64,000 nucleotides of DNA from an uncultured Verrucomicrobiales bacterium (GTDB taxonomy: Bacteria; Verrucomicrobiota; Verrucomicrobiia; Verrucomicrobiales; Akkermansiaceae): contig CALGJQ010000006.1 in assembly GCA_937928545.1 (NCBI GenBank), positions 1 to 64,000 of the forward strand, in the 5' to 3' direction. Made by a program: the position numbers and the translations under genes. The notes below the pieces were generated by a model. It was given only the letters and a program-made list of their open reading frames with translations, was not told where the DNA came from and searched no databases. Positions 1 to 64,000 of this stretch are shown in pieces (the first letter of the stretch is position 1; each line of letters opens with the position of its first letter).

Positions 1-74
1 ACCCGGAAGTGAAACTCTTGTGCGCCGATGGTAGTGGGACGATAGGTCCTGTGAGAGTAGGTCGTCGCCAGTTA
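1..74 (+). rRNA. rrf: 5S ribosomal RNA, 3' portion (truncated by window start)
   Basis: The first 74 bases match the 3' two thirds of bacterial 5S rRNA: the GAAGTGAAAC segment, then GCGCCGATGGTAGTG and GAGAGTAGG, ending in the CGCCAG strand of the terminal helix. The 5' part and presumably the rest of the rRNA operon lie before the window. A rho-independent terminator follows three bases later, so this is the end of the operon. The 3' end is placed by comparison with E. coli 5S and may be off by a base or two. Confidence 0.93.
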
Positions 75-76
75 TA

Positions 77-116
77 AGCCCGGTTCAGTCTAACGACTGA
101 ATCGGGCTCTTTTTTT
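77..116 (+). terminator. Intrinsic terminator of the rRNA operon
   Basis: A 13-bp stem (77-89 with 96-108, one G-U pair) with a six-base loop is followed by a run of seven T residues. It closes the rRNA operon directly after the 5S gene. Confidence 0.93.
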
Positions 117-345
117 GCTCAGATGTGGGGAAAATGTTCAGGATCATAAACGGGACTGGTGATTATGCTGAAGAAGGTTTCTGACACGAGATGAGGGTCG
201 CCTGGAAGGTTGGCCAATATTTGAAATGGTCTGGTTGGCCCGAATCATTCGATGGTGACGGGGTGAAGATTCTGAAGGTTTTGAATTGGCATGAGCCGTT
301 GGCCTTTGCCATCATGGGAAGGGTTTCGGTATTTACCTTCTTTTT

Positions 346-504
346 ATGGAGTCTGTTTTGGGTTCAGTTCCTGATGACGCACGTTGGCAGGTTGAACGTT
401 TTCTTGACGAGATGGAAAGGGATCCTGAGGGCTTTGGGGCATATGGTCAGGAACGTATTCAAGCGATAGAAGACTTGTTGATGAAGGTAGAAGGTTCTCC
501 TTAG
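346..504 (+). CDS. Small hypothetical protein, 52 aa
   Basis: An open frame of 52 codons starts at ATG 346 and ends at TAG 502-504. The product is acidic and looks helical (for example DDARWQVERFLDEMERDPEGF and ERIQAIEDLLMKVE), with amino-acid use typical of a real small protein. A G-rich stretch about 20 bases upstream is too far to be a good ribosome binding site. I recognise no family. The rest of 117-510 contains nothing else I can support; a longer overlapping frame at 191-469 has an implausible composition. Confidence 0.4.
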   Translation: MESVLGSVPDDARWQVERFLDEMERDPEGFGAYGQERIQAIEDLLMKVEGSP

Positions 505-510
505 ATCACA

Positions 511-545
511 AAAAAACGAGCCACTCTAGTGAGAGGGCTCGTTGA
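511..545 (-). terminator. Intrinsic terminator of the sigma factor gene
   Basis: Read on the minus strand, ACGAGCC pairs with GGCTCGT across a partly paired centre and is followed by a long T run (A run at 509-516 on the plus strand). It lies about 20 bases beyond the sigma factor stop codon. It could also act on plus-strand transcripts of the small ORF upstream. Confidence 0.85.
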
Positions 546-563
546 GATAGATTTTAGTAAAGC

Positions 564-1412
564 CTAAGCTTCGTTCGAGAGAGTGGGGACAGGATTCTCT
601 TTTTTGCCAAGAGCGCGTCTCATTTTTTCGAGAGCGATGTTTTGCAGCTGTCGGATTCTTTCGCGAGTGACTCCAAAGTCATGGCTGATTTCTTCGAGAG
701 TGAGTGGCTTTTTGCCATTCAGGCCGAAACGAGCGCCGATGATTTTGGTTTCCCTCTTGTCGAGGAGCTTGAGAAGGCCTCCGAGTTCGCCATGCATTTC
801 CTTTGCGGTAAGTGCATCGAATGGGTCGACTGCTTTGCTGTCACCGAGGGTCTCGGAGTAGGTGGTGGAGCCGTCTTCGCCGATCGGAGCATCAAGAGAG
901 GTTGGGCGCTGGGCTGCTTGCTTGAGCATGGCCAATTTTTTGCGCGGGATGCCGAGGATCTCGGTGAGTTCGTCATCGCTTGGTTCGCGACCTAATTCCT
1001 CAGTCACCGAGAGGGTGATTTTACGAAGTCGGGCGATTTTATCAACCATGTGAACTGGAAGTCGAACGGTCTTACTCTGATTAGAGAGGGCGCGTTTGAT
1101 CGACTGCTTGATCCACCAAGCGGCATATGTAGAAAGCTTTCCTCCTTTTTCGGGATCGTATTTCTCGACTGCCTTCATGAGGCCGATGTTGCCCTCTGAG
1201 ATGAGGTCGGCGAGAGGGAGGCCGTAGTTGGAATAATCTTTGGCGATTTTAACGACGAGGCGGAGATTTGCGCGGATCATGTGGTCCCGAGCTTCGGAAT
1301 CACCGGCCATGATTCGTTCAGCGAGTTCAATCTCTTCTTCAATGGTGAGAAGATCGGTTTTAGCGATCTCGTTCATGTAGACGCGTAGGATACTTTCTGA
1401 ATCGTTGCTCAT
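564..1412 (-). CDS. RNA polymerase sigma-70 family factor (RpoD/RpoS-like)
   Basis: A 282-residue sigma-70 family factor that directs RNA polymerase to promoters. Region 1.2 covers about residues 6-35. Region 2 covers about 45-110 and includes DLISEGNIGLMKAVEKYD and STYAAWWIKQSIKRAL, which bind core polymerase and the -10 element. Region 3 follows at about 115-200, and the region 4 helix-turn-helix for the -35 element (TLEEISHDFGVTRERIRQL) is at about 237-258. It lacks the acidic region 1.1 and the non-conserved insert of a large primary sigma factor, so it may be a short primary sigma or an RpoS-like group 2 factor. A terminator follows directly, so it is probably monocistronic. Confidence 0.93.
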   Translation of the reverse strand: MSNDSESILRVYMNEIAKTDLLTIEEEIELAERIMAGDSEARDHMIRANLRLVVKIAKDYSNYGLPLADLISEGNIGLMKAVEKYDPEKGGKLSTYAAWWIKQSIKRALSNQSKTVRLPVHMVDKIARLRKITLSVTEELGREPSDDELTEILGIPRKKLAMLKQAAQRPTSLDAPIGEDGSTTYSETLGDSKAVDPFDALTAKEMHGELGGLLKLLDKRETKIIGARFGLNGKKPLTLEEISHDFGVTRERIRQLQNIALEKMRRALGKKENPVPTLSNEA

Positions 1413-1491
1413 GGCGAATGGATACTGACACAGTCTCGGATAATTTCTAGTAATTTCAGTAAAAAGTGAAAATGAGTGGAGTTCATGCCCA

Positions 1492-1524
1492 AAACAAAAA
1501 CCGTCGAGGGCAACTCGACGGTGA
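1492..1524 (-). terminator. Intrinsic terminator downstream of the small basic protein
   Basis: On the minus strand ACCGTCGAG and CTCGACGGT form a perfect stem over a short loop, followed by TTTTTGTTTT. It ends the transcript that includes the AURKAIP1/COX24-type gene, and possibly hisG upstream of it. Confidence 0.85.
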
Positions 1525-1582
1525 AAAGGGCAGAAGGGTACGGTCTGCTAACCGAAGATCACGAGGATCGCTAGACAGCCAA

Positions 1583-1687
1583 CTAGGACTTGTAGCGGAG
1601 ACGCTTCTTGTGGCGATTAGCCTTCATACGCTTACGACGCTTATGCTTGCTGATCTTGGTCTTACGACGCTTTTTGAGGTTACCCAT
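1583..1687 (-). CDS. Small basic AURKAIP1/COX24-domain protein, 34 aa
   Basis: A 34-codon gene starts at ATG 1687 and stops with TAG at 1583-1585. The product begins MGNLKKRRKTKISKHKRRKR and continues MKANRHKKRLRYKS, so about 60% of it is Lys, Arg or His. This matches the bacterial AURKAIP1/COX24 family, whose members are tiny ribosome-associated proteins (mycobacterial bS22 and mitochondrial mS38 belong to it). The likely role is binding rRNA in the small subunit. Codon choice is strongly biased to CGT and AAG, like a highly expressed gene. It lies 70 bases downstream of hisG on the same strand and has its own terminator. No Shine-Dalgarno sequence is visible. Confidence 0.88.
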   Translation of the reverse strand: MGNLKKRRKTKISKHKRRKRMKANRHKKRLRYKS

Positions 1688-1756
1688 AGTAGTAGTTGTT
1701 TGGCTTAGTGTTCTGCGGATTTTTAAGACCGCAATTCCGTTAAATTCTTAAGTTTG

Positions 1757-2671
1757 TTACGAGACGATTTTGTTGAGAGGGTATTCGATGATGCCCTCGG
1801 CGCCCAAATCCTTGAGGTCAGGGATGAGGTTGCGGGCGACTTTCTCGCAGATCACGGTCTCTAATGCAAGCCAGCCTTCTTCCGTCAACTTTGCGACGGT
1901 GGGGCGGCGAAGCGAGGGGAGGCGTTCCAAAACAGCATCGAGTGCTGATTCAGGGAGGTTGAGTTTGAGGCCGACTTTGTCGCGGGCTTCAAGTGCGCCT
2001 TTGAGCATCATGACCATGCGTTCCATTTTGCCGCGCTTCCATTCGTCGGCAAAGGCGGCTTTGCTGGAATAGAAGTGAGGGAAAGAGGAGAGGAGTTCGT
2101 CGACGATACGGAGCTTGTTCGCGCGGAGTGAGGAGCCGGTTTCGGTGACATCGACGATGGCATCGACGAGGTCGGGAACTTTGACTTCGGTGGCGCCCCA
2201 GGAGAATTCGACACTGGCGTTGACCCCTTTTTCGGCGAGGTAGCGTTTGGTGATTTCGATCCCCTCAGTTGCGATGTGTTTTCCCTCGAGATCCTGGACT
2301 GTTTTAATGGGAGAGGATTCAGGAACGACAAGAACCCAGCGAGTGGGGCGAGTGGAAGCGCGGGAGTAGGGGAGCTCGGCTAAATCGACGAGGTCGACGT
2401 CGTGTCCGTAAGCCCAATCTAAACCTGTGATTCCGCAGTCAATGAATCCTTGATCGATGTAGCGGGCAATTTCTTGCGCGCGGATCATGTAGATGTCCAA
2501 GCCATCGTCATCGGATGACGGGCGAAGACCACGATCTGACGTGTAGATGTTATAGCCTGCTTTCTCGAGGAGATCGAGAGTGGGCTTTTGAAGGCTCCCT
2601 TTCGGAAGCGCGATTTTAAGTGAGTTTGACACGCGGGGCGGCGGTTTTAACGATGAATGGCGGGGAATCAA
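1757..2671 (-). CDS. hisG: ATP phosphoribosyltransferase HisG, long form
   Basis: Catalyses the first step of histidine synthesis, joining ATP and PRPP to give phosphoribosyl-ATP. The catalytic domain starts with SLKIALPKGSLQKPTLDLL and contains the PRPP-binding segment DAIVDVTETGSSLRAN. The remaining roughly 80 residues form the HisG C-terminal regulatory domain, as in long self-sufficient enzymes that need no HisZ. The open frame is 304 codons, but the first 13 residues are not conserved; GTG at 2632 gives a product starting at SNSLKIALPKG and is the better start. hisF is in this window at 43151 but far away, so the histidine genes are scattered. Confidence 0.95.
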   Translation of the reverse strand: MIPRHSSLKPPPRVSNSLKIALPKGSLQKPTLDLLEKAGYNIYTSDRGLRPSSDDDGLDIYMIRAQEIARYIDQGFIDCGITGLDWAYGHDVDLVDLAELPYSRASTRPTRWVLVVPESSPIKTVQDLEGKHIATEGIEITKRYLAEKGVNASVEFSWGATEVKVPDLVDAIVDVTETGSSLRANKLRIVDELLSSFPHFYSSKAAFADEWKRGKMERMVMMLKGALEARDKVGLKLNLPESALDAVLERLPSLRRPTVAKLTEEGWLALETVICEKVARNLIPDLKDLGAEGIIEYPLNKIVS

Positions 2672-2707
2672 GTCATTTGAGCGATTCCTGACCTTAGGTT
2701 GAAGATC

Positions 2708-3973
2708 CTAAAGAGTGGCTTCTCCGAAATAGGGTTGAAGGGCTTCTGGTATGGCGATGTTTCCTTCGGCGTCTTGGCATTGCTCAAGAAGAGCGACCAA
2801 GAGACGGGGGAGGGCGGTGCCAGAGCCATTGAGGGTGTGACAGAAGTTGTTGTTCCCCTCAGCATCTTTGTAGCGGAGCTTCATGCGGCGGGCTTGGTAG
2901 TCGCCAAAGGAAGAGCAGCTGGAGACTTCGAGATATTTCCCCTGGCCGGGTGCCCAAACCTCAATGTCGTAAGTTTTTTGTGAACCAAAGCCGACATCGC
3001 CGGTGCAGAGTTCGATGATTTGGTAGTGGAGGCCAAGTTGTTGAAGAGCGGAAGCGGCGTGGCCAGTCAGTTCTTCCAAGGCCGTCATCGAATCCTCGGG
3101 TTTAACGACTTGGACGAGTTCGACCTTGTCGAATTGGTGCATGCGGATGATGCCGCGGTTGTCACGTCCGGCGCTCCCGGCTTCGCGACGGAAGCAAGGG
3201 GTCTGACCGGTGACTTTGATGGGGAGGTCTTCTTCGCTGAGGAGGGTGTCGCGGTAAAGGTTTGTGATGGGAACTTCACCGGTCGGGATGAGGAACATCT
3301 CGTTGTCCTCGATGCCATACATGTCGTCCTCGAACTTGGGAAGCTGTGTGGTGCCGACCATGCATTCGCGTTTCACGACGTGGGGGACGTTAACTTCTTC
3401 ATAGCCGTTGTCGCGGGTTTGAAGATCGAGAAGGAATTGAATGAGGGAGCGTTGTAAGCGAGCTCCCTTGCCTCGATAAACAGCGAAGCCGGAGCCAGAG
3501 AGGCGGGCTCCGTCGTCGAAGGAAATGAGGCCTTTTGCCTCGGCGAGATCGAGGTGATCACGCGCTTTCATGAGTGCGGGCTTTTCGCCCCAGCTGCGAA
3601 TGACGGGGTTGGCTTCTTCATCCTTGCCGATCGGACAGTCTTCGTGGGGGAGGTTGGGAATGTTGAGGAGAAGTTCTTCCTGACGGTTTGCTGCTTTGTT
3701 GCCTTCGTCGTCGAGTTCTTTGATTTGCTCGCCGATTTTTTTGACCTCGGCTTCGATGGCTGATGAGTCTTCGCCGTTGGCTCGGAGTTTGCCGATTTCT
3801 TTGGAGGTGGTTTTGCGCTCGGATTGGAGGGCTTGTTTCGCGGTTTCGTTTTTGCGGCGAGTTTCGTCGCAGGCGAGGACTTCGTCGATGAGATCGGCGG
3901 AACCATCGTGACGATTAGCGAGACGTTCTTTGACGAGTTCAGGGTTTTCGCGGATGACTTTGATGTCGAGCAT
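2708..3973 (-). CDS. serS: Seryl-tRNA synthetase
   Basis: A 421-residue class II aminoacyl-tRNA synthetase that charges tRNA-Ser. The N-terminal 100 residues form the long antiparallel coiled-coil arm that contacts the tRNA. The catalytic core shows motif 2 (CFRREAGSAGRDNRGIIRMH) and motif 3 near the C terminus (GTALPRLLVALLEQ). The length matches the family. The ATG at 3973 gives MLDIKVIRENPELVKERL, the normal N terminus. It runs in the same direction as hisG with a 36-base gap, so the two may be co-transcribed. Confidence 0.97.
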   Translation of the reverse strand: MLDIKVIRENPELVKERLANRHDGSADLIDEVLACDETRRKNETAKQALQSERKTTSKEIGKLRANGEDSSAIEAEVKKIGEQIKELDDEGNKAANRQEELLLNIPNLPHEDCPIGKDEEANPVIRSWGEKPALMKARDHLDLAEAKGLISFDDGARLSGSGFAVYRGKGARLQRSLIQFLLDLQTRDNGYEEVNVPHVVKRECMVGTTQLPKFEDDMYGIEDNEMFLIPTGEVPITNLYRDTLLSEEDLPIKVTGQTPCFRREAGSAGRDNRGIIRMHQFDKVELVQVVKPEDSMTALEELTGHAASALQQLGLHYQIIELCTGDVGFGSQKTYDIEVWAPGQGKYLEVSSCSSFGDYQARRMKLRYKDAEGNNNFCHTLNGSGTALPRLLVALLEQCQDAEGNIAIPEALQPYFGEATL

Positions 3974-4113
3974 GATGAAAGGGTTGTGGAGCGGTTAAGG
4001 AGACTCCGCCCCGCGCTTACTCGATTTTTTCCGGTCTGGCAAAGGCTGATTGCTGCGCAAAGGCTGATTGCAGAGGAAAGGGCGATTTTGGAACGAGTGA
4101 CCTTTTGCTTGAG

Positions 4114-4188
4114 TGGCAGGCCCGCAGGGAGTCGAACCCCGATCTGTGGTACCGGAAACCACTGTTCTATCCATTGAACTACAGGCCC
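4114..4188 (-). tRNA. tRNA-Arg (anticodon CCG)
   Basis: The minus strand folds as a 75-base tRNA with encoded CCA. The acceptor strand GGGCCTG pairs with CGGGCCT (with G-U pairs), the D-arm follows TA at positions 8-9, the anticodon stem GTGGT/ACCAC encloses loop TTCCGGT, and the T-arm is CGGGG-TTCGACT-CCCTG. Anticodon CCG reads the CGG arginine codon. It lies upstream of serS on the same strand. Confidence 0.95.
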
Positions 4189-4220
4189 CTCAAGATGATG
4201 GGGAATGCTAGTCAACGGAG

Positions 4221-4799
4221 GTGGGAAGTCAAAGCGCAAATTCCGCTAAGAGTTTGCCTTGCGAATCTGCGAGGGACTACGATTATCGATGGGTGGATAA
4301 AAAGGTCATATCAGCCGATAGCCTCAGAAAAGCGAAACTTGCGGCGAGCCGCGCGGACTTGTCTGAGGTGTATCGTTTATCCTATGTGAGCGAGGCGACG
4401 GATTTGCTGGGGCCTCGTGAATTGAAGGTGATTGGGGAGAGTTCGATGATTCGAAACGCTGAGTTAGATATCACGGGGGTTCTTGTGATGGATGAGGGGA
4501 GGATTGTTCAGATATTGGAAGGGGAAGAGAAGGTGGTGATGGCTCTCTTTGAGAAGATAGCAGCTGACCGGAGGCACAAATCGGTTCGTCAGGTGGCAGG
4601 AGGTTTTCAGAAAGCCCGCTATTTGAGCTGCTGGAGTCTCGCGAGTGGCCGAGAGTCGGCGGTGCCTGAGGGTTTGAGGCGAGATTTTCATCGTTTGTAC
4701 GCTCAACTCTCAGAAAGAGAAGGGTTTAAGGATATTCTTCCGGAAGAGGTAGAGCTCTTGAAAGTGATGGCGCTTTTTCGTTCTGTTCCAGCAAGTTAG
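4221..4799 (+). CDS. BLUF-domain blue-light sensor protein
   Basis: A stand-alone BLUF photoreceptor that binds FAD and responds to blue light. The domain starts near residue 50 (YRLSYVSEAT) and runs to about 145. The functional residues are present: flavin-proximal Tyr55, Asn79 in RNAELDITG, Gln97 in GRIVQILEG and Trp138. The C-terminal 50 residues are probably the capping helices. There is no fused output domain, so it must signal through a separate partner, which is not evident nearby. The first 48 residues have no counterpart in BLUF proteins; the true start may be a downstream TTG or GTG near 4359-4368. Confidence 0.85.
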   Translation: MGSQSANSAKSLPCESARDYDYRWVDKKVISADSLRKAKLAASRADLSEVYRLSYVSEATDLLGPRELKVIGESSMIRNAELDITGVLVMDEGRIVQILEGEEKVVMALFEKIAADRRHKSVRQVAGGFQKARYLSCWSLASGRESAVPEGLRRDFHRLYAQLSEREGFKDILPEEVELLKVMALFRSVPAS

Positions 4800-4952
4800 C
4801 TTGGAGCGAGGGGGGGAATTGCATATATTATTAAGAACTCTTAAGGGAAAGTTGTTCACAAAATAAATCATTACAAGGTCATTTCGGCGTTACAAAGACT
4901 GTTTCAAGTTTTTGCTGGTTTTCTGGAAATTGGAATTCATCATGCCCATGCA

Positions 4953-5567
4953 ATGAACACCCCCGACACGGAATCTCGTATCATTCTTCCGACCCGCCGG
5001 AACTTCTTGGCGGCGAGTTCTGCTGCCGTCGCTGGGATGGTAGCGACGACTCAAGTTTCTCATGGATTCCTTTTCCGCCAGTCTCCTCCTATGAACTTAG
5101 CCGCCCTCCCAAGCTCTTGGGTGAAGCTCGAAGGAGAGAAGAAGATCCAAAGTTACGCGAAGTTTCTTTCAAGCCTTCGTCTCAAGTATGTGACGCCTTT
5201 CCAGATGATCAAAGCGCATGCCCGTACGAAAGGGAGCCTTTGGAATTCTCTCCCTCCGAAGTCAATGTGGCGCTCGATGGCTGGCACTTTGAAAGCTGCC
5301 GACCGTGTTGCCGCGACTCTTGGTCAACCAGTCAAGAATGTCGCTTCGGCTTACCGCAGCCCTGCTTACAATAGCCGCTGTCCTGGCGCGAAGGCTCGTT
5401 CATGGCATTTGCAGAACTTCGCTCTCGATCTTCAGTTCAAGGCTTCTCCTAGCTCAGTTGCTTCGGCAGCTCGTCACATTCGCTCAGAGGGGCTCTTCAA
5501 AGGAGGAATCGGGCGCTACAGTACTTTCGTTCATATTGACACCCGTGGTCACAATGTTGACTGGTAA
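4953..5567 (+). CDS. Tat-exported M15-type peptidase (YcbK/DUF882-like)
   Basis: A 204-residue exported protein with a twin-arginine signal (RRNFLAASSAAVAG at 15-28) and a C-terminal M15 zinc-peptidase fold, as in D-Ala-D-Ala carboxypeptidases and YcbK. The metal ligands are visible: His152 and Asp159 in SWHLQNFALDL, and His194 in TFVHIDTRG. The arginine segment ASAYRSPAYN before them is typical of the family. The likely role is trimming or remodelling peptidoglycan cross-links in the periplasm. It is flanked by a 153-base gap upstream and a bidirectional terminator downstream, so it is probably monocistronic. Substrate specificity is inferred. Confidence 0.85.
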   Translation: MNTPDTESRIILPTRRNFLAASSAAVAGMVATTQVSHGFLFRQSPPMNLAALPSSWVKLEGEKKIQSYAKFLSSLRLKYVTPFQMIKAHARTKGSLWNSLPPKSMWRSMAGTLKAADRVAATLGQPVKNVASAYRSPAYNSRCPGAKARSWHLQNFALDLQFKASPSSVASAARHIRSEGLFKGGIGRYSTFVHIDTRGHNVDW

Positions 5568-5590
5568 AGACGAGCGATTCTAAAGATTTC

Positions 5591-5625
5591 AAAAAAGGCC
5601 GCTTCGAGAGAAGCGGCCTTTTTTG
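5591..5625. terminator. Bidirectional intrinsic terminator
   Basis: A perfect 9-bp stem GGCCGCTTC/GAAGCGGCC with a GAGA tetraloop has an A run on the left and a T run on the right. It serves both the M15 peptidase gene and the converging gatA. Confidence 0.93.
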
Positions 5626-5647
5626 TGAGTGAATTCGAAACTCTGTG

Positions 5648-7057
5648 TTATCCTGCTTCGACCGCGCGTGCGCAGCGGAGGATGGTTTGCTCGCCGAGAT
5701 GCGGACCGAGAATTTGAAGTCCAACGGGGAGGCCATCGGCTGGTTCAAGTGGCACGGAGATGCCGCAGTTTCCGACGAGGTTTGCCGAGATGGTGAAGAT
5801 GTCGGCGAGGAATTGTTTTAGTGGGTCACCTGCGGCAGCGCCCATTTTTGGTGCGGCTTCTGGAGCGACGGGGGTGATGATGGCATCGACTTGCTCAAAG
5901 GCCTTTTGGAAATCTTGGCGAATGAGGGTGCGGACTTTTTGAGCACGAAGATAATAGGCGTCGTAGTAACCGGACGATAGAACGTAAGTCCCAAGAATGA
6001 TACGGCGTTTCACTTCGGAGCCGAAGCCGGCTTCGCGGCTGTCCTTATAGAGAGCGAGCATGTCCTCGGGGTTCTCGGTACGGTTTCCGTAGCGGACGCC
6101 ATCGAAACGAGAGAGGTTGGAAGAGGCTTCAGCGGGCGCGATGATGTAGTAGGTCGCGACCGCGTAGTCGGTGTGGGGGAGAGAAATTTCAACAATTTCA
6201 GCTCCTTGTGATTCGAGCTTTTTGGCGGCGGATTCGACACGCTCTCGGACTTTCGGGCAGATGCCGTCGGTGAAGTATTCTTTGGGGAGACCGAGCTTCA
6301 TACCGGCCACTCCTTTGTCGAGTCCCTCGGTGTAGTCGGGGACCGGTTCGTTGAGTGAAGTGGAGTCGCGTGGATCGTGTCCGGCGAGGGCGTTGAGCAA
6401 GAGGGCTGAGTCTTCTACGGTGCGAGTGAGAGGGCCGATTTGATCGAGCGAAGAACCAAAGGCGACGAGGCCGTATCGAGAGACCCGTCCGTAGGAAGGC
6501 TTGAGTCCGACCACTCCGCAGTGACTTGCGGGTTGGCGAATGGAGCCGCCGGTATCGGAACCTAGAGTTGCCGGGATGAGATTTCCGGCGACGGCTGCGG
6601 CCGAGCCCCCGGATGAACCGCCGGGGATATGACCAGGTGCGGCAGGGTTTTGGGTGAGTTGAATTCCTGAGTTTTCAGTCGAGGAACCCATTGCGAATTC
6701 ATCGAGGTTGGTCCGGCCGAAAGGAATAGCGCCGGAGGCTTTCAACTTGGTGATGGCGGTGGCGTCATAAGGCGCGGTGTAGGCGTTTTTGAGAAATTTT
6801 GATCCGCAAGTGCAGGGATCTCCGAGGACGTTGATGTTGTCTTTGATCCCGATAGGAAGACCACCGAGAGGAAGAGAGAGGTCTGCCTTTTCGGCAGCGG
6901 CGAGAGCGCTTTCTTGGTTGTGCGAAATGAAGGCTCCGATTTCGCTGTCGCGTGTGTAGACTTGCGCGATGACGTCTTCGACGATGTCACGAGCGGTGAT
7001 GTCGCCGGAGGTGAGTTGGCGACGAAGTGAGCTGAGGGAAGATGCTGCGAGAGACAT
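5648..7057 (-). CDS. gatA: Glutamyl-tRNA(Gln) amidotransferase subunit A
   Basis: A 469-residue amidase-signature enzyme. With GatB and GatC it converts Glu-tRNA(Gln) or Asp-tRNA(Asn) to the amide form, and GatA releases the ammonia from glutamine. The Ser-cisSer-Lys triad is complete: Lys72 (GIKDN), Ser148 in GGSSGGSAAA and Ser172 in DTGGSIRQP, with the 24-residue spacing seen in FAAH and S. aureus GatA. The gene follows gatC, and the 33-base gap between them consists of an octamer repeat. No gatB is in the window, so the complex is encoded at two or more loci. Confidence 0.97.
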   Translation of the reverse strand: MSLAASSLSSLRRQLTSGDITARDIVEDVIAQVYTRDSEIGAFISHNQESALAAAEKADLSLPLGGLPIGIKDNINVLGDPCTCGSKFLKNAYTAPYDATAITKLKASGAIPFGRTNLDEFAMGSSTENSGIQLTQNPAAPGHIPGGSSGGSAAAVAGNLIPATLGSDTGGSIRQPASHCGVVGLKPSYGRVSRYGLVAFGSSLDQIGPLTRTVEDSALLLNALAGHDPRDSTSLNEPVPDYTEGLDKGVAGMKLGLPKEYFTDGICPKVRERVESAAKKLESQGAEIVEISLPHTDYAVATYYIIAPAEASSNLSRFDGVRYGNRTENPEDMLALYKDSREAGFGSEVKRRIILGTYVLSSGYYDAYYLRAQKVRTLIRQDFQKAFEQVDAIITPVAPEAAPKMGAAAGDPLKQFLADIFTISANLVGNCGISVPLEPADGLPVGLQILGPHLGEQTILRCARAVEAG

Positions 7058-7058
7058 G

Positions 7059-7089
7059 TAATCAGTGATTGGGTGATTCAGTGATTAAG
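7059..7089. repeat. Octamer tandem repeat (AATCACCC type) between gatC and gatA
   Basis: On the minus strand this stretch reads as degenerate eight-base units AATCACTG, AATCACCC, AATCACTG. It fills the whole gap between the gatC stop and the gatA start, leaving no room for a Shine-Dalgarno sequence. A related stretch lies inside uvrA at 26387-26420. Confidence 0.75.
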
Positions 7090-7090
7090 A

Positions 7091-7381
7091 TTAGGCGTCG
7101 ACGACTTTAGGAACACGAAGCATGCCGTTGGATTGGTCCGGAGTGTTTTGCAGGAAGCCCTCGGCGGGGATGCTTTCGACTGGAACATCCTGGCGAACGG
7201 CATTGGAAACACTGCTCGCGTGGGAGGTGGGCTCGATGCCTTCGACGTCGACTTCAGAAAGCTTTTCGATGTGAGTCATGACGCCTTCGAGTTGGGATCC
7301 AAAGCGGGTGATTTCTTCTTCGCTCAGATTAATGCGAGCGAGGTTAGCGACATAGCGGACATCGATGGTTGGTTCGGCCAT
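7091..7381 (-). CDS. gatC: Glutamyl-tRNA(Gln) amidotransferase subunit C
   Basis: A 96-residue subunit that wraps around the GatA/GatB interface and stabilises the amidotransferase. The family pattern is clear: VRYVANLARINLSEEEITRF at the N terminus, then the helix LEGVMTHIEKLSEVDVEG, and the conserved tail with R-D-V-P and LRVPKVVDA. Length is normal. It is the first gene of a gatC-gatA pair. Confidence 0.95.
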   Translation of the reverse strand: MAEPTIDVRYVANLARINLSEEEITRFGSQLEGVMTHIEKLSEVDVEGIEPTSHASSVSNAVRQDVPVESIPAEGFLQNTPDQSNGMLRVPKVVDA

Positions 7382-7428
7382 GGGCGGAGGATGTACTGGA
7401 GAGCGGTGGGAGGGAATCGCAAAGACCC

Positions 7429-8811
7429 TTAAAGTTCGTCGATCAATTCTTCGGCGACATAGGTCCAGATTTCTCCAAGGGTGGGATGGTAAGAGGGGAT
7501 TTTGAGAAATTCTGAGACTGTCAGTTTTTGGTGAAGAGCGACCATGATGGTGTGGGCGTAGTCGATGACATGAGGTCCCATTCCGGATGCTCCTAGGATC
7601 TTGCCGGAGGAACGGTCTGCGCTGAGGCGAACGAGCCCATGTTTTTCGCCGACAATTTCACCTTTGCCTTGGTCGTCAAAGCGGTAGGAGGCGGAGACGG
7701 GATCGTAGCCTGCCGCGAGTGCTTCCTCATCGGTGAGGCCGAGTTGCACCACCTCGGGGTCGGTGAAAATTCCCACCATGTTGAGGTTCGGGTCCCAAGT
7801 TTCGGTCATCGGCTTGTCTTGGAGGAGTGTGGCAATATTCTCTCCGGCAGCCTCGCCCTGCATCACGGCGAGGTGGACTACGGCGAGAGGGCTGGAGCAA
7901 TCGCCGACCCCGAAGATGTGGGGCTGAGAAGTTTGGCAGAATTGATCGATTTCGAGGCGTCTCATGTCGGCTTCGAAACCTGCTTTTGGAAGGTCGAGTC
8001 CGGCAATGTTCGGCTTACGGCCGACGGCCATCACGAGTTGGTGGCAGGAGACCTTTTCGTCCTCGCCCACGGTGAGGGTAAATCCGTTGTTATCATGACT
8101 GACTTCTTTGAGGGGTTTTTCGAAGATGATCTCGATGCCGAGATCAGCGCAGCGCTTTTCCATTCCCTCAGAAATTGAGGGCTCCATGTCAGAGAGGAGA
8201 GGGCGGCTTCGGGAAATGATGGTGACTTTGGAGCCGAGGCCTTCGAACAAAAATGCGGACTCCATACCAACCGCTCCGGTGCCGACTACGACGACGGATT
8301 CAGGGACGCTGGGAAGGTCGACAATTTCATCGCTTGTCCAAAAGGGTGAATCGGCGAGGCCGGGGATATTTGGGAGGACTTCGGTCGAGCCCGTCGCGAC
8401 TACGAATTTCTTTGCGGAAAGGGTGCCGTGTCTCTCGACTTCGATTTCGTGGGGTGAGGTGAAGCATGCCTTGCCGCGGATGAGTTCAAAGTCACCCTTG
8501 TTGAGCCCTTTGACGCGCCACATTTGGAAGTCGTCGATGAGGCGGGTCTTGCGATCGCGGAGAGCGTCGATGTCGAGAGTGGGAGTGCCGATTTGGATGC
8601 CGAATTCCTCGGACTCTCGAATCGCGCGCATGCGATTGGAGGTTTCTAAAAGAGCTTTCGTAGGCATGCAGCCTCGCAGAATGCAAAGGCCACCCAATTC
8701 CTTGGCTCCATCGATAACGGCGACGTTTAGCCCGAGGCCACTGGCTTTTTTTGCGGCTGCGTATCCTCCGCTTCCTCCGCCGATGACAATGAGATCGTAT
8801 TCCGCTGACAT
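7429..8811 (-). CDS. Dihydrolipoamide dehydrogenase-like flavoprotein
   Basis: A 460-residue class I pyridine-nucleotide-disulfide oxidoreductase. The FAD Rossmann motif is IVIGGGSGGYAAA (9-21). The redox-active disulfide is in GGLCILRGCMPTKALL, which keeps the four-residue spacing between the cysteines but differs from the usual GGTCxNxGCxPTK. The NAD(P) motif VVVGTGAVGME follows at about 174. The C-terminal dimerisation domain ends with the catalytic His-Glu pair in YHPTLGEIWTYVAEEL. No 2-oxo-acid dehydrogenase E1 or E2 genes are adjacent, so its partner is unknown. A mercuric-reductase-like or other thiol-oxidoreductase role is possible. Confidence 0.88.
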   Translation of the reverse strand: MSAEYDLIVIGGGSGGYAAAKKASGLGLNVAVIDGAKELGGLCILRGCMPTKALLETSNRMRAIRESEEFGIQIGTPTLDIDALRDRKTRLIDDFQMWRVKGLNKGDFELIRGKACFTSPHEIEVERHGTLSAKKFVVATGSTEVLPNIPGLADSPFWTSDEIVDLPSVPESVVVVGTGAVGMESAFLFEGLGSKVTIISRSRPLLSDMEPSISEGMEKRCADLGIEIIFEKPLKEVSHDNNGFTLTVGEDEKVSCHQLVMAVGRKPNIAGLDLPKAGFEADMRRLEIDQFCQTSQPHIFGVGDCSSPLAVVHLAVMQGEAAGENIATLLQDKPMTETWDPNLNMVGIFTDPEVVQLGLTDEEALAAGYDPVSASYRFDDQGKGEIVGEKHGLVRLSADRSSGKILGASGMGPHVIDYAHTIMVALHQKLTVSEFLKIPSYHPTLGEIWTYVAEELIDEL

Positions 8812-8898
8812 GCCTTAAGCCTGGGGCTTTGCCGGAAAGAGGGCAAGCCGCAGTCAGGCTTTCATTCGTAAGAATCTGTTCTAATCTCCTTTCAGAAC

Positions 8899-11800
8899 GT
8901 GAAACACATTATCTTTTGTCTCCTCCTCCTCATTCCACTGGTGGCAGCTCCGTTGGATGAGAAGCAGATCCGAGCGCGAATTGAAGCGAATCAATCGGCT
9001 AATCTGGACGAGAATGCCTTGAAGCTTTGGCAAGATGCCTTGGTCGAATTAGAGGCTGCTAATCAGGCGGCAAAAGCGGAGAATAAAGCCCTCGCTGATT
9101 TGGCGAAGCTTGGTCAGCTCCCTCAATTGAATCTCCCCAAAGTGCCGAAAGAAGGCGCCAGTCTCTTGGCTTTCGAGGAAGCCTTGAAAGAGGTGGAAGC
9201 TGAGATTGAGAAGGTGGAGTCCGAAAATAAGACTCTTAAAAATCAGAGTGATGAATCACCTGCTCGGAATGCCGAACTTGCGAAGAAATTGGAGCGGAGC
9301 CAGCAAGCGTTGATTGATCTCAAGATTCCGGTTTTGGAGTCAGGGGAGTTGGAGTCTGCGCGCTACCAACTTGCGGCGCAAACTCGTCGAAAATTGGAGG
9401 CGACACTGAGGGAATTTCAGGCGGAGCAATCTCTGCTTACCAAGGAGGAGGAGACTTACACTCAGCGGATTCGTTTGCGTCTCGATCATTTGAACGAACT
9501 TCAGGACCTTGAAGGGAAGCTTTCGGAGAAAGTCGTCGAGTTAAGGGAGGCGGAAGCTCATGAAACTCGCCTCGCGTTGGCAAAATCGGCGGAGATGTTT
9601 TCTTCGGTTCCTGAGCTTTCGTCCATCGTTGAAGAAGTTCGATTGCTCAACGAGCGAAGGACGGGGGAGGGGGGAGTGCAAACGAGTTTGGCTGATGCTG
9701 ACGAGTATCGCGGGTCGGTGCAAAACATGCGGGAACGCATCAAAGAGCAGTTTAAAAACGCGAAGCGTCGCATTCAATTGTTTGAGGAAGCCAAGTTGGG
9801 TTTGGATGACCAGACGGGGCTTCTCTTGCGACGGGAAAGAGCGAGGCTTCCAAGCACAGATCAAATTGCGAGTGAACTTCGAAAGAACCTTGAGCGAGCA
9901 GCTCAGGCGCAAATTTCTCTTCTTGATCTCTCGGATCGCATCAGTTCGCTGGACGTTATCGGCGATAAGAAAATCGATGGACTTCTTGAAAAAAATCCGA
10001 AGCTTAATCGGGGTGCTATTGATAGCCTGCTGGAGCAACGTGGTGAACTTTTGCAGGGTCTAAAAAGTGAATACAGCCAACTGAACCTCATTCTGACTGA
10101 GGGGACTGAGTCGGCTAAGATGACAATCGCGGAGATCGATGAATATTCAGCTTATATCGATCAACGCTTGCTTTGGATTAAGAGCACTGAGCCCTTGCAT
10201 CTCAAAGAGCCGCTGGAGGAGTGGGGGCGGCTCGTCGATCTCTTCAGTCCTGCGACTTTCCAGGAGGTGATTCAGTCGATTCAGAAGAATTGGTTTTCAA
10301 AAATCGTTTCAGTTTCAGCGATGATCTTACTTTCGCTGGGGATCTTTGTTCGACGCCGTCGACTCCGAGAAGTTCTGGATGAATCGAGTAAAGAGGCCGT
10401 GCGACGCAACTGCACGCGCATTCTTCCGACGGTGAAAAATGTCGGTTCGTCTCTTCTTCTTTCGCTTTGGTTTCCGCTCCTGCTTTTTCTTCTATCGAGT
10501 CTCATTACTGAGCCGTCTTCGTGGCGAGTAGGCTTGTTTCGACTCGCGCTTGCTTTGTTCATTGTGAACACGCTGGTGAAGTTCTCTCGTCCTCATGGTC
10601 TCTTCGTCTCGCACTTCAAGATGAATGAAGATCGGGCTTCGCTCATCTTCCGGAATCTAAAGTGGTTTTTACCCTTCGTGGCTCCTGTGATTTTTATCGT
10701 TACGGCTCTCACCAATAGTGAGGTGAGTACTGAATCGGGTCGTTTTTCTTTCGTGCTAGCAATGATTTTGGTCGCGGGGATTTGTCATCACCTTTTCCAT
10801 CCTGAGCGTTCCATTTTGCAGAAAGAAGGGAAGAGCTCGGGCTTCTCTAAGATGGCTTACTTCGTTCTCATAGCGCTTCCGGTGGTGTTCGCGATCGGGG
10901 CATCATTGGGATACTTTGCCTCAGTCCTCACTCTGCGCACTCAGGTGGTGGCAACGGCTGGGCTTTTAGTTTTGGCCTACATCGTGATTCGTTTTTTCAC
11001 GAGATGGACGCTCGTCTCGCGGCGGGGACTCGCAATCTCTCAAGCCCTGCGTCGTCGTGAGGCAGCCATTGGGGATCGTGAACGCGAATCAGCCGGTGGC
11101 GATGCCCAGCCTGAGTTGCCGAGTTTGGATGAAGTCAAGGCAGAGGCGGTCAATGTCGTAGAGGTGGAGGAACAGACAACTCAGCTTCTCCGCATAAGCA
11201 CTTATGCTGCGGTGTTCTTCGGGGTTTGGGCGATTTGGTCGAGCACTCTGCCGGCACTTTCGGTTCTCGATAAGGTGACGCTGTGGGGTGAGGAATATTC
11301 GACTCCTTCCGAGCAAGCGGTATCTCCTCAGCTGCCTTCCTTTGCTGGATCAGTCACGAATGCGAAGACGAAAGTGGAAAAGATCATGAGTCCTTCCGAT
11401 GATCGAGTTTCGCTACAGGATCTTCTGTTAGCGGTGGCTTTTTTGATGATCACTTTTATCAGTGCTCGGAATATCCCAAGTTTACTCAGCTTGACGCTCT
11501 TTAGTCGAATCAACCTTGGCCCAGGAGGGAACTTTGCTCTGACGACCACCCTTCGATATTTGATCGTTTTGATTGGGGTCGTTTTGGCTCTTCAACAGAT
11601 TGGAATTACTTGGGGGAAAGTGCAGTGGTTAGCCGCTGCGATTACGCTTGGGATCGGATTCGGATTGCAGGAAATTTTCGCGAACTTTGTGGCTGGAATC
11701 ATCATGTTATTTGAGCGTCCGGTCCGTCTTGGGGACGTGGTTACGGTGGGGGATATTTCAGGAAGGGTGACCCAGATCAAAATCCGCGCGACCACGATTC

Positions 11801-12213
11801 AGCAATTTAATAATCGTGAACTTTTGGTCCCGAATAAGGAATTTATTACCAGTCAGCTTGTGAACTGGACGCTGAAAGATTCTATTCTTCGCTTCGAGGT
11901 CCCGGTGGGGATCGCCTATGGATCCGATACTGAGAAGGCGACGCGAATTCTCGAGAAGATCCTGAAGGACCATCCACAGGTTCTCGACGAACCTGAGCCT
12001 GATATTCTCTTTGTGAATTTCGGGAATAGCACGCTCGACTTTACGGTTCGTGGATTTGTCGGCGGGGTGGATCAATTGATTTCGTGTAAGAGTGAGCTGC
12101 ATTACGAGATCGACAACGCCTTCCGGGAAGCTGGAATTGAGATCGCCTTTCCGCAGCAAGATATTCATCTGCGATCGCTTCCTGAAGGGGTGAAAATCAC
12201 TTCAGATTCCTGA
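8899..12213 (+). CDS. Large MscS-family mechanosensitive channel (MscK/KefA-like)
   Basis: A 1104-residue inner-membrane protein. A signal peptide (IIFCLLLLIPLVAAP) is followed by a long periplasmic coiled-coil region at about 25-450 rich in Glu, Leu and Lys. Several transmembrane segments lie between about 465 and 900. The C-terminal MscS module at about 870-1090 contains GIGFGLQEIFANFVAG, the pore-lining helix, and FERPVRLGDVVTVG, the start of the beta domain. Such channels release solutes on hypo-osmotic shock. The start is GTG at 8899, chosen because it precedes the signal peptide directly. A small MscS paralogue lies at 20720. Confidence 0.92.
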   Translation: MKHIIFCLLLLIPLVAAPLDEKQIRARIEANQSANLDENALKLWQDALVELEAANQAAKAENKALADLAKLGQLPQLNLPKVPKEGASLLAFEEALKEVEAEIEKVESENKTLKNQSDESPARNAELAKKLERSQQALIDLKIPVLESGELESARYQLAAQTRRKLEATLREFQAEQSLLTKEEETYTQRIRLRLDHLNELQDLEGKLSEKVVELREAEAHETRLALAKSAEMFSSVPELSSIVEEVRLLNERRTGEGGVQTSLADADEYRGSVQNMRERIKEQFKNAKRRIQLFEEAKLGLDDQTGLLLRRERARLPSTDQIASELRKNLERAAQAQISLLDLSDRISSLDVIGDKKIDGLLEKNPKLNRGAIDSLLEQRGELLQGLKSEYSQLNLILTEGTESAKMTIAEIDEYSAYIDQRLLWIKSTEPLHLKEPLEEWGRLVDLFSPATFQEVIQSIQKNWFSKIVSVSAMILLSLGIFVRRRRLREVLDESSKEAVRRNCTRILPTVKNVGSSLLLSLWFPLLLFLLSSLITEPSSWRVGLFRLALALFIVNTLVKFSRPHGLFVSHFKMNEDRASLIFRNLKWFLPFVAPVIFIVTALTNSEVSTESGRFSFVLAMILVAGICHHLFHPERSILQKEGKSSGFSKMAYFVLIALPVVFAIGASLGYFASVLTLRTQVVATAGLLVLAYIVIRFFTRWTLVSRRGLAISQALRRREAAIGDRERESAGGDAQPELPSLDEVKAEAVNVVEVEEQTTQLLRISTYAAVFFGVWAIWSSTLPALSVLDKVTLWGEEYSTPSEQAVSPQLPSFAGSVTNAKTKVEKIMSPSDDRVSLQDLLLAVAFLMITFISARNIPSLLSLTLFSRINLGPGGNFALTTTLRYLIVLIGVVLALQQIGITWGKVQWLAAAITLGIGFGLQEIFANFVAGIIMLFERPVRLGDVVTVGDISGRVTQIKIRATTIQQFNNRELLVPNKEFITSQLVNWTLKDSILRFEVPVGIAYGSDTEKATRILEKILKDHPQVLDEPEPDILFVNFGNSTLDFTVRGFVGGVDQLISCKSELHYEIDNAFREAGIEIAFPQQDIHLRSLPEGVKITSDS

Positions 12214-12307
12214 TCGGAATGGAACGATTTGAGCTCGATGCATTTTTCATTTTTGGAGAAAAAATCATCTCCCCAAAATGGGCAAGTTTTCTCGCTCAGC
12301 AACGCAG

Positions 12308-12335
12308 TTGACACAAAGGTGGTGCTTGCTAGAGT
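12308..12335 (+). promoter_or_regulatory. Candidate sigma-70 promoter of ppdK
   Basis: A perfect -35 hexamer TTGACA (12308-12313) is followed after 16 bases by TAGAGT (12330-12335), which matches four of six -10 positions. It lies about 75 bases upstream of the ppdK start in an otherwise gene-free gap, and ppdK codon use suggests strong expression. Confidence 0.5.
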
Positions 12336-12412
12336 GCGCGCCTTTCCGAGTGGGCTGACACGCAACCTAGTCGGGAATTTTGACCGAAATTTCTCAAAAG
12401 AAAAACACACCC

Positions 12413-15184
<2,772 letters not shown>

Positions 15185-15205
15185 TTCACGATCCACATAA
15201 ACTTC

Positions 15206-15240
15206 AAAGCCCCCTCTGTGAAAGCAGGCGGGGCTTTTTT
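15206..15240 (+). terminator. Intrinsic terminator of ppdK
   Basis: AAAGCCCC pairs with GGGGCTTT around a partly paired centre and is followed by a T run, about 20 bases after the ppdK stop. Confidence 0.88.
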
Positions 15241-15320
15241 GTGGTGGGAAGTCGTCTTTGGGTGAGTTGAATTTGATTCGCCGAATAGCCAATGGTTTAG
15301 TATCACCGTGTTAAGAGCTT

Positions 15321-15857
15321 ATGACAGTTCTAGAAAAACAGCAGGATCTCGAAAAACTCCAAGAGGTCATTTATTTGGAGAAGGTTCGTGGTGCTCGTAA
15401 GATGACCCCGAGTGAGAGGTTGGCGGAGTGTTTCGAGTTATCTGATGAAATTTTGATGCAGATGCTTGCAGGTGCCATGTGGCAACTGGAGACCGAAGAT
15501 ATTGAAGAGGGTTGGTTAGAAGTGAGGCGGCGTTTAGATCGCTTGGAGAAAGCGCATGAGCAGGGCTTTTATTCGCTGAAACCAAAGGGGGGGGCAATGA
15601 AGATCCTAGAGTTGGCTCGCTTGGCAATTGATTCGTGGGAGGCCGAGGGCATTGACTATATGCTGACCGGATCCTTCGCGACGAGTTGCTATGGTATTCC
15701 TCGTGCCACTCGGGACGTTGATTTTGTCGTTAGTATCCGAGATGGGAGCACCGTCGATGGGCTCGTGAAGCGAATGAAAGGCGAAGTGGAGCTTTCGCTA
15801 CTTGTTAGCAACTTTGAATTCCGATATTCGTCGAAAACTAATGAAATTTTCGGATGA
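15321..15857 (+). pseudogene. Fused small protein plus truncated MNT-type nucleotidyltransferase
   Basis: The 178-codon frame joins two modules that are normally separate genes. Residues 1-92 are a small helical protein (TPSERLAECFELSDEILMQM, then WLEVRRRLDRLEKAHEQG). Residues 93-178 begin MKILELARLAIDSWEAEGID and hold a minimal nucleotidyltransferase core, GSFATSCYGIPRATRDVDFVV, with the metal-binding DxD. The junction is a run of eight G at 15587-15594. With seven G the first frame would stop at a TGA overlapping the second gene's ATG (ATGA), the usual arrangement of two-gene modules. The nucleotidyltransferase loses its family C-terminal half after about KRMKGE and ends in unrelated residues overlapping the next gene. 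It is probably a decayed or phase-variable toxin-antitoxin-type locus. Confidence 0.6.
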
Positions 15858-16506
15858 CAAAGCCCTCCTGAAAAAGTTGCGAAGACAGCATGAGAGAGGA
15901 GATTTCGACGATGAATGGGAGGCTAAAAGTGACTTTCAATTACTGAGAGAATCGCAACGAGATCAGTTCACTCAGGTGATTTGTAGTGGGCCGCAGTTGT
16001 TTGTTTTTGCAGTGATTGCGAGAGACCATTGGCCTTGGTTTATCGTTCTGATTCTATTGGGTTTGGCTTTGGTTTTTATTTCAGTTCGTCATTTGAAGGC
16101 ATCCGAGACCTTACGTTCGGAGATCGAGGATAAGCTCACGCAGGCTGTCTATTCTGAGTCTGAAACTCCTGATTTGGAGGCTCAGATGGGACCCTCGAAT
16201 TTCAAGTGTTTGGTGAAACTTAGGAAATGGCGGAGTGATCTTGTGGGGGATGAAAGTGACTTGAGACTATTGCGAGATCACCAAGAGTTTTTCGCTAAAA
16301 TACTTGGTTTTGTTGTTCCGTTGGCCTTGTTGCCTTTTGGGGTATGGGAGGATTCGGCTTTATGGGTCCTCCCTACGATTGTTGTTGCAGTCGTGCTGGT
16401 CTACTGGCGGGTCAAAGTTGTGGAAGAATGTCGCATTGAGGTGGAAGATATTTTGATTGCTCATCGGCGCCAACAAGTGTCGAAGGGTAAAAGCGTCGTA
16501 GCTTAG
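15841..16506 (+). CDS. Hypothetical membrane protein with four predicted TM segments
   Basis: From ATG 15841 this encodes 221 residues; the open frame extends 13 codons further upstream. A charged N-terminal region (about 1-45) is followed by two hydrophobic segments (LFVFAVIA and WFIVLILLGLALVFISV), a central soluble stretch, then two more (ILGFVVPLALLPFGVW and ALWVLPTIVVAVVLVYW) and a basic tail. I recognise no family. It overlaps the 3' end of the broken nucleotidyltransferase by 17 bases, as if a deletion brought the two together. It converges with the DUF5722 gene. Confidence 0.6.
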   Translation: MKFSDDKALLKKLRRQHERGDFDDEWEAKSDFQLLRESQRDQFTQVICSGPQLFVFAVIARDHWPWFIVLILLGLALVFISVRHLKASETLRSEIEDKLTQAVYSESETPDLEAQMGPSNFKCLVKLRKWRSDLVGDESDLRLLRDHQEFFAKILGFVVPLALLPFGVWEDSALWVLPTIVVAVVLVYWRVKVVEECRIEVEDILIAHRRQQVSKGKSVVA

Positions 16507-16507
16507 T

Positions 16508-17794
16508 TTACTTGGCAGGCTGCATTTCGTGAATCTCAGGCCACTTGTCGAGTCCGACGATGGGGAGGGCGAAGGAGAAGTGTTTTTCCCAGTCCTTTTT
16601 GTCGGCATGAAGGAAGACGTCGTAGATGAGTTTCTTTTTACGATCGGGGGCGAAGCTGCGGAGGCCGAGGCGGAGACCGCCTTCCTTTTTGTGATCAACG
16701 TGGCGGTGAAGAATGAATGAGTCGATGCCATCGAGTTGGTCAATGAGTCGGTAAGCATACGCGTAGGCAGCGGCTTGGATTTTTTCTCCCTGAGGTCCTT
16801 TGGGAGTGTCGAAACCTTGTTCGCTAAGAATGATGCGTCGTGGTTGTCCTTGGTAGCGGAGGTGAGGTTTTTTGAAGTGGTCTGTGAGGATGTGGAGGTT
16901 CTTGAAGGTGATTCGCGGCGTATCGGGCGAGTTGCTTGCTGAGGTGTCTTTCCAAAATTCGGGATCACGAAGGTTTTCGGGGTAGGGGTGGAAGGCGAGG
17001 TGCCAATCGAAATCACCCTGCTCTTTGGCGAGTTTCGCGAAGAGATTGACGAAGGGTTTTGCGGGGAATGCTTGGAGTTTGTTGGCGGGGGCGAAGCGGA
17101 TGTTCCAGTGGTGCTCAAGGGAGAGGTAGACTTTCGCGAAAGATGAGTGGCGACGAATCGCTTGGTGCATGAGGCGCACGACTTGGTGATATTCTTTCGT
17201 GAATTCTTCCATGGAAACTTCACCACGATTTGACCACCACCAATGAGAGTTGACCTCGTTACCTATGATGAAGCCGGTGATGCGACCGTGTCCTTGCGAG
17301 GGGAGCGAGTATCGATGAGCAAGGTATTCGAGACAGACGGAGAGCCACTTTCGACCTTCTTCGTTTGTGGTGTTAAAGGCGCCCAGTTTGTTGGGTGCAT
17401 TCGGGTCGAACTTGGGGTGGAGGAGAATGCGATTGATGACGGGGTTGTGAGAGCGATAGGCGAGGATGATCGCGTTGACTTCGATTTGGTTCTTCGAGAG
17501 CGGTCTGATCTTCTGGTCGAGTTGTTGAAGGTATTTTTGGTCAAAGTGGAAAAGCTCATCTCCTCGCTTCCAGGTGGCTGTTTTTTGTCCCGGCTTTGGG
17601 TCTGGGACGATGAGTTGAGCAAGGTTGAGATTGAGCGCGGCGTGACTGATTCCTAGTGCGATGGCGTCGTCGATCATTTCGACTTGTAAGCCTTTTTTGG
17701 ATTTTCCTGGCAGGAGGACGGCACCACAAAAGAGGAGGCTCAAAATGGCGAGGAATGTTTGAGGTGCCAGGTTTCGAGGAAGTAGAGAGATCAT
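16508..17794 (-). CDS. DUF5722 family protein, glycoside-hydrolase-like
   Basis: A 428-residue exported protein with an N-terminal hydrophobic segment (FLAILSLLFCGAVLLPG). It resembles the DUF5722 family, which is predicted to adopt a TIM-barrel fold. Two glutamates sit in clan GH-A-like contexts: Glu180 in GFIIGNEVNSHWWW, resembling the Asn-Glu acid/base, and Glu325 in IILSEQGFDT, resembling the nucleophile. Histidine- and tryptophan-rich segments (LSLEHHWNIRF, WHLAFHPYPEN) look like a carbohydrate-binding cleft. It is divergent from a LacI-type regulator, which suggests sugar-responsive control. Substrate is unknown; catalysis is inferred. Confidence 0.75.
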   Translation of the reverse strand: MISLLPRNLAPQTFLAILSLLFCGAVLLPGKSKKGLQVEMIDDAIALGISHAALNLNLAQLIVPDPKPGQKTATWKRGDELFHFDQKYLQQLDQKIRPLSKNQIEVNAIILAYRSHNPVINRILLHPKFDPNAPNKLGAFNTTNEEGRKWLSVCLEYLAHRYSLPSQGHGRITGFIIGNEVNSHWWWSNRGEVSMEEFTKEYHQVVRLMHQAIRRHSSFAKVYLSLEHHWNIRFAPANKLQAFPAKPFVNLFAKLAKEQGDFDWHLAFHPYPENLRDPEFWKDTSASNSPDTPRITFKNLHILTDHFKKPHLRYQGQPRRIILSEQGFDTPKGPQGEKIQAAAYAYAYRLIDQLDGIDSFILHRHVDHKKEGGLRLGLRSFAPDRKKKLIYDVFLHADKKDWEKHFSFALPIVGLDKWPEIHEMQPAK

Positions 17795-17910
17795 GGAAGT
17801 GTTCTTGAGTGAAAGAAGGGCGTGCTTGTTAGGGCCTCAATACCTTGGTGTGCTCTTTTGCCTTTCAATGGCGTTGCACATATTTTTTTAACGAGATAGC
17901 CTGAGGGTAG

Positions 17911-18936
17911 ATGGCAGGGGGGAAAGTCAGGCTCAAGGACGTTGCTGAGAAGGCTGGCGTTGCAGTGAATACGGCTTCAACAATTCTCAATCGCCGCCCG
18001 AATTCCTGGGCCTCTAAGGAAACTGAAGAGCGAGTTTTTGCGGCGGCGAAGGACTTGGGCTATCGTCCGAATCGCGCCGCTGTGGCTCTGAGATCGGGGA
18101 GTTTTAAAACGATTGGTCTTTTGGTGGCTGACTTGGAAAATCCCTTTTACACTCACTTTTCGCGAGTTTTTGAAAATGCCATTGCGGCCCTTGGTTATGA
18201 TTTGGTGATTGAGAATTGGCAGGCTGATCTGGAGCGAGAGAAGAAGCTGCTGGATGAGATGGTTCATCGAAATGTCGATGGCGTGGTGGCATTCGTGAGT
18301 GATTTGAATTCACATCAAGAGTTCTTTGAGCAGCAGAGCAAGATTGGTTTCCCGGTGGTTGCTCTAGGGATGGCTAGTGCCGAAAAGGTGATGGTCGATT
18401 TGGTGAGTCCGAATTTCAGGTCTGGCCTTAAAGAAGCGGCTGATTGTCTCTATCAATTGGGGCATCGCCGATTTGGTTTTTTGGCAGCATGGTCAAAAGG
18501 TCAGCGAGTGGGAGGGCGTCCCGCCTATTTTCAGGAGGTGATTCAGGACTTTGGAGATGCTGAGTCTGAAGTTGTTCATTGTGGTCCCTCGATTACCGAA
18601 GCCTTAGAAAAAGGGCGTGAGATTTTGGGGAAGAGCGATCGCCCGACCGCGATTGTCGCTCTGAATGATCTTACCGCGATTGGGGTGATGCGTGCGGCGA
18701 AAGATCTGGGGCTGAGCGTTCCGGAGGATCTTTCAGTAGTTGGAATCGATGGGATTCCGCTTGGGGAGCATCTGTTGGTGTCTCTCTCTACGGTGGCGCA
18801 AGCCTATGAGGAGATGGCAGCGAAGGCGATTGAGTTTCTACTCGCTCGCATCGAAGGGGGAGGGAGTCAAGGTGCTCAGCATGAGGAGTTTGCGACTCGT
18901 TTTATTCAGCGTGAGTCAGTAGGGCCAATTTTATGA
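17911..18936 (+). CDS. LacI-family transcriptional regulator
   Basis: A 341-residue LacI/GalR repressor. The N-terminal helix-turn-helix and hinge ([22 protein letters not shown] and [13 protein letters not shown]) are intact, followed by a periplasmic-binding-protein-like effector domain starting at [18 protein letters not shown]. The segment [33 protein letters not shown] is diagnostic of the family. It is divergent from the DUF5722 gene across a 116-base shared promoter region, making that gene its most likely target. Its ligand is unknown. I could not pick out a convincing operator palindrome. Confidence 0.93.
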
Positions 18937-19006
18937 GTTAAGACTCATTGGTCTCTTTTGAAGTTCGAATGCTGCTTCTCGGCTCGCTGTGATTTGCCTC
19001 AGGTGA

Positions 19007-19558
19007 CTAGGAATTCACAAAGACGACCGGGCTGGGGTCGGGGCTGAGACGTTTTGGGTTTTCGATGAGTTTTTCGATTTCAAATCCCTGCTGTTTCATA
19101 AACTGAAGGGGCTCCACAAAATCTGAGGCTGTGGTTTTGGGGTCTTTCGAGAGGAGCCAGAGGTATTTGCGGCTGGGAGATCCGACGATGGCCTGAGTGT
19201 AGGATCGATTGATCCAGAGAATCCAGTAATCGCCTGCGAAAAGATTGGCGGGGAAGGGGGAGAAGCGCACCTTGAGCTTGCCATCGCCAACGACGGTGGC
19301 GGAGCCAGAGATTTCGGTGCTTTCGCCATTTTCTTTGAGGCCTTTATTACGAACCGAAACTGGTCCATCGGCTCCGACTCCGTAGGTCGCTTTGGCGGCA
19401 ACGAGCCCGGCCTCGAAGCGATTGGGAAGGCGGGCGATTTCATGCCACTCGCCGTCGTAGCGATCGAGTTGGAAATTCTTAACCGTCTGCAGGGGAGGAT
19501 GCGAGTTTGAGCAAGCTACGAGGAAAAGGGAGAGGGCGCTGAGGAGGGAGAACTTCAT
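19007..19558 (-). CDS. Lipocalin lipoprotein (Blc-like)
   Basis: A 183-residue lipoprotein with signal peptide and lipobox LVAC, so probably anchored in the outer membrane. The lipocalin signature YDGEWHEIARLPNRFE starts the beta-barrel, and the second conserved block GDYWILWINRSYTQAIVG followed by KYLWLLSKDP matches bacterial Blc. These proteins bind fatty acids or lysophospholipids under envelope stress. It is 25 bases upstream of the DUF21 gene stop on the same strand, so the two may be co-transcribed. Confidence 0.9.
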   Translation of the reverse strand: MKFSLLSALSLFLVACSNSHPPLQTVKNFQLDRYDGEWHEIARLPNRFEAGLVAAKATYGVGADGPVSVRNKGLKENGESTEISGSATVVGDGKLKVRFSPFPANLFAGDYWILWINRSYTQAIVGSPSRKYLWLLSKDPKTTASDFVEPLQFMKQQGFEIEKLIENPKRLSPDPSPVVFVNS

Positions 19559-19583
19559 CGTTTGGTGGGAGCATCTGCGAGGC

Positions 19584-20624
19584 TTAGCTCGGGGGGGTGG
19601 GAGGAGGGGCGGGGATGCGCTTGGCGATGCCCTTAAGGAGACGTCCGAAGATGTCTGCTCCGGTGATGATGCGTTTGTGACCGGGTGTCCAGTAGAGGAC
19701 CACGTCGCGATCGACCACGTAGTCGTGTGAGTCCTCGGCCTCTACTACGAATTCTCCGAGAACTGAATCAAGATAGGTTTCTTCCTCGGTGACAACGATG
19801 GGGCGGTGGCATTGGGCATAGATGTCCGTTTTACCGTTTTCGACGTTGAGGTCGCAGAGAAACTTGGTGGTGTCCATGACGATGACGGGCTCTTCGGCCT
19901 CGTTCATGATGATGGCCCAACGGTGATGGTGTTTTTTGAGAGATTCAATGAACTCTTTCCCTTCATCGGTATCGATGCCAGGGAGGATGGTGAGGTCAAG
20001 CTTACTGGGAAATTGGTAGATCGTGCCCTCTTCGACCGGGTTCCCTTCTTCGATAATTTTACGATCATCTAGGTCGAGGAAGTTGAGGGCTCCTTGTCCT
20101 TCGTTGGCGCTGATTTCGGAGTCTTCTTCGTCGATGTGGCGTTCGAGAATGATCTCGATGTCACGCTCTTGAAAGAAGGTAGGGCCCTCTGGTCCAATCC
20201 AGCCATCGAGAAGGATGGCGCAGGGTTTGGTGATGGGGTAGAGGATGATTTGGTAGAGGCGGATGGCGGGTGAGAGGAGACCTCCGACCTTCAGGGCATT
20301 CCGCGAGAAGTAGGCCTGTGGCATGATTTCACCGAAGAAGGTGATGCCGATGGTGGAGAAGAGGAAACCTCCAAGGCCCGCGAAGACGGATTCACTGAGG
20401 AGTGCTAGGAGGACATTGGCGCTGACGTTTCCCCAGAGGATGGTGCAGAGAAGGAGGTTGGCATCCTTACGAAGGTTCAGGACTTTTTTTGCGGAGGCGT
20501 TACCGCGCTCGGCATCTGCTTCTAGGCGGAGTCGGCCAAGCGAGAAGAAGGCTAGGTTGCTGCCGGAAAACATCGCCGAGTGTATGATGCAGACGAAGAT
20601 GCCGAGCCAGATGAGATAATCCAT
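19584..20624 (-). CDS. DUF21/CNNM-type membrane protein
   Basis: A 346-residue protein with an N-terminal DUF21 domain of three or four membrane segments (LGIFVCIIHSAMFSGSNLAFFSL, then LLLCTILWGNVSANVLLALL and IGITFFGEIMPQAYF). This is the transmembrane module of CNNM/CorC-type proteins linked to magnesium or cobalt efflux. The cytoplasmic C-terminal part, about 200-345, is acidic and has the outline of a CBS-domain pair, though degenerate. It ends in a proline-rich tail. Transport specificity is not evident. Confidence 0.82.
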   Translation of the reverse strand: MDYLIWLGIFVCIIHSAMFSGSNLAFFSLGRLRLEADAERGNASAKKVLNLRKDANLLLCTILWGNVSANVLLALLSESVFAGLGGFLFSTIGITFFGEIMPQAYFSRNALKVGGLLSPAIRLYQIILYPITKPCAILLDGWIGPEGPTFFQERDIEIILERHIDEEDSEISANEGQGALNFLDLDDRKIIEEGNPVEEGTIYQFPSKLDLTILPGIDTDEGKEFIESLKKHHHRWAIIMNEAEEPVIVMDTTKFLCDLNVENGKTDIYAQCHRPIVVTEEETYLDSVLGEFVVEAEDSHDYVVDRDVVLYWTPGHKRIITGADIFGRLLKGIAKRIPAPPPTPPS

Positions 20625-20719
20625 GTGAGGGGTGTCCTTGAATGAACAATTTAGCCACCTAAGATGCGAGTTATTTTACGCAGCATTATTGTAAGGGGAA
20701 GAGTGAAATTCATGAGCTT

Positions 20720-21613
20720 TTGCTCGTGACAAGTCGTAGAAGCCCTCGCTTTCTTTCTCACATGGATGTGTTTGCGATGTTTGAGGTTGATTCTCAGAGT
20801 TTAATGGACTTTGGCTGGTCGCTGCTTTTGAAATGGGGGCCGAGGCTTTTGTTGGGGCTTTTGACCCTCATCATAGGCTGGAAGGTTGCGGGGATTTTAG
20901 GGCGGGTCTTAGAGCGGGCGATGGACCGGAAGGGGATTGACGCAACTTTGAAGCCATTTCTGGTCTCTCTTTTGACGATGTTGATTAAGGCAGGGGTCGT
21001 GGTGAGTGCGATCACGACTGCGGGGATTCAGGCGACTTCCTTTGCGGCGATCTTGGCCTCGATGGGGCTCGCGATCGGTTTGGCCTTAAGTGGGACTTTG
21101 CAGAATTTTGCCGGCGGGGTGATCTTGCTGATTATCCGTCCTTTCCGAGTGGGAGACGTGATCGAGGCTCAGGGGTTTACGGGGAAGGTGGCGAAGATTG
21201 AGATCTTTCAAACGATCTTAGTCACGGGAGATAATAATACGATTCATATCCCGAATGGTAAGTTGCAAAATGATTCTTTGATCAATTACTCATCTCTGCC
21301 ACAGCGGCGTGTTAATTTGAGTTTTGGGATCGGTTATGAGGAAAATGTTGATCAGGCGCGTGAGGTGATTCAGGGGGTGATTGATGCGATTCCCGAGGTG
21401 CTCGAAGATCCTGCTCCGAAGATTGTCGTCGGGGCATTGGCTGCGAATTCGGTAGAGCTTACGGTGAGAGTTTGGTCAGCCACGGGAGACCATTGGAAGG
21501 TGCACTATGCCATGAATGAGCAGGTGAAAAAGGCGCTGGATGAAGCGGGGATTACGATTCCGCATTTGCCGCAGGGGATTCAGTTTACTCTGCCTGAGGG
21601 GGAGGCTCCCTGA
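20720..21613 (+). CDS. mscS: Small-conductance mechanosensitive channel (MscS)
   Basis: A short MscS channel. Three transmembrane helices occupy the first 130 residues; the third is the pore helix AAILASMGLAIGLALSGTLQNFAGGV, with the Gly/Ala packing typical of MscS. The beta domain follows (FRVGDVIEAQGFTGKVAKIEIF and HIPNGKLQNDSLINYS), then the alpha/beta domain. The open frame starts at a TTG; ATG at 20762 gives a 283-residue protein with a normal MscS N terminus and is preferred. It gates on membrane tension to relieve osmotic shock. Confidence 0.93.
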   Translation: MLVTSRRSPRFLSHMDVFAMFEVDSQSLMDFGWSLLLKWGPRLLLGLLTLIIGWKVAGILGRVLERAMDRKGIDATLKPFLVSLLTMLIKAGVVVSAITTAGIQATSFAAILASMGLAIGLALSGTLQNFAGGVILLIIRPFRVGDVIEAQGFTGKVAKIEIFQTILVTGDNNTIHIPNGKLQNDSLINYSSLPQRRVNLSFGIGYEENVDQAREVIQGVIDAIPEVLEDPAPKIVVGALAANSVELTVRVWSATGDHWKVHYAMNEQVKKALDEAGITIPHLPQGIQFTLPEGEAP

Positions 21614-21617
21614 GGTA

Positions 21618-24600
21618 TTAGAGGGCGGCTTTGATGAAGGGGGCGGTGACTGAGTCTTTTGATTTGGCGACTTCTTCGGGGGTTCCTTGGGCGACGATGG
21701 TGCCGCCATTTGGTCCGGCTTCGGGGCCGATGTCGATGAGGTGGTCAGCTTCGGCGGCGAGGTCCATGTGGTGCTCAATGACGATGACGGTGTGGCCTTC
21801 GTCGACTAAGCGGTGGAGGACGTCGGTGAGGCGGGCGACGTCTTGTTGGTGGAGACCGATGGTGGGTTCCTCGATGAGGTAGAGGTTGGTGTTGGTGGGG
21901 CCGACGTCGGTGATCTTGGGGCGACCTTTGGTGAGTTGGGTGACGAGTTTGAGGCGTTGGGCTTCGCCGCCGGAGACGGTGGGGCTGGGTTGGCCGAGGG
22001 TGAGGTAGCCGAGACCGGTTTCGGCGAGGAGGGTGAGGGGTTTTTGTAACTTGGGATGAGCGGAGAAGAATTCGGCGGCGGTCTTGATGTTGAGGTTGAG
22101 GATGTCGCCGATCGTTAGGCCGTTGTAGCGGATGTCGAGGGTGGCGGGATTGTAGCGGTCGCCCATGCAGGCTTCGCAGTCGATCCAGGTGGTGGGGAGA
22201 AAGTCCATCTCGAGCTTGATGCGTCCGTTGCCTTTACACTCGGGGCATTGGCCTTCTTTGTTGTTAAAGGAGAAGCGGGAGGCGGTGTAGCCGCGCATGC
22301 GGGCTTCGGGGAGTTGGGCGAAGAGGGCGCGGATGTGGTCGAAGAGTTTGACGTAGGTGGCGGGGCAGGAGCGGGAAGTTTTGCCGATGGGGGATTGGTC
22401 GACTTCGTATTTGTATTTGAAGTTTTGGAAGCCGGTGGCGGATTTAAAGTTCGTTCCTTTGGTCTCGGTCATGGCTTCGGCGATGCAGCCACGCATGAGG
22501 GAGGATTTGCCAGAACCGGAGACGCCGGTGAGGACGGTGAGGCGGCCGAGGGGAATCTGGACGTCGATGTTTTTGAGGTTGTTGGCGGAGCAGCCTTTGA
22601 GGGTGAGCCAGTTCTTTTTGGCTTTGAGGATTTTGCGGCGCTCGCCACGGGAGGGGTGGATGAGGGGATGGGTGAGGGCTTGGATGGTGGGTGAGTTTGG
22701 GTGTTTTTTGAGGAGGGCTGAGGGTTTGGCTTGGAGGCTGGAAGCCTCCGCCACGATTTCTCCGCCTTCGATACCGGCGCCGGGGCCGAGGTCGATGAGG
22801 TGGGTGGCGGCGCGGATGGTGTCTTCGTCGTGCTCGACGAGGAGGAGGGAATTGCCTTTTGCTTTGAGGGCTTGGAGGGTGCCGAGGAGGGCGGTGTTAT
22901 CGCGCGGGTGGAGGCCGATGGTGGGTTCGTCAAGGATGTAGAGGACGCCTTGGAGGTTGGAGCCGAGTTGTGCGGCGAGGCGGATGCGCTGGGATTCGCC
23001 GCCAGAGAGAGTGGTGGCGGAGCGGTCGAGTTGGAGGTAGCTGAGGCCAACGTGTTCGAGGAATTCTAAGCGCTGGGTGATTTCGGGGAGGATGTCGCGA
23101 GCGATGAGTTTATCGCGGCCCGTAAATTTCAGCTTTGAGAAAGTGGTCAGAGCTTCTTTGACGTTGAGGGAGGTGAGTTGGGGGAGGGAATGTAACGGAG
23201 ACCTCTGGTCTCCTTGTCCTTTGTTTGGTTTGGCTTGGAGGCCGGAGGCCTCCGCCACGAGGAAGACGTGGCGCGAGGTTTCACGGAGGCGTGCGCCGTG
23301 GCAGTCGGGGCAGACTTTTTGTTCTTCGGGGTCGGCTTTGGCGGCGCGTTTTTCTTCGTGGATTTCGGCTTCGGCTTCAGAGTTATAGCCTTTGATGTCG
23401 AGAGTGGAGGAGGTGACGTGGCCGTAGCCGCGGCAGGTTTTGCACCAGCCACGGGGGGAGTTGAAGGAGAAGTGGTGAGGGTCGAGTTCCTCGAAGGATT
23501 CGCCGGTGGTGGGGGAGACGCGTTGGGTGGAGAAGGTGTGGAGCTTTCCGGCTTCGGTGAGGACGCGGAAGGTGCCTTTGCCGTATTGGAGGGCGGTGGC
23601 GAGATGGTCGTTGATGTTTTTGGTGCCTTTTGAAACTGAAGCGACGACGAAGTCGATGTCGTGGGCTTTGTGACGGGCGAGGGGGCGGAAGTCTTCGGTG
23701 AGGATGAGTTTTCCATCGATGAATAGTTCCGCGAAACCGGCTTTTTCGGCGGCGGCGGCGTATTCTTTGTGGAAGCCTTTGCGCGCTTTGAGGACGGGGG
23801 AGAGGAGGCGGAGGGATTTGTGCTTTTTTAGGAGTTTGCCGAGTTGTTCGCCGATTGCTTCGGGAGTTTGAGAGATGACGGCTTCGCCTGATTGTGGGCA
23901 GTGTTGGATGCCGATCTTGGCGAAGAGGAGGCGGAGGAAGTGGTAGATTTCGGTGACGGTGCCGACGGTGGACTTTCCGCCGCCGCGTGAGATGCGTTGC
24001 TCGATGGCGACGGTGGGTGGGAGACCGGTGATGAGGTCGAGGTCGGGCTTTTCAAGTTGGCTCGCGAATTGGCGAGCGTAGGGTGACATCGAGTCGAGGA
24101 AGCGGCGCTGGCCTTCGGCGAAAATGACGTCGAAGGAGAGGGTGGATTTGCCGGATCCGGAGAGGCCGGAGACGACGACAAATTCGTTGTGAGGAATTTT
24201 GACGTCGATGTTTTTGAGGTTGTGGTGGCGGAGGCCGTGGATGGAGATGTGGCCGGGGCTTCCAGCCCCGGAGCCTTTTGTTTTAGATCTCTTGGCGACG
24301 GGGCGGGACGCCCCGGCCACGCTCTTTGGTTTTCCTTCGTAGACAATTTCGCCGCCGTGGTTTCCGGCTTCGGGGCCGATCTCGATGATGTGGTCGGCGT
24401 TTTTGATGACGTCGAGTTGGTGCTCGATGACGAGGAGGGAGTAGCCGATGTCGACGAGACGGTGGAAGATGAGGAGGAGTTTTTCGATGTCGATGAAGTG
24501 GAGTCCAGTGGTGGGCTCGTCGAGAATGAGGAGGGTGTTGACGCTGCCGGAGGTGGAGGTGAGGAGTTGGCAGAGTTTGAGGCGCTGGGCTTCGCCACCG

Positions 24601-27191
24601 GAGAGGGTGTTGAGGGGCTGGCCGAGGCGGAGGTATCCGAGCCCGGTTTCGACGAGGGGTTGGAGGGCGAAGCGGGCTTTGCCGAGGAGGAGTTTTTCTT
24701 TGTTGGTTTCGGCAGCGATGTCTTCGAGGAAAGCGAGGGCTTCGGTTGCGGTGAGTTTGAGGAAGTCGACAACCGATTTGCCGTGGTATTTGTAAGCTTC
24801 GGCAGTGCGAGTGAAGCGGGTGCCATTGCACTCGGGGCAGGTGAGGTAGAGGTCGGAGAGGAACTGCATTTCGACTTTTTCGAAGCCGTTTCCGGAGCAG
24901 CGCTGGCATCGGCCGGGGCCGGAATTGAAGGAGAAGTAACCGGGGGTGAGTTCGTTAGCGCGGGCGGCTGGGGTGAGGGCGAGGAGTTGGCGGAGGTGCT
25001 CGAAAGCGCCGAGGAGGACGGCGGGGGTGGAGCGAGGAGTGCGGGAGAGGGGAGATTGGTCGATGAGTTGGACGCCATTGAGTTCATTCATGCCGGAGAG
25101 CTTGGCGGCGGCGGGTTCTTCATCGATGGTGATGCCAAAGTGGCGAGCGAGGTTGTTAAAAATGATGGGGTGAGCGAGGGTGGATTTTCCGGAGCCGGAG
25201 ACGCCAGTGAGGCAGACGAAGAGGCCGAGGGGGAGGTCGAGCGAGAGGTTTTTGATGTTGTGACAGGAGGCCTTGCGGATTTTTAGGTGGGCTTTGGCTT
25301 TGCGGGTGGTTTTGGGAGTGGGGATTTCTTTTTTACCGAGGAGGTAGGGGAGGGTGACGGAGTTTGGGAAGGTTTTGAGGGAGGATTTGGAGTTGGCTTG
25401 GCGCTTGGAAAGCGTTGCCACGATTTCTCCGCCGTGCTCGCCGGCGAGGGGGCCCATGTCGATGAGGTGGTCGGCTTGGCGCATGACGGCTTCATCGTGC
25501 TCGACGACGACAAGGGTGTTCCCTTTATCGCGAAGGTCGTGCATGACTTTGGTGAGTCGATCGATGTCGCGGTGGTGGAGGCCAACGGTGGGTTCATCGA
25601 GGACGAAGAGGGTTTGAGTGAGGGCGGAACCGAGGCAGGTGGTGAGGTTGACGCGGGCGATTTCGCCGCCGGAGAGAGTTCGGGCCGGGCGGTCGAGGGT
25701 GAGGTAGCCAAGTCCGACTTGGGTGAGGTAGTGGAGGCGGGAGGTGATTTCGGTGAGGACGAGGTCGGTGGTTTTGTCGAGAGGGGCGTGGGAGCTGGCA
25801 ACGCCTTCGAAAAAGGTGAGGAGAAGATCGAGGGGGATGTGCCAGAGTTCGGGGAGGGTTTTGCCGAGGATTTTGAAGTGGAGGGCATCGGGTTGGAGTC
25901 GGGTGCCTTGGCAGTCTGAGCACTCGGTGTAAGCGCGGTAGCGGGAGAGGAAGACGCGGACGTGCATCTTGTAGGCTTTGGTTTCGAGCCAGTCGAAGAA
26001 GCCTTGGATGCCATACCAGCGGCCTTCGCTCCAGAGGGATTCGGATTGCTCGAGGGAAGAGAGGGATGATTTGTTACTACGTTCGCCGTACTTCACCCAG
26101 CGTTGTTGGTCGGGGGTGAGTTCGTTCCAGGGGAGGTTTGGGTTGATGCCGGCGGCTTTGCAGTTGCGGAGGAGGTCGCGTTGGCAGTCTTCGCCACGTT
26201 CGCCTTGGAAGGGTTTGATGGCTCCGTCGCGGAGGGAGAGGAGGTGGTTGGGGACGGCTTTGTCGAGGTCGATGCCGACAACCCGGCCGAAGCCGCGGCA
26301 GTTGTTGCAGGCACCAAGGGGGGAATTGAAGGAGAAGAGTGAGGAGGTGGGTTTGACGAGGGGGGACCAGGAGGTGGTGAAATTTTGGGTGATTGGGTGA
26401 TTGGTTATTGTGTTATTGGGGGCTTGTGAAATGGAGCACGAGCCTTTGCCGAGGGTGAGGGCTTGTTCAAAAGATTCGGTGAGGCGGGATTTGTTGCGGG
26501 CGGTGACTTTGAGGCGGTCTTGGATGATAAGGATTTCTTTGGGGAGTTTTTTGAGGGGGGAGGCTTGATCTGTCCGGTGGACTTCGTTTTTTAGGAAGAT
26601 GCGGAGGTAGCCCTGGGAGTTGAGGAAGGGGAAGAGGTCGGCGGGCTTGGTGTCTTGGGGGACGGGGATGGGAAAGAGGACGAGGATTTGTTCGTCTTCG
26701 AAGTGCTTGAGGCAATGCTTGAGAATGGAGGCGGGGGTGTCGGGGCGGACTTCTTCACCGGTTTGGGGGTGGTAGCCGGTGGCGAGGCGGGGATAGAGGA
26801 GCTTGAGGTAGTCGTTGACCTCGGTGAGGGTGCCGACGGTGGAGCGGGTGGTGCGGATGGTGTTTTTTTGCTCGATGGCAATGGCGGGGGGGATGCCGTC
26901 GATGCGATCGACATCGGGTTTGTCCATACGGTCGAAGAACTGACGGACATAGGGGGAGAAGGTCTCGACGTAGCGGCGTTGGCCTTCGGCGTAGAGGGTG
27001 TGAAAGGCGAGGGAGGATTTGCCAGAACCGGATGGTCCAGTGATGACGGTGAGTTCACCAACGGGGATCTCGAGATCGAGATTCTTGAGGTTGTGCTGCC
27101 GCGCTCCTTTGATGCGGATAAGATTTTTGGAGGACTTTTTAGCAGCTTTTTTGGGCACGCGCGAGGGTAGCGCGGGGAAATTGGGGCGCAA
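21618..27191 (-). CDS. uvrA: Excinuclease UvrA, tandem double-length form
   Basis: The damage-recognition ATPase of nucleotide excision repair, but 1857 residues long, twice the usual 940. It is two complete UvrA units in tandem, as known in Chlamydia. Four P-loops are present: GPSGSGKSS (about 52), GVSGSGKST (about 663), GLSGSGKST (about 1009) and GVSGSGKSS (about 1554). There are four SGGE signatures and eight CxxC zinc-finger halves (for example CNNCRGFG, CPECNGTR, CKTCRGYG, CEACMGDR). Short palindromic DNA elements are inserted in frame in linkers after GGEIV motifs and in one zinc module. The frame opens with TTG at 27191; GTG at 27158, giving PKKAAKKSSKNLIRIKG, is a more likely start. 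Confidence 0.95.
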   Translation of the reverse strand: MRPNFPALPSRVPKKAAKKSSKNLIRIKGARQHNLKNLDLEIPVGELTVITGPSGSGKSSLAFHTLYAEGQRRYVETFSPYVRQFFDRMDKPDVDRIDGIPPAIAIEQKNTIRTTRSTVGTLTEVNDYLKLLYPRLATGYHPQTGEEVRPDTPASILKHCLKHFEDEQILVLFPIPVPQDTKPADLFPFLNSQGYLRIFLKNEVHRTDQASPLKKLPKEILIIQDRLKVTARNKSRLTESFEQALTLGKGSCSISQAPNNTITNHPITQNFTTSWSPLVKPTSSLFSFNSPLGACNNCRGFGRVVGIDLDKAVPNHLLSLRDGAIKPFQGERGEDCQRDLLRNCKAAGINPNLPWNELTPDQQRWVKYGERSNKSSLSSLEQSESLWSEGRWYGIQGFFDWLETKAYKMHVRVFLSRYRAYTECSDCQGTRLQPDALHFKILGKTLPELWHIPLDLLLTFFEGVASSHAPLDKTTDLVLTEITSRLHYLTQVGLGYLTLDRPARTLSGGEIARVNLTTCLGSALTQTLFVLDEPTVGLHHRDIDRLTKVMHDLRDKGNTLVVVEHDEAVMRQADHLIDMGPLAGEHGGEIVATLSKRQANSKSSLKTFPNSVTLPYLLGKKEIPTPKTTRKAKAHLKIRKASCHNIKNLSLDLPLGLFVCLTGVSGSGKSTLAHPIIFNNLARHFGITIDEEPAAAKLSGMNELNGVQLIDQSPLSRTPRSTPAVLLGAFEHLRQLLALTPAARANELTPGYFSFNSGPGRCQRCSGNGFEKVEMQFLSDLYLTCPECNGTRFTRTAEAYKYHGKSVVDFLKLTATEALAFLEDIAAETNKEKLLLGKARFALQPLVETGLGYLRLGQPLNTLSGGEAQRLKLCQLLTSTSGSVNTLLILDEPTTGLHFIDIEKLLLIFHRLVDIGYSLLVIEHQLDVIKNADHIIEIGPEAGNHGGEIVYEGKPKSVAGASRPVAKRSKTKGSGAGSPGHISIHGLRHHNLKNIDVKIPHNEFVVVSGLSGSGKSTLSFDVIFAEGQRRFLDSMSPYARQFASQLEKPDLDLITGLPPTVAIEQRISRGGGKSTVGTVTEIYHFLRLLFAKIGIQHCPQSGEAVISQTPEAIGEQLGKLLKKHKSLRLLSPVLKARKGFHKEYAAAAEKAGFAELFIDGKLILTEDFRPLARHKAHDIDFVVASVSKGTKNINDHLATALQYGKGTFRVLTEAGKLHTFSTQRVSPTTGESFEELDPHHFSFNSPRGWCKTCRGYGHVTSSTLDIKGYNSEAEAEIHEEKRAAKADPEEQKVCPDCHGARLRETSRHVFLVAEASGLQAKPNKGQGDQRSPLHSLPQLTSLNVKEALTTFSKLKFTGRDKLIARDILPEITQRLEFLEHVGLSYLQLDRSATTLSGGESQRIRLAAQLGSNLQGVLYILDEPTIGLHPRDNTALLGTLQALKAKGNSLLLVEHDEDTIRAATHLIDLGPGAGIEGGEIVAEASSLQAKPSALLKKHPNSPTIQALTHPLIHPSRGERRKILKAKKNWLTLKGCSANNLKNIDVQIPLGRLTVLTGVSGSGKSSLMRGCIAEAMTETKGTNFKSATGFQNFKYKYEVDQSPIGKTSRSCPATYVKLFDHIRALFAQLPEARMRGYTASRFSFNNKEGQCPECKGNGRIKLEMDFLPTTWIDCEACMGDRYNPATLDIRYNGLTIGDILNLNIKTAAEFFSAHPKLQKPLTLLAETGLGYLTLGQPSPTVSGGEAQRLKLVTQLTKGRPKITDVGPTNTNLYLIEEPTIGLHQQDVARLTDVLHRLVDEGHTVIVIEHHMDLAAEADHLIDIGPEAGPNGGTIVAQGTPEEVAKSKDSVTAPFIKAAL
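22728..22755. repeat. Palindromic element copy A, inside uvrA
   Basis: A 28-base element with core GGAGGCTGGAAGCCTCC (6-bp stem, TGGAA loop) and flanks GGCTT and GCCACG. On the coding strand it reads VAEASSLQAK, replacing the usual EGTP linker after GGEIV in the second UvrA unit. Confidence 0.8.
23197..23213. repeat. Palindromic element B2, inside uvrA
   Basis: A perfect 7-bp stem, GGAGACC TCT GGTCTCC, lying 19 bases from copy B1. It encodes part of GDQRSPLHS, an insertion in the zinc-finger-proximal region of the second UvrA unit. Confidence 0.65.
23232..23259. repeat. Palindromic element copy B1, inside uvrA
   Basis: A 28-base element with core GGAGGCCGGAGGCCTCC and the same flanks as copy A (GGCTT, GCCACG). 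On the coding strand it reads VAEASGLQAK in the same phase as copy A, at an unrelated position of UvrA after a zinc-finger module. Confidence 0.8.
24251..24320. repeat. Pair of palindromic elements inside uvrA (copies E1 and E2)
   Basis: Two GC-rich palindromes, 24251-24275 (core CCGGGGCTTCCAGCCCCGG) and 24294-24320 (core GGGGCGGGACGCCCC), separated by an AT-rich spacer of 18 bases. They encode SVAGASRPVAKRSKTKGSGAG..., the linker joining the two UvrA units after GGEIVYEGKPK. Confidence 0.75.
25395..25422. repeat. Palindromic element copy C, inside uvrA
   Basis: A 28-base element with core GGCGCTTGGAAAGCGTT and flanks GGCTT and GCCACG. The coding strand reads VATLSKRQAN in the same phase as copies A and B1, directly after GGEI in the first UvrA unit. 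Confidence 0.8.
26387..26420. repeat. Octamer tandem repeat inside uvrA
   Basis: On the minus strand, degenerate eight-base units CAATAACA, CAATAACC, AATCACCC, AATCACCC. They encode the low-complexity segment NNTITNHPITQN, not expected in UvrA. The units match the repeat in the gatC-gatA gap. Confidence 0.7.
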
Positions 27192-27212
27192 GCTGCTTAA
27201 GTTTCTTTGTGC

Positions 27213-30158
27213 TTACTCGACTCGTTTGAGGAGGTAGCTGTGGCCGTTTTGGTCTTTTGCGTGGAGCTGGTTATCGACGGGCCTGACTTCAATTTTGAAT
27301 CCACCGATTTCGATGTTGCCGAGGCTTGCGTCGTCAGTGGCGGTCCATTCGCCTTTGCCACCTCCATGGCTTTTCAGGATTGCTGCGCCATTTGGGCGAA
27401 GAAGGATTTTCACCTTTTTGTCTTCTGGTCCTTCACTTTCCCACTCACCAAAATAGAGTTTTTTTAGGGCCTTTTTGTCTGGAGACTCTGCTTTTTCCAC
27501 TGGAGGATCAACCGGTTCGCTACGAAGGATTTTAGAAAGGCGACTGCGGCCTTCATCGACGAGGGCTATTTCTTTGGTGAAATATTTGGCTCCTTCGGGG
27601 TCAGTGTTTTGAGTGGCGGTGGCTGCTATTTCTGCGAGGGCTTCGAAGTAGTCGCTTTTTGCTTCGTTGAATTCTGCTTCGTATTTATTCCAGAGTTCGT
27701 CGAGTTCGTTTCGGGTTTCTTTGAACTCTTGACCCATGCGTTTGCCGAAGCCTGCGGGGAGCTCATAGGGGAAGTCCATTGATTCCTTGATGTCGTTTAA
27801 AAATTTGAGGCCTTTTTCCACGAGGGGGGCGGCGACGGCTCGGGCTTCTTCAAGGTCTTTGGTGGAGTCATCTACGAACTTGGTGATGATTTTCTCTTTC
27901 TTGGTTTGGTAGCGGAGGAAGTTGCGACCATGTCGACCGATGATTTTTTTGCGGATTTCGTCAAGTGGTTCAGCATATTTGTCAGAGTTGGCAAAGGCTT
28001 CGCCTTCTTCCGGCATGTTTCGCAAAGAGGGGTGAGACCATTCGATGACGAAGGAGGTGACGGGCTGTCCCTGTTCTGGCTGGATCACGGGGATGGGTGT
28101 GTCGTTGATTCCAATTTTCCCTTCGCGGAGTTGGAGTTTCACGGCGTCTTGGTCACCGTTAAAATTATCAGGTTCCTCTGGGAGCCAGTTTAGAAAGGCG
28201 AATCGTTCCCCGGTGACGGTGGTCCAAGTGCTGGCTCCCGAGGCGGTCCGCTTTCCTCCGATCCAGCATCCGTCGCCCTCGTCGAGGGTTTTCTGCATGA
28301 GAGTGGTAAGATATGCGGCTTCGTCTTGATTTGATGGGACGGCGAGGTGGCCACCAGCTTTCTCGGCGAGAGCGGAGGCTTCGTCCCAAGAGAGAGTTTT
28401 TGAGACGAGGAGGAATCGTGATCCGCCGATGTTGCGGGTTCCATTAGGAAAAATGGGTGGGAGTTTAGCGTCGAGGGCTAGTCCGGCTCGTTCGAGTTGG
28501 GAGTCGAGAGATCCAGGTTGTGAGGCGTCGAGTTTCCATTCGATGAGGAAGGGAAGGGCGCGATCTTCGGGGAGGTCTTCAAGGCTTGCTTGGGCTGCAC
28601 TCAGGGCGATGAAGTCTTCGCCATCTTGATCTGAAGGGGTGTCGTCTGGTTGGTTTTCAGACCAGAGTTCCGAAGCGACGGCTTGTCCTTCGCTCCAATG
28701 CCATTTGTTTTCCATTCCGGAGTCGGATGCTCCTAACCATAGGGCGGTTTTTGCTTTGAAAGTTTCTTGAGCCCACTTGAGGTCATCGGAGGTTTTTAAG
28801 ACGGCGAGTTGGGCACCATGATTTTTTGCAAAGAGGGTGGCGCGGGACCAAGTGAGTTTTTTGTCGATTAGAAGATATTGGGAGCCATTGCGTTCTACGG
28901 AAGTTGGGGGGAATTCGGAGCGTTGGCCTTTGCGGAGGTCTGTCCGAAGGCGGGTGAGGGCAGTGAGGGCGTTTTCTTCTTCCGAGGGAGTGGGGGTGAG
29001 CTTGGGTTTGGGTTTTGGCTTGGGCTCTGGTTCTGGCATGGGACGAGAATTCTTCTTCTCTTCCTGCTTGTTGTTTTTTGCGATCTTGTCAGGGCGGTTT
29101 TGATTCCCATTATTGGCTTTCCCTTTCTTCTTTTCCTTTTGATCGATTGTTTGGTCCGTTTCGGCGGGGGTTTCGGCGATGGGGGGGTCTTCGGCTTTTT
29201 TGTCCTTGGTGAGGAGGTAGGCGAGGGCACCTCCTCCGAGGAGAAGGGCGGCGAGGGTGGCGAGAACAGGTCCGGTCGATGATGATTTTCCGCTGGTGAC
29301 AATGGGGCGCGGGCTGGAGGAATTAGCGGTTGCTAGGCTCGGGCTGGAGCGGAGTGAGCTGGCAAGCTTATCAAGTTCATCGGCAAGGACGTCGGCGGAG
29401 GCTTGGCGATGCTCGGGGTCAGGATGGGTGGCCTTTTTGATGATGGCATCAAGACGAGGATCGACGCCGGAGGTGAGCTGGTAGGTGTTGGCTTTTGGGG
29501 CTTTTCCTGAGGTGAGCTCGTAGAGCATGGCTCCGACGGAGAATACGTCGGAGCGTTCATCGACGGGGCGGCGTTGGAAGATTTCGGGGGCAGTGTATCC
29601 TGGGGTGCCGAAGACAGCTCCTTCTGAGTCGTTGAGATCGGCAGGGCGAGCTAGGCCGAAGTCGCCAATCTTCGGGGTGGCATCGATATCTAGGAGGATA
29701 TTGGCGGGTTTGATATCGCGGTGAATGATGCCGCCCTTGTGAGCGTGCGCGAGACCTCGGCAGATGGTGGAGACGAGGGGGATGGCGACTTTTGGCGAGA
29801 TGACTTTTTTGTGAGCGGAGTAGAAGAGGGCCTTTCCCTGCACAAACTCCATAATAATGAAGAGCATGCCTTCGATGTCTCCAAAGTCGTAGACGGAGAT
29901 GAGATTGGGGTGATTGAGGCGAGCCATGGCTTTGGCTTCGGCCTCGAAGGACGCTCGGAATTGGGGGTCATCGCCGAATTCTCGTGGGAGAATTTTGATG
30001 GCGACGTCGCGGTCGAGAGATTTTTGGCGCGCTTTGTAAACGGCTCCCATTCCGCCTTGGGCGATGAAGGCCTCAATCTCATATGCGGGAAATAGAGGTA
30101 TGAGTTCTTCGAGAGTCGGTGCGACGAACTCGGTGGGTGAAGATGATGATTCGTCCAT
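27213..30158 (-). CDS. Transmembrane Ser/Thr protein kinase with two C-type-lectin-like domains
   Basis: A 981-residue PknB-type kinase. The cytoplasmic kinase domain spans about 26-270, with glycine loop GGMGAVYKA, Lys55 in AIKIL, catalytic Asp148 in HRDIKPANILL and Asp167 in DFGLARP. A single transmembrane helix lies at 297-316, then a Pro/Lys-rich linker (PEPEPKPKPKPK). Two C-type-lectin-like domains follow outside the membrane: about 424-541 (WLGASDSGMENKWHWSEG) and about 573-707 (CWIGGKRTASGASTW, FLNWLPEEPDNFNGDQDAV). A coiled-coil stretch and a small C-terminal beta domain (LYFGEWESEG onwards) end the protein. It probably senses an external sugar or protein ligand. Substrate unknown. 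It runs in the same direction as asd and uvrA. Confidence 0.92.
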   Translation of the reverse strand: MDESSSSPTEFVAPTLEELIPLFPAYEIEAFIAQGGMGAVYKARQKSLDRDVAIKILPREFGDDPQFRASFEAEAKAMARLNHPNLISVYDFGDIEGMLFIIMEFVQGKALFYSAHKKVISPKVAIPLVSTICRGLAHAHKGGIIHRDIKPANILLDIDATPKIGDFGLARPADLNDSEGAVFGTPGYTAPEIFQRRPVDERSDVFSVGAMLYELTSGKAPKANTYQLTSGVDPRLDAIIKKATHPDPEHRQASADVLADELDKLASSLRSSPSLATANSSSPRPIVTSGKSSSTGPVLATLAALLLGGGALAYLLTKDKKAEDPPIAETPAETDQTIDQKEKKKGKANNGNQNRPDKIAKNNKQEEKKNSRPMPEPEPKPKPKPKLTPTPSEEENALTALTRLRTDLRKGQRSEFPPTSVERNGSQYLLIDKKLTWSRATLFAKNHGAQLAVLKTSDDLKWAQETFKAKTALWLGASDSGMENKWHWSEGQAVASELWSENQPDDTPSDQDGEDFIALSAAQASLEDLPEDRALPFLIEWKLDASQPGSLDSQLERAGLALDAKLPPIFPNGTRNIGGSRFLLVSKTLSWDEASALAEKAGGHLAVPSNQDEAAYLTTLMQKTLDEGDGCWIGGKRTASGASTWTTVTGERFAFLNWLPEEPDNFNGDQDAVKLQLREGKIGINDTPIPVIQPEQGQPVTSFVIEWSHPSLRNMPEEGEAFANSDKYAEPLDEIRKKIIGRHGRNFLRYQTKKEKIITKFVDDSTKDLEEARAVAAPLVEKGLKFLNDIKESMDFPYELPAGFGKRMGQEFKETRNELDELWNKYEAEFNEAKSDYFEALAEIAATATQNTDPEGAKYFTKEIALVDEGRSRLSKILRSEPVDPPVEKAESPDKKALKKLYFGEWESEGPEDKKVKILLRPNGAAILKSHGGGKGEWTATDDASLGNIEIGGFKIEVRPVDNQLHAKDQNGHSYLLKRVE

Positions 30159-30281
30159 GGTTAGGGCGTGGAAGGGGTTAGAATAGCTAATAAGCCTTTA
30201 ATGTAAAGTCTACTAGATCAACTTGATCGCAGCGCGCTTGTGGAGCGATGGGATGAAGGGGAGGGAGCTAGTGGGGCTTTT

Positions 30282-31283
30282 TTAAAGGATTTCAGCTATT
30301 TGAACGGCGTTTAGGGCGGCTCCCTTTCGTACTTGGTCGCCAACGACCCAAAGAGCTAGGGCATTGGGGATGACTTGGTCTTTCCGAATCCGACCGACGA
30401 GGCAGTTGTCTTGACCGATGGTATCAAGGGGGACGGGATAGAGCCCTTCGGAGGGATTATCGCGAAGATCGACTCCTTTGGCATCGGAAAATACGGCTTG
30501 AGCTTCGGCCACTGTGGGGTCTTTTTCAAAGATGGCGGTGACAGAGATCGAGTGGGATCGCATCACGGGGACGCGCACGCAGGTGCAGGTGACCTTGAGG
30601 TCGGGGAGGTCGAGGATTTTACGGCCTTCGTGGAGCATCTTTTGTTCTTCCTTGGTGTAGCCGCTGTCTTGAAAGACATCGACATGGGGAATGACGTTGT
30701 GAGCGATTTGGTGAGGGTAGACGTTTTTCTCGATGGGGGAGCCGGAGACGAGGGCCTTGGTCTGGTTTTCGAGTTCGACGATTCCCTGAGCGCCACTTCC
30801 TGAGACGGCTTGGTAGGTGGAGGCGATGAGGCCTTTTAAGCCAAAGGCGCGATGAAGAGGAGCGAGGCCCATCAGGGTGATGATGGTTGAGCAGTTGGGG
30901 TTCGCGATGATGTTTCGCGGGTGGTTGCGGGCGGCCTCGGGGTTGATTTCAGGGACGACGAGCGGAACTTGTGGGTCCATGCGAAAGGCCGATGAATTGT
31001 CGATGACAACGCAGCCTGCCTCCGCTGCGATGGGTCCGAATTTTTCTGAAATGCCTCCTCCTGCTGAGAAGAGAGCAATGTCGATGTCTTTAAAAGAGTC
31101 TTCGGTCAGTTCCTGAATGACGATCTCTTCGCCACGGAAAGGAAGTGACTGACCTGCTGATCTGGCTGAGGCAAGAAGAGTGAGTTTTGAGAGAGGGAAA
31201 TCGCGCTCTGCAAGACAGATGAGCATTTCTCGACCAACGGCGCCGGTGGCTCCGACGATGGCAACATGAGGTTCGCTATTCAT
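30282..31283 (-). CDS. asd: Aspartate-semialdehyde dehydrogenase
   Basis: A 333-residue enzyme reducing aspartyl phosphate to aspartate semialdehyde, the branch point to lysine/diaminopimelate, threonine and methionine. The NADP motif VAIVGATGAVGREML is at the N terminus, the catalytic cysteine is in NPNCSTI, and the histidine segment (VPVMRSHSISV) lies in the C-terminal domain. Together with dapL and alr elsewhere in the window it supplies peptidoglycan precursors. Length and start are normal. Confidence 0.96.
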   Translation of the reverse strand: MNSEPHVAIVGATGAVGREMLICLAERDFPLSKLTLLASARSAGQSLPFRGEEIVIQELTEDSFKDIDIALFSAGGGISEKFGPIAAEAGCVVIDNSSAFRMDPQVPLVVPEINPEAARNHPRNIIANPNCSTIITLMGLAPLHRAFGLKGLIASTYQAVSGSGAQGIVELENQTKALVSGSPIEKNVYPHQIAHNVIPHVDVFQDSGYTKEEQKMLHEGRKILDLPDLKVTCTCVRVPVMRSHSISVTAIFEKDPTVAEAQAVFSDAKGVDLRDNPSEGLYPVPLDTIGQDNCLVGRIRKDQVIPNALALWVVGDQVRKGAALNAVQIAEIL

Positions 31284-31376
31284 GGACGCGCGGACGTTAT
31301 CGGGCTTTTTCTACGATGCAATCCCAGTTTTAAAGAGCATTGAGGCTGAAAAACTTAGAAAAGATTCCTTAATCAC

Positions 31377-31404
31377 TTGCAAGAGCTAGAGAGATCACTA
31401 TTCT
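31377..31404 (+). promoter_or_regulatory. Candidate promoter of the first small lipoprotein gene
   Basis: TTGCAA (31377-31382) and TATTCT (31399-31404) are spaced by 16 bases and each matches four of six consensus positions. The -10 sits in the loop of a small hairpin, GATCAC/GTGATC, and a second hairpin (CGGAGAGT/ACTCTCCG) follows in the roughly 100-base leader. Weak evidence only. Confidence 0.35.
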
Positions 31405-31506
31405 GTGATCAACTTGGAACGGAGAGTGCTACTCTCCGAACCTCCATAGGGAGAGGGCCTTCGCGCTTTCTCTCTTAAAACCAAAAACCAATATAAAGAA
31501 ATAACA

Positions 31507-31635
31507 ATGAAAATTGCTACTATCCTCAGCGTCGTTGCAGCTCTTGCTGGATTCTCACTCACTTCTTGCGGAAGTGCGCCTGACGTCCTTGCTCCAATTG
31601 CACCTTCTCCTCTCTCGATTCCTTCTGGTAAGTAA
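31507..31635 (+). CDS. Small lipoprotein, 42 aa
   Basis: ATG 31507 to TAA 31635 encodes a 42-residue precursor. The signal peptide MKIATILSVVAALAGFSL ends in a lipobox TSCGSAP, giving a mature lipidated peptide of only about 22 residues ending PLSIPSGK. Codon use is strongly biased, as in highly expressed genes, and the gene has its own hairpin-rich leader and terminator. No domain is recognisable. Similar tiny lipoproteins (entericidin-like) are easily missed by gene callers. A second gene of the same type lies 95 bases downstream. Confidence 0.8.
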   Translation: MKIATILSVVAALAGFSLTSCGSAPDVLAPIAPSPLSIPSGK

Positions 31636-31657
31636 TCCTGATCAGCGATTAAAGTTT

Positions 31658-31702
31658 GAGCCGGGGTAGGTAGTTCCGCTACCTCTCCGGCTCTCTTTTT
31701 CT
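31658..31702 (+). terminator. Intrinsic terminator after the first small lipoprotein
   Basis: GAGCCGG...GGTAG pairs with CTACC...CCGGCTC over a short loop and is followed by CTCTTTTT. It separates the two small lipoprotein genes. Confidence 0.85.
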
Positions 31703-31730
31703 TAAGTCCCAATCACACAATTCAAAGCCC

Positions 31731-31883
31731 ATGAAATTCATCAAAATTCTCGCCCTCGGTGCCTTTGCACTCGGTTCTCTTGGTCTCAGCTCTTGTGGCT
31801 GCTGCACTGGTGAAGAGCCTGTGCCACCTCTTCGTCCTCTTGGAGGACAGCCTACTGGAGCTCCAGTCATCTACCAGAAGTAG
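31731..31883 (+). CDS. Small lipoprotein, 50 aa
   Basis: ATG 31731 to TAG 31883 encodes a 50-residue precursor. The signal peptide MKFIKILALGAFALGSLGL ends in lipobox SSCGCC, and the mature peptide is proline- and glycine-rich (EPVPPLRPLGGQPTGAPV). It is the same type as the gene upstream in size, signal, codon bias and flanking terminator, though the mature sequences differ. Function unknown. Confidence 0.8.
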   Translation: MKFIKILALGAFALGSLGLSSCGCCTGEEPVPPLRPLGGQPTGAPVIYQK

Positions 31884-31907
31884 AGTAGAAGATTCACATT
31901 TTTTCCA

Positions 31908-31940
31908 AAGAGTCATGGCCGAGGCCATGGCTCTTTTTTT
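31908..31940 (+). terminator. Intrinsic terminator after the second small lipoprotein
   Basis: AAGAGTCATGGCC pairs with GGCCATGGCTCTT over a three-base loop and is followed by a T run. Confidence 0.9.
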
Positions 31941-31993
31941 ATCTTAAGCCTTTGGGACTTTGCATCTCTTCGTGTTCATGAGTAAATGGCTAG

Positions 31994-32692
31994 GTGCTTG
32001 CGAATAAGAAATTCCTCTTTCATGCCATCGTTTTGGGGCTTTTGATTCTTTATACAATTTTCGCCTATAACTCTTCGAAGAAGGAGGCGGAAGAGGCAGA
32101 GATCGCGGCGGAAGAGGCCTTCATGAACAGTGACATCGACCCTTTTGCGGAGGCCAAGCTGGCTGAGAAAGGTGACGGGGGAACTTCGTCCATGGTGAAG
32201 GTGGGGGTCCCGTTGTTGATCTCGGTGATTTATGGAGGGATTTTGACGGTGCTCTACATTTTACCGAGCTTTGTTGATAAGATTGGAGAGGAGATGATTG
32301 GATCGAGTGCGGAGGTTGAAGATGATCCTCTGGACGAAGCACGAGCTGCGGTGGCTGCAGGCGATTATTCGGAGGCGATTGGGGTTTATCGAAAAGTGTG
32401 GTTGGAGAATCGTGATGAGCGTTTTCCCTTGGTGGAGATTGCCAATATCCAACGGACAAAGTTGGAAAGTCCGGTGCTGGCGGTGAGCACTTTGAAGGAG
32501 GCCTTGGATGAGCATGAATGGCCTGAAGATGATGCGGCGTTTATGATGTTTCGCATTGCTGATATCTACGAGAACGATTTGGATGACCGCGAAGGGCTGG
32601 TAGCGATTTTGAAGAGCGTGACTGAGAAATTGGATGGGACGAGGCACTCGGCAAACGCGGCGCATAAGCTACGGGAGCTAGGTGAGGTGTGA
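31994..32692 (+). CDS. Membrane protein with TPR-like C-terminal region
   Basis: A 232-residue protein starting at GTG 31994. Two hydrophobic segments (FHAIVLGLLILYTIFAY and VGVPLLISVIYGGILTVLYIL) flank an acidic loop. The C-terminal half is helical with tetratricopeptide-like repeats (ARAAVAAGDYSEAIGVYRKVW, then PVLAVSTLKEAL). I recognise no named family. Its stop overlaps the comEC start (GTGA), so translation of the two is coupled; a role in DNA uptake is possible but unsupported by sequence. Confidence 0.75.
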   Translation: MLANKKFLFHAIVLGLLILYTIFAYNSSKKEAEEAEIAAEEAFMNSDIDPFAEAKLAEKGDGGTSSMVKVGVPLLISVIYGGILTVLYILPSFVDKIGEEMIGSSAEVEDDPLDEARAAVAAGDYSEAIGVYRKVWLENRDERFPLVEIANIQRTKLESPVLAVSTLKEALDEHEWPEDDAAFMMFRIADIYENDLDDREGLVAILKSVTEKLDGTRHSANAAHKLRELGEV

Positions 32693-34938
32693 ATTTTCTT
32701 AGGACAAAGATTCGAGATGCTTGGATCTATTTGACGGCGGTTGCCCCGCTGGTTCCGATTGCCTTGGCTTGTGTGGCGGGTGCGAGTTGGGGTGAGTCGG
32801 GAGGATGGGCTTATCTTTTTCTGGGGCTCGCTTTTGTGACGGCAAGGCCGAGTCGGGTTTGGTGGGTTTTAGTTCCGGTCGTGGCGATTGCGGTGGCTTG
32901 GAGATCTGAAGTGATCGAAGCACCGGTCCGAGAGAGTCTGGCGGAGCCGATGAGCGAGTTTGTCTCGGGGAGCTTGACGGTGGGGCGTCTGCTGAGTTCT
33001 CAGGGAAGTGAGAGGTATGGAAAATTGGTAACGGAATTGGTAAGGGAAGAGCGAGTGAGGAAAGTAGTGGTGATGAAGGCGGCGGGCTATCGACCCGGTC
33101 AGGTTTTGAGGGTTGAGGGGAAATTTTTTGTTCCGGGGCGGGAGAGGAATCCGGGGGTCTATCCGAGGCTCGATCTTTGGGAGAGAGCGGGTGTTTTTGG
33201 AGGGTTGGCAGTGAATCAGGAAGAAGAACTTGGGTGGAAGTGGTCGGCGGCTCCGCTGCGATGGGCGGAGTCTTTGCGCGAAAGAATGCGGGCTGAAATT
33301 ACCCGAGATGTGCCGGAGGGGTCGCCGGGGCGACAGGTGATTAAAGCGGTAGTGCTGGGAGAGAAACCATCAAGAGAGTCTGAGGTGAGCCGAGCATTTC
33401 GCGAGAGTGGAGCGATGCATGTTTTTGCGGTGAGTGGCTTGCATGTCACTTTGGTGGGAGCTTTGTTTTGGTTGGGTTTTTCGATCTTTCCGATCCCGAG
33501 GAGAGTGGGGCTTTTTTTCGTAATTTTGGCAATGGTGACTTACGCGATGGTGACGGGTTTGCGGCCGCCCGCGATTCGAGCGACGGTGATGGCGATTTGC
33601 TTTTTGGGAGCCTTTTTTCTGCGTCGACGGCCTTCGCTTTTTAATGCGCTCTCTTTGAGTGCGGTGTTGGTCATTTTCTGGAGGCCGTCGCAGGTTCATG
33701 AAGTTGGCTTTCAGCTTTCCTACTGTGTTTTGTTGGCGATTGGATTGGGGGTGGGTTTGGCTTTGAGGCTGACTGGAAAGATTGCGGAATTGGATCCCTT
33801 TTTCCCGTCACGTTTACTGACCGATGGTCAGCGCAAGGTGATGAAGGGGCGGAAGTTTTTTGCGGACCTTGGGGCGAGTTCTTTGGCAGCGTGGTTGGGC
33901 TCACTTCCGCTGATGTTTTGGCATTTTGGAATCGTGACTCCGATAGCGGTGATTGCGAGTTTGCTGCTGATCCCAGCCACTTGGGCGATTCTTGGGCTGG
34001 CGTTTTTGTCAGTGCTCTTTGGGACAATGAGTCAGAAGTTGAGTTCGGGAGTGAATCAAGTGAATGCTGTTTTGGGCAATGGAGCATACTATGCCGCGAA
34101 GGGTTTTTCGAAGGTGCCACTGGGGCATTGGCAGTCTCGTCGGATGACGCCGGCTGATTGGGTGGTCTTTGATTGTCATGATGGAGGAGCGGCTTCTTTT
34201 CTCGATGTGAAGGGCGGGGTGATGGTGGATGTGGGTGGGCGGAGGTTTTTTGATGAGCAGCTTCGTTCAGTTTTGGGGAGCTGGAATGTCGAGTTGACGA
34301 CGGTGTTCGTGACGCACCCGGATGGGGATCATGTGGGCGCGTTGCCGGGTTTGTTAGAACGGGGTGGGTTAGAGAAAGCAATTTTGCCGATGCCGCAGGC
34401 CTTGAGTCCAACTTATCGGGAATTCGTGGCAACAGCGAAGGGGAAGGGATGTGAGAAGGTGCTTGCGAAAACTGGAGAGCACTTTGAGTTAGATGACGAC
34501 GTTTTCTTGGAAATTGTGAGAGAGGGGCAGCCTTCAGAGCGAGGGATCGCCGACAATCGGGTCATGGTGATGAGAGTGCATTGGAAGGGGTGGAAGGTGC
34601 TCGTGACGGGGGATTTGGGGATTGATGATGAGCAAGCTTTGGTGGACGCGGGTGTCGATTTAGAAGCTGATGTTGTCATCATGGGGCAGCATGCTTGGGG
34701 CGTTTCAGGGCAGCATCAATTTTTGGAAGCCACGGGTGCGAAGATCGTGATTACGAGTGCGGGTGAGTTGCCCGAATTTCACATGCCGAAGGAGCGCTGG
34801 ATTCAGCGGGTGAAGTCGCAAGGATATGAGCTCTTCAATCAGTGGGAGAGCGGATCGGTGATGCTCGATTTTGGAAACGACGAACTGCGGGCGTGGTCGT
34901 TTTTAAATCCGGATGAGGAAGTGATTCTTCATCGATAG
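32689..34938 (+). CDS. comEC: ComEC/Rec2 family competence protein
   Basis: A 749-residue polytopic membrane protein forming the DNA-uptake channel in natural transformation. The order is an N-terminal DUF4131-like region, the competence domain at about 220-460 with the signature HVFAVSGLHVTLVGALFWLG and many membrane segments, and a C-terminal metallo-beta-lactamase-like domain with metal motif THPDGDHVG and a later VLVTGDLG. The start is GTG overlapping the upstream stop. No other competence genes are adjacent. Confidence 0.94.
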   Translation: MNFLRTKIRDAWIYLTAVAPLVPIALACVAGASWGESGGWAYLFLGLAFVTARPSRVWWVLVPVVAIAVAWRSEVIEAPVRESLAEPMSEFVSGSLTVGRLLSSQGSERYGKLVTELVREERVRKVVVMKAAGYRPGQVLRVEGKFFVPGRERNPGVYPRLDLWERAGVFGGLAVNQEEELGWKWSAAPLRWAESLRERMRAEITRDVPEGSPGRQVIKAVVLGEKPSRESEVSRAFRESGAMHVFAVSGLHVTLVGALFWLGFSIFPIPRRVGLFFVILAMVTYAMVTGLRPPAIRATVMAICFLGAFFLRRRPSLFNALSLSAVLVIFWRPSQVHEVGFQLSYCVLLAIGLGVGLALRLTGKIAELDPFFPSRLLTDGQRKVMKGRKFFADLGASSLAAWLGSLPLMFWHFGIVTPIAVIASLLLIPATWAILGLAFLSVLFGTMSQKLSSGVNQVNAVLGNGAYYAAKGFSKVPLGHWQSRRMTPADWVVFDCHDGGAASFLDVKGGVMVDVGGRRFFDEQLRSVLGSWNVELTTVFVTHPDGDHVGALPGLLERGGLEKAILPMPQALSPTYREFVATAKGKGCEKVLAKTGEHFELDDDVFLEIVREGQPSERGIADNRVMVMRVHWKGWKVLVTGDLGIDDEQALVDAGVDLEADVVIMGQHAWGVSGQHQFLEATGAKIVITSAGELPEFHMPKERWIQRVKSQGYELFNQWESGSVMLDFGNDELRAWSFLNPDEEVILHR

Positions 34939-36014
34939 ATTCTTTTCACGCGGGGAGTGATTTGCGTGAGTAATTCCCAAGCGATGGTCCCGGCTTTTTC
35001 GGCGAGGTCGGAGACGAGGAGGTCTTTGCCAAAGAGGATGGCTTCGTCGCCCGCTTGGCAGTCTTGAAGGTCGGTGACGTCGACGATGATTTGGTCCATC
35101 GTGACGCGACCGAGGAGGGGGCAAAGAGTTCCATTGATGAGGACTTGGGTATTTTTTCCTGAGAGGGCACGCGGGTATCCATCGCCATAACCGAGTCCAA
35201 GGACGGCGGTTTTGCTGTCTCGTTTTAAGAGAGTTCGGCCGTAGGAAACGCCATGGCCGGCGGGGAGGTCGTTGACGACGGAGACTCGTGATTTAAGGGA
35301 CATCACGGGTTGAATGAGACTCTGATGTTCGAGGAGGGGCGAGATGCCATAGAGGAGGAGTCCGGGGCGGATGAGATTGGTGCTGCGGCTTTGGTAGTTG
35401 AGAAATCCAGCGGAGTTTCCCAAGTGAATGTGAAAGGGCTCGGACTGTTTGGGAATGGTCTCGGTGAGGGAGTCGAAAAGTTCGAATTGGGATTGAGTGA
35501 ATTCGGGGTCTTCGTCCGCGACGGGCAGGTGAGAGCCGATGCCGGTGAGTTTGATGCCGGAGCAGGATTTGAGTTTTTCGAGAGCACTTCCAAGTTGGTC
35601 TGGGAGGAAGCCTCCGCGACCCATTCCGGTGTCGAGGGCGAGGTGGGCTTCGACGGGTTTGTTTTGACCGAGGCGGTCGAAGTGCTCCATTTCTTCGAAT
35701 GAACAAAGACAAGGGGTCCAGCCGCGAGCGGCGATTTCTTCGCGTTCGGCGGGAAGGGTGGCGCCGAGGATGTAAGGGCGGGTTTGAATCCCGCTGTCGA
35801 AGAGTTGGCGGGCTTCTCCGGCGTTGGCGACTCCGAGGAAGGGGAGCTTTTCTGAGTCGAGAGCTTTGGCGACTTCGATCAATCCATGTCCGTAAGCGCC
35901 TGCTTTGATGACGGCCATGACTTCCTGTCCCGATCGCTCGCGAGCGAAGTGGAGGTTCTGTTTTAGGGCGGCGAGATCAATTTCGGCCCAAGCGCGTGGA
36001 GGTGATTCGGTCAC
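34929..36014 (-). CDS. alr: Alanine racemase
   Basis: A PLP enzyme making D-alanine for peptidoglycan. The open frame extends to 36203, but the family start AWAEIDLAALKQNL indicates GTG at 36014 as the true start, giving 361 residues. PLP is bound by Lys37 in VMAVIKAGAYGHG; the usual motif is KxNAYGHG, so the Asn is replaced by Gly here. The second catalytic residue, the Tyr in GHGVSYGRTL, is present, as is GLGYGDGYPR. Its 3' end overlaps the comEC end by 10 bases (convergent), and it is divergent from the HerA-like gene. Confidence 0.94.
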   Translation of the reverse strand: MTESPPRAWAEIDLAALKQNLHFARERSGQEVMAVIKAGAYGHGLIEVAKALDSEKLPFLGVANAGEARQLFDSGIQTRPYILGATLPAEREEIAARGWTPCLCSFEEMEHFDRLGQNKPVEAHLALDTGMGRGGFLPDQLGSALEKLKSCSGIKLTGIGSHLPVADEDPEFTQSQFELFDSLTETIPKQSEPFHIHLGNSAGFLNYQSRSTNLIRPGLLLYGISPLLEHQSLIQPVMSLKSRVSVVNDLPAGHGVSYGRTLLKRDSKTAVLGLGYGDGYPRALSGKNTQVLINGTLCPLLGRVTMDQIIVDVTDLQDCQAGDEAILFGKDLLVSDLAEKAGTIAWELLTQITPRVKRIYR

Positions 36015-36077
36015 GAGGTGACAATAAAGGGGAATTTTGGATTTAGAAATTCCCAATTCCTCGGGTATGACTTCTTC

Positions 36078-38495
36078 ATGCCTAACACAGTGAGCGATTA
36101 CGAGAAGATGGGATCCTTTTATCTCGGAAAGGAGTATGATGTTGATAAGCGCGAGGTGACTGACGATCTCCTGCTTTATGACTCCAAGGATTTGGTGACT
36201 CACGGGGTGGTGTTGGGAATGACGGGATCGGGTAAAACGGGACTGTGTCTCAGTCTGTTAGAGGAAGCAGCGATGGACGGAATCCCCGCGATTGTGATCG
36301 ATCCGAAGGGTGACATTTCGAACCTCTTGCTTACTTTTCCTGACTTTGCGGGGAAGGATTTCCGCCCATGGATCAATGAAGATGATGCTCGTAAGAAGGG
36401 GATGGAGCCAGATGCCTTTGCCGAGAAAACGGCTAAGATGTGGGAGAAGGGGATCGGGGATTGGCATCAATCGCCTGAGCGCGTCCGCACCCTGAAGGAT
36501 AAGGTCGACATCAATGTTTTCACGCCGGGGAGTAAGTCAGGCATTCCGGTTTCGATTTTAAGTTCGCTCGATGTCCCTCCCTTCGAGGTGATGGATGATG
36601 GTGAGCTGCTGGGCGAGCGGATCGAGTCGACCGTTTCTTCTCTTCTGTCGCTGGTTGGCGTCGATGCTGATCCGATCCAGTCTCCCGAGGCCATTCTCCT
36701 GGGTTCGATCTTCGCGCACTGCTGGGCTGCTGAGCAATCTCTCTCGCTGGAGTCGCTCATTCGGAATATTCAAAAGCCGCCCTTTGATAAAGTGGGCGTC
36801 ATTGATCTCGATTCCTTCCTCGGGGTTAAAGATCGTCAGAAGCTTGCTCTGAAATTTAATGCTCTCCTCGCTAGTCCTGGTTTCGCGACTTGGTTGGAAG
36901 GACCTCCACTCGATATCCAGCGTATGATGTATGACGAGGACGGTAAGCCTCGCATCTCGATTTTCTCGATCGCACACCTCAGTGATAGTGAGCGCATGTT
37001 TTTTGTTTCATTGCTCTTTAACCAGATGCTCGGCTGGATGCGGATGCAATCCGGAACCACCAGTTTACGCGCGCTCCTCTACATGGATGAGATCTACGGA
37101 TACCTTCCGCCGACTGCAAATCCTCCGAGTAAGAAACCACTCATGACGATGCTGAAGCAGGCTCGTGCTTTTGGTCTCGGAGTTCTGGTGGCGACACAAA
37201 ACCCCGTCGATCTCGATTACAAGGCGCTTTCGAATATGGGAACCTGGTTCTTAGGTCGGATGCAGACGGAGCGTGACAAGGCGCGTGTTCTTGACGGTCT
37301 TGCTGGTGCGGCGGATGCGCAAGGAGGTGGCTTTAATCGGAAGCAAATGGAGACGCTCCTCTCGGGGCTCGATAGCCGAGTCTTCTTGATGAACAACGTG
37401 CATGAAGATGGTCCAGCGGTTTTCCATGTTCGTTGGGTCATGAGTTATCTGCGCGGTCCTTTGACGCGTCGTCAGATTAAGACCTTGATGGATCCCAAGC
37501 GGGATCGTTTTGAAACAGCGGGATCTGCTGCTTCTGCTCCGGCCGAAGGGATGGGCATGGGGATGAGCCAAGCTTCAGCTGCGCCTCAAAAGAGCGAGCG
37601 TCCATCGGTTGGGCAGGGCGTGGTGGAGCACTTTGTGCCCTTTGCGGGGGAGGCTGATGACGTCACTTATCATCCGGCTCTTTTGCGCGATGCGCATGTG
37701 CATTTCTCATCGAGCAAGGCTGATCTTGAGGGCTCACGGATTGTGCGTTTTGTGAATCCGATGGGGAGTAAGGCGATCGATTGGTCAACCGATTCTGCCT
37801 GCACGATGCCGCTTGAGTCCTTTGATGATGAGCCTCGTAAGGGAGCAGGCTTTGCGGAGTTGGCAGGTTACGCCATGAACGCGGACAATTATAAAGGAGT
37901 GGAAGACGAGTTCGAAGATTGGATTTATCGCAAGGAGCGCGTGAAACTTTTCTACTCTCCGCTTTATAAAATGTATTCTCAGCTTGGTGAGTCGGAGGGG
38001 GATTTCCGTGCGCGCCTTTCCATCAAAGGGCGTGAAGAGCGTGATGAGGCGATTGATAAACTGCGTGACAGTTATGCTTCGAAAATCCGCACGAAAACGG
38101 GTCAGCTGGAACGAGCTGAATTGGCGGTTGAAAAAGAGGAGGCGGAAGCAAGCAGTTCAACCTGGCAGGCCGGTGCGTCTGTTTTGGGTGGTCTGCTTGG
38201 TGGGCTTCTCGGTGGGAGAAAATCGCGAGCAAGTGGAGTGACGGCGGCGAGTCGAGTGATGAAACAGCGTCGCGATGTGAAGCAGGCCGAAGATAAACTT
38301 GCGCTCATTGCCGATGACCTTGCCGATCTTGAGGCCGAGCTCGCGGAGGATATTCGAGAGATGGAAGGGAAGTTTGATGCCTTCACCACGGAACTCGAAA
38401 ATGAAGCAATTAAACCTTACAAGAAGGACATTGATATCCGTTCGGTGTCACTGCTTTGGTTGCCTTACGATGCCGATGAGAAGCCTGTTTGGTAA
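36078..38495 (+). CDS. HerA/FtsK-type ATPase (DUF853 helicase HerA-like)
   Basis: An 805-residue P-loop ATPase from ATG 36078; the frame stays open 20 codons further upstream without conserved residues. Walker A is GMTGSGKTG (Lys53), Walker B is ALLYMDEIYG, and the sensor region ATQNPVDLDYKALSN is typical of DUF853 HerA-like proteins. The C-terminal 180 residues form a coiled coil interrupted by a glycine-rich segment GGLLGGLLGGRKSR. These proteins are predicted DNA-translocating motors or membrane-anchored ATPases; the role here is not known. It is followed directly by a thioesterase gene with no spacer. Confidence 0.88.
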   Translation: MPNTVSDYEKMGSFYLGKEYDVDKREVTDDLLLYDSKDLVTHGVVLGMTGSGKTGLCLSLLEEAAMDGIPAIVIDPKGDISNLLLTFPDFAGKDFRPWINEDDARKKGMEPDAFAEKTAKMWEKGIGDWHQSPERVRTLKDKVDINVFTPGSKSGIPVSILSSLDVPPFEVMDDGELLGERIESTVSSLLSLVGVDADPIQSPEAILLGSIFAHCWAAEQSLSLESLIRNIQKPPFDKVGVIDLDSFLGVKDRQKLALKFNALLASPGFATWLEGPPLDIQRMMYDEDGKPRISIFSIAHLSDSERMFFVSLLFNQMLGWMRMQSGTTSLRALLYMDEIYGYLPPTANPPSKKPLMTMLKQARAFGLGVLVATQNPVDLDYKALSNMGTWFLGRMQTERDKARVLDGLAGAADAQGGGFNRKQMETLLSGLDSRVFLMNNVHEDGPAVFHVRWVMSYLRGPLTRRQIKTLMDPKRDRFETAGSAASAPAEGMGMGMSQASAAPQKSERPSVGQGVVEHFVPFAGEADDVTYHPALLRDAHVHFSSSKADLEGSRIVRFVNPMGSKAIDWSTDSACTMPLESFDDEPRKGAGFAELAGYAMNADNYKGVEDEFEDWIYRKERVKLFYSPLYKMYSQLGESEGDFRARLSIKGREERDEAIDKLRDSYASKIRTKTGQLERAELAVEKEEAEASSSTWQAGASVLGGLLGGLLGGRKSRASGVTAASRVMKQRRDVKQAEDKLALIADDLADLEAELAEDIREMEGKFDAFTTELENEAIKPYKKDIDIRSVSLLWLPYDADEKPVW

Positions 38496-38906
38496 GTGAT
38501 GACTCTGGCAGATTTAAAGCTGACGACGGAGGAAGAGGTGATGTTTTTCGACACAGACTGTGGGGGTGTCGTTCATAATATCGCTTATCTTCGGATGATT
38601 GAAACTTGCCGGACTAAATTGGCGGGAATCATGGGGATGGATCTTGCAACGATGGCGGAGACTCAGCTCTTCCCCGTGGTGGTGAGAACGGAGATCGACT
38701 ACAAAACACCGGCGCGACTGGGAGACACGCTTGAGATTCGAGGGCATGTGAGCGAAATCGGCAAGGTGAAGTTCTGGTGTGAGTTTACGGTTTTGAGGAA
38801 GGGGGAATCTCGTCCTTTGATCAATTGCCGCCAAGCACTGGCTCTCGTGCAAATGCCGAGTGGGAAACCGCAGAGGTTGCCCAAGGAGTGGCAAGAGGAC
38901 TCTTAA
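38496..38906 (+). CDS. Hotdog-fold acyl-CoA thioesterase (YbgC/4-HBT type)
   Basis: A 136-residue single hotdog domain. The active-site motif DTDCGGVVHNIAYLRM includes Asp21 at the position of the 4-hydroxybenzoyl-CoA thioesterase catalytic aspartate. The following helix and TEIDYKTPARLGDTLEI strand match YbgC-like enzymes, which hydrolyse acyl-CoA and often partner the Tol-Pal system. No tol genes are nearby. It abuts the HerA-like gene, so the two form an operon. Confidence 0.9.
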   Translation: MMTLADLKLTTEEEVMFFDTDCGGVVHNIAYLRMIETCRTKLAGIMGMDLATMAETQLFPVVVRTEIDYKTPARLGDTLEIRGHVSEIGKVKFWCEFTVLRKGESRPLINCRQALALVQMPSGKPQRLPKEWQEDS

Positions 38907-38968
38907 GTGCCAATGCTTGGGGGTTTAAGCTTTTCTGAAAGGGCTAGAGGCTCTAACACGGTGCCGCA

Positions 38969-40504
38969 ATGGCTCACAAACCTGTCGTATTGATCATCCG
39001 TGATGGCTGGGGACTCAATCCCGGTGGCAAAGAAAGCGCTGAAAAGGACGGAAATGCTGTCGAATTGGCGGATACTCCGTTTCACGATGCGATGGAGCCT
39101 TTGTATCCAAAGGGCTGCCTATCTGCTTCCGGGCTGGATGTGGGCTTACCAGAAGGTCAGATGGGGAACTCCGAGGTGGGGCATTTGAACCTAGGGGCGG
39201 GCCGGATCGTTTATCAAGATTTGACCCGAATTAATAAGGCGATCAGCGATGATACCCTCAAGGATAACGAGATTTTGAAAGAAGCCCTCGCTCAAGCGAA
39301 GGGAAAGCGCTTGCACTTCGTGGGATTGGTCTCGGATGGTGGGGTTCATAGTCATCAAGATCAGCTTATTGCCCTCGCGAAGGTTGCGAATGAGTCGGGC
39401 TGCGAAGACATTATGGTTCATGCCATCACCGATGGTCGCGATACCTCGCCGACGGGTGGAAAAGGATACGTGAGTTACGTTGAGGACGAGTTGGCAAAGT
39501 ATGGTGCTCGGATCGGAACCGTGATTGGTCGTTATTATGCGATGGATCGCGATAAGCGCTGGGAGCGGACCAAGTTGGCTTGGGAAGCGATCGTGCATGG
39601 GAAGGGGACGAATTTGGATGTTCTCGCGAGTGAGGCCATTGCAGATCAATACGCGGAAGAGAAGACGGACGAATTTATGATGCCGATGATCTTCTGTGAT
39701 CATGAAACTCAGCGAGTGAACGATGGGGATGTGGTCCTCTTCTTTAACTTCCGAGCAGATCGCGCGCGTCAGCTTTCTGAGGTTTTCTTGAGCAAAGGAG
39801 ACTTTGATGGATTCCGAGCAGGGGAGATTCCCAAGGTGAACTATGTGACCTTGACGGAGTATGATGAGACTTACGACTGCCCGGCAATTTTCCCTCCCGA
39901 GACGATTAAGATGACGCTGGGTGAAACGGTCGCGCTGGCTGGGAAGAAGCAGCTGCGGATTGCGGAGACTGAAAAATATCCCCACGTTTCCTACTTCTTT
40001 AATGGAGGCGAAGAGAAGCCTTACGATCAAGAGGATCGGAAAGTGGTGCCTTCGCCTAAAGATGTCGCGACCTACGACCTCAAACCTGAGATGAGCTCGG
40101 AAGAGGTCGAGGAATATGTGGTGAGTCACTTGAAGGATTACGATCTCGTCATCATCAACTTCGCCAATCCCGACATGGTCGGCCACACTGGCGTGGTGGA
40201 AGCGGCGAAGAAAGCGGTGACCCGAATCGATGATGCAGTGAAAGCGGTCACTGAAGAAACGTTGCGTCTGGGAGGGAAGCTTTTGATCACCGCGGATCAC
40301 GGGAACTGCGAGTTCATGAAAAATGCCGATGGCTCACCTCACACGGCTCATACTACAAATTTGGTCCACCTCTGGTATGTCGCCGAAGACGCCGCGAATC
40401 ATAAGGTGGCCGATGGCATCCTCGCCGATGTGGCGCCGACTCTTCTCGATATGATGGGGCTTGATGCTCCGGAGGAGATGACGGGGAAGAGTTTGATTGA
40501 GTAG
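38969..40504 (+). CDS. gpmI: 2,3-bisphosphoglycerate-independent phosphoglycerate mutase
   Basis: A 511-residue, manganese-dependent enzyme interconverting 3- and 2-phosphoglycerate in glycolysis. The phosphorylated Ser68 is in EGQMGNSEVGHLNLGAGR, and metal ligands are in VLIIRDGWG (Asp12), VNFANPDMVGHTG-type segment IINFANPDMVGHTG and ITADHGNCEFM. Length and start are standard. Confidence 0.97.
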   Translation: MAHKPVVLIIRDGWGLNPGGKESAEKDGNAVELADTPFHDAMEPLYPKGCLSASGLDVGLPEGQMGNSEVGHLNLGAGRIVYQDLTRINKAISDDTLKDNEILKEALAQAKGKRLHFVGLVSDGGVHSHQDQLIALAKVANESGCEDIMVHAITDGRDTSPTGGKGYVSYVEDELAKYGARIGTVIGRYYAMDRDKRWERTKLAWEAIVHGKGTNLDVLASEAIADQYAEEKTDEFMMPMIFCDHETQRVNDGDVVLFFNFRADRARQLSEVFLSKGDFDGFRAGEIPKVNYVTLTEYDETYDCPAIFPPETIKMTLGETVALAGKKQLRIAETEKYPHVSYFFNGGEEKPYDQEDRKVVPSPKDVATYDLKPEMSSEEVEEYVVSHLKDYDLVIINFANPDMVGHTGVVEAAKKAVTRIDDAVKAVTEETLRLGGKLLITADHGNCEFMKNADGSPHTAHTTNLVHLWYVAEDAANHKVADGILADVAPTLLDMMGLDAPEEMTGKSLIE

Positions 40505-40516
40505 GTTTTCTTAAAT

Positions 40517-40888
40517 ATGGCCCATCCGAATTGCCCAATCTGTTTCGCGAAATTGGAGGATCGGAAAGTTGCTCCCTGTTGGGATTGTGGTCATATGGAA
40601 GGAGAGCTTGAAGACCTAGCAACTGGCAGACATACCTATGCTGAATATCGAATTTTTGGGAAACATCGAATCGTTCTGTGTGATTTTTGCATGGTGGATT
40701 TCAGTTCCTATAAGCCTGCTTACTTTGGTCTTCCAGAGACAGGAAAGGTGATTGGGTCTTCGAGCATTGAATATGTCCGTGACCAGCCGAAGCCGTGGGT
40801 TGTGACAATAGATAAATATTGTTTATCCTGCGAACAGCGCTTGAATTTTTTGACTTTCCGAGCTTCCATTTTGTCAGAAAATGCCTGA
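40517..40888 (+). CDS. Cys-rich zinc-ribbon protein, unknown function
   Basis: A 123-residue protein with four CxxC pairs: Cys6/Cys9, Cys21/Cys24 (CWDCGH), Cys55/Cys58 and Cys102/Cys105, enough for two zinc sites. I recognise no family. It overlaps the next gene by eight bases, and that gene also ends in a cysteine cluster, so the two are likely co-expressed. It is only 12 bases from gpmI and may be read through from it. Confidence 0.75.
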   Translation: MAHPNCPICFAKLEDRKVAPCWDCGHMEGELEDLATGRHTYAEYRIFGKHRIVLCDFCMVDFSSYKPAYFGLPETGKVIGSSSIEYVRDQPKPWVVTIDKYCLSCEQRLNFLTFRASILSENA

Positions 40889-41312
40889 GAGGATTTACGA
40901 TGAACAAAGCGTAAAGCGCAGATATCTCTGGGCATATTTTTCAGCACTTTGCAGTGATGGTGAGCGCGCCGTGTATAAAGCCCATCTCGGCCGGCTTAAA
41001 GCGACGAACGCTCCTCTTCAGGAAAAAATGTTGCGTAGAATGTTTGGTGATTGGGGTGATCCGACAATTGCATCAGAGCTTTCCGAAGGGTTTGATGTGT
41101 TCACGGATCGAGTCTTGTTGAGGATAGAGAATGAGTATCCTGAGCTTCTTTACCTCAACCTGTGTGAGCAGTGTAATCGAATTGTAGGGACACCGATGGC
41201 ATGTATTTGTGGCTGGTGTGGTCACAATTGGTTTTCACGAAGAGACGAACAGGATGGTATTGCCGAACGTGCTCTCAAGCGTGCAGAGCGGTGCCGAGAT
41301 GATCGGTCGTAG
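40881..41312 (+). CDS. Hypothetical protein with C-terminal cysteine cluster
   Basis: A 143-residue basic protein. The first 90 residues are helical and unrecognised. The C-terminal part has Cys95 and Cys98 (CEQC), then CICGWCGHNWFSR with Cys108, Cys110 and Cys113, resembling a zinc ribbon. The start ATG lies inside the preceding gene, an arrangement typical of coupled translation. Confidence 0.7.
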   Translation: MPERIYDEQSVKRRYLWAYFSALCSDGERAVYKAHLGRLKATNAPLQEKMLRRMFGDWGDPTIASELSEGFDVFTDRVLLRIENEYPELLYLNLCEQCNRIVGTPMACICGWCGHNWFSRRDEQDGIAERALKRAERCRDDRS

Positions 41313-41342
41313 AGGAAACGCCTGAGAGACTACTTTTGTAAG

Positions 41343-41375
41343 GGAAAAAGGAATGGCGTGCTGGAGGCACCATTC
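41343..41375 (-). terminator. Probable terminator of the alpha/beta hydrolase gene
   Basis: On the minus strand an imperfect stem (GAATG/CATTC and GTGC/GCAC around a CTCCA loop) is followed by CCTTTTTCCC, about 20 bases beyond the hydrolase stop. Confidence 0.55.
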
Positions 41376-41394
41376 GTGGTGAGTGAGTAATGCT

Positions 41395-42210
41395 TTAGAG
41401 TTTAGCAACCCAGTCATCGAGTCGGCTTAGGAATTCTTCTTCGGTGGAGCCGGAGAAGGGTTCGTGGCGGGCTTCTGGGATTTCTTGGTAGGAGATTTGA
41501 TTTTCGGGAAGCTTTTGGAGGCGCTCGCTTAAGATTTCGGCAGGGCAGACGGGGTCGATGCTGCCTTGGGTGAAGAGGATGGGGAGGTTTGAGGGGAGTT
41601 TGGGGAATTGGGCACGGACTTGGTCGGCGGTGTCGCGGAGAGTGCGGCCCCAGCCAAGTGAGATGCGGCTGTGATAGAGGGGGTTTCTGTCTTCACTTCC
41701 GCGCTTTGGGTCATCGCCGCAATCTTCGCTGCGGACTCCGGTGCTGACGGTGATCCAGGGGAAAGTTTTTGATACGAAAGGGAGGAGGCGGCGCATCCAT
41801 GGCTTCGCTTGGCGCATGGGATCGAGGAGAGGGGAGCTGAACCAAGCGGCGGAGAATTTTTCGGGATGGCGGAGGAGGAAGCGCAGGGCGAGGAGTCCGC
41901 CCATGGAGTGTCCCGCGATGACGAGGGGGCCGGAGAGTTTGGCGAGGGCGGATTGGAAGACTTCTTCGACTAATTCCATGCTGGGGACTTCGCCACGTTT
42001 GCCAGACGAGCGGCCGTGGCCGGGGAGGTCGGTGAGGATGCACTGGTAGCCCGCTTTGACGAAGAGTTCGAGAATGGGCGGGTAGCGGTCGATGAAGTCG
42101 CCTTGTCCGTGGAAGAAAATGAGGCCACCGGTCGGTTCGCCATCCGGTGAAAGGATGAGGCGGTGAAGGTCGCGGCCGGCGATGATGGGACGTTCTTCGG
42201 TGATGGTCAT
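41395..42210 (-). CDS. Alpha/beta hydrolase (monoacylglycerol lipase-like)
   Basis: A 271-residue serine hydrolase of the lysophospholipase/monoacylglycerol lipase type. The oxyanion-hole region is LIFFHGQGDF, the nucleophile Ser102 sits in AGHSMGGLLALR, and the triad is completed by Asp219 (GSIDPVCP) and His249 (EARHEPF). No signal peptide, so cytoplasmic. Its start overlaps the upstream SirB1-like gene by four bases (ATGA). The substrate is inferred only from family resemblance. Confidence 0.9.
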   Translation of the reverse strand: MTITEERPIIAGRDLHRLILSPDGEPTGGLIFFHGQGDFIDRYPPILELFVKAGYQCILTDLPGHGRSSGKRGEVPSMELVEEVFQSALAKLSGPLVIAGHSMGGLLALRFLLRHPEKFSAAWFSSPLLDPMRQAKPWMRRLLPFVSKTFPWITVSTGVRSEDCGDDPKRGSEDRNPLYHSRISLGWGRTLRDTADQVRAQFPKLPSNLPILFTQGSIDPVCPAEILSERLQKLPENQISYQEIPEARHEPFSGSTEEEFLSRLDDWVAKL

Positions 42211-43061
42211 GAACGGAAGGTTTTCATGAGGTCTTGAATGAGCTCGGCATCGTCAAAGCGGCCTTCTTTGTTGAAGGCAAGGTTCATATTGGCGAGGACG
42301 CGCAGGAGAATAGAGGCGAGAGAGCAGGGCTGGCGGACGGCCTTGCGAGCTTCGTTCGAGAGCTCGGGGTGATCGGCGAGGAGCTTGCGGACGAGGGTGG
42401 GGCGACCACGATGAAAGGCATCAATGAGGGTGGGGCCTTGGGCGGTGTCGATAAGGCAAAGGAAGTGACCGGGGTAGTTGACTCCGTAAACTTGGAGATC
42501 GAGGCGATGGGCGACGAGGAGGTAGATGAGAGCGAGACCGATCGGGTTGCTTTGATCTTCTTCGAGACACCAAGCGAGGTCGGAGTTCCGGGGATCAAAG
42601 GGGGCGATGCGGTTTCCGGCGAAGCGGCCAGATTTGAAGAGCCACGCGGCGAGTTCGAGCGGGGTGGCGACGTCGGTTTGGGCTTCGCGAGCGAGGATGT
42701 CGAGTTCGTCTGAGAGGCTAGGGCGAAGGGTGACTCCATCGTGGAGGAAGTCGGAGAGGAGACGAAGGAGGGACTCGAAGAGATCGTAATCACTATCGGG
42801 GTAGCGAAGGTGGTTGGCAGGCATGGCCCATTGTTCGCGGAGGGCTTTTTGGCGGCCGGGGTGGAGGGAGTCCGAGAGGAGCTTGGCTTCCTTGGTTTTG
42901 AGGTGGATGCCCAAGGCGGCGAGGTCATCGCTCGCGTCGCCTTCATAGTTCATGAGGGCGTTTTGGACACCTTGCCGGACTTCCTCGGTTTCGTCGTCGA
43001 GGAGTTTTAAAAGGGAGCCGAAATGAGGGGGCTTGGCCATGTCTTGAAGATGCTTCTTCAT
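42207..43061 (-). CDS. SirB1/transglutaminase-like protein
   Basis: A 284-residue protein of the SirB1 family. The conserved core NPIGLALIYLLVAHRLDLQVYGVNYPGHFLC is present, although the transglutaminase-type catalytic cysteine appears to be replaced in this alignment, as in other SirB1 proteins. A short HEAT-like N-terminal region (FGSLLKLLDDETEEVRQGVQ) and a C-terminal TPR-like tail flank it. Function of the family is not established. First gene of a two-gene operon with the hydrolase. Confidence 0.8.
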   Translation of the reverse strand: MKKHLQDMAKPPHFGSLLKLLDDETEEVRQGVQNALMNYEGDASDDLAALGIHLKTKEAKLLSDSLHPGRQKALREQWAMPANHLRYPDSDYDLFESLLRLLSDFLHDGVTLRPSLSDELDILAREAQTDVATPLELAAWLFKSGRFAGNRIAPFDPRNSDLAWCLEEDQSNPIGLALIYLLVAHRLDLQVYGVNYPGHFLCLIDTAQGPTLIDAFHRGRPTLVRKLLADHPELSNEARKAVRQPCSLASILLRVLANMNLAFNKEGRFDDAELIQDLMKTFRS

Positions 43062-43105
43062 GATGGAATCGCCAGAAAAATTATGGGGGTGTTTTGAGTT
43101 GATTT

Positions 43106-43133
43106 GGCATGGCGCTTGGAAAGCGCCGCCACT
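43106..43133. repeat. Palindromic element copy D, upstream of hisF
   Basis: A 28-base copy of the uvrA palindrome family with core GGCGCTTGGAAAGCGCC, here in the intergenic gap between the divergent SirB1-like gene and hisF, 18 bases before the hisF start. Confidence 0.8.
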
Positions 43134-43150
43134 TAGGTTAGACCGACTGC

Positions 43151-43924
43151 ATGCTCGCTAAGCGGATTATTCCTTGTCTCGATGTCACCAATGGACGTGT
43201 CGTTAAGGGGACCAACTTTGTGAACCTTGTGGATGCTGGGGATCCGGTGGAATCGGCGGTGGCTTATAATGAGCAACAGGCGGATGAGATTGTCTTTTTG
43301 GATATCACGGCATCGAGTGATGGGCGTGATACCATGGTGGATGTGGTGCGGGAGACGGCGGCGCAGTGCTTTGTTCCACTGACGGTGGGCGGGGGGATTC
43401 GGGAGGTGGCGGATATGAGTCGGATGTTGCTCGCGGGAGCGGATAAGGTGGGGGTGAATACGGCGGCGATCGTGCGGCCGGAGGTGGTGGATGAGGGAGC
43501 GAAGGCTTTTGGGAATCAGTGCATTGTGGTGGCGATTGATGCGAAAAAGATCGGGCCCGGGAAGTGGGGAGTTTATACGCATGGGGGACGTAAACCGGTC
43601 GAGGGACTGGATGCGATTCAATGGGCCAAGGAAGTTTACAATCGAGGAGCGGGCGAGATTTTGCTCACGAGCATGGATGCGGATGGGACGAAGGATGGAT
43701 ATGATATCGAGTTGACCCGCGCGGTGAGCGAAGCGGTGGGGATTCCGGTGATTGCGAGTGGGGGAGCGGGGAATTTGGAACACATGGTGGATGTGTTGGA
43801 TGAGGGGAAGGCTGATGCGGTTTTGGCGGCGAGTATTTTTCACTTCGGGCAGCACACCGTGCCGGAGGCGAAGGAGTTTTTTAAGGGGCGGGGGATTCCG
43901 GTGAGGCCGATGGTGGGTGGTTGA
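43151..43924 (+). CDS. hisF: Imidazole glycerol phosphate synthase cyclase subunit
   Basis: A 257-residue TIM barrel that, with HisH, forms imidazole glycerol phosphate and AICAR in histidine synthesis. The catalytic aspartates are in [16 protein letters not shown] (Asp11) and in [10 protein letters not shown]. Phosphate-binding loops VGGGIR and [11 protein letters not shown] are intact, and the PMVGG tail is near the end. No hisH or hisA is adjacent. The gene has no visible Shine-Dalgarno sequence; palindromic copy D lies directly upstream. Confidence 0.97.
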
Positions 43925-44008
43925 GGGGAGATCTCACGCAGAGCAGCGGAGCAGCTGAGGATTTATGGGGCGCGGTTGAGGGGAGGTCTCACGCAGAGGC
44001 GCAGAGGT
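43921..44008. repeat. Two copies of a TCTCACGCAGAG-type dispersed repeat
   Basis: Copy 1 (43921-43952) and copy 2 (43976-44008) both read TTGAGGGGAGRTCTCACGCAGAG followed by GC-rich GCGCAGAGG-like sequence. A third copy is at 50112-50150. They fill most of the gap between hisF and the exosortase-like gene. Confidence 0.75.
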
Positions 44009-44074
44009 TTTGAGGGGGGCTTGGGTTGGGTATCGAACTTGCGTAGGTGTGTTTGATATCTTTTAATTTCTGAG

Positions 44075-45004
44075 ATGAAGGAAGAGGTTGGCGATATCAC
44101 TCTGGGTGATCTGAAAAAATGGCCACTTTCGGTGAGGGTGATGATTGGGCTAGGGATGGTCGTGTTTTTTGTGATCTTTGCGTTTTATCCGGCTTATCCA
44201 ATGACCGCTGGAAGATCTTTGGTGGGGTGGACTTGGGCGGCTTGTAATTCATACAATGGTTTTCTCCATGGGCGCTTGGTGCCTTTGATTTTTCCGTGGA
44301 TGATTTGGTGGGCTTGGAGGTGTCGGAAGGAAGAGGTGGTGAAGCCTTCTTACTGGGGTTTGATTTGGGTGTGCTTTGCGCTGATTTTATTTTGGGCCTC
44401 AATGAGGTCGGTTCAGCCGCGATGGGCTTTGTTTGGGATGCCGCTTTTAGTGATTGGGTTGGCGCAGTATTTGTTTGGGGGAAGGATTGCGAAGGCGGTG
44501 GTGTTTCCGGCGTTCTTTCTGTGGTTTGCGATTCCGGTGCCGGGGTTAGAGGCGTTTCTGAGGGGGCAGTGGACCGAAGATGTCATTGAAGTGGCCGTGA
44601 TGGTAGGGGGATGGTGCGGGATGAGCTTGGTGAGGCAAGGTCGCACTGTGATTGAGACAGGCACTGACATACATTTTGCCTTTGGATGAAGTGGTGGAAT
44701 TCGGTTTATCATCTGGACGGTGATGATAGGGGCGTGTGTGGCCTATTTTGGATTGAAGAGTGGCGTTAGACGGGTGTCTTTGCTTGTTGTTTCAATTTCG
44801 CTGATCTTTATCTCGGCGGTTACTCGATTGGTGATGTTGTTTGGTTTAGCAAGTCATGGCAAAGACGAATGGGCAAAGTATCTGTATCACGATTGGATGT
44901 CTGTATTTCAGTTTCTCTTTGTGGTGGGGACAATGTTTGTAATCCGCTGGGTGATACTGAAATGGTGGCCAGTTCGTGTGCCCAGAGCGTCGGGGGGAAT
45001 GTAG
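44075..45004 (+). CDS. Exosortase-like membrane transpeptidase with in-frame UGA at the catalytic-Cys position
   Basis: A 310-codon frame interrupted by a single TGA at codon 205 (44687-44689); the second half stays in exactly the same frame to TAG 45002-45004. The 309 residues form about eight membrane helices with the exosortase outline. AIPVPGLEAFLRG, then MSLVRQGRTVIE, correspond to the segment before the active site. The codon after FAFG is TGA, followed by SGGIRFI, where the family has the nucleophile in A-C-S-G-x-R. The other two conserved catalytic residues follow: Arg251 in SAVTRLVMLFG and His272 in KYLYHDWMSVFQF. A hairpin lies downstream of the TGA. Either UGA encodes selenocysteine or the gene is inactivated by a nonsense mutation at its nucleophile. 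Exosortases cleave and anchor C-terminally tagged exported proteins; no tagged target is in this window. Confidence 0.72.
44705..44730 (+). promoter_or_regulatory. Candidate bacterial SECIS-like hairpin
   Basis: TATCATC (44707-44713) pairs perfectly with GATGATA (44722-44728), extendable by two U-G pairs, around an eight-base loop TGGACGGT. The loop begins 24 bases after the in-frame TGA and has G at its second position. Both fit the known bacterial SECIS pattern. Found by eye; not scored. Confidence 0.45.
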
Positions 45005-45074
45005 TCGAAAGCTTTGCTTTTGATTGGGCGCTGGTTGGTTCTCGCGATGCACCAAAAGCGAAGCTTTCGGCTAC
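45001..45074. repeat. 21-bp inverted repeat after the exosortase-like gene
   Basis: Arms 45001-45021 and 45054-45074 are inverted copies with 19 of 21 matches, each containing CGAAAGCTT-like sequence, and enclose 32 bases. The left arm starts at the gene's stop codon. It could be a transcript-end structure or a small mobile-element remnant. Confidence 0.7.
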
Positions 45075-45107
45075 GGTTCTCTTGCGGTGGGGTGGAGGTC
45101 CTGAGGC

Positions 45108-45449
45108 TTAGATTTTTTTGACGAAGCCGGATTTGAGCTTCATGGGGCCGATGCCGTCGACTTTGCAGTCGATGTCGTGGTCGGCACCGGGGGTGATGCG
45201 GATGTTTTTGACTTTGGTTCCGATCTTGAGGGTGGTGGAGGTGCCTTTGACTTTGAGGTCTTTGGTGAGTTGGACGGAGTCGCCGTTGTTGAGTTCGTTG
45301 CCGTGGGCATCGCGGAGGATGGCGGCTTCGGCCGCAGCGGCTGCTTCTTCGGCGGACCATTCATGGTTGCAGTCAGGGCAAGCGAAGAGGGGGCCGTTTT
45401 CGTAGGCGTATTCGGAGTTGCACTCGGGGCAGTTTGGGATGGTGGACAT
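45108..45449 (-). CDS. yjdM: YjdM/PhnA-type zinc-ribbon protein
   Basis: A 113-residue protein matching YjdM (formerly PhnA). The N-terminal zinc ribbon has CPEC and CPDC (Cys7, Cys10, Cys24, Cys27). The C-terminal SH3-like domain has [23 protein letters not shown] and ends with the conserved [11 protein letters not shown]. The name links it to phosphonate use, but its function is not established. Ends 4 bases from the sulfatase-gene side of the gap and shares its orientation. Confidence 0.95.
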
Positions 45450-45453
45450 GTGA

Positions 45454-47331
45454 CTAGGGGACTTTGTTGGTGGTGCCTTCGAGGTCGTTGACGGCTTTAT
45501 TGGCGACGCGGACGATGTATTTGTTGGGCTGGTTTTTGAGGGCTTTTTTTAGGGCGGGGAGCGCGGGGCGGGCTTGTTCGCCAGCTTCGTCTAGGGCGAT
45601 GGCGGCGTGGAGGCGGGACCATTGCTCGGGGGATTGGAGGGATTTGGAGAGTTGGTCGAGGGCTAGTTTGTGATCGAGTGGGTATTTGAGTAAGGCACGT
45701 GCTGCGGCGATGCGGACGACTTCAGATGGTTCTGATTTGAGGGATTCAAGTAGAGTTAGGTAGATTTGGTCGGACATGAAACGAATACTCGCATTTCCAA
45801 ATCCGATTGCAGCCCAGTAGCGGACGGCTGAATCGGCATCTTTCATGCCCGCTAAAAGATCGTCGCTGGTGGCTTCGGGATCTGAGGCGAGACCTGCCAT
45901 TTTGCCAAGGCGTTCTGGGAGGGTTTTGTCGGTGGTGTTGGCGAGGATGGCGTAGCGGGAGCCGGCTTTCTTTTCGCGGAGTTCCATTTCGGGTTCTGGG
46001 ATGAGTCCGAGGTCGCGGGTTTCTTTGATCCACTGGATGTGGGCTTGGCGGAGACGGATGAGGGTTTCCTTTTGGGCGGGGTCGGTGGCGAGGTTGTTGA
46101 TTTCGTGGGGGTCGTTTTGGAGGTCGTAGAGTTCTTCGGTGGGTTTTTGGTCGGCCATGAAGAGTTTCATGGCGGCGGGCATTTTTTCTTCTTTGGCGAC
46201 GCGGCGGAGTTCTCTCATGGTGGCTCCTTTTTCGGGAGTGTTCATGTATTGGAAGTAGGGCTTGAGTGGTTCGTAGTTGCGGATGTAGCGGTAGCGTTTG
46301 TCGCGGACGCTGCGGATGATGTCGTAGCGTTCGTCAATGCGGTCGCGGGCTCCGTAGATGTAGTCGCGGGGTGGGGTGAGATTTTTCCCGAGGAAGGCGC
46401 AGCCTTGGGTGATGGGTGAGGCGGGGAGTCCGGCGAGGTTGAGGGCGGTGATGCCGAAGTCGAGGGAGCTGATGAGTTGGTCGTCGGTGGTGCCGGGTTT
46501 GGCTTGGTCGGCGGTGCGGAATTTTTCGGGGATGTGGACGATGAGGGGGACGCGGGTGCCGGAGTCGTAGAGCCAGCGTTTGGCGCGGGGGAGGCCGACG
46601 CCGTGGTCGGACCAGTAGACGATGATGGTGTTTTCGTAGAGGCCGGCGTCTTTGAGTTGTTGGATGTGGTCACCGACCCAGGTGTCCATCGCGGTGATGA
46701 GTTCGTAGTTACGTTTCCAGTCTTCGCGGACGGTAGGGGTGTCGGGGTAGTAGGGAGGGAGGTTGGTGAACTTTGAAGGATCTTGGCGTTCGCCGGGGGA
46801 GAGATCTTGGGTGACTTTTTGATATTTCGATTCTCCGGCGATGCCGCTTTCGTGACAGCCGGTGAAGTTGAAGACGGCGAAGAAGGGTTTGGTTTTGTCG
46901 TTGTTGTTTTTCCAGTGGGCTTTGCTGCTGCTGGCGTCCCAGGTGTCTTTTGATTCTTTGAATTGGTAGTCCTTTTTTGAGTTGTTGGTGCAGTAGTATC
47001 CGGCTTGGCGGAGGTAGGCGGGGAAGGCCTTGATGGAGTCGGGCATGGTGGCGCTGCTGCGCATGTGCATGGTTCCGATGGTGGTTTGATACATACCGGT
47101 GATGATGGTGGAGCGGCAAGGTGCGCAGACTCCGGCGGCGGTGTAGGCGTTGGTGTATCGGACGCCGGTTTTGGCGAGTTGGTCGAGGTGCGGGGTGATG
47201 GCGTGGGGATCGCCGTAGCAGCCGAAGTGGGCGTTGATGTCCTCGGCGGAGAGCCAGAGGATGTTGGGGCGGTCGGCGGCGGAGAGGGGTAGGGTGAAGA
47301 GGAGGAAAAAGATAAAGAGGAGGGTTTTCAT
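45454..47331 (-). CDS. Secreted sulfatase with C-terminal HEAT-like repeats
   Basis: A 625-residue exported sulfatase. The signal peptide is [19 protein letters not shown]. The formylglycine site is [12 protein letters not shown] with Cys69 and Arg73, fitting the CxPxR modification motif. Metal-binding residues start at [10 protein letters not shown]. The segment [10 protein letters not shown] resembles S1_8 (heparan N-sulfatase-like) enzymes. After about residue 470 come HEAT-like repeats ([37 protein letters not shown]). It probably desulfates an algal or host polysaccharide. A separate maturase is needed, and none is in the window. Confidence 0.92.
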
Positions 47332-47361
47332 TTCTTGTAAAAAGGTGGTGGCTTACTCGGA

Positions 47362-47895
47362 CTAAAGTCCAAGCTCCGTAAGAGGTGGTGGAGGGACGGT
47401 AGAGCCTTGCTTGGTGAGAAGTTCCGCAAGAAAGTTCCGATCAAAAGCGTCCTTGTCTCGGTAGGTTTGCTTGGTCCACCAGAGAAGTTTTGGGCTGGCG
47501 AAGGGGATTGGGACACCTTGAATTTCGTGCCAGATAATTTCGCTTTTGGCTTCTGCAAAGGTAACTCCACAAGCGCTAGCCATGAGATCGACCGTGATCT
47601 CGTCACAAATTCGGACGACGGTATATTCTGCAATTTCGCTTGGTTTGATGGTTTGAGCCGCTTGGTCCTCAAGAATCATGAGGGAATCTAACGCGAGTCT
47701 GGCGTTGTCGGGGTGGGAGTCTAAAAGGATATCGAGATCAAAAGTGGCACGGGTGTGTCCGGCGTGAATGACGGCAAAGCCTCCGACGATGACATAGGAA
47801 ACTTTTCTGGAATTCAGTTCGCGAGCGATGTTGACGAGATCCTCTACACGAGGCTCGCGACATGGCTCTAACGAATCAGATTCTCCATCCACCAT
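47362..47895 (-). CDS. Minimal nucleotidyltransferase (toxin-antitoxin type)
   Basis: A 177-residue nucleotidyltransferase. The core GGFAVIHAGHTRATFDLDILL shows the GGxA start and the DxD metal motif; a third acidic residue is in EITVDLMAS. The N-terminal 15 residues are weakly conserved, so translation may start later. It overlaps the small upstream gene by 28 bases. The pair resembles AbiEii- or MNT-type modules in which such enzymes modify tRNA or a partner protein. Activity is inferred. Confidence 0.8.
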   Translation of the reverse strand: MVDGESDSLEPCREPRVEDLVNIARELNSRKVSYVIVGGFAVIHAGHTRATFDLDILLDSHPDNARLALDSLMILEDQAAQTIKPSEIAEYTVVRICDEITVDLMASACGVTFAEAKSEIIWHEIQGVPIPFASPKLLWWTKQTYRDKDAFDRNFLAELLTKQGSTVPPPPLTELGL

Positions 47896-48098
47896 TGGTC
47901 AGCTTCTTCGTGAGATTTGAATCTAAAAACTCCTTTTGGCGTCTTAAGATTACGTTTGCGAATTTGAAGAGCGGTCTTGGCAATCCCCAAGCCAACCCTG
48001 AGAGACTCTTCTCCCGGTTCTATCGGCCTGCGGCGTCCGACCACTTTTGCTCGCGGATCACCTGTTTCGACTAGCTCGTTCATAGTTGGAACATACAC
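47868..48098 (-). CDS. Small basic protein preceding the nucleotidyltransferase
   Basis: A 76-residue protein; the ATG at 48083 (MNELVETGDPRAK) may be the true start. It is basic in the middle (GIAKTALQIRKRNLK) and ends GVFRFKSHEEADQWWMENLIR. It precedes and overlaps the nucleotidyltransferase, as partner genes of toxin-antitoxin pairs do. No family recognised. Confidence 0.65.
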   Translation of the reverse strand: MYVPTMNELVETGDPRAKVVGRRRPIEPGEESLRVGLGIAKTALQIRKRNLKTPKGVFRFKSHEEADQWWMENLIR

Positions 48099-48126
48099 GA
48101 TTAGATGATGAACTGCACGTAGAGAT

Positions 48127-50004
48127 TTAGCTGGGGGTGTTAGCTTTGACTTCTTCGAGGAATTCCCAGCGGAGGAGGAGGTCGTCGGCGATTTTTTTGG
48201 CGGCTTCGAGTTCGGCCATGACGAGGGGGATTTGTTCGTGGTCGGTTTGGACTTCGGGGGAGGAGAGTTTTGCTTGGAGGGCGGTGACGGCTTCGTCGGA
48301 GGCCATGACTTTGTCTTCGAGGGTTTCGAGTTCGGCGGCTTCGGCTAGGGTGAGTTTGCGTGGCTTGTCTTTCTGAGCAGCGGTGCGTTTTTTGGCCTGG
48401 CGGTTGGCGGCGGTGGCTTGGGCGCGGGCGGCGTTTTCGCGGGCTTGGCGTTTCTCTAGGTAGTAGGAGAAGTTGCCGGGGGTGACTTTGACTCCGTCGT
48501 CTTCGAAGGCGACGATTTGGTCGCAGATGCGGTCGAGGAAGTAGCGGTCGTGTGAGACGCAGATGATGGTGCCGGGGAAGGCGGCTAGGGCCTCTTCCAA
48601 CATGCGGAGGGATTGGAGGTCGAGGTCGTTGGTGGGCTCATCGAGAACGATGAGGTTGCCGCCGGTTTTGAGGACCTTGGCGAGCATGAGGCGGGCGCGT
48701 TCGCCACCGGAGAGGAGGTCGACGCGTTCGTTGATGCGGTCGTCTGAGAAGAGGAAGCGTTTGAGGTAGGCGCGGGCGCCGATGGTTTCTTCTCCGAAGT
48801 TGATTTTTTCGTTTCCGTCGGAGATCTCGTCGAGGAGGGAGCCGGTGCCATCGAGCTGCATGCGCGATTGGTCGATGTAATTGATTCTGACCTGCTTGCC
48901 GAGGACGGCGGTGCCGGAGGTGGGTTCGAGTTGGTCGAGGCAGATTTTTAGGAGGGTGGTTTTTCCGACGCCATTTTTCCCGACGATGCCGGTGCATTGG
49001 CCTTCTTCGAGGGAGAGGTTGAGGTGGCGGAAGAGGGTGCGATCGCCGAGGGTGATGGAGACGTCTTCGAGGTCGACGATGGTGTTGCCGAGGCGGGGTG
49101 GAGGTGGAATGAGGAGGTCCATTTCGCCTTCTTTGACGGGGGCGTCCTTGTCCTTAATTTTGTAGAAGGCATCGACCCGCGAGCGGGACTTGGTGGTGCG
49201 GGCTTTAACTCCGGCTTTGACCCACTTGAGTTCTTCTTTGAGGAATTTTTGGCGCTTGCTTTCGGCATTTTCGGCGATGCCTTGGCGGACGGCTTTGGAC
49301 TCTAGGAAAGCGGTGTAGTTGCCGGGGTGGGAGTAGGCCTTGCCATCGGAGATCTCGATGATGCGGGTGGCGATGACGTTGAGGAAGTAGCGATCGTGGG
49401 TGACGAAGATGACGGCGCCGCCGTAGGTCTTGAGGAAGTCTTCTAACCAACGGATGGACTCGGAGTCGAGGTGGTTGGTGGGCTCGTCGAGGAGGAGGAG
49501 GTCGGGTTGGGAGGCGAGGGCGCGGCAGAGGGCGACGCGTCGTTTTTCTCCACCAGAGAGGGGGCCGGTCTCGGTTTCGAGGGGTGGGGTGCCGAGGGCG
49601 TTTGAGAGGGAGGTGATGCGGGCATCGAGGTCCCAGCCATCGGTGTGTTCGATGAGGGTGAGGAGTTCGTCGAGTTCGGTTTCGGTGCCGTCGCCATTTT
49701 CGTAGCGGGAGATGGCGTCGACGACGTCGGCAGCTCCGGCGGCGATGTTGTCGTAGACGGAGAGATTTGGATCGAGTTCGAATTCCTGAGGGAGGTAGCC
49801 GATGCGGAGGGTCTTGCGTTTTGAGATGTCGCCGGAGTCGGCTTGGTTCTCGTCCGCGATGATTTTGAGGAGGGAGGTTTTACCGCAGCCGTTGCGACCG
49901 ACGAGCCCGACTTTTTCGCCAGCGGCGACGGCGAAGGTGACGCCATCGAGGAGGGTTTGGTGGCCGTAGGCGAGGCGGAGTTCGTTGGCGGAAAGGAGAG
50001 TCAT
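48127..50004 (-). CDS. ABC-F family ATPase (Uup-like)
   Basis: A 625-residue soluble protein with two ATP-binding cassettes and no membrane segments. Walker A motifs are GRNGCGKTS (about 37) and GKNGVGKTT (about 345); signatures are LSGGEKRRV and LSGGERARL; both DEPTNHLD and DEPTNDLD Walker B motifs are present. The inter-domain arm contains KSRSRVDAFYKI. A Lys/Ala-rich linker and coiled coil end the protein, as in Uup. ABC-F proteins act on the ribosome or on DNA-precise excision. Confidence 0.93.
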   Translation of the reverse strand: MTLLSANELRLAYGHQTLLDGVTFAVAAGEKVGLVGRNGCGKTSLLKIIADENQADSGDISKRKTLRIGYLPQEFELDPNLSVYDNIAAGAADVVDAISRYENGDGTETELDELLTLIEHTDGWDLDARITSLSNALGTPPLETETGPLSGGEKRRVALCRALASQPDLLLLDEPTNHLDSESIRWLEDFLKTYGGAVIFVTHDRYFLNVIATRIIEISDGKAYSHPGNYTAFLESKAVRQGIAENAESKRQKFLKEELKWVKAGVKARTTKSRSRVDAFYKIKDKDAPVKEGEMDLLIPPPPRLGNTIVDLEDVSITLGDRTLFRHLNLSLEEGQCTGIVGKNGVGKTTLLKICLDQLEPTSGTAVLGKQVRINYIDQSRMQLDGTGSLLDEISDGNEKINFGEETIGARAYLKRFLFSDDRINERVDLLSGGERARLMLAKVLKTGGNLIVLDEPTNDLDLQSLRMLEEALAAFPGTIICVSHDRYFLDRICDQIVAFEDDGVKVTPGNFSYYLEKRQARENAARAQATAANRQAKKRTAAQKDKPRKLTLAEAAELETLEDKVMASDEAVTALQAKLSSPEVQTDHEQIPLVMAELEAAKKIADDLLLRWEFLEEVKANTPS

Positions 50005-50111
50005 GGGAATGGACGATTTGTAGAATGCAGAATGAACAAATGATGCTGCTGAAACCGGAGGGGAGGTAGTCGGGGGAGGGGGGATTGTCGAGAGTTAGGC
50101 GTTTTGCTTGG

Positions 50112-50150
50112 TTGGGGGAGGTCTCACGCAGAGTAGCAGAGCAGCGGAGG
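50112..50150. repeat. Third copy of the TCTCACGCAGAG-type repeat
   Basis: TTGGGGGAGGTCTCACGCAG and a following AGCAGAGCAGCGGAGG segment match the copies at 43921-44008, 6 kb away. Confidence 0.7.
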
Positions 50151-50237
50151 GACTTAGGACTTGGGGCTTAGGTTTTGGAGGGGGTGAACCGCTAAGGCGC
50201 TAAGATGGGAAGTTTTTAAGCTTTGGTTGAGGGGAGG

Positions 50238-50327
50238 TTGAGGGGCTTGGGTTTTGGTGGACAGAGGTTGAGGGGCTTGGGTTGAGGGGGACAGATGTTG
50301 AGGGGCTTGGGTTGTGGTGGACACTCT
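50238..50327. repeat. 30-base tandem repeat, three units
   Basis: Units start at 50238, 50268 and 50298, each with TTGAGGGGCTTGGGTT followed by a GGGGGACA- or GGTGGACA-like half. The period is exactly 30. Confidence 0.85.
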
Positions 50328-50348
50328 GGAGAGGTGTCCCTCCGTGCG

Positions 50349-51506
50349 CTATTTTGAGATGGTGAAGATTTTGCCGTCGTGGGAGAGGATGAGGAGTTCT
50401 CCTTGGGCGTCTTCGACGAAGGCGGTGGGTTTGAATTGCCTTTGGGACTCGGGGCGGGTGAAGATTTTTTGATTGGTGGTTTTTTCGTTCTGGTGATCGA
50501 GGGCCCAGAGGGTGCCGAAGCCCCAGTCGCCGTAGATGTATTGGCCTTGGAGGGAGGGGACGGCTTTGCCACGATAGTGGAGGCCGCCAGTGATGGAGAT
50601 GCCGCTGAGGCGGTCGTATTGGTGGATGGGGTCGATGAATTTGGCGTCTTTTGGGGGCTTGTCATCGTGAGCGTTGGCGGGGTGGGTGGCTTCGAGGTAG
50701 GACCAGCCGTAGTTGCCGCCGTTTTTGATGATGTTGATTTCTTCGTAGGCTCCTTGTCCGACGTCGGCGAGCCAGAGTTCCTTGGTTTTTGGGTGGAAGT
50801 TCATGCCCCAAGGGTTGCGGAGGCCGAGAGCGAAGATTTCGGGATGGTGACCGGGCTTGTCTAGGAAGGGGTTATCGGAAGGGAATCCGTAGGGGCGATT
50901 TCCGCTGGTGGTGTTGACATCGATGCGGAGAATTTTGCCGTTGAGCACGAAGGTGTTTTGAGAGAGGCGGTGAGGGTCATTGGCTTTTCCGCCATCGCCT
51001 ACGCCGATGTAGAGGAAGCCATCGGGTCCGAAGAGGAGGTTTCCGGAGTTGTGGTTCCAGTAGGGTTGAGGGATGTTGAGAAGGATTCGCTCGGTGCTGG
51101 GGTCGGCTCTGGCGGGGTTGTCGGCAGCGGTTTGCATTTCGCTGATGACGGTGTGTTTGGGGTCTTGGAGGGTGTAGTGGAGGTAGAATTTTCGGTTCTT
51201 GGCGTAGTCGGGATGAAAGGCGAGTCCGAGGAGGCCTTCTTCGAATTGCTTTTTGATGAGGGGGCGGTCGGTGAGGTCGAGAAAGGTGATTTCTTCAGCG
51301 GATGAGCGGTCTTTTGGGAGGATGGTGATTTTTCCGAATTGCTGGACGAGGAAGAGTCGGTCAGAGCCATCGGGCGGAATGGCGAGATCGACGGGAAGCT
51401 TGATCTTCTGATTGGGGAAGGCCGGCGTGAGTTTGAGCTCGATCGAGGCGAAGATGGAAGGTGCGGTTAGCGCTAGAATCGCCAGAGGGGCGAGAAGGAA
51501 TCTCAT
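50349..51506 (-). CDS. Secreted PQQ-dependent sugar dehydrogenase-like beta-propeller
   Basis: A 385-residue exported protein (signal MRFLLAPLAILALTAPSIFA) of the glucose/sorbosone dehydrogenase (GSDH, HHIP-like) family. The six-bladed propeller shows LVQQFGKITIL, EGLLGLAFHPDY, DGFLYIGVGDGG, ALGLRNPWGMNF and GDWGFGTLWAL, all typical. It would oxidise a sugar in the periplasm if PQQ is bound; substrate unknown. No PQQ synthesis genes nearby. Confidence 0.9.
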   Translation of the reverse strand: MRFLLAPLAILALTAPSIFASIELKLTPAFPNQKIKLPVDLAIPPDGSDRLFLVQQFGKITILPKDRSSAEEITFLDLTDRPLIKKQFEEGLLGLAFHPDYAKNRKFYLHYTLQDPKHTVISEMQTAADNPARADPSTERILLNIPQPYWNHNSGNLLFGPDGFLYIGVGDGGKANDPHRLSQNTFVLNGKILRIDVNTTSGNRPYGFPSDNPFLDKPGHHPEIFALGLRNPWGMNFHPKTKELWLADVGQGAYEEINIIKNGGNYGWSYLEATHPANAHDDKPPKDAKFIDPIHQYDRLSGISITGGLHYRGKAVPSLQGQYIYGDWGFGTLWALDHQNEKTTNQKIFTRPESQRQFKPTAFVEDAQGELLILSHDGKIFTISK

Positions 51507-51637
51507 AAAGAGAGAGTGGGTGTTGGGATTCTTGGGGTCAATTTCTGAATAAGATTAGGATTTTTTTGGCGAGGGGTGATTTTGTAGGTGTGATTTCGAT
51601 TGCGACCCGCGCTTGGCCTCGCTATCTCGTCCCCATC

Positions 51638-52867
51638 ATGGCTCGTATCAACGAAAACTTCCAGAAGCTCAAAGCAGGTTACCTCTTTCCCGAAATCGCT
51701 CGTCGCGTCAATGCTTACACTGACGCTGAACCGGAGAAGGCAAAGCGTCTGATCCGTTGTGGAATTGGTGACGTGACGGAACCGGTGCCGGTGGCGGCTC
51801 GGGAAGCGATGAAGAAGGCGGTGGACGAGCTGGGTGATCGTGGGAGCTTTCGTGGTTATGGCCCGGAGCAGGGGTATCCTTTCCTTCGTGAGTCAATTGC
51901 TCAGAATGCCTATGAGGGTTTGGGGATCGAGGCAGGGGATATTTACGTTTCTGACGGATCCAAGTGTGATTCGGGTAACATCCTAGATATCTTTGGTCAG
52001 GGAAATAAGATTGCGGTGACGGATCCGGTCTATCCCGTTTATGTGGATACCAATGTCATGGCGGGTAATACTGGCGAGGCAAATGAGGCTGGTGAGTATG
52101 AGGGTTTGATCTATCTCAAGTGTACTGCTGAGAATGGTTTTGTGCCGGCGATTCCTGAGGAGAAAGTGGATCTCATCTATCTTTGCTATCCGAATAATCC
52201 GACGGGAACGACGGCGACTCGGGAGCAATTGGAAGAGTGGGTTGCTTATGCACTTAAGAATGATGCCGTGATTCTCTATGATGCGGCCTATGAGGCCTTC
52301 GTTCAGGATGATTCGATTCCACGTTCGATCTATGAAATTGAAGGAGCTCACAAATGCGCGATCGAGTTTCGTTCGTTTTCTAAGAATGGTGGATTTACTG
52401 GTGTGCGTTGTGCCTACACCGTGATCCCTGAAACAGTCACGGGAAGCACGGGATCGGGTGAAAGAGTTCCACTGAAGGATCTCTGGGGGCGTCGTCATTC
52501 CACGAAGTTTAACGGAGCTAGCTATCCGGTTCAGCGTGGTGCGGAAGCGATTTATTCGGAGGCTGGAAAAGCTGAGGTTGCTGAATTGGTAAAGCACTAC
52601 ATGACGAATGCGAAGCTCCTCAGGGAAGCCTGTGAAGGACTTGGTCTGAAAGTCTGGGGTGGTGAAAATGCCCCTTATGTCTGGGTTGGCTGTCCTGAGG
52701 GCGTCACAAGCTGGGGGATGTTCGACAAGATGCTCGAAGGAGCGCAAGTGGTGGTGACTCCTGGTGCCGGTTTTGGTGCTGCGGGAGAGGGCTTCTTCCG
52801 GATTTCAGCGTTCAATTCCCGCGAAAACGTCGAGGAGGTTTGTCGCCGACTTTCTAGCATGGTTTAG
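51638..52867 (+). CDS. dapL: LL-diaminopimelate aminotransferase
   Basis: A 409-residue PLP aminotransferase that makes LL-diaminopimelate from tetrahydrodipicolinate in one step, the route used by Chlamydia, plants and some bacteria. ATG 51638 gives the family start [19 protein letters not shown]; upstream codons are not conserved. The PLP lysine is Lys249 in [12 protein letters not shown], and [11 protein letters not shown] and YDAAYEAF are diagnostic. The length fits exactly. It supports a meso-diaminopimelate peptidoglycan. Confidence 0.96.
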
Positions 52868-52982
52868 TTAGGAATTCTTAAAGGATATTTTTATAAATTC
52901 CAGTTCGCGGAGCTAAAAATTCGTGTATCATTTTCGCGACGTCGTTTGGTTTTGGTTTTCAAACTTTAGTGACTTTTCGAAA

Positions 52983-54914
52983 ATGAATGCTTTCTTCTCC
53001 CCGCTTGCTTTCTTTTCACGTTTGCCACTTTGGGCTTCGTGTTTGGCACTTGTCTTCTTTTCGTCCTGTCATTCTGAAAAGCGAGCTGCTCAGTCTTTGA
53101 TCTCTGAGCGGGGAGTGACGGCCTCGCCCGAGGCTCTTTTTCAGGCGCTTGATGCTGGTGATCAATCGCTGGCAAATGCGCTGGTGACGGTGGATGTGGC
53201 TCCATCTTCGCGAGATTCCTTGGATCGGACGCCTCTGATGCTGGCGGCTGGGGGAGCAGCACCTTCCTTGATTTCGGCATTGGTGGAAAGGGGGGCGAAC
53301 ACTGAAGCTCGTGATTCGACTGGTCGGACGGCCTTGAGTTACGCAGTTGAGGCGGGGCAATTGGATGCGGTGCTTTCGTTGATCGATGAAGGCGCGGAGG
53401 TCTCGGTGCCAGTTGATACAGGTGGGACTCTGGCGGCGCAGGGACTTCGGCAAGGCCAGCAGGCAGCGGTGATGCTTCTTCTTGATGCGGGTGCCGATCC
53501 TACTTCGAAAGGATTGAATGGAGAACCGCTGGCTCGAATTGCGGTTGAAGAGAATCAACCTGCGATTTTGGCATCTCTGGTCGAGAAAGGTCTCGATCTT
53601 AATGCGGCTCATCCTGATGATGAACCCTGTCTTTTGCATCTCGCTTTGGAAGAAGGGCAAGAAGAGACGGTTGGCTTTCTCTTAGAGAGTGGGATGGATG
53701 CCGATCAAAGGAATGCACGAGGAGAAACGCTGCTTCACGCTGTGGTGGGAACCTCGAAGAAGCATCTACTCAAAACTCTGAAAAAACATGGGGCATCCTT
53801 TGACGCTCTCGATCAGCAGGGATGGAGCGCTCTCCATCTTGCGATTCTTGCTCACGATTACGAGTTGGTGAATGAGTTGCTTAATTTGGGTGCAAATGTG
53901 GATCAGATCTCCGGTCAGGGAAGTCGGATGATTCCGCCTCTTTCTCTTGCGATCGAGAATAACCTTTTTCCGATTGCGCGACTTCTTCTTCGATATGGAG
54001 CAAAGCCAGGTGATGAGCTTTATCAAGCCGTGACACGGGGTGGAAATGATGGGTTCCATTTGGTGAAGCTTCTCCTTGAAAGTGGGGCGAGCCCATCTCC
54101 GGCCCGTGCGCCTTCTCTCGATTCTCCGATTGGGCTGGCAGTTCGAAAGGGCGAGTATGAGATTGCGAAAATTCTTTTTGAAGCCGGCGCTTCTCATCAA
54201 CTGAGAGATGTTTGCGGGCAAAAGCCTTTGCACATTGCGGTGGCCCGGGGTGACACGAAGATGGCGAAGATGCTTTTGGAGATCGGGGCGGACCCGAATG
54301 AGCCCTTTCATGCAAAGGTCACGGAGTCGTTTCTTAAGCTCGTGAAAACGAATGGGGTAGGACGTTGGGCTCTTTCCAAATCTAGTGCTCTGTATCCTAT
54401 CATGATCGCCTCTGATAGCGGGAACATTGAGCTAGCTCAGGAATTGATTAAGTATGGTGCAAATCCTACGAAATCGACCAAGGTTCACCGGAGCCGGATG
54501 TGGCCCTTGACCTTTGCGAGTCGTCGAAGTGATGTGAAGATGATGCAGGTGCTCTTGGGCCGAAAGCCAGGTCGTAGCAGCCTCTGGGTAAAAGTGGACC
54601 TCTCAGAGCAGCGGGCTTACGTCTTTAAGAATGACGAGCAGATCTACAAGACTCGTGTATCTACCGGAAAGTCGGGCTACCGGACTCGGAGAGGGAAATT
54701 TGTCATTACCAACAAGTATCGCAATTGGACTTCGACGCTTTACGGTTCTTCGATGCCCTACTTCCAGCGCTTGAGCTCAAGTGACTTTGGATTCCATGTC
54801 GGTGCATTGCCGGGGTATCCAGCTTCTCACGGTTGCATCCGGATGCCTTATTCGGCGGCTCGGAAGATCTTTGGGATGACTAAGATTGGGGATTATGTGG
54901 AAATTGTTCCCTAG
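52983..54914 (+). CDS. Lipoprotein with ankyrin repeats fused to an L,D-transpeptidase
   Basis: A 643-residue protein from ATG 52983. A signal peptide ends in lipobox FSSCHSE, so it is lipid-anchored. About 12 ankyrin repeats fill residues 40-520 (for example DRTPLMLAAGGAAPSLISAL and TGRTALSYAVEAGQLDAVL). The C-terminal YkuD domain (about 525-643) starts LWVKVDLSEQRAYVF and carries the catalytic motif with His in FGFHVG and Cys618 in SHGCIRMP. Such enzymes form 3-3 peptidoglycan cross-links or attach proteins. Ankyrin repeats on a periplasmic cross-linker are unusual. Followed after six bases by a small membrane gene. Confidence 0.9.
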   Translation: MNAFFSPLAFFSRLPLWASCLALVFFSSCHSEKRAAQSLISERGVTASPEALFQALDAGDQSLANALVTVDVAPSSRDSLDRTPLMLAAGGAAPSLISALVERGANTEARDSTGRTALSYAVEAGQLDAVLSLIDEGAEVSVPVDTGGTLAAQGLRQGQQAAVMLLLDAGADPTSKGLNGEPLARIAVEENQPAILASLVEKGLDLNAAHPDDEPCLLHLALEEGQEETVGFLLESGMDADQRNARGETLLHAVVGTSKKHLLKTLKKHGASFDALDQQGWSALHLAILAHDYELVNELLNLGANVDQISGQGSRMIPPLSLAIENNLFPIARLLLRYGAKPGDELYQAVTRGGNDGFHLVKLLLESGASPSPARAPSLDSPIGLAVRKGEYEIAKILFEAGASHQLRDVCGQKPLHIAVARGDTKMAKMLLEIGADPNEPFHAKVTESFLKLVKTNGVGRWALSKSSALYPIMIASDSGNIELAQELIKYGANPTKSTKVHRSRMWPLTFASRRSDVKMMQVLLGRKPGRSSLWVKVDLSEQRAYVFKNDEQIYKTRVSTGKSGYRTRRGKFVITNKYRNWTSTLYGSSMPYFQRLSSSDFGFHVGALPGYPASHGCIRMPYSAARKIFGMTKIGDYVEIVP

Positions 54915-54920
54915 TTTGGA

Positions 54921-55169
54921 ATGGATATTAAGAACCCCCGAATTCTCAAGCTGAAAGGACTTTTGTTTCTTTTCTTAGGGATCTTGAGTGCTGGTATTCT
55001 TTACCTTCACGCGCCTGATTGGAAAGTGTTAGTGCTCCTTGGAATCTGCGTGTGGGCGTTTGCTCGATTCTACTATTTTGCATTCTATGTCTTGGAACAT
55101 TATGCCGATCCAAGTTTTAAATACTCGGGCTTGTGGGATCTGCTGAAGTATCTGCTGAAGCGAAAGTAG
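54921..55169 (+). CDS. Small membrane protein, 82 aa
   Basis: Two hydrophobic segments (GLLFLFLGILSAGILYL and VLVLLGICVWAFARFYYFAFYVL) and short basic ends (DLLKYLLKRK). Six bases after the ankyrin/L,D-transpeptidase gene, so almost certainly in its operon. Function unknown. Confidence 0.8.
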   Translation: MDIKNPRILKLKGLLFLFLGILSAGILYLHAPDWKVLVLLGICVWAFARFYYFAFYVLEHYADPSFKYSGLWDLLKYLLKRK

Positions 55170-55500
55170 AACTAGGGAGAATGGCGCTCGGATAGGCGTG
55201 CTAATCGAAGAATCCCTTAGGGGGATGATAGAATTGCTAGCGCGGGGTGGAGTGAAACGGAACTCCGCGAATCATTTAGCCAAAGGTCACGTCTTCTCAC
55301 TTCGCCGCTGTTCGGCGGCCTACGGCTGGATTTTGTGATGACTCGGGATGTTTGGCTTGGCCCTGGTGTTCCGGTGCTGGCTCCCCGGTTTCGCTCTGCT
55401 TCACGAGGGGGCTAGTTTAAGGTCATCGCTTAGGGGATTCTAGCAGGGTTAAGTGAGTGCTATTCTCCTTAGTTCTTAAGCTCGGGAAGAGGAGAAGTGA
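55170..55500. other. Gene-free gap of 331 bases with several hairpins
   Basis: No credible coding frame. Inverted repeats include CGCGGGGTGGAGT with ACTCCGCG (about 55240-55273) and CGCCGCTGTTCGGCGG (about 55302-55317). I could not match it to 6S, tmRNA, RNase P, SRP RNA or a riboswitch. Confidence 0.5.
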
Positions 55501-55821
55501 TTAGCCGAGATACGGAGCGCATTTTTTCTTAAAAATCATAACCAGTTCCTCGTCCATGAAGTCGTAGTTATCTGGGATTCCTAAGACGACGACTTTCTTC
55601 CCACGGAGAACGTGTCCGTAATCTCGGGTGAGCTTCCGGTGGTGGACTCTTTCCATCACGAAAATGAGATCAGCCCAGAGGACTTGATCGTCAGAGAGTC
55701 TGATCTCGGCGTCTTTGTTTAAACCTGCGGAATCGACCTCGAGCTTGGGAGACTCGGCGAAAACGCACTCGGCAGTGGGACTGCGGAGTTTGTTTTTGGA
55801 GCAGAGGAAGAGGACGCGCAT
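55501..55821 (-). CDS. Predicted protein tyrosine phosphatase (COG4551-like)
   Basis: A 106-residue short phosphatase-fold protein. The P-loop is LFLCSKNKLRSPTAE with Cys7 and Arg13, fitting CX5R; VDSAGLNKDAEIRL and the aspartate-rich VLGIPDNYDFMDEEL follow. It resembles low-molecular-weight phosphatases but is one third shorter. Starts 3 bases from the stop of the upstream propeller gene, so the two form an operon. Confidence 0.88.
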   Translation of the reverse strand: MRVLFLCSKNKLRSPTAECVFAESPKLEVDSAGLNKDAEIRLSDDQVLWADLIFVMERVHHRKLTRDYGHVLRGKKVVVLGIPDNYDFMDEELVMIFKKKCAPYLG

Positions 55822-55824
55822 TGA

Positions 55825-57114
55825 TTAGTCTTTGAGGTCGAGGCAGATCATTTTGTCCTGTCCTCTCAAGATGAGTTTTCCATCGGAAAGGGCGAGAGGG
55901 CTCCAATATTTGAGATCTTTGCGGCTTTCGGGGTCGGTGCCAAAGACATTGGCTTTGGCGAGAAGTTTGAAGCCTGATGGGGAGGGTGTGACGAGGCGAA
56001 GAATGCCGTTTTCTCCATCTTGAATGATGAGTTTTCCATCGGCATAAAGGCTAGCGCCTCGGCCCATGAAGGGGTCATCGCCGGTGTTCCACAGTTCTTC
56101 ACCATCGAGAGTGTAGCATGTCAGTCCCCCTTTTTTACGGCGGGTCGAGGACTTGTGATTTGAGTTCTCATTGGCGAGGAAATACAGGTGATTATCAATC
56201 AGGAGAGGTGGGTGAACTTGGGTGCCTTTTTTAGTAGTCCAGAGTTCAGTCACTTTGTAATCATCACCGGATTTTTTCACGGAGATCATTTTTGATCCGG
56301 CATCATATCCTCCCGAGGCGAAGATGCGGTTTTCATCGATTTGGATGGGAATTGTGATGGGGATTCGGTTTTCGTAGATCTTAGTAGACCAGAGCTTGTC
56401 TCCGGTTTTGGGGTCGTAACTATGAATCCCTCCATGATCTCCGGTGGTGAGAAGGACGACTTGTTCCTTGCCTCCAAAGTTCATGAGGACAGGGGAGGAA
56501 TGGGTGTTGCCAATCCCGTCGCTTTTCCAAATTTCTTTACCTGTTTTTTTATCCCAGCCTGCGATGCCAGTGTCGTTACCAAAGGGCATGACGATGATGG
56601 TGTCTCCAACAATTAGGGTGCATTGCGCGTAGCCCCAATGAGGGGCTGTTGCATCAGGGTAACGGTCGGAGAGCTTGATCTTCCAATCTGCTTTTTGAGT
56701 CTTACGGTTGATGCGGAAGACCTCGCCAAAGGTGCCAAGGAAGTAAACGGCATCGTCTTCCACGGTGGGGACACTTCGTGAACCGGGGAAGGAAGGTTCA
56801 CCTTCGGATGGGCTTTCATAACGCCACTTTTCTTTTCCGTTTTTAAGATCGAGACAGATGAGCATGTCCTTTTCTTTTTCGACTCGATCGCCGAGGAAGA
56901 CTTCATCGCCAGACACTGCGGCCCCGCCGAAGCCTCCTTCTAGGTCAGCTTTCCAAATGATCTTTGGGCCACTCTCAGGGAAAGATTTGAGAAGTCCGGT
57001 TTCATCTGAAGTGGCATTGGCGTGGGGGCCAAGGAATTTTGGCCAGTCTTCAGCGGCAAGGGTGGCGGTCGATACGGCTGCGAGGAAGGCTGCGAATTTC
57101 ATAATTTGTAGCAA
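55825..57114 (-). CDS. Secreted PQQ-like beta-propeller protein
   Basis: A 429-residue exported protein (signal FAAFLAAVSTATLAAEDWPKF). Repeated blades contain the tryptophan-docking pattern of the PQQ/quinoprotein propeller (LDLKNGKEKWRYESP, WDKKTGKEIWKSDG, YDPKTGDKLWSTKI, LDGEELWNTG). Members of this group are abundant in Planctomycetes and Verrucomicrobia; whether it binds PQQ or acts as a binding scaffold is unknown. Confidence 0.88.
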   Translation of the reverse strand: MLQIMKFAAFLAAVSTATLAAEDWPKFLGPHANATSDETGLLKSFPESGPKIIWKADLEGGFGGAAVSGDEVFLGDRVEKEKDMLICLDLKNGKEKWRYESPSEGEPSFPGSRSVPTVEDDAVYFLGTFGEVFRINRKTQKADWKIKLSDRYPDATAPHWGYAQCTLIVGDTIIVMPFGNDTGIAGWDKKTGKEIWKSDGIGNTHSSPVLMNFGGKEQVVLLTTGDHGGIHSYDPKTGDKLWSTKIYENRIPITIPIQIDENRIFASGGYDAGSKMISVKKSGDDYKVTELWTTKKGTQVHPPLLIDNHLYFLANENSNHKSSTRRKKGGLTCYTLDGEELWNTGDDPFMGRGASLYADGKLIIQDGENGILRLVTPSPSGFKLLAKANVFGTDPESRKDLKYWSPLALSDGKLILRGQDKMICLDLKD

Positions 57115-57144
57115 GTTGCTTTAATTGGTGTAGTAGGGAAACAG

Positions 57145-58425
57145 ATGAAGTGCATTCGGTCTCTCATTTATTTCGCTCTTTTCGTTCCTTTTCTTCTTCA
57201 AGCGAGGGACTTGGAATACGCTCCCGCGCCTGTCGATAATCCTTTGAAGGGGCTAGTGCCTTATGCAAGTGAGTGGAAGAAGGAGGGGGGATTTCCTCAC
57301 TCGATGGAGTTCCGCTACTTTTCCCTGAATGATCTGATGAGAGGCTGGGGGGAGTTTGATTGGTCGAAAGTGGAGGAGAGTTTAGAGAGGTCTAAAGCGA
57401 GTGGTCGGCAGTCGATTTTCCGAGTCTATTTGGAGTATCCCGGAAAGACGGATTGTCTTCCGGAGTTTTTGCTTAAAGAGGGAATGAAGGTGACACGTTG
57501 GAAAGACAATGACGGGAAGGATGTGGTTTCGCCTGATTACGCAGGGTCGATTGCTCAGCGAGCGATTCATGAGTGCATCGAGGCACTTGGTCAGAAGTAT
57601 GATGGTGATCCGCGAATTGGATTTGTGACGGCGGGGATGTTGGGGCTTTGGGGAGAATGGCATAGCTATCCTCGAACGGAGCTGATGGCGTCAAAGGAGG
57701 TACAGGCAGGAGTGGCTGAAGCCTTCGAGAAATCCTTTCTGAAGACTCATGTTCTTTTGCGTTATCCGGCCGGTGAAGATGATTGGGCTTACGCGGACAA
57801 TCGGAAGACTCGCTTGGGTTACCATGATGACTCATTTGCGTGGGCCACGATTGATACGGGGAAGAAGGGTGATGAGTGGTTTTTTGTGCCGAAGCTCAAG
57901 AAGGCTGGCTTGCTAGAAAAGTGGAAGAGCGTTCCGATTGGGGGAGAGATTCGACCTGAGATTTGGCCGACGGTTTTTACCGAGAAGAAGACTGGTCAGG
58001 AACAAAATTTTCTTCAGTGCGTGGAGCAATCTCATGTGAGCTGGCTCATGGATTCTGGACTAACTTCTGGGGATAAAAAACATGATGAAGAGCGGATCAA
58101 GCGAGCTCGTGAAGTGGTTTCGAAGATGGGCTATGAACTCTTTGTTTCTGAGGCTGTATCCAAAGAAGGGACTTTGACGGTGACGGTTGAGAATCGAGGG
58201 GTGGCACCGTTCTACTACGACTGGCCGGTTGAGTTAAGGGCAGGGGAGGTGATCAAAACGAAATGGAAACTGACTGAAATTTTACCCGGCGCGCCGATTC
58301 GGTGGACCATTCAGGTTCCGGAGTCTGGGGAGGTGGCGATCCGGGTGCCAAATCCGATGGAGGGTGGACGAGACCTGAAGTTTGCCAACAAAGGATACAA
58401 AGAGGGCTGGCTGCAGTTGCGCTAG
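57145..58425 (+). CDS. Secreted DUF4832 family protein
   Basis: A 426-residue exported protein (signal SLIYFALFVPFLLQA). The start NPLKGLVPYASEW, the segment FRVYLEYPGK, and GMLGLWGEWHSYP match the DUF4832 family, predicted to have a glycoside-hydrolase-like barrel; the Glu in GEWH is a likely catalytic residue. The C-terminal 110 residues form a beta-sandwich domain. It ends tail to tail with a 4-base overlap with the propeller gene on the other strand. Function inferred. Confidence 0.8.
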   Translation: MKCIRSLIYFALFVPFLLQARDLEYAPAPVDNPLKGLVPYASEWKKEGGFPHSMEFRYFSLNDLMRGWGEFDWSKVEESLERSKASGRQSIFRVYLEYPGKTDCLPEFLLKEGMKVTRWKDNDGKDVVSPDYAGSIAQRAIHECIEALGQKYDGDPRIGFVTAGMLGLWGEWHSYPRTELMASKEVQAGVAEAFEKSFLKTHVLLRYPAGEDDWAYADNRKTRLGYHDDSFAWATIDTGKKGDEWFFVPKLKKAGLLEKWKSVPIGGEIRPEIWPTVFTEKKTGQEQNFLQCVEQSHVSWLMDSGLTSGDKKHDEERIKRAREVVSKMGYELFVSEAVSKEGTLTVTVENRGVAPFYYDWPVELRAGEVIKTKWKLTEILPGAPIRWTIQVPESGEVAIRVPNPMEGGRDLKFANKGYKEGWLQLR

Positions 58426-60557
58426 TCTTGCTTTGAAGGCGTGAAGACGGCGGTCGAGCGCCCATTCGTGCTGATCCAGACTTGGCCGGGATGGTGAGGA
58501 TCGACGGCGACGGCGAGCATGTTACCGAAGCGGTAGCCCTTGCGGGTGATCTCGCGCCAAGTTTTCCCATCGTCGTCGGAGTAGTAGATTTTTTGAAAGT
58601 CATCGCCGATCTTCTTGCCGATGACGGCGATATGGCCTGCGACGGCGTTGACGTCAGAGGTGGATTCGAAGCCTTCGATTTTGAGCCAAGTCTCTCCGCC
58701 GTCATCGCTTTGGTGGAGACCAATGTTGCTGGCGAACCAGAGACGGTGTTTTGTTTGATGCTCGGTGCCAAGGTGTCCGTGAGTGGAGGGGAGTCCTTCT
58801 TGGCGGACTTTTTCCCAAGTGAGTCCTTGGTCGGTGCTGCGGTAGATGCCGAGGTCTCGGATGCTGAGGTAGTAGCGAGAGGGATCTCTGCCGTCGGCGT
58901 AGAGGCGGGTGTTCCAGACGAATTGGCTGCCGGCATCGATGCCATTGAGTTCAGCGGGAAGTTGAGCTTGGGTGAAGCTGAGCCCGGCATCGAGCGAGCG
59001 GTAGATGCCTCCGCCAGCGGGACCAATGGGGCCGCCCATTAGTGCGAGGATTTCGTCAGGATTTTGCATGTTGGCGGCCATTTCAACCCACTCGAAGCCG
59101 TGTTTTTGAGGGTAGCCTTTCGCTGGGATTTTTTTCCAAGTGGTTCCTTGATCGAGGGAGTGCCAGACGCGGGCTTCACCTTTGATGGGAGCACCGCCGA
59201 GGGCGATGATGCGATGTTCATGGGCGGCTGCCGAGTGCGCAAAGGTCAGGACGTCTTCTGGCCAAGGAAAGAGTCGCGAAATTGTGCCGACGGTTTTTCC
59301 ACTACGCCCGCCGTCTTGAATGGTTGTGAGTCCATGGTCGGCGGCAGGGATGATCACGATGTCTGGATTCGTGGGATGGAATTGGGTGCGCCAAGTGACG
59401 ACTTCTCCGATGCCCTTGGTGATGTATTTCCACGTTTGGCCAGCGTCGTCGCTTCGGGTGGGGCCGTAGCCTCCGGTGGTGAACCATTGCTTGTCGTTCG
59501 TGACGTCTTGGAAGATTTGATTCCAGCCCCCTTGGTTATTATTGCGGTCTGCCAAGGCCCAGGCTGGGAGTTCTCCGGCAACGGTGGTGGGAAGGACTTC
59601 GAAGCTCTCGCCGTGATCGCTGGAGCGAGCGGGGAGGCGGAAGAAGCCGGCGGTGACGAGGGAGCCATCGCGAAGGAGTGCGAGGGCGGCGGCTTGATCG
59701 ACGGGTTCGTAGCCTTTTGCCTTGTTGAAGGCGGCGACGTAGTTTGGCCAGCGGTCAGTGAAGGTGGGGGAGCCTTCGGTGGACCAGTCATCTTTTGTGA
59801 GGTGCCAGAGTTTCGTGTCGCTGGCTTTTGTGGGATGGTATTTTCCGCCGACGGCGAAGCCTGAGCCATCGGGCCGACGGACGGTGCGGAAGATGATGAA
59901 TGGGGGCAGTTCTTGTTTCCAATTTTGGCCGCGATCCCAGCTGATCCAAAGGCCGCTTTCGGTTGAGACCCAGACTTGATCGGGGAATTTGGGGTGGAAG
60001 GTGATTCCGGTGATGATGAGGGTGTCGAAGGTGGGGCCTCCGACTTGGTTCCAACTCTGTCCTGCGTCGGTGGAGCGCCAGAGGCCATTGCCGCGTGAGC
60101 CGGCCCAGACTTCGGAGTCGTCATCGGGATGAATGGCGAGGCATTCGCCGCCGTGTCGAGCGTCGTCGTTTCCGGAGAAGTTGATCTCGGCTTTTACTTG
60201 CCGCCAGTTTTGACCAGCGTCGCTGCTTTTCCAAATTCCGCGATCTGGGTCGTTGGGGAAGTAAGAGACTCCACAGGCTTGGTAGATGACGTCGGGATTC
60301 TTTTTTGCCACGGCGATCCCTTGAACGAATAATCCGCCGGGATTGGCGAAGTCGCCGCTGAGGAAGGTCCATGAGTCGCCTCGGTCGTCGCTGCGGTAGA
60401 TTCCTCCGACGTCGGTTCTTCCGTAAAGGCGGCCGGAGGAATGTTGGACGAGGCCGGTGAACCAGCCACCGCAATCGATATCAATGTTACGAAAGCTTCC
60501 GGGGATTTGTGCCGGAAGAAGAGAGGCGGCGAGGAGCGAGACGATGAAGGCCTTCAT
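58422..60557 (-). CDS. Secreted BNR-repeat propeller protein (GH74/sortilin-like)
   Basis: A 711-residue exported protein (signal IVSLLAASLLPAQ). The start GGWFTGLVQHSSGRLYGRTDVGG resembles GH74 xyloglucanases. At least seven Asp-box motifs are visible (SDDRGDSWTF, SSDAGQNWRQV, STDAGQSWNQV, SLDQGTTWKKI, STDQGLTWEKV, SDDGGETWLKI, SDDDGKTWREI). It is a large two-propeller protein, either a glycan hydrolase or a binding protein; catalytic aspartates cannot be assigned with confidence. Its start overlaps the upstream heme-c gene stop by four bases (ATGA). Confidence 0.85.
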   Translation of the reverse strand: MKAFIVSLLAASLLPAQIPGSFRNIDIDCGGWFTGLVQHSSGRLYGRTDVGGIYRSDDRGDSWTFLSGDFANPGGLFVQGIAVAKKNPDVIYQACGVSYFPNDPDRGIWKSSDAGQNWRQVKAEINFSGNDDARHGGECLAIHPDDDSEVWAGSRGNGLWRSTDAGQSWNQVGGPTFDTLIITGITFHPKFPDQVWVSTESGLWISWDRGQNWKQELPPFIIFRTVRRPDGSGFAVGGKYHPTKASDTKLWHLTKDDWSTEGSPTFTDRWPNYVAAFNKAKGYEPVDQAAALALLRDGSLVTAGFFRLPARSSDHGESFEVLPTTVAGELPAWALADRNNNQGGWNQIFQDVTNDKQWFTTGGYGPTRSDDAGQTWKYITKGIGEVVTWRTQFHPTNPDIVIIPAADHGLTTIQDGGRSGKTVGTISRLFPWPEDVLTFAHSAAAHEHRIIALGGAPIKGEARVWHSLDQGTTWKKIPAKGYPQKHGFEWVEMAANMQNPDEILALMGGPIGPAGGGIYRSLDAGLSFTQAQLPAELNGIDAGSQFVWNTRLYADGRDPSRYYLSIRDLGIYRSTDQGLTWEKVRQEGLPSTHGHLGTEHQTKHRLWFASNIGLHQSDDGGETWLKIEGFESTSDVNAVAGHIAVIGKKIGDDFQKIYYSDDDGKTWREITRKGYRFGNMLAVAVDPHHPGQVWISTNGRSTAVFTPSKQD

Positions 60558-63037
60558 TTGGAGATCGTGTAGTAGGCCTCGAGGCTGTCTTTACGATTTT
60601 TGGGAAGGTCCTTAGAGTGGAAGCGAAAGACGCGAGAGCCAGCTTGGCGTTTTTCGTTTTTTTCGAGAGTGATGGTGAGCTTGCCGTCTTTGAGAGTTTG
60701 GCTGGCGATGGTTTCCTTCAATTGGTTGTTTTGCGGTGAGCCGTAGTCGGGCTTGTCGTGGTAGAACCATGATTCGACGGTGATGTTTTTGGTTTTGGTG
60801 AGTCCGTCGCTTTTTCCAGAGAAATGGAGCGTGAAGGCTTCGCCATCGCGGGTGATGTCCTTGAGTTTTGGGGAATCGTTTTCGGTGTAGTTGAGTTTTA
60901 CGAGGGCGTGTTCGCTGCCGCCTTTAGCGCGCCACCCGCGTCCGGTTTGGCCGATATACATGGCGCCATTTTTGTCAAAGGTTTGACGCATGAGGCCGGA
61001 GGGGAAGCCTTCGGCAAAGTGGATGAGGGCGGCTTCGTTATTCTCTTTGAGCTCGATGCGGAAGAGGGTGGAGAGGGTTTGGTCTCCGCAGTAGATGGTG
61101 TCGGCGAAAGGGCCAAATTTCCCGCCGGTGGTGTCCCAAGTGGGGCTGCCGGGAGCGTTGGCGATGCGGGAGTGGGGGAAAAGGGCGACGGAAACGGCGC
61201 GCTTGGGCACCCACTGATCCCAAGCGATAGCGGGGGAGTCGGGCTTCATGCCGGGGAGATCAACAAGGCCGGAGGGGTGGCCGTAGTATTGGTCTTCTTT
61301 GAGAAGATGCATTTTTGAGGTGCCGTTGTATTCGCCTTGGTTCTCGGTGTAGTAGATTTGGCCATCGGGGCTGGAGGAAAGTCCGGCGGGGCTGCGGAGG
61401 CCCATGGCAAAGGGGATGGTTTTACCATCGGGGGTGACTTGCATGGTCCAGCCGCGGTAGCCGCCTTGAGAGCCCATGAATTTGCCGTTGGCCTTGTGGA
61501 TTTGGCGGCCGTCTCGGTGGTCGAGGTTTAGTGAGTAGTAGTAGTTGCCAGCTGAGTCTTTGGCGGGGCCATGGAGGTAGTTGTGATAGTTTTCGGTGAA
61601 CTGAAAGTCGTCGGATAAAGTACGATAAGTCTCGTAGAATCCATCGTTATTCTTGTCGTAGAGAGCGGTGAGTTCGGCTTTTTGGCCGATGACGAGGCGG
61701 TCTTCTTCGACGATTACGCCAAGGGCATCGAGGAGTCCCTCGGCGATCATGGTCCAGGTGTTGTCTTTCAAGCGCCAGACTCCGGCGGTGCGGGTGGTGA
61801 CGACGATGGAGCCGTCTTTTTCATCGAGATCCATGCCTAGGGGCTCGAAAAGTTGGGGTCGCCCGTGCGGATCGGTTGGCGCGGGGACGCGTTCCGCAGA
61901 ATAACCGGGCATGAGAGTGATCCCGGCCATGGGAGTGAGGGCAACCTGTTGAGTGAGAGCTGAGGGGATGGGATTTGCTTTCCAAGTCTCGTTTAGAGCA
62001 TCAGTTTTGAGTTCATACTGGAAGTTTTCGAGGGAATCGGATTTAGCAGAACCTTCGAAGGTGGCAGCCCCTTCGGCGCTAATGTTGAAGGTGAGGGCGT
62101 AGGAGGTGTCGCCGACGCGGTAGTGGAAGGTTGGAGCTCCTTTGGGGTCGGAGGGGTAATCGTAGCCGGTGAATTGGGCGTCTGATTTTTTGAGTTCCTC
62201 GGCGAAGTCGGTCTCGCTCCAGAGCTTTTCTTCAATAAATTTTCCGTCGCCAATGAGAGGGGACTTAAAGGAAAGATCAACGGGCTTAGGGTGAATGTTA
62301 GGTTGTCCACTCAAGGTGATTTCACGAGCCTTGTGTCCAAGGGCGGACATCTTTTTTCCTCGGCTGGACATTTCATTTTTGAGATTGAGAAATCCGCCAG
62401 CCCAGGCCCTGTTGATGGTCATGGTTCGTGGATCGAAGGCAAAATTTAGCCCGCTGGGCATGCCGACGTAGATGGCGCGGGCTGAGGAACCGGGAATGCG
62501 AGCGCGGAAGATGCGGGTGCGGTCGGTGACGAGGATCTCGGAGGGGTTCTCGTGAATGTCTTTTGCAGAGGTTCCTTCCTGAAGCTCGGCCATGACTTTC
62601 GCGGGGCCGCGTTGGGGTTCGTGGTTGAGTGTTTGGAGGTAGTGATAGATGGCCATGGCCTTTTGCTCGTTGAGGAAGGCCTCGGGATAAGCGGGCATGA
62701 CGGGGAGGAAAGGGGTGCCTTTGGTTGGGGCGACTTCGGAAATGGCGATTTCGGTGGCGGGCTCGCGAAGGGATTTTGTGTAGTAGTCGAGGTCGGCGGT
62801 GACGGTGTGTTTGTGGTTCTCTCCAGATTCGATGATGTCACGCTTACGTGCGTCCTTAGGAAAGAGGCCGAAGAGGCCTGGGCCGGTTTTGACGGAGGTG
62901 TCGTTACTAGCTTCGGAATGGCACTCGGCGCAACCTACGGCGTGGAAGGTTTCTTTGCCCAGTTTGACAAGATCAACTTGAGCAGCTGGAAGGGCCGCCG
63001 TGGTGATAGAAAGGAAAGCGAGATGAAATCGAGTCAT
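60554..63037 (-). CDS. Secreted cytochrome-c/beta-propeller fusion protein
   Basis: An 827-residue exported protein. The signal peptide is followed by a class I cytochrome c domain (about 22-140) with heme motif CAECH in GCAECHSEASN and a distal methionine in LPVMPAYPE. A middle beta-rich region leads to a C-terminal six-bladed propeller related to the large PVC heme-binding proteins (ALGVIVEEDRLVIGQKAELTALYDKN, GLRSPAGLSSSPDG, DTIYCGDQTLSTLFRI). It probably passes electrons from sugar or other oxidation. Forms an operon with the BNR-repeat gene. Confidence 0.88.
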   Translation of the reverse strand: MTRFHLAFLSITTAALPAAQVDLVKLGKETFHAVGCAECHSEASNDTSVKTGPGLFGLFPKDARKRDIIESGENHKHTVTADLDYYTKSLREPATEIAISEVAPTKGTPFLPVMPAYPEAFLNEQKAMAIYHYLQTLNHEPQRGPAKVMAELQEGTSAKDIHENPSEILVTDRTRIFRARIPGSSARAIYVGMPSGLNFAFDPRTMTINRAWAGGFLNLKNEMSSRGKKMSALGHKAREITLSGQPNIHPKPVDLSFKSPLIGDGKFIEEKLWSETDFAEELKKSDAQFTGYDYPSDPKGAPTFHYRVGDTSYALTFNISAEGAATFEGSAKSDSLENFQYELKTDALNETWKANPIPSALTQQVALTPMAGITLMPGYSAERVPAPTDPHGRPQLFEPLGMDLDEKDGSIVVTTRTAGVWRLKDNTWTMIAEGLLDALGVIVEEDRLVIGQKAELTALYDKNNDGFYETYRTLSDDFQFTENYHNYLHGPAKDSAGNYYYSLNLDHRDGRQIHKANGKFMGSQGGYRGWTMQVTPDGKTIPFAMGLRSPAGLSSSPDGQIYYTENQGEYNGTSKMHLLKEDQYYGHPSGLVDLPGMKPDSPAIAWDQWVPKRAVSVALFPHSRIANAPGSPTWDTTGGKFGPFADTIYCGDQTLSTLFRIELKENNEAALIHFAEGFPSGLMRQTFDKNGAMYIGQTGRGWRAKGGSEHALVKLNYTENDSPKLKDITRDGEAFTLHFSGKSDGLTKTKNITVESWFYHDKPDYGSPQNNQLKETIASQTLKDGKLTITLEKNEKRQAGSRVFRFHSKDLPKNRKDSLEAYYTISK

Positions 63038-63101
63038 GGGAAGAGGTTGATCAAGGAAGCTGGAGGCGTCGAGAATGGAGTTATTTTAGGGTGGTGAATT
63101 G

Positions 63102-64000
63102 ATGTCTGAATCTCTATTTTTTGGGGGCGCCGAGGATCTTGAAGGTCTTTTTCGGTTTGATTCTATTGTGAACTTTTCTGTCGTTGCTCGTTCTCTGGGA
63201 ATCATGGTCCTCTTATTGGGGGTCACGATGATTGGCTCGACTGTGATGGCTGCGGTGGTCCCAATGGAGCAGGCCCACGAAACAGGCTTAGATTTGCAGG
63301 GCTGGGGGATTTCCGTGGGAATTGCGCTTTTGCTGGGGGTGACCCTTTTCTTGGTGGGATCACGCTTGTCGAAAAAGGGGACTCGGGCGGATTCGATGCG
63401 ACGACGTGAAGCGATGGCGGTGGTGGGAATTGGGTGGTTGCTGACTAGTTTGGTTTCGGCTTTTCCTTATCTATTTTGCGAGCCTCACGTGCCGGTGCAT
63501 ATGGCGATTTTTGAGGCTACCTCTGGTTTGACCGCGACGGGAGCGACGATTTTTTCGGACATTGAGTCTTTTCCAAAATCGATTCTGATGTGGCGTTCGA
63601 CGACCCAGTGGTTGGGAGGGATGGGGATCCTGGCGATCTTTGTGGTGGTGCTTTCGGGAAGTGGGACGAGCGGGCGGATGTTGGTGGGAACGGAGTCGTC
63701 TTTGTCTGGTTCTGATTTGGCGAGTTTGCGTCAAACGATGAGGAAGATGTGGGTGCTTTACCTTATTTTTACCGGGGTAAGTTGTGCGGCCTTGTGGGTG
63801 GCGGGGCTGACTCCTTTTCAGGCGGTGAACCATGCGCTGACGCTGGTTTCGACCGCCGGTTTTGGCACTGAGAATGACAGTGTGACGAGTTTTGGAATTG
63901 GGGTGAAATCGGTCATGCTGGTCTTCATGCTGATTTGTGGAGTGAGCTTTCCGCTTTATCTCGCGATGTTCCGTTTGTCATGGCGGGAGAAATTGCGGCG
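63102..64000 (+). CDS. trkH: TrkH-type potassium transporter, N-terminal part (cut by window end)
   Basis: From ATG 63102 the frame is open to the window end (299 codons seen). It begins MSESLFFGGAEDLEGLFRF and has at least six membrane segments. Two pore-loop filter segments are clear: EATSGLTATGATIFSDIESF and LVSTAGFGTEND, with LMWRSTTQWLGGMGI between them, all diagnostic of TrkH/KtrB. Potassium uptake into the cytoplasm, normally with a TrkA-type regulator, which is not in view. Its start is 65 bases from the divergent heme-c gene. Confidence 0.93.
   Translation, partial: MSESLFFGGAEDLEGLFRFDSIVNFSVVARSLGIMVLLLGVTMIGSTVMAAVVPMEQAHETGLDLQGWGISVGIALLLGVTLFLVGSRLSKKGTRADSMRRREAMAVVGIGWLLTSLVSAFPYLFCEPHVPVHMAIFEATSGLTATGATIFSDIESFPKSILMWRSTTQWLGGMGILAIFVVVLSGSGTSGRMLVGTESSLSGSDLASLRQTMRKMWVLYLIFTGVSCAALWVAGLTPFQAVNHALTLVSTAGFGTENDSVTSFGIGVKSVMLVFMLICGVSFPLYLAMFRLSWREKLR

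Follow-up and report, generated by a model that had tools for sequence, protein, structure and literature searches.

An in-frame UGA at the catalytic-cysteine position of an exosortase-like gene, predicted to be read as selenocysteine

Should a UGA that lies in frame within an exosortase-like gene, at the position of the catalytic cysteine, be taken as a stop codon, as a defect or as a codon for selenocysteine (Sec)? Exosortases are presumed to sort proteins to the cell surface. The question is raised by a gene in the window, by which we mean the whole 64 000 nt stretch of DNA that was analysed (contig C6 of a draft genome of 3.98 Mb in 75 contigs, 91.75% complete). The first-pass annotation had described a single frame broken once, by a TGA at 44687-44689, and this was borne out, with 309 codons followed by TAG; the context FAFG-TGA-SGGIRF with Arg251 and His272 downstream was also found as described. 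The features of the locus are as follows.

44075..45004, plus strand: exosortase-like gene, 309 codons and TAG, with one in-frame TGA; PF09721 is matched by both halves
44243..44245, plus strand: codon of Cys57, invariant when 42 rows, Sec and Cys versions together, are aligned
44687..44689, plus strand: TGA, codon 205, predicted selenocysteine codon; by alignment its column is that of the catalytic Cys of exosortases
44705..44730, plus strand: predicted bacterial SECIS-like hairpin of nine pairs, arms 44705-44713 and 44722-44730, loop UGGACGGU starting 24 nt past the UGA
44825..44827, plus strand: CGA codon of Arg251, the family's catalytic Arg, with Ala three residues upstream where the family has Asn
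44888..44890, plus strand: CAC codon of His272, the family's catalytic His, with Ser four residues downstream where the family has Gly

The two halves of the gene matched PF09721 separately (N-terminal half 42.6 bits, C-terminal half 26.3 bits, cut-off 25.7). The read-through protein was similar to TIGR02602 (E-value 5e-23) with a score of 81.8 bits, which is under the cut-off of 105.55, and exceeded the cut-off of 23 for TIGR04178 with 29 bits. An AlphaFold2 model made with 42 sequences (mean pLDDT 89.8) shows a multi-helix protein, residue 205 being located between a strand (200-202) and a helix (209-226). A Foldseek search of the PDB returned no solved structural relative (best E-value 0.41), so the active-site geometry could not be taken from one.

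The read-through protein had a match in 41 of 58 genomes. Loci with in-frame TGA were observed in the window genome (G000) and in four others (G009, G020, G021 and G026), and in all five the TGA occupied the same alignment column, while identity of the four other copies to the window copy was merely 38-61%. The locus in G026 was recognised after reading to the end of its contig; the complete TGA genes are those of G000, G020, G021 and G009, and none of these four has another frame break within the match. Two loci, L014 and L032, had been taken from the wrong strand in the alignment of this column and were left uncounted. Cys is also common at the column in relatives, and two further exosortases of the window genome, both free of internal stops, have Cys there (GCSGIRS and PPCSGLQ). 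No TGA copies beyond the same five were found among the stronger matches listed for 260 genomes of the family (191 matched, with up to nine candidates scored per genome), nor in a sample of the order comprising 386 genomes (45 matched at E-value ≤1e-40, with up to six candidates per genome).

A database search with the N-terminal half produced 55 proteins. In sixteen of them the last residue is the one just ahead of the column; 28 of the 39 full-length matches have Cys in it, and the rest have Trp (three), Ser (four), a gap beside Ser (two), Ile (one) or Phe (one). Three of the 16 column-ending proteins correspond to the loci of the window, G020 and G026, and the endings of the other 13 are known from protein records alone. 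The first-pass view that the TGA is placed beyond chance agrees with both observations, the shared column in five of five loci and the 16 database proteins that end exactly there.

The search for sel genes proposed in the first-pass annotation gave a positive answer: selA, selB, selD and tRNA-Sec are all present in the window genome. Profile scores, all over cut-off, were 319 bits for selB, 480 bits for selA (a gene searched for in the window genome only) and 381 bits for selD; tRNA-Sec scored 59.2 bits (cut-off 47) and was called by ARAGORN as tRNA-SeC(tca), with anticodon UCA. The selD gene of this genome itself contains one in-frame TGA. Across 30 genomes (27 of the window genus and three others) selB was over cut-off in 26 and selD was found in 25, with in-frame TGA in 24 of the latter. 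All five genomes with a TGA exosortase have selB, four have selD (G020 being without it) and three have tRNA-Sec; for the other two, G020 and G026, 150 of >1100 first-look tRNA-Sec candidates were scored. In nine selD loci (L050 and L091-L098) the TGA lies within SCGG-TGA-ASK (SCAG in one), and in eight of them one of the three best hairpins had a GUC or GUU loop at 33 nt, the ninth having CGUGC at 32 nt. Bacterial selenoproteins such as SelD resemble the window gene in having an in-frame UGA in a Cys column, followed closely by a hairpin (a predicted one in the window gene), and the UGA is also found in SelD of this genus. Two short selA-like pieces (L054 and L055) were seen near the full-length selA on contig C5 of the window genome (11411-11764).

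The hairpin that follows the UGA in the window gene has a predicted free energy of -7.6 kcal/mol. Hairpins were also seen in G021 (loop GUU at 25 nt) and G009 (loop UGGAC at 21 nt past the UGA), and these three were rated good; G020 and G026 have in common a weak hairpin of four pairs whose loop, GGUC, lies at 23 nt, and other local hairpins are more stable there. The scoring rule, which we take to follow the bacterial SECIS model, was set after the hairpins had been seen and the P-values are therefore indicative. In comparison with synonymous shuffles they were 0.0145 for the window copy, 0.08 for G021, 0.04 for G009, 0.37 for G020 and 0.33 for G026 (0.007 when combined by Fisher's method, in which the G020 and G026 hairpins are not independent), and none of 15 loci of Cys paralogues used in the test (L019 and L020 were among those left out) was at P < 0.05. 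Other codons of the same gene scored as well in 4 of 288 cases for the window copy, 9 of 272 for G021, 19 of 298 for G009 and 84 of 277 for G020 (Fisher 0.004). When the stems were aligned by codon and compared by eye, one pair appeared as A-U in G000 and G021 and as G-C in G009, in which two lower pairs fail. The hairpin had no match in Rfam.

The frame downstream of the UGA remains open for 104 codons in G000, 93 in G020, 94 in G021 and 103 in G009; base shuffles were equally open in 18, 60, 177 and 29 cases per 5000, respectively. Second codon positions in this part were more alike than third positions in all six pairs of copies, barely so for G000 and G020 (46 versus 43%), in protein-based alignments that favour positions 1 and 2. 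Identity in the TGA clade was 23-40% after the UGA versus 42-57% before it; ten Cys paralogues had the opposite trend, 66-98% after the column versus 47-75% before. As a PF09721 domain, the C-terminal half was over cut-off in the window gene and was matched in G021 (E-value 6e-4), while the Pfam search found no such match in the C-terminal halves of G020 and G009. In all five TGA copies the 11th or 12th codon past the UGA is an in-frame Met (Met217 in the window), and aligned Cys paralogues have the same Met. The stretch between the UGA and this Met consists of 10 or 11 whole codons, with one Phe kept in five of five copies. A 99-residue database protein, P0057, starts at the conserved Met and matches PF09721 with E-value 9e-5; it is 80% identical to the post-UGA part in an alignment spanning 89% of that part.

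We consider it very probable that the UGA of this exosortase-like gene is read as Sec, as predicted from sequence. The joint statement, that the UGA is read as Sec and that the protein belongs to an exosortase-related family, is probable as well; it does not extend to the nucleophile step. Given the Sec genes of the genome and the UGA at the same column in four other genomes, its product is likely to be a membrane protein that contains selenium, a kind unmentioned in the open-licence literature that we searched. The earlier suggestion of a possible selenoprotein has thus gained support, from the sel genes and from a TGA that recurs at one column with an open frame after it. Two of the outcomes that the first-pass annotation had named as refuting, a genome lacking selB/selC and relatives whose frames are disrupted elsewhere in the gene, were looked for and not observed. 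Points against this reading are the weak hairpins of G020 and G026, the divergent C-terminal halves, the family motif residues missing from the TGA copies, the finding of tRNA-Sec in three and of selD in four of the five TGA genomes, and the Trp, Ser, Ile or Phe that close relatives have in this column.

Three other ways to account for the UGA have to be weighed against its reading as Sec. The UGA could be a true stop, with a functional N-terminal half of 204 residues and a post-UGA half that is either made separately from Met217 or eroding. Such an arrangement would fit the better conservation of the N-terminal half in the TGA clade, the unusual divergence of the C-terminal half and the Met that all five copies have shortly after the UGA; the 13 further column-ending proteins, known from protein records, could also be accommodated. 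However, the Cys paralogues, which need no start there, have the same Met, and the stretch before it is kept in whole codons with its Phe. Furthermore, the C-terminal halves are open and coding-like, the site coincides precisely with the column of the nucleophile, and all five codons verified in DNA are TGA, whereas TGA is the stop of two of the 10 other window genes that were checked. We regard a true stop as unlikely. Even less likely is that a near-cognate tRNA reads the UGA as Trp or another ordinary residue. Three near relatives do have Trp, by necessity TGG, in this column while both N-x-x-R and H-x-x-x-G are preserved, and Sec-independent suppression of UGA has reportedly been seen in an archaeon; since TGG is one step from TGA, the Trp copies can equally be losses. 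Against this explanation stand the complete Sec gene set, the hairpin with a G in its loop at SECIS-like spacing and the UGA in selD of the genus. A lone stop in an otherwise intact gene of a draft genome would also be expected from a pseudogene, an assembly error or a chance nonsense mutation, but the same column is affected in five genomes, with copies as diverged as given above, and database ORFs end there too, so that an origin of this kind is very improbable.

In a tree of the N-terminal halves (73 rows), TGA and column-ending rows fell into several deep lineages outside two large Cys clades and near rows with Trp, Ser, Ile and Phe; three changes between UGA or column-ending and other states were needed. 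The base of the TGA rows is poorly resolved, with low support, in this tree, from which three copies (P0001, P0003 and P0006), some Cys loci and any row with <90 residues ahead of the column were left out. The Ser codon of G008 (TCA) and the Trp codon TGG are each one base from TGA; the Ser row of G022 has no such simple reading. A clean tie between the Ser codon and loss of Sec genes was looked for and not found: in G008 we observed no match for selB or tRNA-Sec, yet selD with TGA is present, while G022 has selB, tRNA-Sec and selD.

In P0013, P0014, P0016 and P0048 the catalytic Cys is replaced by Trp (three proteins) or Ile (one), with N-x-x-R and H-x-x-x-G intact. H-x-x-x-G is also intact in L028, P0055, P0035 and P0054, which have Ser at or beside the nucleophile column; the codon in L028 is the TCA mentioned above. 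L028 is located at 1-604 of contig C115 of G008 and matches in two frames at the contig end; this Ser version may therefore be broken by a frameshift or misassembled.

Passages of PMC1569441 give the invariant motifs of the EpsH family as Cys-x-Gly, Asn-x-x-Arg and His-x-x-x-Gly. The window copy has U-S-G, A-V-T-R and H-D-W-M-S at the three motifs, keeping Arg and His and lacking Asn and the last Gly; because of these missing residues the protein was filed as exosortase-like rather than as an exosortase. The extra residue noted earlier within SG-x-R is real: the Arg at +5 is also present in G021 but in none of G009, G020 and G026. The Gly two residues past the TGA is lost in G009, G020, G021 and G026. 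At the other motifs, HLIR stands in G020 and GVIR in G021, both of which lack the His; in G020 there is a Gly that aligns across a gap, and G009 has neither Arg nor His at the family columns. Counted over the four copies extending to the motifs, the losses are Asn in four, Gly in three, His in three and Arg in one, with His absent from all three testable relatives (G020, G021 and G009). The earlier statement that Arg and His follow in the order and at the spacing of the family holds for the window copy. The picture of an ordinary exosortase with Sec swapped in is supported only with qualification, given the degenerate surroundings of the active site, the loss of His in these relatives and a post-UGA half more divergent than in Cys paralogues.

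Selenolate needs no base for deprotonation. We propose that the UGA would be recoded by SelB and tRNA-Sec with the aid of the short hairpin 24 nt downstream, and that the protein may be a divergent paralogue of the standard Cys exosortase of the genus. On the outer side of the inner membrane its selenolate would attack a substrate, e.g. a PEP-CTERM-type sorting signal; because the selenolate is already deprotonated, the protein may tolerate losing the family His together with the Asn and Gly that flank the triad. In the window genome 65 PEP-CTERM matches were observed at E-value ≤1, none of them over cut-off, and six of 14 control genomes also had matches at this level. The matches suggest that substrates probably exist, though these may serve the Cys exosortases.

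A nucleophile in peptide cleavage or transfer is the most likely role for the Sec residue, even if its chance stays somewhat below even, and a redox or binding role comes nearly as likely. Under the latter explanation Sec is present and acts in redox chemistry or in binding of a metal or ligand, in a paralogue that is no longer a peptidase or transpeptidase. The losses of His (in three of the four copies), Arg (one), Asn (four) and Gly (three) would be understandable in such a protein, and prokaryotic selenoprotein families are mostly thought to act in redox reactions (PMC9312934). On the other side, Sec, Arg and His of the window copy still stand in the family's order and at its spacing, the UGA occupies the column of the exosortase nucleophile, and a possible redox partner, Cys57, is not specific to the Sec clade. 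Cys57 had been considered as a Sec-specific partner and was rejected, as it is present in every covering alignment row whatever the nucleophile. We hold loss of peptidase activity to be a serious but not the favoured possibility. Returning to Sec as nucleophile, we tentatively suggest an exosortase-derived family of membrane selenoenzymes with a self-activating selenolate nucleophile and a dispensable His, in which Sec would have a non-redox function in protein sorting; this wider proposal is somewhat doubtful.

Formate dehydrogenase is an example of a bacterial selenoprotein. The window protein would differ from the known bacterial selenoproteins in that those are thought to be mostly redox proteins, according to PMC9312934. 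With the exosortase/EpsH proteins (PF09721, TIGR02602) it shares the family match in both halves, the predicted multi-helix fold and an active site in which nucleophile, Arg and His follow in the same order at the same spacing, and its genome has PEP-CTERM matches and two Cys exosortases; unlike them, it has UGA for the invariant Cys, lacks the Asn of N-x-x-R and the Gly of H-x-x-x-G and is under the TIGR02602 cut-off. Archaeosortase ArtA is grouped with exosortases in TIGR04178, the family matched by the read-through protein, but it is archaeal and has a Cys nucleophile. For ArtA of Haloferax volcanii, passages of PMC9263693 name Cys173, Arg214 and Arg253 as critical; with Arg253 in this list, the third critical residue need not be His.

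The first-pass statement that it knew of no described Sec exosortase agrees with our searches: in the portions of open-licence full text covered we found none, co-mentions of the two terms being incidental (e.g. PMC10133366), and a search for PEP-CTERM with selenocysteine in the same kind of text returned no Sec exosortase either. The word exosortase was absent from the main text of the selenoprotein papers searched for it. If a sortase-like membrane family has Sec as the residue in the place of its nucleophile, either the use of Sec extends to protein sorting or the fold was recruited for selenium chemistry. If the reading is right, such genes sit in databases as truncated fragments, as may be the case for the 16 of 55 matches of the N-terminal search. 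Natural versions of one site with UGA, Cys, Trp and Ser within one family make the reading open to direct tests.

No gene partner was common to all TGA loci in flanks of up to ∼6 kb on each side or to the contig end, the TGA gene of G020 being near such an end. The gene preceding the exosortase-like gene, presumably hisF, is common to G000 and G026. Two other neighbours, one of which we take to be hydrolase-like, are common to G000 and G021, and no shared neighbour lies beside G009 or G020. In the intergenic stretch just upstream of the exosortase-like gene, at 43919-43999 of the window, a short element, ttgaggggag-tctcacgcagag, was seen by eye to occur twice. Elsewhere in the window a tRNA gene is located on the minus strand at 4117-4188. 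In G004, 45 residues encoded on contig C110 (76715-76849) match the beginning of the protein and are possibly a remnant copy. Locus L086 (JALZUO010000164.1), titled as from an Oligoflexales bacterium, encodes an exosortase very like those of the verrucomicrobial family of the window, possibly a case of misnaming or mis-binning.
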